Shown here one piece after another: positions 1-24,822 of a DNA stretch of 24,822 nucleotides. This DNA comes from a virus, in the IMG/VR virus record IMGVR_UViG_3300022929_000191, positions 1-24,822 of that record; one strand, written 5' to 3'. The position numbers and the translations under genes are program-made. The notes below the pieces were generated by a model that was given only the letters and a program-made list of their open reading frames with translations, did no database searches and had not been told where the DNA came from. Numbering within the stretch: the stretch's first letter is position 1; each line of letters opens with the position of its first letter.

Positions 1-1
1 A

Positions 2-565
2 ATATCCAGCACTATAGGAAACAAACAGGACTTTGATTCAGGTATAGCACAAAACACTTGGGTTATCATATGTGCCATATTCAACAAGTCAGGCAACCAG
101 ATTGCTGTAAGGGTAAACGGAACCAACGCTTTCACACCTGTGAATGACTATGATAACGCACTAAACACCAACTTGGATTTGCGATTCTTCCGCAATAGAG
201 CCAACGAACGAATGCAAGGTCGAATGGCAGAGTTCCTTACTTTTGCTGGATTGCCAGGCACAGGTGGCACAGATGTCAGCCACGTAGAACGCATAGAAGG
301 ATACCTTGCTCACAAGTGGGCTCAAACAGGCAGTTTACCTGTGAGTCACCCATATAAGAGTTCAGCACCAAAGCAAAATCCTGTATTGGTAAATACCGAC
401 ACAAAGGTCAGCCTTGATGGTTCAGACATTGATAGGATTGTGCTGTGGAAAAATCACAGGCAAACATCAGGTAATATGGCGTTCAACACATACAACAAAG
501 ACGTAAACACTCGTCCTGCAACAGGATTGATGTATCCCCGTGTTAGAACACGTAGGCGTGGGTGA
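2..565 (+). CDS. LamG-like phage structural protein, 3' end only (5' partial)
   Basis: The reading frame is open to the left edge of the window, so the gene starts outside it; a GTG at 140 is in frame but internal. About 187 residues are visible. They look like the last part of a concanavalin/LamG-type beta-sandwich: strands such as TWVIICAIFN and QIAVRVNG are followed by the motif VERIEGYLAHKW and then LPVSHPYK. That motif typically closes LamG-like domains in marine phage and bacterial surface proteins. The last 60 residues are not recognised and end in a basic tail (RTRRRG). The likely role is an adhesin or decoration domain that binds glycans on the cell surface. It ends 76 bases before the late promoter and leader of the next fibre gene. 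The LamG call is fairly sure; the virion position is inferred only from the neighbours. Confidence 0.72.
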   Translation: MSSTIGNKQDFDSGIAQNTWVIICAIFNKSGNQIAVRVNGTNAFTPVNDYDNALNTNLDLRFFRNRANERMQGRMAEFLTFAGLPGTGGTDVSHVERIEGYLAHKWAQTGSLPVSHPYKSSAPKQNPVLVNTDTKVSLDGSDIDRIVLWKNHRQTSGNMAFNTYNKDVNTRPATGLMYPRVRTRRRG

Positions 566-607
566 ATAAGCGCACTACAACTAGTTATTAAACCTAAAGC
601 GATAATA

Positions 608-641
608 CATAAATATATGTAACGCAGACTAGGAAAAACAA
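608..641 (+). promoter_or_regulatory. T4-type late promoter and conserved fibre leader, copy 1
   Basis: CATAAATA at 608-615 matches the NATAAATA form of the T4 late promoter (TATAAATA). It is followed by TATGTAACGCAG and then ACTAGGA, which puts an AGGA ribosome-binding site seven bases before the ATG at 642. The same arrangement stands before the fibre genes starting at 14144, 18469 and 22080. The stretch GCAGACTAGGA is shared exactly with the copy at 14145-14177. This copy lacks the TGTGT/ACACA arms seen in the other three. Confidence 0.7.
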
Positions 642-2927
642 ATGACAATTACAACTCGTAGCGGAAAAGGTTCAGCATTAACTAATACAGAATTAGATGC
701 AAATTTTACTCATTTAGGCGGTGACGGTTCATATCAAGCGCCGAGTACTAAAGGCACAGCCGGACAAGTACTAAGAATGAACAGTGGTGCAACTGCACTA
801 GAGTTTGGTACTGTTAGTGGTGGTGGCGGAGGTATATCAGATTTAGTTGACGATACCACCCCTCAACTAGGTGGCGCTCTTGACACCAATGGCAATAATA
901 TTACTTTTAGTGATAATGCAAAAGCTAGGTTTGGTGCGGGTAATGATTTAGAAATTTATCATGATGCTACAGACAACCATATTGATTATTCTAGCAAGCT
1001 AACTTTTACTCCTAGTGGCGGCGCTGATATTACCTTTAATGGTACAAGCTATGACACTGATTGGATGGCGTTAGGGCATTGGCATTTTAAAGATGGTACA
1101 GAAGCACGTTTTGGTAACAGTGATGATCTTAAAATCTATCACAGTGGCACAGAAAGTATTATTAAAGACGGTGGAACAGGCACACTAAAAACACTATCTA
1201 ATGCTTACTATATTAAGAATGTTGCAGACAGTACAACAAGTGCATATTTTGATACTGTTGGTGCAGTAAATCTTTACTACAATGGTGCTAAGAAGTTTGA
1301 AACGACTTCTACAGGTATTAAGACAACTGGCACAGTAAGTGTAAACAATGCTTATACATTGCCAACAGCAGACGGCACAAATGGACAAGTACTAACCACA
1401 GATGGGTCTGGTGCTGTTACGTTTGCTACTCCTAGCGGTGGCGGCGGTAGCAGCGGTCAAAGCATTACAACAATTACATCCAACACAACTTTATCAAACA
1501 GCGACAAGGGCAAGCTAATCCAAACTGAAACGTCAGGAATTACAATTACTATTCCTGCATTGAGCGGTTTGGATGCTGATTGGTTTGTTGATATTGAAAC
1601 GCTAAACACAAACACTTTTAATCACGGCAAAGTAACAATAGACATAACTACAAACAATAGTGGTGCTTCTATCAACAGAAGCGGCAATGCTACAATGTAC
1701 GGCGGCAATCGAATTAGGTTAGCAAGAAGCCCTGCAGGTGGCGACAGCGATGGTCAACTGAACGCTTACCAATCTACAATGTTAACAGGTTCTATTGTTG
1801 TTCGTGAGGACAGACTAGCAGGAGGCTTGCAGGGTGGCGATGTAGGTGTTGGAAGTATTGCGATAGGTAATGCCAACAATGCAAGTGGAAATGATGCAGT
1901 TTGTATTGGACAGTTAGGCACAGCATCTGCTACAGGTTCTGTCGCCATTGGTTCATACAATGGCGCTAGTGCTACTGTAAACGCAACAGGTAATGGTGCA
2001 GTAGCATTAGGCAGTGGACTAGCTTCTGGTTCTAGATCTTTTGCCGCTCAAATTACAAATAGCAGTTCTAGTTACGGCGCTACCGGTTCTAACTCTATTG
2101 CGATAGGGCAAACTTCAAAAGCCACCGGCGAAGGCACTGTTGCTATAGGAAAAAATTGTAGTTCAACAGGTGCTACAAACGGTTCAGTTGCTATAGGCTT
2201 TAATGCAGAAGCAACTGCTCGAGAAACGGTAGCGATTGGTAGCTCTGCTTATGCTACTGGCTCTGGTGCCGTTGCCTTAGGCGGTTACTTTGGAACATCT
2301 GTTCAAGCTAGGGCAACAGGTACTTCAGCTTTTGCTGTTGCTGGTTACAATGGTTTAGCAAACAGAGATAGTACCGCAGCAGGTCTTTCTTCTATTGCTA
2401 TGGCAGGTGGTTACGCACAACAAAACCAATCAGTAGCTATAGGAGCTTTTGCACATGCAAATGTAAGAGGTAAAGTTGCGTGGTCATCTTATCCTCTAAC
2501 AAATTCGGATGGTGCTACACAGGCAGGTAACTATGTTTTAGCTAACTCTACTACAGATGCAACTGCAACAAAACTTGTAACCGATTATGAATGGACAACC
2601 CCTAGTTCAAGCAACCAAGTCGTCCTACCTAACAACTCAGTTTACGGCTTTACAGGTACAGTAATTGCTCGTGAAAATAGCTCAAGCACAAATGACTTTG
2701 CTGTATGGGAAATCAAAGGTGGTGCAGTAAGAGCAGGAAGTGCTTCTACAACAGCCCTTGGTTCTTATAACATCAATAGGATTAGTGAAAGCGCAGGAGC
2801 AACTAACTGGAGTATTGCTCTCTCGGCAGACACAACAAACGGTGCTGTGGCGATTACAGTAACAGGAGAAGCATCGCACTCTATTCGGTGGGTAGCTACT
2901 GTCAACACAACGGAGGTTATTTACTAA
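642..2927 (+). CDS. Tail fibre-like protein with YadA-type head repeats (761 aa)
   Basis: Probable trimeric fibre or adhesin on the virion. The N-terminus (TRSGKGSALTNTELDANFTHL) is of a type often found at the start of marine phage fibres. Residues 60-65 are a glycine run. Two ARFG.(N/D)DL.IYH repeats follow at about 95-107 and 155-167, and a second Gly/Ser linker is at 265-272. Residues 404-606 carry many SIAIG / SVAIG / AVALG repeats with the spacing of the YadA head, a left-handed beta-roll of trimeric adhesins. The C-terminal ~115 residues form a beta-rich domain resembling the end of the next gene. There is no S74 domain. The start is fixed by the conserved leader and an AGGA site. The stop codon shares one base with the next ATG (TAATG), suggesting coupled translation. 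Function in host recognition is inferred from domain type and context. Confidence 0.82.
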   Translation: MTITTRSGKGSALTNTELDANFTHLGGDGSYQAPSTKGTAGQVLRMNSGATALEFGTVSGGGGGISDLVDDTTPQLGGALDTNGNNITFSDNAKARFGAGNDLEIYHDATDNHIDYSSKLTFTPSGGADITFNGTSYDTDWMALGHWHFKDGTEARFGNSDDLKIYHSGTESIIKDGGTGTLKTLSNAYYIKNVADSTTSAYFDTVGAVNLYYNGAKKFETTSTGIKTTGTVSVNNAYTLPTADGTNGQVLTTDGSGAVTFATPSGGGGSSGQSITTITSNTTLSNSDKGKLIQTETSGITITIPALSGLDADWFVDIETLNTNTFNHGKVTIDITTNNSGASINRSGNATMYGGNRIRLARSPAGGDSDGQLNAYQSTMLTGSIVVREDRLAGGLQGGDVGVGSIAIGNANNASGNDAVCIGQLGTASATGSVAIGSYNGASATVNATGNGAVALGSGLASGSRSFAAQITNSSSSYGATGSNSIAIGQTSKATGEGTVAIGKNCSSTGATNGSVAIGFNAEATARETVAIGSSAYATGSGAVALGGYFGTSVQARATGTSAFAVAGYNGLANRDSTAAGLSSIAMAGGYAQQNQSVAIGAFAHANVRGKVAWSSYPLTNSDGATQAGNYVLANSTTDATATKLVTDYEWTTPSSSNQVVLPNNSVYGFTGTVIARENSSSTNDFAVWEIKGGAVRAGSASTTALGSYNINRISESAGATNWSIALSADTTNGAVAITVTGEASHSIRWVATVNTTEVIY
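1851..2459 (+). repeat. YadA-head coding repeats
   Basis: This stretch encodes residues 404-606 of the fibre starting at 642. Units of roughly 14-30 residues contain a (S/A)xAxG core such as SIAIGNANNASG, SVAIGSYNGASA, NSIAIGQTSKATG, TVAIGKN and AVALGSG. In YadA-like adhesins each unit forms one turn of a trimeric beta-roll. Unit length varies because of insertions, so the DNA is an imperfect repeat. Confidence 0.75.
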
Positions 2928-3985
2928 TGGGATCAATTAATTTAGACAACACAGGATCTGGCGGAGCAATAACCCTTAGCTCCGACGGAACAAATTTATT
3001 ACTAGACGGCAGTGCTGTAGGCGGAGGTGGCGGCGGCGTAACTGGTTTTGCGTCAGCAGACAATACTTCAAGTCCAAACGACACAACAAATGTAGCCAGT
3101 TTAAGTGTAAACAGTAGTAGTACAAACGCAGGTGCAGCTATTGTTCCTAAAGGAACTGGTGCATTTATGTTGGGAATTCCAGACAGCGGAACTACAGGTG
3201 GAAATGTTAGAGGTGCTAGTGCCGTTGATTTAGGAATATATAGAACGAATGCAAACCAAGTAGCGTCAGGTACAGAATCTATACTACTAGGTAATCGCAT
3301 GAGAGCAAGCGGAACAGAAGCAATTGCTATAGGAAAAAATAGCTATGCAAACGGGACTAGATCAATGGCTGTAGGTTATGACTCAAATGCTTCTTCTAAC
3401 TATAGTATAAACTTGCTTGGCGGCGGGGGTGGTGCGCCTACAGGTCAGTATGGTGTAGTAATAGGAGAAGGAAGTAAATGCGGAACTAGAGGGTTTAGTG
3501 TAAGTAGAGGACGCTCTGTTACTAGTCATGCTTTTGCTAGAGGCGGCAATGTACAACCATTACAGACAGCATATTGTGAGTATTGGGGCAGAACAACAGA
3601 TGCAACTACTGCCACAATATCCTCAGAAGGACTTAACCAAAGCAGTAGTGAAGCACACTTTTTAGAACTTGTTCCAGACGGTCTATATTTTTACACACAA
3701 AACTTTGCATATATGACCGCTAAAGTTATAGCAAATGATAGTACAAACAATTTATTAAGAGTATGGGATTTATCTGCTGCTTGGAGGATTGCAAGCGACG
3801 GTGCAGTAACGCAAGCAGGAACGACTACAAAAACTGTAATACACAGTGAAGGGTCTGCTCTTAACTCAACAGATGTCGATACAACAATTACAACTCGACG
3901 TCTCATATTAGATGTAACCGGAGTTGCATCAACTAATATCCACTGGACAGCGTGGATTAAATTACACATGAATAGGTATGCATAA
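2927..3985 (+). CDS. Second tail fibre-like protein with YadA-type repeats (352 aa)
   Basis: Short relative of the preceding gene. It starts MGSINLDNTGSGGAITLSSDG, a common fibre N-terminal pattern. A six-glycine run follows at residues 32-37, and YadA-like units are at about 115-200 (ESILLGNRMRASG, EAIAIGKNSYANG, SMAVGYDSNASS). The C-terminal beta-rich domain (about 245-352) matches the end of the 761-residue protein in layout: a hydrophobic strand then AKVIANDS..NLLRVWDL, against GTVIARENS..DFAVWEI. The ATG at 2927 is preferred over an in-frame start at 2888 because it overlaps the previous stop (TAATG) and has GGAGG ten bases upstream. It is probably a second fibre, or the distal partner of the first, made by duplication. 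The exact role is unknown. Confidence 0.78.
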   Translation: MGSINLDNTGSGGAITLSSDGTNLLLDGSAVGGGGGGVTGFASADNTSSPNDTTNVASLSVNSSSTNAGAAIVPKGTGAFMLGIPDSGTTGGNVRGASAVDLGIYRTNANQVASGTESILLGNRMRASGTEAIAIGKNSYANGTRSMAVGYDSNASSNYSINLLGGGGGAPTGQYGVVIGEGSKCGTRGFSVSRGRSVTSHAFARGGNVQPLQTAYCEYWGRTTDATTATISSEGLNQSSSEAHFLELVPDGLYFYTQNFAYMTAKVIANDSTNNLLRVWDLSAAWRIASDGAVTQAGTTTKTVIHSEGSALNSTDVDTTITTRRLILDVTGVASTNIHWTAWIKLHMNRYA

Positions 3986-4266
3986 TGGCACTACAAAAAG
4001 AATTAGCCGCAGAAGCAACACAAGTCGGGATGGCGGCTCCCGAAGCTTATTTAAAAATTGCAGGATTATCTGTATCTGATAATTTTGTAAGTATATCCGT
4101 TGAAGGCTACGGATCAGCGACAGCTAGACAAAATAACTTGCATCCGATATTTTATCAACAATATCATGCAGAACTACCAACGATAACAGGTACTGGAAAT
4201 TTAATAGAAATATGTTATGAATATTTGAAAACATTAGACAGTTTTTCTGGAGCAACTGACGTATAA
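3985..4266 (+). CDS. Small protein of unknown function (93 aa) in the tail operon
   Basis: I do not recognise this protein. It starts with MALQKELAAEATQVGMAAPEAYLKI, a probable helix. A few beta-strand-like segments follow (FVSISVEGYGS), and it ends with a second helix (NLIEICYEYLKTL). There is no signal peptide or membrane segment. Its ATG overlaps the TAA of the YadA-like gene by one base, with a TAGG eight bases upstream. It lies four bases before the gp15-like gene, so it is co-expressed with tail genes. Possible roles are a small fibre-associated protein or a fibre assembly helper, from position alone. Confidence 0.7.
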   Translation: MALQKELAAEATQVGMAAPEAYLKIAGLSVSDNFVSISVEGYGSATARQNNLHPIFYQQYHAELPTITGTGNLIEICYEYLKTLDSFSGATDV

Positions 4267-4270
4267 AATT

Positions 4271-5668
4271 ATGGCATATGAGAGTTCAAAAATAACAGCG
4301 GTACCTTACTTCTACGACAAACAACTGCGCAAATACATTCAGCAGTTTATTCGTATCTTTGCAGGCTTTCAAGTAGCCATGCATGTAAACGAAGAAGGTG
4401 AAATTGTATATCAAACTGTACCAGTACGTTACGGTGATGTAAGCAGAATGGCTGCACACATTGTAAGAGAAAATTCAGAGAACATGTTGCAGACAACTCC
4501 GTTTATTAGTTGTCATGTAACAGGACTAGAGCCAGCCCCAAACATGAGAACATTTCCTCAATACGAAGAAACTGTTCCAGTTTATGAAAAAAAGTATAAC
4601 GAAGAAACAAACAGTTACGAAAACGAAGTTGGACAACAATACAGTATTAAAAGACATCAACCTGTGCCTTATCAACTTACTATGCAAGTTGACATGTGGA
4701 CCAGTAACACAGAACAAAAACTACAACTGTTAGAACAAATACTAGTATTATTCAATCCAACACTTAATATTCACACCAACAACAATGCAATGGACTGGAG
4801 TACACTCAGCTACGTAGAACTAATTGCTACCACATGGAGTATGAGAGCAATACCTAGCGGCATTGACGATATTATTGATATTAGTACTATGACATTTACA
4901 CTGCCTGTATTAATTAATCCTCCTGCTAAAGTTGTTAAAAACACAGTGATACACACTATCATTGACAACATTGAAGATGTAACAGACGAAGGATTAGAAA
5001 GTCTACGTGCAGGAGAAAACTATACTCCTCTATTCACCAGCTATAAAATTGTTACACTAGAACAGTACAAAATGAAGTTTAACATTGACAATAATGGCAA
5101 TGCCACTGCACAACTGCTTAATCAAAATGGCAGTAATTTAGATGATAACTCTGTTGCACTCAACTGGGCAAATGTGCTTAAACCGTTTGGTGTAGTCAGA
5201 GATGATGTAAGTCAACTGAGACTAAAACAAACAGCAGATCCTGCAGATACTACAAACGATATTGTTGGGAATATAAAAATAAACACCACCAATGCAAACC
5301 TATTAGATATTATATTAGATTCTAGCACTGTGCCCAGCAACACACAAGGTGTAGTAGACGCAGTAATCGATCCACAAATTAATTCACCTGGTGATGGAAC
5401 ACTAACTGCTGCCGCTACTGGAGACAGATATCTACTTACCAAAGATATTGCATTTGGAATAGGATGGGGCGGTAGTGCTGGTAAAGAAAATGACATTATA
5501 CAGTACAACGGATCAAGTTGGGACATTGTATTTGATGCAAGTTCTACTACTGATGTACAGTACATCACAAACACAACAACACAAGACAGTTTAAAATGGA
5601 CAGGAAGCAAATGGGTCAACACATTTGAAGGCACATACAATCCTGGATTTTGGCGCATATACCTATAA
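4271..5668 (+). CDS. 15: Tail sheath stabiliser / tail completion protein, T4 gp15-like, with C-terminal extension (465 aa)
   Basis: In T4, gp15 forms a hexameric ring that caps the tail tube and sheath and joins the tail to the head. Residues 1-235 follow the gp15 layout as I recall it: YFYDKQLRKYIQQFIRIF near the start, a VPVRYGD strand, PFISCHVTGLEPAP, QPVPYQLTMQVDMWTSN, EQILVLFNPTLNIH and a PVLINPPAK end strand. T4 gp15 is about 270 residues; this protein is 465. The extra C-terminal ~230 residues hold a linker and then a small beta domain near 375-465 (GDRYLLTKDI, ENDIIQYNGSSWDIVF, LKWTGSKWV), a type otherwise seen in phage fibres. No strong ribosome-binding site is seen four bases after the previous gene. 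The assignment rests on remembered family features, not a search. Confidence 0.7.
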   Translation: MAYESSKITAVPYFYDKQLRKYIQQFIRIFAGFQVAMHVNEEGEIVYQTVPVRYGDVSRMAAHIVRENSENMLQTTPFISCHVTGLEPAPNMRTFPQYEETVPVYEKKYNEETNSYENEVGQQYSIKRHQPVPYQLTMQVDMWTSNTEQKLQLLEQILVLFNPTLNIHTNNNAMDWSTLSYVELIATTWSMRAIPSGIDDIIDISTMTFTLPVLINPPAKVVKNTVIHTIIDNIEDVTDEGLESLRAGENYTPLFTSYKIVTLEQYKMKFNIDNNGNATAQLLNQNGSNLDDNSVALNWANVLKPFGVVRDDVSQLRLKQTADPADTTNDIVGNIKINTTNANLLDIILDSSTVPSNTQGVVDAVIDPQINSPGDGTLTAAATGDRYLLTKDIAFGIGWGGSAGKENDIIQYNGSSWDIVFDASSTTDVQYITNTTTQDSLKWTGSKWVNTFEGTYNPGFWRIYL

Positions 5669-6126
5669 TGATACAAGCAAGCGGATGCTGTTTTCTAGCC
5701 TTGGATACAGGCAGAATCATGCTACAACAAAGAAGTAAAAAAACAAGTCATCCACTCACCTGGAGTTTTTGGGGCGGCAAAAGTGAAAACAACGAACGCC
5801 CAATAGAAACACTGTTGCGAGAATGCAAAGAAGAATTAGGTCCATTACCTGATATTGAAAAAGTATATCCTCTGCACACGTTTTTGAGTGACGATGGCAA
5901 GTTTACATATCACACATTTTGCACCACAGTGTTTGAAGAATTTATTCCGCAGTGTAATCATGAGAGTGCAGGTTATGCGTGGGTTAGTATAGACTGTTGG
6001 CCCAAGCCTTTGCACAGAGGTGCAAGAGTTGTACTACAAAGACCAGAGATGGTTGAAAAAATTACAACAATATACAACAGACAAAAAGACAAGTTGGACT
6101 TACCAAATTGGCTAGATAGTTTTTAA
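5668..6126 (+). CDS. Nudix hydrolase (152 aa)
   Basis: The Nudix box is complete and in register (G-x5-E-x7-R-E-U-x-E-E-x-G): G37, E43, R51, E52, E55, E56 and G58 are present. The family hydrolyses nucleoside diphosphates linked to another moiety, with Mg2+ or Mn2+ held by the RExxEE glutamates. The upstream strand MLQQRSK and TWSFWGGK fit the usual fold, and the length is typical of a single-domain enzyme. The ATG at 5668 shares a base with the gp15-like stop (TAATG); the TTG at 5650 would add residues read from the gp15-like gene and is rejected. The substrate cannot be told from sequence: dNTP pool cleaning, NADH or ADP-ribose, or RNA decapping are all possible. It is the last gene of the plus-strand block. 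Confidence 0.88.
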   Translation: MIQASGCCFLALDTGRIMLQQRSKKTSHPLTWSFWGGKSENNERPIETLLRECKEELGPLPDIEKVYPLHTFLSDDGKFTYHTFCTTVFEEFIPQCNHESAGYAWVSIDCWPKPLHRGARVVLQRPEMVEKITTIYNRQKDKLDLPNWLDSF

Positions 6127-6134
6127 CTATTTTT
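6114..6134 (+). terminator. Weak hairpin plus T-run at the convergent junction
   Basis: ATAGTT-TTT-AACTAT (6116-6130) is a perfect six-base stem with a three-base loop. It can be extended by a G-T and an A-T pair and is followed by further T residues. It overlaps the stop codon of the Nudix gene. The stem is AT-rich and weak, but it lies where plus- and minus-strand transcripts converge. The rest of the gap to 6174 is AT-rich with a second T-run and no clear stem. Confidence 0.35.
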
Positions 6135-6174
6135 CATTCTGGATATTAGTTTTTTATAAAGTGCAAATATTTTT

Positions 6175-6432
6175 TTAAGAGACAGTAGCTGCTTCTAATT
6201 CAGGTTCTTCTTCTGGTACTGCATCGGGGTCATAAGATGCAACTTCACCAGTCATTGATATCATCCATGGCATTACCACTGTGTCAGCACTCTCAATAGT
6301 TATAGTGTTTGAGCTAATACCATCTTTTTCTAGTATTCTATTAGAATGATCTGTTCTAATATTTTCTACACTTGCATCTAACAAGCCTATTAAATTTCCG
6401 GTTGTTTTTTCATATACTACATATAATTCCAT
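6175..6432 (-). CDS. Small acidic protein of unknown function (85 aa)
   Basis: I do not recognise this protein. Its N-terminus reads MELYVVYEKTTGNLIGLLDASVENI, a beta-hairpin-like opening. The middle contains ITIESADTVVMPWMISMTGEVASYDPDAVPEEEPELEAATVS, whose last ~15 residues are strongly acidic. It starts one base after the stop of the 998-residue fibre, with the AGGA of its ribosome-binding site inside that gene's last codons. It is the final gene of the minus-strand block. Small proteins placed directly after fibre genes often help fibre folding or attachment, but nothing in the residues proves that here. Confidence 0.68.
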   Translation of the reverse strand: MELYVVYEKTTGNLIGLLDASVENIRTDHSNRILEKDGISSNTITIESADTVVMPWMISMTGEVASYDPDAVPEEEPELEAATVS

Positions 6433-6433
6433 T

Positions 6434-9430
6434 TTATCCTACCTTAAATAAATATATTCTTAGATGATATCCAGCGTTCCCATTTAAATTAGTAAATCCA
6501 TTTACCGGAACAAAGGTAAATGTTTGATTTGCGGGATAGGTTGCATCAGCGCCGTACTTATGCCGTAGTTTAATATCTATTGCTCTAGTAAAAGTGTTTG
6601 GAGCGTGACCCATACTTACACCGTAGTTTATAGTTTGTACTCCACTAGCATTAGAGCCATAATTATTAAAATAAAATTCATCGTATGGTGTATAGCACTG
6701 ATAATGGCTAGTTCCTGCATGAAAAGTGTCTGACCATACAAGGAACTTGTAAAACCCATTGCCGTATCCCAGGTTGTTGATGGCAGTCCTTGTTGTAAAA
6801 ACATATTCAGTACCAGCTGTATAACTTCCTGTTATGTTATAACTAGTAATAGAATCTGTATCATATCCCTCAGATCTTATAACTCCTGCTACGTGAAGTT
6901 TTTCAGTTGGATTTGTTATACCAATACCAACATTACCTCCAACTGGATTTAACGCAATAGGATAACCATTATTGAATGCTGGACTATAACCATCTGCTAA
7001 ATACCCAGCTTGTATCCAACTTGCATATGGACTAGATGCCATATTACCGAATGCTAAACCATCATTACCAGAACCATCAAACTTTACACCTGCAGTTGCC
7101 GCGGAAATTGTATTACTGGTAGTCTCTGTAGTATGTAATTTGGCTGATGGATTAGTAATGCCAATACCAACGTTGTATCCAAATATAGCATCACCGTTAT
7201 CTTTCAAACGCATTGCATCAACATTACTACCACCAATTGTATTATTCCAAAACGCTAATCCCCCAACTAATGCGTTTCCAGAAGTAACACCAGTATTAAA
7301 ACTTGTTTGATTTGATCCTCTAGATATATTCCATTCAGGATCAATACCAGTGCGGCCGCCGCCGCCATGATGTTTAAATTTTACAGTCGCACCTAAATTA
7401 GCATTAATGCCTTGAACTTTAAGAGTATGATATGTTGAATTATTACCAACAACAAGTGTATAGTCAGGACTAGTGGTGCCAATACCAACGTTACCGTTCA
7501 TCTTAATGTTCAGTAGCTGATCAGCTGCATACCCGCCAAGTGTTATGAAGTTATCGTCAGAATGATCTCCTGCATAATGGAACCCAAAGTAACCTCCGTT
7601 TTTACTAGCAAGCTCTCTACCTATAAAATGTATAATATTAGCATTGGTAGATTGTGAACCTGCTATTTCAGTAGACATCCAATGATAACCACCATTTGCA
7701 ACATCACCATCAGATCTTATATGAAGTAATTCTGTTCCATCAGCTGCCGTTCCACTTACTTCTAATATATGAGAAGGGTTAGTTGTACCAATACCAATGT
7801 TACCGCTGGAGTTGATGCGCATATGCTCAGTATTTCCACCAGCTGCAAACAACATATTAGATTGACTACGTATTGCTAAATCATTAACAACAGATGTGCT
7901 AATCATAGAACCTACATTTTGTACAGCTTCAACACCACCCTTGAATGTACTACCCACATAAAATCGCACTCTCGGATAACCAGAGTCCTGAATATCAATA
8001 CCACCACCAGAAATTTCTAGCTTTGCATTTGCGACTGTATCTGTACCAATACCAACACCGCCGTCAGCAGTAATCGTAAAATATTCAGTTCCAGTATTAC
8101 CCGAATCTTTCCAAATAGTGAAAGCATTACGATTATCTGGAATACCAATCGCCCAGTCACCGACATTATTAACATCGTAGCGTATAAATGCACCATTTCC
8201 AGAGGCGACTTCATTTCTCAAAAAAACTATTGTGCCATCAGATGGATCTTCGGATGATCTAACATCTAGTTTTACCGTAGGCGAAGTGATTCCTATACCT
8301 ACTCTACCAACATCTTGATCAATATGTTTAATTCGCATTGTTTCATAAAATATAGGTTGGCTATTTGAATCAGAGCCAAATGTATGACCTAATGCCATAT
8401 CGCCATTATGATTTCCAAGAGCCGTTACTCCGCTACCTGTTTGTTGACCAATAGAAAACCCTCTACTGTTAGTTTGACCAGCCCTTGTAATATCAAAAGG
8501 CCAAGAATAGTCTGATCCGGAAAGTATACTATCTGTTGCTATTCTAAAATTAAATATATCAGGGGTAGCTGTATTAATACTAACGTTGCCATCGCCACGA
8601 ACAAAAAGATAAGGTGTTGATCCGGATTGATCGTACAATCTAAAGTTTGCATCACTTGAGTTGGTACCAGCATTAATTAATGCACCATAGCTTTGACCAG
8701 TTGTAGAATTTCCACCTACAAATAATCCATTTGTATTTGCATCACCTCTTACAACTAACTTTCCTTCTGTAGGAGTAGAGTCTCCGATACCAACGTTGCC
8801 ACCAGATTGGAGGCGCAAACGCTCTGTGTAATTACCTGCTTCAGGCTTTGTGTAAAAGATCATATCAGCACCACTATCATCAGAAGCATTACTGTCACTA
8901 GTTTTACTTCTTACTGAGATAGCTGCAACAAATTTTCCGTCTGCATCTAAATTTGTATCGTCTGCATTGTTTTGATTTACAAAACGAATACCACCAATTT
9001 CTGTGTTATCCGCACTTGTATTTCTTGATAAAACTAAAGTACCAGAACCATTGTTTGTTCCTGCCGAAACTTCTAAAAATCTATTATTAGTTCCTAATGT
9101 AGATGTTGTAATTGTCGTCGTACCAATACCAACGTTGCCATCACCGTCAATCTTAACTTTTGACACACCAGAGTAATTACGAAAATCTGCAATGTATCGT
9201 GTAGCAGTGTTACCACCGCCTAGAAATTTTGCGCCGTATCCAGTAGAACTTGTATTGGCGATATGCAATGAGTTATTGCCGCTCGAAGCCGATTGAACCT
9301 CAAGCGCACTGTCTGGATCTATAACTCCAATCCCAACGTTACCACCTTCTAGTGTTACAGTTCCGTCATCATGAACATTTAAATGTCCTGAATTTCCTAA
9401 GTCACTAAGTTCTTTTGCTCTAGTTGCCAT
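6434..9430 (-). CDS. Tail fibre protein with GIG repeats and a distinct C-terminal tip (998 aa)
   Basis: Residues 1-850 are about ten fibre units, each opening with a NVGIG(T/I)T(N/S)P-like motif followed by a KL.V strand: NVGIGVIDPDSALEV, RVGIGITSPTVKLDV, NIGIGTTNPSHILEV and NVGIGITNPTEKLHV, among others. Between them are beta-rich stretches with terms such as MRIKH and ERLRLQSGG. There is no S74 domain. The last ~150 residues (849-998) form a non-repetitive, aromatic-rich domain (FYKFLVWSDTFHAG, CYTPYDEFYFNNYG, YHLRIYLFKVG) that is the likely receptor-binding tip. It begins one base after the stop of the 1570-residue fibre, with AGGG ten bases before the ATG, so both are probably made from one transcript. 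Fibre identity is well supported; the receptor is unknown. Confidence 0.82.
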   Translation of the reverse strand: MATRAKELSDLGNSGHLNVHDDGTVTLEGGNVGIGVIDPDSALEVQSASSGNNSLHIANTSSTGYGAKFLGGGNTATRYIADFRNYSGVSKVKIDGDGNVGIGTTTITTSTLGTNNRFLEVSAGTNNGSGTLVLSRNTSADNTEIGGIRFVNQNNADDTNLDADGKFVAAISVRSKTSDSNASDDSGADMIFYTKPEAGNYTERLRLQSGGNVGIGDSTPTEGKLVVRGDANTNGLFVGGNSTTGQSYGALINAGTNSSDANFRLYDQSGSTPYLFVRGDGNVSINTATPDIFNFRIATDSILSGSDYSWPFDITRAGQTNSRGFSIGQQTGSGVTALGNHNGDMALGHTFGSDSNSQPIFYETMRIKHIDQDVGRVGIGITSPTVKLDVRSSEDPSDGTIVFLRNEVASGNGAFIRYDVNNVGDWAIGIPDNRNAFTIWKDSGNTGTEYFTITADGGVGIGTDTVANAKLEISGGGIDIQDSGYPRVRFYVGSTFKGGVEAVQNVGSMISTSVVNDLAIRSQSNMLFAAGGNTEHMRINSSGNIGIGTTNPSHILEVSGTAADGTELLHIRSDGDVANGGYHWMSTEIAGSQSTNANIIHFIGRELASKNGGYFGFHYAGDHSDDNFITLGGYAADQLLNIKMNGNVGIGTTSPDYTLVVGNNSTYHTLKVQGINANLGATVKFKHHGGGGRTGIDPEWNISRGSNQTSFNTGVTSGNALVGGLAFWNNTIGGSNVDAMRLKDNGDAIFGYNVGIGITNPSAKLHTTETTSNTISAATAGVKFDGSGNDGLAFGNMASSPYASWIQAGYLADGYSPAFNNGYPIALNPVGGNVGIGITNPTEKLHVAGVIRSEGYDTDSITSYNITGSYTAGTEYVFTTRTAINNLGYGNGFYKFLVWSDTFHAGTSHYQCYTPYDEFYFNNYGSNASGVQTINYGVSMGHAPNTFTRAIDIKLRHKYGADATYPANQTFTFVPVNGFTNLNGNAGYHLRIYLFKVG

Positions 9431-9431
9431 A

Positions 9432-12400
9432 TTATTCTATCCCTGCTGCATCTAACCTTGCTCTTAGAGAATCATTCTCTGCTTTAAGTTCTTGTATTGC
9501 TTTTGTTAATGTTGGAATAAGATGGTCATAATTAACAGTTTTGAAGTCTTCAATTGTTGTATCACCTAGTTCTAATTCTTGCTCTGTGATGCTTTTTGGG
9601 AACACTGTTTCAAATTCTTGTGCAATAAATCCAACCTGAGCTGTTTTTCTATCAAGGTCATACCCATTTTCTTTTACACTAGTCCAGTTATAGCTTTTTG
9701 GATCTGTCTTATCCATTTCAAACATGTTCATACTGTCAGCATAGTCATTGGTCCAGTCAAATGTTACAGGATTTAGTTGACTGATAGTATCCAGTGCATT
9801 GGTCAGTGTTTGTACATTTTCTTTGGCTCTTGAATCTGAGAATCCGTCCCAGGTTGTGTTGCCTGTTGGTCTAGTTGCTGAATTGTATTTGAATTGATAT
9901 TGATCACTTCTTGGAGCACTCCCTGCACCTTGACTGAATACAAATCTAATACCTTCATTCTGGTGTCCTCGTAAGTAAATCCAGTAGCCAGTCATATACA
10001 TAGATTTTTGAGCAGAGTTACTTTCAGATCCAAAATAGATTGGACAACTAGTCCCACCTCCAGTATAAATTGAAAGTCCCTTAGAACCACCACTAGTTCC
10101 TGTGTCAGCAGTATCACCTCTAACATGAACCATGTGTGCGTTACTGCTAATCCTCAACTCAGGATCTCCATGCACACCTGTTAAGTTATCGGTTGCTCCA
10201 TTTGCATTTGTACCTGCATTAAGACTAAAATCAATTTTATTATTACCGCCACCATTATCACAAGCAATAATCAATTTATCATCGGTTGGTTCATATCCAA
10301 AATATCCTACACCATAACCAGAAGCGTGGGCAATAAACATTGCGTCACCACCACTAAGTGATGATACCCCAATGTATCTATCGTTCCCGCCACCGTCAAA
10401 TGAGGTTGTTGAGCCAGTATTACCTGCTCTAATGTTACCGCCAATCTGTAATCTTTCTGATGGTGCACCGCCAGCGCCAATACTGACGTTACCATCAGTT
10501 GTAAATCTAACTTTTTCTTCATACGTATTGTTTATTACATTACCAAAAGTAATATGAGCTCTACCATCAACTCCGTTATTTGATGCTTGAATGGCTGCTC
10601 CATCTCTACCAGCACCTTGTCCACTATTTGTTGAGAACATAATTCCAGAGCGAGAATCAGCAACTGTAGTTGTATTTTGTAGCATTAGTATAAAGTTATC
10701 ATTACCGCCAGCAGTATCATTTCTAACATGAAGTTTTGCATAGCTAGGATCAGTGTGACCAATACCAACGTTACCGTTTGAATCTAGAAGCATATGACTA
10801 TCTGTTGCACCATTAATTTGACCTGCTTTCCATCTAATATTTTGATAAGTGTGAGATCCCGGTGTTACTTGAAATCCTAGTCCATTTGTATCAGCCACTA
10901 TTCTAGATTCTAGATTGCTTGCTCCCATATCTATTAGACTGCCAACAGTCCCGTTTATGTGTAATGTTTTATAGTTAGTAACAGTGTTTGGACTCGTTTT
11001 ACCAATACCAACATTAGATGTAATGTATGTAGTGGAATCTGTCATTTCCATTACAATGCCACCGCTATTACCGGTTGGCGCAAATCTCAGTTTACTTAAA
11101 TCGCTAGCTGTGCCTGCCCATATAGCTGGATTACCACCACCGTATCCATTTCCCCATTCTACATTATAACCAGAATCCATTCGGACACTGCCGCCAGCAA
11201 TATCTAATTTTGCACCAGGACTATTGTTCCCAATACCAACGTTGCCATCTGTACCTATGTGTAGTCGAGCGCTCCAAGTAGAACCATTGTAGTTCCAAAA
11301 CTCATAATCATTAGGATTAGAGGTTTCCTGACCAGTAAACCATTTTGTTCCATCTGCTTGTTCGTGGATAATACCATTATCATCAGTAATAGAGCTTTCT
11401 AATCTTAAGAGAGATCCAGCACTACTTCCAGGATTACCGTATAAGTCTAGTAAATAACCAGGACTAGTTGTACCAATACCAACGTTTCCAGCAGTTGTTA
11501 TATTTAATATTTCACTAGATAAGTTAGCACTATCAAATCCACTTGCACTACTGTTGTAGTACCCCAGTGAGTACATGTTACTTGCACTAGTTGCATGAGC
11601 ATGATGTATCCAGTGATGATCTTCAGTAGAAAGCAGCATAACTGATCCATTAGCTCCCCCGTCGCTAGCCATAACTTGTAGTCTAGTATCAGTTCCTTCA
11701 ACTAATAAATCAGTATTACTGTCTAGATGTTTTCCACTAACAGCTGCACTGCGAACATGTAAATTAGATTCTGGACCATTTGTGCCAATACCAACACTAC
11801 CGCCGGATTTTACTACAAGTTTTGGTGTGTATGTATCGTTGGAGTAATCTGTATCTTGAGATCCTACAGCAATTTCAAATGCCGCATCTACTGCTTCTTG
11901 TGCAGCTATTCTCCAGTTATAATGATTGCCAGTTGTTCCAAAATACAGTTCCGGCGAGCCGTTGTTTATTGCGAGATCATCAGTGAGTACACCACCACTG
12001 AGTGGCAAATAACCTGCTACCGCTGTACTAATCTGACTATTTGTTTCAGTTTGTGTGTATGTTTCTGTTTTGAGATAATAATTATCACTTGTTAACAGTT
12101 CGTATACTTGTACTTCTACTACATCTCCACTTTGTAAGTTATAGGTAAAGTTAACACTGGTACCTGTTGAAGCAACATAGTCATCACTGCTGCCTTCGAC
12201 CATTTTAGCACCATTGCGATAAACTTCTACATTTTGATTACTTGTTGCATAGTTAAGTACGTGTCCTGCTGTACCAGTTCCACTTCCTACTCCAGTGGCT
12301 GTGAAGGTAACTCCAACAGTATTACCACTTGCTCCAATAGCTGTGAAGTCTGTTGTTCCTACACTGATAATTTCATATTGATATCCAGTAACAAAGTTGC

Positions 12401-14144
12401 CTGCTGTTACCACTATACTGTCTTTGCCACTAACACTGTTGGTTGTACTACTGATATCAAATGTATACTTTCTAAATGTAGCAACAGCATCACTTGCTCC
12501 GCCGCCACCGCCACCGCCGCCACTGGCGGGAACAGCATCAACAAATGCACTACCGTTGTAAACTTTTAATTTAGCATTTAAACTATCAAAGAAGAAACTA
12601 CCTTGTGCAGGTGTTCCACTATAACTTGTTCCGTATTGCACAGTTGCATTGTTTACACTACCACGCAAACTACCAGCATTAATAGCTGTTCCCTGAACAC
12701 GAGCATTTGTAAAATACAGATTATTTGAACCTTCACTTAGATCATCTGTGTCTTTGCTGCTTAAATTTAAATTTGATCCTGTTTGTAAATTAACTCTTGC
12801 ATCTGCTCTTGCATTGGTATAATATAAATTGTTACTACCTTCACTTAGACTATTTGTGTCTTTGCTGCTAAGATCTAAATTTGATCCCACTTGTAGTGCA
12901 ATACGTGCATCAGCCCTAGCATTGGTATAGTATAAGTTTGTGCCTTCTGACAGATCTGAAGTACTCTTTGCTGTGAATCCTGCATCAACTCTAGCATCAG
13001 CTCTGGCATTTGTGTAGTACAAATTAGAACCTTCAGTTAAATCAGCTGTTGTTTTAGTGCCTAGTCTAGTGTCAAAATCTGTGTTGAATGCAGTATAGCC
13101 TGTGTTATCAATCCAAGCATAATCACTTCCGTTCCAACTTAGTACATATCCACTGGTTGGATTTGATTGATTTAAGTGTGCATCAACCCTTGCATCTGTG
13201 TAGTATAAGTTTGTGCCTTCAGTTAAATCGCTTGTTGACTTAGAACTTAGATCTAAGTTTGCGCCAGCTTGTAGTGCAATGCGAGCATCAGCTCTAGCAT
13301 CTGTATAATAAAGGTTGGTGCCTTCTGTTAGGTTAGTTGTGCTTTTAGTACCTAATCTTGTGTCAAAGGTACTATTGAAATCTGCAGTTGCTAATTTAGT
13401 TGCAATTGAGTTTGTTATAGTTGTGCTGAAATTAGCATCATCTCCCAATGCCGCCGCTAGCTCATTTAAAGTATCCAGTGTATTGGGTGCGCTATCTACT
13501 AGTGCATCTATTTTTAATTGAGCTCTTGCATCAGCTCTAGCATCTGTATAGTAAAGATTTGTACTGCCTTCACTAAGTGAATCTGTGTCAGCTGCCGCAA
13601 TACGTGCATCTGCCCTTGCATCTGTATAGTATAAGTTAGTGCCTTCACTTAGATTAGTTGTGCTTTTAGCTGCAAATGCAGTATCAAAATCTGATTGACT
13701 AAAACTATCTCCGGGTATAAACTTACTATTAGCATTATCCCAAACCAGCGACTGACCATTACTTGGCGCTGCTGTAGTGATGTCAACATCAGTGAGTGCA
13801 TCTATACTAGCTGCCGCAATGCGAGCATCAGCTCTAGCATTGGTGTAATATAAGTTAGTGCCTTCTGCTAGGTCACTAGTAGTATTGTTACTAAGATCAT
13901 CTTCTGTATCTGATGCACTAATAGTAAGTGTGCCCAATACATCATCATATGCTACTGTTATATTAGTACCAGCTTGAATTAATGCTGCAACTCTGTCATC
14001 AACTCGTTCGCTTGTAAAGTAAAGATTTGCCCCTTCACTAACAACATCAGTGTCAATGGTAAGAGATGTAATTTCACCTGTACTTTGATCTATATCTAGT
14101 GTGTTGGCTAGTGTGCCTAACTCATAATTTTTACTCAATGGCAT
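9432..14144 (-). CDS. Giant tail fibre with C-terminal S74 intramolecular chaperone (1570 aa)
   Basis: Residues 35-485 hold ten copies of a unit like (S/T)EGTNLYYTNARADARI. An eight-glycine run is at 542-549. Residues 581-628 are a small module (GTTDFTAIGASGNTVGVTFTATG). A second module (VEVYRNGAKMVEG) is near 639-683, followed by GIG fibre repeats (SVGIGTNGPESNLHV, NVGIGTTSPGYLLDL, NVGIGHTDPSYAKLHV) up to about 1240. The C-terminus is a Peptidase S74 domain from about 1436: SDSRAK supplies the Ser1436/Lys1441 dyad with the five-residue spacing of endosialidase-type chaperones. VGFIAQE and the terminal coiled coil (AIQELKAENDSLRARL) also fit. Such domains trimerise the fibre and then cut themselves off, so the mature protein should end near residue 1435. 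Expression is driven by the late promoter at 14170-14177. Confidence 0.9.
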   Translation of the reverse strand: MPLSKNYELGTLANTLDIDQSTGEITSLTIDTDVVSEGANLYFTSERVDDRVAALIQAGTNITVAYDDVLGTLTISASDTEDDLSNNTTSDLAEGTNLYYTNARADARIAAASIDALTDVDITTAAPSNGQSLVWDNANSKFIPGDSFSQSDFDTAFAAKSTTNLSEGTNLYYTDARADARIAAADTDSLSEGSTNLYYTDARADARAQLKIDALVDSAPNTLDTLNELAAALGDDANFSTTITNSIATKLATADFNSTFDTRLGTKSTTNLTEGTNLYYTDARADARIALQAGANLDLSSKSTSDLTEGTNLYYTDARVDAHLNQSNPTSGYVLSWNGSDYAWIDNTGYTAFNTDFDTRLGTKTTADLTEGSNLYYTNARADARVDAGFTAKSTSDLSEGTNLYYTNARADARIALQVGSNLDLSSKDTNSLSEGSNNLYYTNARADARVNLQTGSNLNLSSKDTDDLSEGSNNLYFTNARVQGTAINAGSLRGSVNNATVQYGTSYSGTPAQGSFFFDSLNAKLKVYNGSAFVDAVPASGGGGGGGGASDAVATFRKYTFDISSTTNSVSGKDSIVVTAGNFVTGYQYEIISVGTTDFTAIGASGNTVGVTFTATGVGSGTGTAGHVLNYATSNQNVEVYRNGAKMVEGSSDDYVASTGTSVNFTYNLQSGDVVEVQVYELLTSDNYYLKTETYTQTETNSQISTAVAGYLPLSGGVLTDDLAINNGSPELYFGTTGNHYNWRIAAQEAVDAAFEIAVGSQDTDYSNDTYTPKLVVKSGGSVGIGTNGPESNLHVRSAAVSGKHLDSNTDLLVEGTDTRLQVMASDGGANGSVMLLSTEDHHWIHHAHATSASNMYSLGYYNSSASGFDSANLSSEILNITTAGNVGIGTTSPGYLLDLYGNPGSSAGSLLRLESSITDDNGIIHEQADGTKWFTGQETSNPNDYEFWNYNGSTWSARLHIGTDGNVGIGNNSPGAKLDIAGGSVRMDSGYNVEWGNGYGGGNPAIWAGTASDLSKLRFAPTGNSGGIVMEMTDSTTYITSNVGIGKTSPNTVTNYKTLHINGTVGSLIDMGASNLESRIVADTNGLGFQVTPGSHTYQNIRWKAGQINGATDSHMLLDSNGNVGIGHTDPSYAKLHVRNDTAGGNDNFILMLQNTTTVADSRSGIMFSTNSGQGAGRDGAAIQASNNGVDGRAHITFGNVINNTYEEKVRFTTDGNVSIGAGGAPSERLQIGGNIRAGNTGSTTSFDGGGNDRYIGVSSLSGGDAMFIAHASGYGVGYFGYEPTDDKLIIACDNGGGNNKIDFSLNAGTNANGATDNLTGVHGDPELRISSNAHMVHVRGDTADTGTSGGSKGLSIYTGGGTSCPIYFGSESNSAQKSMYMTGYWIYLRGHQNEGIRFVFSQGAGSAPRSDQYQFKYNSATRPTGNTTWDGFSDSRAKENVQTLTNALDTISQLNPVTFDWTNDYADSMNMFEMDKTDPKSYNWTSVKENGYDLDRKTAQVGFIAQEFETVFPKSITEQELELGDTTIEDFKTVNYDHLIPTLTKAIQELKAENDSLRARLDAAGIE
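12693..14042 (-). repeat. Ten-copy NLYYTNARADAR coding repeat array
   Basis: Within residues 35-484 of the 1570-residue fibre, ten units share a core EG(T/S)NLYYT(N/D)ARADAR. They are separated by 15-75 variable residues, some of which also recur (LQxGxNLDLSSK, FDTRLGTK). The DNA repeat is imperfect, with many synonymous changes. One related unit lies in the 1146-residue fibre near residue 412. This is a protein-level fibre repeat, not a CRISPR. Confidence 0.8.
13392..13544 (-). repeat. Fifty-residue fibre module shared with 17057-17209, copy A
   Basis: This encodes residues 201-251 of the 1570-residue fibre, including AQLKIDALVDSAP, TLDTLNELAAALGDDANF and TNSIATKL. The same residues, with very few substitutions, are encoded at 17057-17209 in the 1146-residue fibre. 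By eye most of the DNA is the same and the differences are mainly at third codon positions. This indicates a shared ancestral module or an old recombination between fibre genes. Confidence 0.75.
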
Positions 14145-14177
14145 GTGTGTGTCCTAGTCTGCATACACATATTTATG
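14145..14177 (-). promoter_or_regulatory. T4-type late promoter and conserved fibre leader, copy 2
   Basis: Read on the minus strand, CATAAATA lies at 14177-14170. It is followed by TGTGTATGCAG and ACTAGGA, and the AGGA is seven bases before the ATG at 14144. TGTGT upstream and ACACA downstream of ACTAGG could pair, with the ribosome-binding site in the loop. The promoter begins two bases after the stop codon of the assembly chaperone gene (TAA at 14181-14179). Confidence 0.75.
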
Positions 14178-14178
14178 T

Positions 14179-14481
14179 TTATTCAGGCGGTGTTGGCCAT
14201 ACAACTTCACTTAGTGAAGTATATTGATCAGTAATATCTCTAAGTGCTTGTCTATATGCTAGTTGTTCATCTGTGGCGGTTCTGTCAGGCAATACCCACC
14301 AGTCCGTTGCCGCAAGTTTTTGATTTCTCATCTGCCTTAATTGTTCCATTTGTAATTGTGGACGTTGTGATTCTCTATAGGCTCTTACTTGGGCGGCATA
14401 TGTTGATATGGCATCTTCTCGATTACACTGATGTGCTTCCATTGCCATTTGTATTTCCCATTCTGTATATTCTGAACTCAT
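14179..14481 (-). CDS. Phage tail assembly chaperone-like protein (100 aa)
   Basis: The second half reads RNQKLAATDWWVLPDRTATDEQLAYRQALRDIT. It matches the typical core of the phage tail assembly chaperone family (Pfam Phage_tail_APC): RNxxL..TDW..LPD, then YRQALRDI and a tryptophan-proline end (VVWPTPPE). The first half is a long Gln/Arg-rich helix. Proteins of this type are found after fibre genes and are thought to help fibres fold or attach. It begins two bases after the stop of the 182-residue protein, with GGGAG six bases before the ATG, so it belongs to the cassette led by the 1146-residue fibre. Family recognition is good; its exact partner is inferred from position. Confidence 0.8.
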   Translation of the reverse strand: MSSEYTEWEIQMAMEAHQCNREDAISTYAAQVRAYRESQRPQLQMEQLRQMRNQKLAATDWWVLPDRTATDEQLAYRQALRDITDQYTSLSEVVWPTPPE

Positions 14482-14483
14482 AC

Positions 14484-15032
14484 TTAACTCCCAAACGTAT
14501 TTTCTGTATTAATTGTAGTGGTGTTATTTACTAATAATCTTGTTTGACCGCTATAATTATTACTCAGACCATTTGTGTGCATATCGCTTCTAGTAGTAGA
14601 ACAATCTAACGTAAAGTTAGCTTTACTATAAACTATAATACGATTATACAAACTCCAGAGATACGAGTTCCAGAACCAAATGTCTCTATTGCTGTCTACC
14701 CAAAGATAACTGTTAGCAACATTAAAGTTACTAGCATTAGAATATAAATTATATTTGGTTGGCTGTGGACCCCAACAGTGACATTCAAATCTTATATCAA
14801 CAATTTGATTGCTGTAATTCAAATCTCCCTGCTTGAGTAATCTAGCATTAATATGAAACTCTCCAGAACCGCCTGTTCCTATTTTTGTTGCTCTACATTC
14901 ATATGATGTGCCGTTTCCGGTGTTTGTATAACTGTATGTGTTTCCTCCTAGAGCTAGCACCATAGGCATTTGTTCATATAAATTACCTATATTTGAAGCT
15001 AGTCCTTCTGGTCCCAGACTGTAATCGCTCAT
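14484..15032 (-). CDS. Unknown fibre-linked protein, possible tip (182 aa)
   Basis: I do not recognise a family. The opening MSDYSLGPEGLASNIGNLYEQMPMVLALGGNTY is followed by beta-rich, aromatic, Ser/Asn-rich sequence (FHINARLLKQGDLNYSNQIVDIRFECHCW, YLWVDSNRDIWFWNSYLWSLYNRIIVY, ANFTLDCSTTRSD). Four cysteines are spread through it. This composition resembles the tip domains that sit before S74 chaperones in other fibres. Its ATG overlaps the TGA of the S74 fibre (ATGA), with GGAGAG seven bases upstream, which suggests tight translational coupling. It may be an attached adhesin of the fibre or a separate short fibre. Function is unproven. Confidence 0.72.
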   Translation of the reverse strand: MSDYSLGPEGLASNIGNLYEQMPMVLALGGNTYSYTNTGNGTSYECRATKIGTGGSGEFHINARLLKQGDLNYSNQIVDIRFECHCWGPQPTKYNLYSNASNFNVANSYLWVDSNRDIWFWNSYLWSLYNRIIVYSKANFTLDCSTTRSDMHTNGLSNNYSGQTRLLVNNTTTINTENTFGS

Positions 15033-18000
15033 TTATTACTCTCCAATTCATTAATACGTGCTTTCAATTCTTTTATTTCTTTAAGAGCATCCTGCAATGC
15101 AGCAACAATAACTGGTGTAATTCTACCATAATCCATACTCATCATTTCATCACCGTCAGGATCTCCATAAACAGCTTCTGGAATGATTTCTTTCATCTCT
15201 TGTGCAATAAAACCGTGTACAGCATCATCTTTGGGATCTGCTTTCCATTTGTGTTCTACTGGATTCATTGAAAGTAATTTATCTGTAGCGTTTTCGATTG
15301 GCTTAATATCTGTTTTTAATCTCAGGTCTGATGTAGTATTGTAAGTTGTTCCTGTGCTTGCTACTGTGACACTGCCTTTTGTTGCTCCGCCAATACTGAA
15401 TTGAATACATCTTGCATCAGTATAAGAGCTGTGTTTACTTAAATAAAGATTGCTATCACTTGTGTTTTGTATAGGCACATATTGTCCGCCATTGCCTGCT
15501 TGTGCAACTGCAAACCCGTTAGATCCTGTACCATTGTACATTCCTGTGGCACTTTGCTGTCCAAACACAATGTTTTGTCCATTATTAAATGCTATTTGAT
15601 AACGATTAGTACTGTAATTATAAAATACAAGTCCCCCACTTTCATTGTTCACACCAAACACATTAGTTCCACTACCACTATGACCTTCCCAAAATATACG
15701 TCCAGTTACAATATCTCCCGTAGATGTGTTTATAGATCCTCCATCGATACTGCCTGCACTGCCTACATTAGTTGCAGTCTGTGCTGTTACATGCAATTTT
15801 GCTTGGGGATTTTGTGTACCAACACCCATGCGATCATTGCCTGACAATACCATTGTTTGTTGTAAATTGTTACCGTTATGTGGTTTTGTATAAAAAGATA
15901 AGCCGCCTCCATGATTACCATTGCCATATGTTTTTATACCTGAGATCATACCTGTTTTGACCAGATCAGTAGACGAACTAAACCATTTTTGTCTAAAGTC
16001 AATACCACCGCCACGGTCATAAGTGTTTTCTCCGCCATTATACAAAATACTGATATTACCAGCAGATGTAGACTCTAAACCTGGGACTCCATCTAGCACA
16101 GTCAATTTACTAACAGGATTTGGTCTATTGATACCTACATTACCATTGGATCCTTGAATTGTTAAGCGTCCTCCTACTACCCCCGAAGCATCAAAATTAA
16201 TAGTGCCAGGTGCTACAGACAAAATAGCTGTGGTGCCATAATCTATGCCGCCGCCTAATCTACTAGATCCATTTACATACAAAAGTTCTGTGGGATTATC
16301 GGTGCCAATACCAACATTACCACCAGTAAAAGCAAAATCTGTTGTGGTGTTAAAACGCATTTGATCATCACTATGAGAGTAGTGTATATAACCAGCATAC
16401 TCAGCTGCGCCTGCGCCATCTCCAAAATACAAACTCTGAGTGCCTCCGCCAACAAAAGCTATCTTTGCACTATCACCTCCAGCAATGGTTAATTTTCTGT
16501 TTGGACTCGTTGTACCAATACCAACGTTGCCATTGTCTCTTATATTGATACCTCTGCTTTCGTTCCAACTACCAGATATATTACTATATATTCCAAGTCT
16601 ATCATTATCAAAAAGACTTATAGCAAAACTGGTATTTGCTCCCCACATTTCAATTTGAGCATTATCTCCACCTGGAGCAATTAACAAATCTGAATATGAG
16701 CCGCGGCTTGTTGCTCCTGAGCCAATGGTTAGAGGTGCTGACGGACTAGTCGTACCAATACCTACTTTACCAGCAGAGTTAACTATCATTCGTGTATCAT
16801 AGTCACCGCCGCCAGCACCAATTTGCACATCATCTTGAGCACCTATTATTATAGATCCGTTGGCAGTTTCATTTCTAATAACAATATCTCCAACTGTTGA
16901 CCCACTTGCAAAAGCAGTAGGGCTAGCCGGTACACAAAATTTTAAACTGCCTGTTCCGGAAACTCCTGAGTTAGTTATCGATAACGGTTTAGTATTAAGG
17001 TTAGCATTATGATCTAAAAACAAGTTGCCAGTCATTGTACCACCGGCAAGTGGTAGTTTAGTTGCAATACTGTTAGTAACTGTTGTACTAAAGTTAGCAT
17101 CATCTCCCAATGCCGCTGCCAATTCATTCAGTGTATCTAGTGTTCCGGGTGCGCTGTCTACGAGTGCATCAATTTTTAATTGGGCTCGTGCATCCGCTCT
17201 CGCATTTGTAAAATATAAGTTTGTACCTTCGGATAGTTCGCCTGTGTTGGCTGCACCCGCAAGCTGCCAAGCACTGCCATCCCAAATGTACAATTTATTT
17301 GTGTCAGTAGCAAATGCCTGATCACCTGCATTGTTGTCTGTTAGCGGCAGATACGTACTGTCTGCATAAACATTAACCTTAGCAACAACTGCACTTCCGT
17401 CTTCAACAACTAATTCTGCTGTGCCTGCGACTTCACGGATTTTGTTTTCAAATGAGGGAGTATTTTCAACATAGGTTGCTAAATCCTGCGGAACAAACTG
17501 TCCGGTTGTAGCATCATAAACAATACACATCTGATTAACCAAACTTGGAATAGGTCTTAGTTCAACTGGTGTTTTGTGTCCTTCTTGTGTGTGCTGTGCG
17601 TACACCACATAGTTGCCGTTAATATTTGTTTCAACTGCCAGATCTTTGATAGTAATAGCACCTCTCATTGAGCTGTGATTACCACACTGGTAATATAGTG
17701 TGTCAGGAGCATTTGCTGGAACAACAAATGTTACAGTGCCGCTATCAGTCCTGCTATTGGTAACTCCACTAGTATATTCACCAAAATATGAGCCTGCACT
17801 AAAGTTAGTGCCATTGTCAGTTGTAAAATAAAAAGGATGCCCACTTGCGTTTACATTGAATGTGTACGTGCCGCCTCTGCGCAACGGCCCGATGTTTGGA
17901 TTATCTCCGTCTCTCGGACCACTAAAGGTATACGCACCTGCGTTAGCAAAACTTACTCCATATGTTACACTGGGAGCAGTGAGAGTAGGCGGTGTTACCA

Positions 18001-18469
18001 CACTCGGAACACTGATACTCAAACGTTGAACAGTGGTATCTGACCCGCCGTTTATATCTGGATGACTGTCAGTGAATGTTCCTTGATCAGTAACCCAGCT
18101 GATATTGTTTTGTGTACCTGCTCCATCAATCCATTTAAAATGTATTGTGTGTGCTTGAGTCATACTACCGTATTGAGTTTTGGCAAAGTTATTTACTGTG
18201 TAAGTACCTTGCTTGTATAGAGGTACATTTAATTCATTACTATTAGTAATTGCACGTCTGGCATAAGGCAAACTACTTGTAAGCCAATTCCACAACCACT
18301 GTGTGTCTTGCCCAGCTGCAGGTGCCGCTACATCAATTGTTAATACTTCTGGAGCAATAGCTAGATTTACATTACTGAGTTTGTCAATTGGTATACTGTT
18401 ATTGGCAATGCTATCATTGTCGATGGTATTATCTGCTAGTGCATCTGATGTGAGTTTATTAAGGGTCAT
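15029..18469 (-). CDS. Tail fibre with amicyanin-like domain and C-terminal S74 chaperone (1146 aa)
   Basis: Residues 1-40 are a fibre N-terminus (TSDALADNTIDNDSIANNSIPIDKLSN). Residues ~169-274 look like a cupredoxin: a beta-sandwich with H211 in ASGHPFYF, then C262, H265 and M268 in YYQCGNHSSMRG. This is the C-x2-H-x2-M spacing of amicyanin, a type 1 copper protein. After a linker and one SEGTNLYFTNARADAR unit come GIG fibre repeats (NVGIGTTSPNRKLTI, NVGIGTDNPTELLYV, MGVGTQNPQAKLHV). The C-terminus is Peptidase S74: SDLRLK gives Ser1047 and Lys1052, with HGFIAQEM and a terminal coiled coil (ALKEIKELKARINELE). Self-cleavage near 1046 would release the chaperone. Fibre and S74 calls are strong. 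Copper binding is an inference from the four residues. Confidence 0.9.
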   Translation of the reverse strand: MTLNKLTSDALADNTIDNDSIANNSIPIDKLSNVNLAIAPEVLTIDVAAPAAGQDTQWLWNWLTSSLPYARRAITNSNELNVPLYKQGTYTVNNFAKTQYGSMTQAHTIHFKWIDGAGTQNNISWVTDQGTFTDSHPDINGGSDTTVQRLSISVPSVVTPPTLTAPSVTYGVSFANAGAYTFSGPRDGDNPNIGPLRRGGTYTFNVNASGHPFYFTTDNGTNFSAGSYFGEYTSGVTNSRTDSGTVTFVVPANAPDTLYYQCGNHSSMRGAITIKDLAVETNINGNYVVYAQHTQEGHKTPVELRPIPSLVNQMCIVYDATTGQFVPQDLATYVENTPSFENKIREVAGTAELVVEDGSAVVAKVNVYADSTYLPLTDNNAGDQAFATDTNKLYIWDGSAWQLAGAANTGELSEGTNLYFTNARADARAQLKIDALVDSAPGTLDTLNELAAALGDDANFSTTVTNSIATKLPLAGGTMTGNLFLDHNANLNTKPLSITNSGVSGTGSLKFCVPASPTAFASGSTVGDIVIRNETANGSIIIGAQDDVQIGAGGGDYDTRMIVNSAGKVGIGTTSPSAPLTIGSGATSRGSYSDLLIAPGGDNAQIEMWGANTSFAISLFDNDRLGIYSNISGSWNESRGINIRDNGNVGIGTTSPNRKLTIAGGDSAKIAFVGGGTQSLYFGDGAGAAEYAGYIHYSHSDDQMRFNTTTDFAFTGGNVGIGTDNPTELLYVNGSSRLGGGIDYGTTAILSVAPGTINFDASGVVGGRLTIQGSNGNVGINRPNPVSKLTVLDGVPGLESTSAGNISILYNGGENTYDRGGGIDFRQKWFSSSTDLVKTGMISGIKTYGNGNHGGGLSFYTKPHNGNNLQQTMVLSGNDRMGVGTQNPQAKLHVTAQTATNVGSAGSIDGGSINTSTGDIVTGRIFWEGHSGSGTNVFGVNNESGGLVFYNYSTNRYQIAFNNGQNIVFGQQSATGMYNGTGSNGFAVAQAGNGGQYVPIQNTSDSNLYLSKHSSYTDARCIQFSIGGATKGSVTVASTGTTYNTTSDLRLKTDIKPIENATDKLLSMNPVEHKWKADPKDDAVHGFIAQEMKEIIPEAVYGDPDGDEMMSMDYGRITPVIVAALQDALKEIKELKARINELESNK
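17057..17209 (-). repeat. Fifty-residue fibre module shared with 13392-13544, copy B
   Basis: This encodes residues 421-471 of the 1146-residue fibre. They match residues 201-251 of the 1570-residue fibre closely, including LKIDALVDSAP and TLNELAAALGDDANF. In both proteins the module directly follows an NLY(Y/F)T(N/D)ARADAR unit, so unit and module were probably moved together. Confidence 0.75.
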
Positions 18470-18502
18470 ACGTGTACATCCTAGTTGTTACACATATTTA
18501 TG
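18470..18502 (-). promoter_or_regulatory. T4-type late promoter and conserved fibre leader, copy 3
   Basis: On the minus strand CATAAATA is at 18502-18495. It is followed by TGTGTAACA and ACTAGGA, with AGGA nine bases before the ATG at 18469. ATGTGT can pair with ACACGT just before the ATG (five Watson-Crick pairs and one wobble), placing ACTAGGA in the loop. The promoter begins two bases after the stop codon of the 1191-residue fibre. Confidence 0.75.
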
Positions 18503-18504
18503 TG

Positions 18505-21500
18505 TCATCCCATATCATAATGATTTCTATAATAATCGAATATTGTTTTCAAATCATATGTTGATAGACTGTTTTTGTAATACATAAAAGCACCAATAGC
18601 TCCGTACGAACTGGTACTGCTACTGCCTTGTCCCCAAGCTTCGCCATATGCTCCCCACTCACTTCCGCCTAATACTAATCTCCTAGTATTTGCGTTTGCA
18701 TTCCATCTCCAATCATAGTTAGCAGTACTGGTTTGTTGATTGCCATTCGGATAGTTGTTATCAAAAAAAGTAATACTCTGCTGATTCTCATCCCAATATT
18801 GATGAGCAATTAAATACCATTTTTGTGAGGCCACAGCAGTACTGTATCCCGAAGGATAAGATATGTTTTGGCTTTGACCATTATAACTATATATGTTAGC
18901 ATAACTTGGATAATGTCTGATAATGTGATAACCATAACTACTTGCATTTGTATTTTGCGTTAGCAGTGATTCATTGCTGTTGATTCCGCCGCCGTTTCCT
19001 CGCATAACAATCCAAACAAACGTAACTGGACCATTGTATGTCATCATGTGGTATCTATCTTGATTAGTAGCTGCAACACCGCCTCCTGCTGCATTAGAAC
19101 CAGTTTTCATCGAGTATCTGCCATCTACAACACCTGTGATATTGTTTACCATATGAGAGTTACTGAGACTAGCTGCGCCTTCATTACGCAGTGTCCAACT
19201 CATAGGTTCATTGCCTAAATCTGCTAGTGTATATCTATCGACACCGGATCCACTTCTTGGATATCTATAGCTGTGTTGCATATCTAAATAACTAGATAGC
19301 CCTGGGATACTGTGCGGTGCCATAGTACTTGGTACAGGATGATAATTGTAATTTACCTGTGCTTGACCTATTAAATTTATATCACCAGTAGCCGCTAGTG
19401 TTTGTGCATATACATCAGTTGCAACCATACTACTAGCACTTATTTCATCTTGACGAGCGTCTGACGAAACAGCGTATTCATACAGTTCAATTTCCATCAA
19501 ACCGCCATAAGCATCACTAGCCCAGAAATCTTTCATAATAAATTTCCAGTATCTATAACTGACTGCTTCGATGTCATCCACTGGATCATTTTTTACACTG
19601 GTCTGATTACCAGCAGGTATTCTAAAACTATATCCAGGGTTTGGTTCGTGCCCTCCACTCTTACCCATTACGTCATCTAAAACTGTGACCCAACTGTTGG
19701 CATTATTAACATCATTTGTGCCTTGAAGAATAAATCTTTTTACTTCACGTTTGCTATCTTCATACTCATTCTGATTATAGATAACTGCTCTGTTGATGCT
19801 TTTAGCAGCTCCTAAATCTAGTATAACATAGGCATTATCTCTTTGATTACTTGCAGTTAGCCAATCACTGCCCGCACCGCTGCCTTCGATTTGTTCATAA
19901 TTAGTAATTCCAGTATATAAATTTTCTGGTGTACGTACAGTATTATGTCGTGAACTATAACTGTGTACACTGGCATTTAATCTAGCACTGTTTTTACCAG
20001 CACGAATAAATCCGTAAACTTCTAGTGTTGCTTGTGGATTACTACTGCGTATTCCTGTATTACCATTGTAGTGAAAAACAGCTCTTTCTGATCCTTGATT
20101 ATACATTCTAATACTTGTCGCATTATTTTGATATAACCACAGATCGCCATTGCTGCGTTTTGAAACAAGTGTATTGTCACCAGATCTGCTGGTATGATCT
20201 AGTTTTATGTCGTTGTTATAGCTAGAATTGTCTTGTCTAAATATAGCTACTTCATGTCTTGCTCCGCTGTTTTTAACATCTAATTTGCCTGTAGGCGCAT
20301 CATGTCCAATGCCCACACAAGATGAAACAGCAACATGAAATGGATAATCTACAAAACCGCCAGTTGAATTATACATTTGTAACTGAAATTCGCCGCTTAC
20401 ATTGTGTAGCTGATAAGCTCCAATGGTACTATCATATATAGCACCCGTCTCAACATTTCTGTTAAATCCAATACCTGCAAAATCATTGCCAGCTCTCAGC
20501 ATCAACCCACTTGTATTGCTTACTAGGATATTACCGCCTGTCACTGTTAATTTTTCTGCTGGATCTGATAACGTATTAATGCCAACATTTCCCGAGGAAG
20601 ATATACGCATTCTCTCTGGATTACTAGTTGATCCAGTTTGGAAAACCAGCCTCATAGGCACATTGCCGCTTGATACATTTCCATCAACCTTTACCAACAC
20701 ACTTGCCCGCTGTTGATAAGACGATCCATCGTATCCGCTCCAGTGGATTTGACCTACAGCCGTGTTATTTGTTTTTGCTGTTGGATTAGCAAAAGTACCA
20801 TTGGTACTGAAAAATCTAAAATCATTACCGTTGTTTCCAGATCGATATGTGTGAGGTCCTGCTTCTCCTGAATGTTTTAGAGTCGTTGTTCCTCCTTCGA
20901 CATGGAATTTACTACTAGGACTGCTAGTACCAATACCAACATTACCTGTGTCATAATCCCAAAATTGTACTAATCCTACCCCTGCACCTCCGCTAACAGC
21001 GCCGCCATAAGCGTATAGTCCTAAATCATCAGTATTACTGATTCTGTCTAATTTCCATTCTTCGATACCGTTACGCCATAATTTTAAAGTACTTGCTCCA
21101 TAACCGTCAATATTAATAACAGCGTTTGCGCTAGAGCCTCCTGAGGAATATGCATTTTTAACTCTTAATTGTGATCCTGTATTTGTAGTGTTATTAAATA
21201 CGTCTAATTTATAACTAGGACTCGTCGTACCAATACCAACATTTCCTAAACTAATTAAAGAGCCTACATTAGCTTGACTGCTAATATTTAAATTGCGCCA
21301 TCTACCATCACTTGTTCCAAGATCTATTAATTCATCACTTGCAGTATTGTTTAAAGGTCCAAAGTAGCTTGCACTGTCATCGCTGTAAGTTCCAAGTCTT
21401 AATGCTCTGTCTGTTTGTTGTGTGTTTGTAATTGTGATTGTACTGGCTTGGGTGACATTGCCCACAAGTGTTCCATCAAATGTACCGTATGCTGTATTGC

Positions 21501-22080
21501 CTGACAGGTTTATGTTTTTGTTAAAATCAAATTCATCGTTGGTAGAATCATATGTGATCGTAGCATTTGCACCATCGATTGTAATACCAGCTCCATTTGC
21601 TGCGGCAGCATTTGATGCTCCACTTGCCAATGTTAAATTTAAATCATCGATTTCAACAGTAGTACTGTTGATAGTTGTTGTTGTGCCATCAACTTGTAAG
21701 TTGCCTGCGATAACAACCGTACCAGTGTTGTCGCCTACAGCTGCAGGATCTATAGTAAATGTAGCAGGGCCTGCTAGATAACCTGTAAGTGTTGTATTAG
21801 TGAACGTAGGACTGGTATTGGGCAACACATAGCTTTGTAAGTCACTAACTTGACTTTCAGTAACACTCAGTGCTGCTTGGTGTTGTGTAACCATTGCTTG
21901 TGTTACATGAGCGTTTGCCATTGTAAATGTTTTTGTACTAAAGTCAAGTGTTGTGTGTAGTTTTGCTGCTGTTATTTCACCATCGCTGATATCCGCAGCG
22001 GTGATAGCGCCAGAGGCTATAAGATCTGCGGTGATTGCATTTGATTCTAATGCTAGTGTAGGTAACTTGTTAATGGGCAT
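18505..22080 (-). CDS. Tail fibre with discoidin-like and LamG-like C-terminal domains (1191 aa)
   Basis: The N-terminus has heptad-like ITA repeats (ESNAITADLIASGAITAADISDGEITAAKL). A common fibre module follows at 125-195 (GNLQVDGTTTTINSTTVEIDDL). GIG fibre repeats run from 278 to about 690 (NVGIGTTSPSYKLDV, NVGIGTSSPSSKFHV). Residues ~700-870 resemble an F5/8 type C (discoidin/CBM32) domain: DWLTASNQRDNAYVILDLG, INRAVIYNQNEYEDSKREVKRFILQG, SYRYWKFIMK and a closing MEIELYEY strand. Residues ~925-1191 look like a LamG/concanavalin sandwich (YLDMQHSYRY, TFVWIVMRGNGG, KWYLIAHQYWD, IGAFMYYKNSLSTYDLKTIFDYYRNHY). Both domain types commonly bind sugars. There is no S74. It is the only gene between the late promoters at 22104-22111 and 18495-18502. 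Confidence 0.87.
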   Translation of the reverse strand: MPINKLPTLALESNAITADLIASGAITAADISDGEITAAKLHTTLDFSTKTFTMANAHVTQAMVTQHQAALSVTESQVSDLQSYVLPNTSPTFTNTTLTGYLAGPATFTIDPAAVGDNTGTVVIAGNLQVDGTTTTINSTTVEIDDLNLTLASGASNAAAANGAGITIDGANATITYDSTNDEFDFNKNINLSGNTAYGTFDGTLVGNVTQASTITITNTQQTDRALRLGTYSDDSASYFGPLNNTASDELIDLGTSDGRWRNLNISSQANVGSLISLGNVGIGTTSPSYKLDVFNNTTNTGSQLRVKNAYSSGGSSANAVINIDGYGASTLKLWRNGIEEWKLDRISNTDDLGLYAYGGAVSGGAGVGLVQFWDYDTGNVGIGTSSPSSKFHVEGGTTTLKHSGEAGPHTYRSGNNGNDFRFFSTNGTFANPTAKTNNTAVGQIHWSGYDGSSYQQRASVLVKVDGNVSSGNVPMRLVFQTGSTSNPERMRISSSGNVGINTLSDPAEKLTVTGGNILVSNTSGLMLRAGNDFAGIGFNRNVETGAIYDSTIGAYQLHNVSGEFQLQMYNSTGGFVDYPFHVAVSSCVGIGHDAPTGKLDVKNSGARHEVAIFRQDNSSYNNDIKLDHTSRSGDNTLVSKRSNGDLWLYQNNATSIRMYNQGSERAVFHYNGNTGIRSSNPQATLEVYGFIRAGKNSARLNASVHSYSSRHNTVRTPENLYTGITNYEQIEGSGAGSDWLTASNQRDNAYVILDLGAAKSINRAVIYNQNEYEDSKREVKRFILQGTNDVNNANSWVTVLDDVMGKSGGHEPNPGYSFRIPAGNQTSVKNDPVDDIEAVSYRYWKFIMKDFWASDAYGGLMEIELYEYAVSSDARQDEISASSMVATDVYAQTLAATGDINLIGQAQVNYNYHPVPSTMAPHSIPGLSSYLDMQHSYRYPRSGSGVDRYTLADLGNEPMSWTLRNEGAASLSNSHMVNNITGVVDGRYSMKTGSNAAGGGVAATNQDRYHMMTYNGPVTFVWIVMRGNGGGINSNESLLTQNTNASSYGYHIIRHYPSYANIYSYNGQSQNISYPSGYSTAVASQKWYLIAHQYWDENQQSITFFDNNYPNGNQQTSTANYDWRWNANANTRRLVLGGSEWGAYGEAWGQGSSSTSSYGAIGAFMYYKNSLSTYDLKTIFDYYRNHYDMG

Positions 22081-22111
22081 ATGTGTGTCCTAGTTGTTAC
22101 ACATATTTATT
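22081..22111 (-). promoter_or_regulatory. T4-type late promoter and conserved fibre leader, copy 4
   Basis: On the minus strand AATAAATA is at 22111-22104. It is followed by TGTGTAACA and ACTAGGA, with AGGA seven bases before the ATG at 22080. TGTGT and ACACA flank ACTAGG and can pair. The promoter overlaps the stop codon (TAA at 22109-22107) of the small gene upstream, so the end of one gene and the promoter of the next share bases. Confidence 0.75.
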
Positions 22112-22346
22112 CATAAAAGGTTGTTGGATCATTTCTTCTTAGATCAATATGTTGAGATATAATTTCTGGAAGATCTTGTTCAATGAAATCGCTTCCATCT
22201 TGTACTATTTTATCTAACAATTTGTTATAGCCTGCATTTCCTAATTTCATAGGAGATTCAACATTGTATCCATTTAATATAAAACTCACACTGTGAAATT
22301 CATTTGTTTCAGGATGTCGTAAAAATTTAACTTGTGTAATATTCAT
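22107..22346 (-). CDS. Small protein of unknown function (79 aa)
   Basis: I do not recognise this protein. It begins MNITQVKFLRHPETNEFHSVSFILNGYNVESPMKL and continues through a helix-like stretch (YNKLLDKIVQDGSDFIEQDLPEIISQHIDL). It has a mixed alpha-beta look and no membrane segment. The ATG at 22346 is chosen because GGAG lies eight bases upstream. A GTG at 22355 is in frame but only two bases from that GGAG, and it would overlap the end of the 362-residue gene. It lies two bases after that gene and its stop codon overlaps the next late promoter. A role in tail or fibre assembly is only a guess from context. Confidence 0.7.
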   Translation of the reverse strand: MNITQVKFLRHPETNEFHSVSFILNGYNVESPMKLGNAGYNKLLDKIVQDGSDFIEQDLPEIISQHIDLRRNDPTTFYE

Positions 22347-22348
22347 TA

Positions 22349-23437
22349 TCACCACTCCGCTTCAAAAGCCAACCAAGCAGTAGTTGTTCCGGTCCAACCA
22401 AAAATTCTGGTTCTATTTGCCCCATTACTTCCTGCTTGTACACTTAACATTGGGTTAAGTTGGTTATTATAACCATATCCTATGCTAGTCACTGTATCAC
22501 TATCACTGTGTTGTAGCGTACACCTAAAATCACTAACTGCACTGTAACTTAGATCTGGCGCTATTCGCATACGTCCTCCTGGTAAAACAATAGGAACATA
22601 CCATGCTGAACTTGTACCATGTGCTGTTGCAATACCGGTGTAATCTGTGGTTGCCGGTACATCTGTTGCACCAAATCTTTGATAATATCTTTGACATATT
22701 TGCCATTCTTCAGCATATGTTCTGTAATCAAAAGGAGTTGCCTTTGGTCCAATTTCTGCTTGCATTAATGCAAACTCAACAAAAGATACATTTTGTACTA
22801 AAGTTTGAGAGGTGGTCTGGAATGCTGGCTGTATCTGTATATTTTTTGTTAAGTCATCTTCATGCAAACCCATGTTGTCTGGCAGGATATGTGTGGCGGT
22901 TATATAATGCCAGTTTCCATCAGCAGGAATTGCATCGCCAATCATATAGCAATTAATAGTATCACAAATTCTAAGTCTATAATCAGCGATATTAGTTCGA
23001 ACCCAAGCACTCAAAGTAATTGGTTGTCCTCTCATCCAATGTTCAGGCTCGATTTTTTGTGATGGGTGTAACCAAGATCCAGCAGTACTGCCAGTATATA
23101 TTGTTTTGAGACTTTTAACATTCTCGCCAGTTGGAAGTGTAGTGTTTAATATTTGCGCTGAAACTGTTGCTCCGTTTGCATATGTAAACCATCTATCTAC
23201 AGTAAATGTGGGTGTGCCTGCACTTACAGTTACTGCACTGGTTTCGAAATCGCCTCTTTGACTGATCATAAATTGACTGTTATGCAATAAATTCCTACGA
23301 CCAGCACCAATCAGGTTGAACTGTTCTTGTGGTGTTTTGGCAGCTAACATTGCTTGACCAGCTGTACCACTTGGCTTGTCAAGCTCACTGATCTTTTCTC
23401 TTACATTTATTTCTGGTTTACTTACTTTTACTACCAT
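22349..23437 (-). CDS. Phage tail structural protein with carbohydrate-binding-like layout (362 aa)
   Basis: The N-terminus (VSKPEINVREKISELDKPSGTAGQAMLAAKTPQEQFNLIGAGRRNLLHNSQF) is a typical opening of marine phage structural proteins. FMISQRGD at 56-63 and FTVDRWF at 78-84 follow, a pattern often seen in phage proteins with a CBM-like jelly roll. ITLSAWVR, the QNVSFVEFALMQAEIGPKATPFDYRTYAEEWQICQRYYQRF block (215-255) and a final beta domain complete the layout. There is no signal peptide. GAGGA precedes the ATG by about eight bases, three bases after the stop of the upstream gene. It is probably a virion surface or tail protein. Exact placement in the particle is unknown. Confidence 0.8.
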   Translation of the reverse strand: MVVKVSKPEINVREKISELDKPSGTAGQAMLAAKTPQEQFNLIGAGRRNLLHNSQFMISQRGDFETSAVTVSAGTPTFTVDRWFTYANGATVSAQILNTTLPTGENVKSLKTIYTGSTAGSWLHPSQKIEPEHWMRGQPITLSAWVRTNIADYRLRICDTINCYMIGDAIPADGNWHYITATHILPDNMGLHEDDLTKNIQIQPAFQTTSQTLVQNVSFVEFALMQAEIGPKATPFDYRTYAEEWQICQRYYQRFGATDVPATTDYTGIATAHGTSSAWYVPIVLPGGRMRIAPDLSYSAVSDFRCTLQHSDSDTVTSIGYGYNNQLNPMLSVQAGSNGANRTRIFGWTGTTTAWLAFEAEW

Positions 23438-23440
23438 CGT

Positions 23441-24822
23441 CTAATCCTCTGCTACCATTCCGTTTGATGCACTGATAGCTGCTCCAACTGCATCTGTTGT
23501 GTTATCTATTCTTCTTAGACCTTGAAACACACTACGTCCTTGAGGGCCGCCAACATGAAGCAACTCTGTATCATCATCATATGCTAATGCTGTGACTGAA
23601 TCACTAGAACCATATAAAGTACACTTAGCATTCTCTTGGAATAGCACCTTCTCGTCCTCGTAGATTTTTTTGATTTGTTCTGCGGATGGGACTGTATTAG
23701 ACGTTCTAAACAATGATAATTCTGAGTTTGCAGTATAGTAACGAGTAGTTGCATAACTCCATCGCAATATTTCTAAGGAATATGGATTACTTGGAGTAGA
23801 CGTAGTTCCAGTTGTTGTTACAGAAAGTTCTCCGTTTGTGTAAAGTTTTATTGTAGAACCTTTCTTCGTTAAGGTTAAACATGTCCAACTACCAGAATCG
23901 ATACCATTGGAAACAGATGCACCGGTTACGTTATTTCCTCTAATTAGATATTGTGCGGACGACACTTCATGCATTGCGCTTATGACAACTTTACTATAAT
24001 TAGAAGCACCTGTTATATCATTTTCAGCGATTTGCCATCCCTCATAGATTCCTGCAACAGTGTCGTGTTTTTGCCACCAGGTAACAGAAAAGTCATCTGT
24101 TAATACTAGGTTGCCTGCAGATGGTTGTCCTAGATATGAACCGCTACTGCTACGATAACTTACTAGATCAGCACCAGTAGCTACAGCCGATTTGGTTACA
24201 GTGCCAAACACCTGTAAGCCATTGCGGTTCACGCTGCGATCTTCTTCAGCTTCTTTCAAAGACAAACTATCGTAATCAGTTGATGTAGAGCCTTCTGAAC
24301 CTAAAATTAGATACGTTGTAGTAGCTGTTGCAGTAAATGTGAAGGTAAATGTGCCATTAGATTGAGTTCTAGTGTATCCATAATTTCCCCAGGCATTTCC
24401 TGCTGGAGCAATTGAACCTGCTGAAATTGTAGCCCAGTCACCGTTATTACTAACGATTGCAGAAAATACATATTGCTTACCTACTACTGTAGTAATAGTT
24501 TGATAAGCAGAAGAGTATCCCCCATTATCAGCGACTCTTAGAGCATTATTTACTCTTGAAAGAGTTGCGTTAAACCCTTGCCAACTTCCCAGTCCACTAG
24601 TAAAACTACTATCATTTCCTGTTAAGAATTCAGTATTGGTAGCAGAAACGTCAGTATCATCAGTGTCGATCAAGGTGGCTAATTTAATATCACCTGGCAT
24701 CCAACCTGTGTTGTAATCATTTTTTATGTAAGCTACCATTGCATCACTTGTAATGCCACTTACTGTTTCTGGATATTCAGCTATTATATCCAGCCCATAA
24801 TTAACGTTGTCACCTCCCATTG
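23441..24822 (-). CDS. LamG-containing phage structural protein, 3' part (5' partial)
   Basis: The frame is open to the right edge of the window. An ATG at 24820 is in frame, but no upstream bases are visible to support it, and the first residues read like the end of a larger repeat domain. Counting from that Met, residues ~22-57 contain the block DYNTGWMPGDIKLATLIDTDD. Residues 66-190 resemble a carbohydrate-binding jelly roll (FTSGLGSWQGF, GTFTFTFTATATTTYLIL). Residues 200-372 are LamG-like (FSVTWWQKHD, WTCLTLTKKGSTIKLYTNGE, SLFRTSNTVPSAEQIKKIYEDE). The C-terminus (FQENAKCTLYGSSDSVTALAYDDDTELLHVGGPQGRSVFQGLRRIDN) is a conserved block that I associate with marine phage structural proteins. 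It probably forms part of the virion surface; upstream domains cannot be seen. Confidence 0.78.
   Translation of the reverse strand, partial: MGGDNVNYGLDIIAEYPETVSGITSDAMVAYIKNDYNTGWMPGDIKLATLIDTDDTDVSATNTEFLTGNDSSFTSGLGSWQGFNATLSRVNNALRVADNGGYSSAYQTITTVVGKQYVFSAIVSNNGDWATISAGSIAPAGNAWGNYGYTRTQSNGTFTFTFTATATTTYLILGSEGSTSTDYDSLSLKEAEEDRSVNRNGLQVFGTVTKSAVATGADLVSYRSSSGSYLGQPSAGNLVLTDDFSVTWWQKHDTVAGIYEGWQIAENDITGASNYSKVVISAMHEVSSAQYLIRGNNVTGASVSNGIDSGSWTCLTLTKKGSTIKLYTNGELSVTTTGTTSTPSNPYSLEILRWSYATTRYYTANSELSLFRTSNTVPSAEQIKKIYEDEKVLFQENAKCTLYGSSDSVTALAYDDDTELLHVGGPQGRSVFQGLRRIDNTTDAVGAAISASNGMVAED

Follow-up and report, generated by a model that had tools for sequence, protein, structure and literature searches.

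The fibre gene and the position of the domain

Can the tail fibre of a marine phage carry a type 1 copper site, and what might such a site do in a virus particle? The question arises from the window, by which we mean the whole 24.8-kb stretch of an IMG/VR record analysed here, in which an earlier note had recognised an amicyanin-like type 1 copper motif within a fibre gene. The relevant features are:

15029..18469, minus strand: tail fibre of 1146 aa with a C-terminal Peptidase_S74 (endosialidase-type chaperone); PF13884 E=5.9e-16 and several tail-fibre PHROGs
18005..18358, minus strand: beta-rich partner domain, residues ~38-155, directly preceding the cupredoxin domain
17639..17980, minus strand: cupredoxin domain, fibre residues ~164-277; AF2 model, rusticyanin match and A3 profile
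15167..15331, minus strand: Peptidase_S74 chaperone, fibre residues 1047-1101; PF13884
14179..14481, minus strand: tail fibre assembly chaperone-like protein, downstream of the fibre and in the same direction; phrog_4912 E=1e-14

A C-terminal Peptidase_S74 and matches to fibre-family PHROGs identify the window protein as an S74-type tail fibre. Its 1146-aa ORF also bears out the earlier assignment of residues 169-274 to positions 17648-17965. The cupredoxin domain is internal to the fibre, is the only one in the record and belongs to a protein whose sequence has no export signal. The partner domain preceding it is typical of the window's fibre class and has no ligand set of its own. Fibre residues ~26-430 are common to ~94-165 of the ORFs that we collected and the cupredoxin part to 251-254, while the fibre beyond residue ~500 is common to 25 at most. 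Therefore, the cupredoxin domain lies in a conserved N-terminal cassette ahead of a distal part that is exchanged, rather than in the fibre shaft as previously suggested. Exchange of the distal part would fit what is expected for host-range evolution.

A looser iterated profile hinted at a second, ligand-less copy immediately upstream (residues ~65-163). This copy was gone under strict thresholds, and the matches listed for a longer model comprised the known cupredoxin domain only. We therefore do not claim a tandem duplication.

The 25-kb window carries several adhesin-like genes. Adjoining the fibre is a fibre-like protein of 1191 aa (18505-22080, minus strand) carrying a galactose-binding domain of the discoidin type (PF22633, E=4.2e-6, just short of the cut-off). 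A second S74 protein of 1570 aa is found at 9432-14144 (minus strand), and a 761-aa protein with YadA-head repeats is encoded on the strand opposite to the fibre (642-2927, plus strand). The tail sheath protein (4271-5668, plus strand) is closest to those of the jumbo phages Phosso (469 kb) and Atu_ph07 (490 kb), which suggests that the window forms part of the genome of a jumbo phage.

Fold and homology to blue copper proteins

AlphaFold2, supplied with the domain and 30 homologues, gave a model with a pLDDT of 93.1 and a pTM of 0.85. In the predicted structure H55 (H211 of the fibre) lies between strands 45-51 and 57-60, C106 closes strand 101-106, and H109 and M112 occupy a short loop ahead of strand 113-119, which is the blue-copper arrangement. 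The beta-sandwich proposed by the earlier note is thus predicted with confidence, with the putative ligands placed relative to the strands as they are in blue copper proteins. The best PDB folds returned by Foldseek were cupredoxins, with AcoP at the top, and CueO, rusticyanin and small laccases. VIA-align aligned 100 residues with rusticyanin (Z 10.8, rmsd 2.3 A) and gave a Z of 10.4 with the N-terminal cupredoxin domain of Hyphomicrobium nitrite reductase. Rusticyanin and AcoP, the best fold matches, differ from the window domain in that identity is about 20%, the ligand loop is longer and both are separate proteins of acidophiles.

At the sequence level, a PDB search with the single window sequence retrieved nothing useful, and a profile of close homologues (A1) retrieved only pseudoazurin, NirK and amicyanin, all sub-threshold. 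A profile of 25 divergent relatives (A3) was alone decisive for homology to blue copper proteins. Searched against the PDB, A3 found NirK (8.9e-6), amicyanin (E 4e-5; wild type 2.1e-4), plastocyanin (4.8e-5), and rusticyanin and azurin (6e-4), so that both of the families proposed for comparison in the earlier note, plastocyanin and azurin, are recovered. In the A3 alignment, HN...CTPHPFMRG of amicyanin falls on the H...C-x2-H-x2-M site of the fibre. Moreover, PF00127 (Copper-bind) is matched by 11 of the 25 A3 members (best 1.7e-7) and TIGR02657 (amicyanin) by 13 (best 1e-6). The window protein alone scores 14.8 bits against PF00127, under the gathering cut-off of 21.2, and ordinary annotation therefore misses the domain. 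A plant-named At5g54830-like domain, PF25489, is matched by 8 of the 25 (best 3.2e-7) and may be the same fold.

Taken together, the domain displays the features of the cupredoxin superfamily, namely a Greek-key beta-sandwich, the order of the ligands, sequence homology and family-wide conservation of the ligands, and we regard its identity as a cupredoxin homologue as close to certain. It is not an amicyanin. Amicyanin (TIGR02657; PDB 1aac, 2gb2) shares with it the order and spacing H...C-x2-H-x2-M, the Y-x-C before and the MRG after. However, amicyanin carries electrons as a free protein of the periplasm and has HN at its first ligand, whereas the window domain has HP, is fused to a fibre and lacks the export signal that would be expected of a free exported protein with methylamine dehydrogenase as its partner. 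Against TIGR02657 it scores 16 bits, where the curated cut-off is 110.2. Of the amicyanin-like motif originally described, the cupredoxin fold and the ligand spacing stand, but membership of the amicyanin family does not.

Conservation of the four putative ligands

When viral contigs were searched, relatives turned up at 79 loci. Conservation was compared in 61 distinct close homologues and in 26 divergent representatives sharing <65% identity. The conservation of the putative ligands in the two sets is as follows:

17837..17839, minus strand: H211, first type 1 copper ligand (GHPF); 61/61 close homologues, 26/26 representatives
17684..17686, minus strand: C262, thiolate ligand closing the penultimate strand; 61/61 close homologues, 25/26 representatives
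17675..17677, minus strand: H265, second His ligand; 61/61 close homologues, 25/26 representatives; place kept with a C-H loop two residues longer
17666..17668, minus strand: M268, axial Met ligand; 60/61 close homologues, the remaining one ended by the contig end; 25/26 representatives

H211 and C262-x2-H265-x2-M268 are at the fibre residues originally reported, and YYQCGNHSSMRG is found there. The possibility raised in the earlier note, that the Cys or the two His vary freely in close homologues, is not borne out, all three being kept in 61 of 61. By comparison, the pattern H-x(40-60)-C-x2-H-x2-M arose in 4 of 20,000 shuffles of the fibre protein.

We then assembled 162 near-complete distinct domains from the viral loci, cultured cyanophages, bacterial MAG contigs and two further viral searches. 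All four ligands are kept in 161 of the 162, a count to which pattern-based locus searches may have contributed by favouring motif carriers, although most patterns omitted the Cys-His-Met loop and the cyanophage relatives were collected by tblastn, not by pattern. Two extra residues separate Cys and His in 23 of these 161 (CTVPSHASM type), leaving the ligands unchanged. The sole exception comes from an Opitutia MAG (L089), where Cys, His and Met are gone together (YSGSQSGVGG). The protein concerned (L089:2240-4903) has InlB-type repeats and offers a natural metal-dead control.

When the roughly 119 columns of the 26 representatives are ranked by conservation, all four ligands come within the first seven. 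The chance of four given columns falling in the top seven of 119 is about 4e-6 if dependence between columns is ignored. The 25 sequences of A3 have a mean column identity of 32%, and no column is invariant among them apart from Y180, H211, Y260, C262, H265 and M268. Between the ligands, the representatives vary in sequence and have mainly polar residues. The first His is followed by a near-invariant Pro, where amicyanin and plastocyanin have Asn. A chance motif is ruled out by ligand conservation, fold and profile homology. Judged from these alignments, all four putative metal-holding residues are kept by selection across many marine viruses.

Distribution among phages, bacteria and other viruses

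Among cultured phages, 347 records were found by tblastn to contain the domain, and almost all belong to Synechococcus and Prochlorococcus phages. The proteins that carry it are gp9-like connectors, baseplate proteins, fibres, spikes and S8-peptidase proteins, and in the gp9-like and S8-peptidase proteins of cyanophages it forms the very C-terminus. All 25 A3 members match PHROG_677, 'baseplate wedge tail fiber protein connector', a cyanophage gp9 family whose C-terminal ~110 residues are the window's domain, although the family is gp9-like and not an S74 fibre. The C-terminal part of this widespread and opaque cyanophage family is thereby explained, the domain being hidden by the family name.

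Eight large viral records contain 1-4 copies of the domain each, and their tail-sheath genes are distant from that of the window or were not found. This suggests that the module moves between phage lineages. One fibre (L005) carries a further cupredoxin copy later on, at L005:5528-5866, which is divergent (42% identical) and also has all four ligands.

In bacterial MAG contigs, the domain occurs in small stand-alone proteins, one lipoprotein-like (L085:3788-4240, 151 aa) and one of secreted type (L087:3848-4480, 211 aa). Both show 51-52% identity over ~80 residues and share the four ligands, but they are small, have a signal-like N-terminus and lack fibre parts. Small exported proteins of this kind are a possible source of the domain. 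Moreover, two stand-alone 'Beta-sandwich proteins' in BFVD, A0A481Z6J5 and A0A481YVH3, from Pithovirus LCPAC302 and Marseillevirus LCMAC201, match the fold with an E of about 2e-7. We found no paper on cupredoxins in giant viruses in the open-access literature searched.

A putative metal-locked fibre module

We propose that the window fibre contains a true cupredoxin domain with an intact type 1 site, that this domain is a building module of marine phage fibre and baseplate proteins, and that its site probably holds copper, in a structural role. We put the probability of this reading at roughly 0.6, and its parts differ in strength. The fold, the homology and the constancy of the ligands are established computationally. 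The His-Cys-His-Met site is very probably maintained for metal binding, and the metal at the predicted site is probably copper in the main. A role in structure or assembly is put forward tentatively, judged solely by the position of the domain in the protein. Recurrence of the domain in gp9-like connectors, baseplate proteins, fibres and spikes supports a structural role.

Under this proposal, the site would bind copper in the virion, and the metal would tie the loop of the first His to the last loop of the beta-sandwich. The latter step is, with the role, the weakest of the scheme. The metal-pinned domain would then act within the virion-proximal cassette as a stiff, stable unit for attachment or jointing, onto which variable distal parts are fused, and the metal centre would serve structure rather than electron transfer.

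Cupredoxins are otherwise known as electron carriers and oxidase domains. A limited search of the open-access literature retrieved no paper on a cupredoxin, plastocyanin-like or blue copper domain in a phage tail fibre, and an ISME paper mentioning 'copper-binding' concerns viral NirK and not a fibre domain. Within that search, no account of a cupredoxin as a building module of the virus particle came to light. If copper is held, a redox-active metal would be present at the fibre or baseplate of marine phages, with effects on virion stability, host contact and the speciation of copper in the sea. The distribution of conserved sites suggests that many ocean phage particles may hold copper. In a more speculative form, which we consider doubtful, virions would be copper proteins whose centres in fibre trimers and baseplates load copper on assembly or release and need it for fibre function or host contact. 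If so, phage particles would constitute a pool of copper ligands in sea water.

Foremost among the alternatives, but still unlikely, is that the centre acts in host recognition as a copper bait or redox sensor, docking on a copper or electron-transfer protein of the host at the cell surface. The iron-bearing tips of T4-type fibres and the Trojan or Ferrojan horse hypothesis for iron provide a precedent (PMC11705849). The T4 gp37 fibre tip and the R22Y fibre hold this metal through HxH sites (PMC11705849), but these are octahedral, His-only iron sites within the fibre trimer, unrelated to the window domain in fold and ligands. The placement of the domain at the very C-terminus of the cyanophage gp9-like and S8-peptidase proteins also favours docking. 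However, in the window fibre it lies in the conserved N-terminal cassette and not in the exchanged distal part, and the residues that separate the ligands, variable and mostly polar, do not resemble a docking patch under conservation.

Ranked next, and likewise improbable, is a repurposed fold free of metal, a plain beta-sandwich in which packing or hydrogen bonding would account for the retention of the four residues. Phage virions do contain immunoglobulin-like sandwiches that work without metal, and the cytoplasm, in which fibres are made, has little free copper; the lack of an export signal in the window protein points the same way. Yet the ligands come from different structural elements and rank with the most constant positions although the core is variable, they stay intact when the C-H loop changes in length, and the only loss seen, in the Opitutia protein, takes Cys, His and Met together.

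Which metal it would be is a separate matter. Zn(II) binds cupredoxin sites in vitro, the sequence does not tell which metal is held, and conservation of the four residues would be equally expected with another thiophilic metal. The site could therefore hold zinc in nature, or copper and zinc according to availability, in a purely structural capacity. Against this, Cys, the two His and the axial Met match the ligands of copper sites exactly and show no shift towards zinc-like ligands, and we place this explanation third, with little probability.

Lastly, accidental fusion of a host-derived petE (plastocyanin) auxiliary metabolic gene, conceivable in that cyanophages carry petE (PMC3037559) and that a relative in phage S-SCSM2R (XQU50115.1) is annotated PetE, is rejected on ligand spacing and architecture and has a negligible likelihood: plastocyanin (PF00127, TIGR02656, including phage-borne petE) shares the fold and ligands but is a photosynthetic carrier, not a virion part, with C-x2-H-x4-M, whereas the spacing here is C-x2-H-x2-M or C-x4-H-x2-M, with x2 between His and Met in the window, and S74, gp9 and S8 proteins all carry the domain as a fusion. 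The S-SCSM2R 'PetE' has no signal peptide and shares its N-terminus with S-SSM7 gp9, and its gene adjoins an S8-domain gene, as does that of S-SSM7 gp9. This protein (L095:1788-2291) is probably a gp9-like structural protein with the domain, and its label is likely mistaken. 'PetE' calls on phage genes of this kind are probably wrong and could make photosynthesis genes seem commoner in phages than they are.
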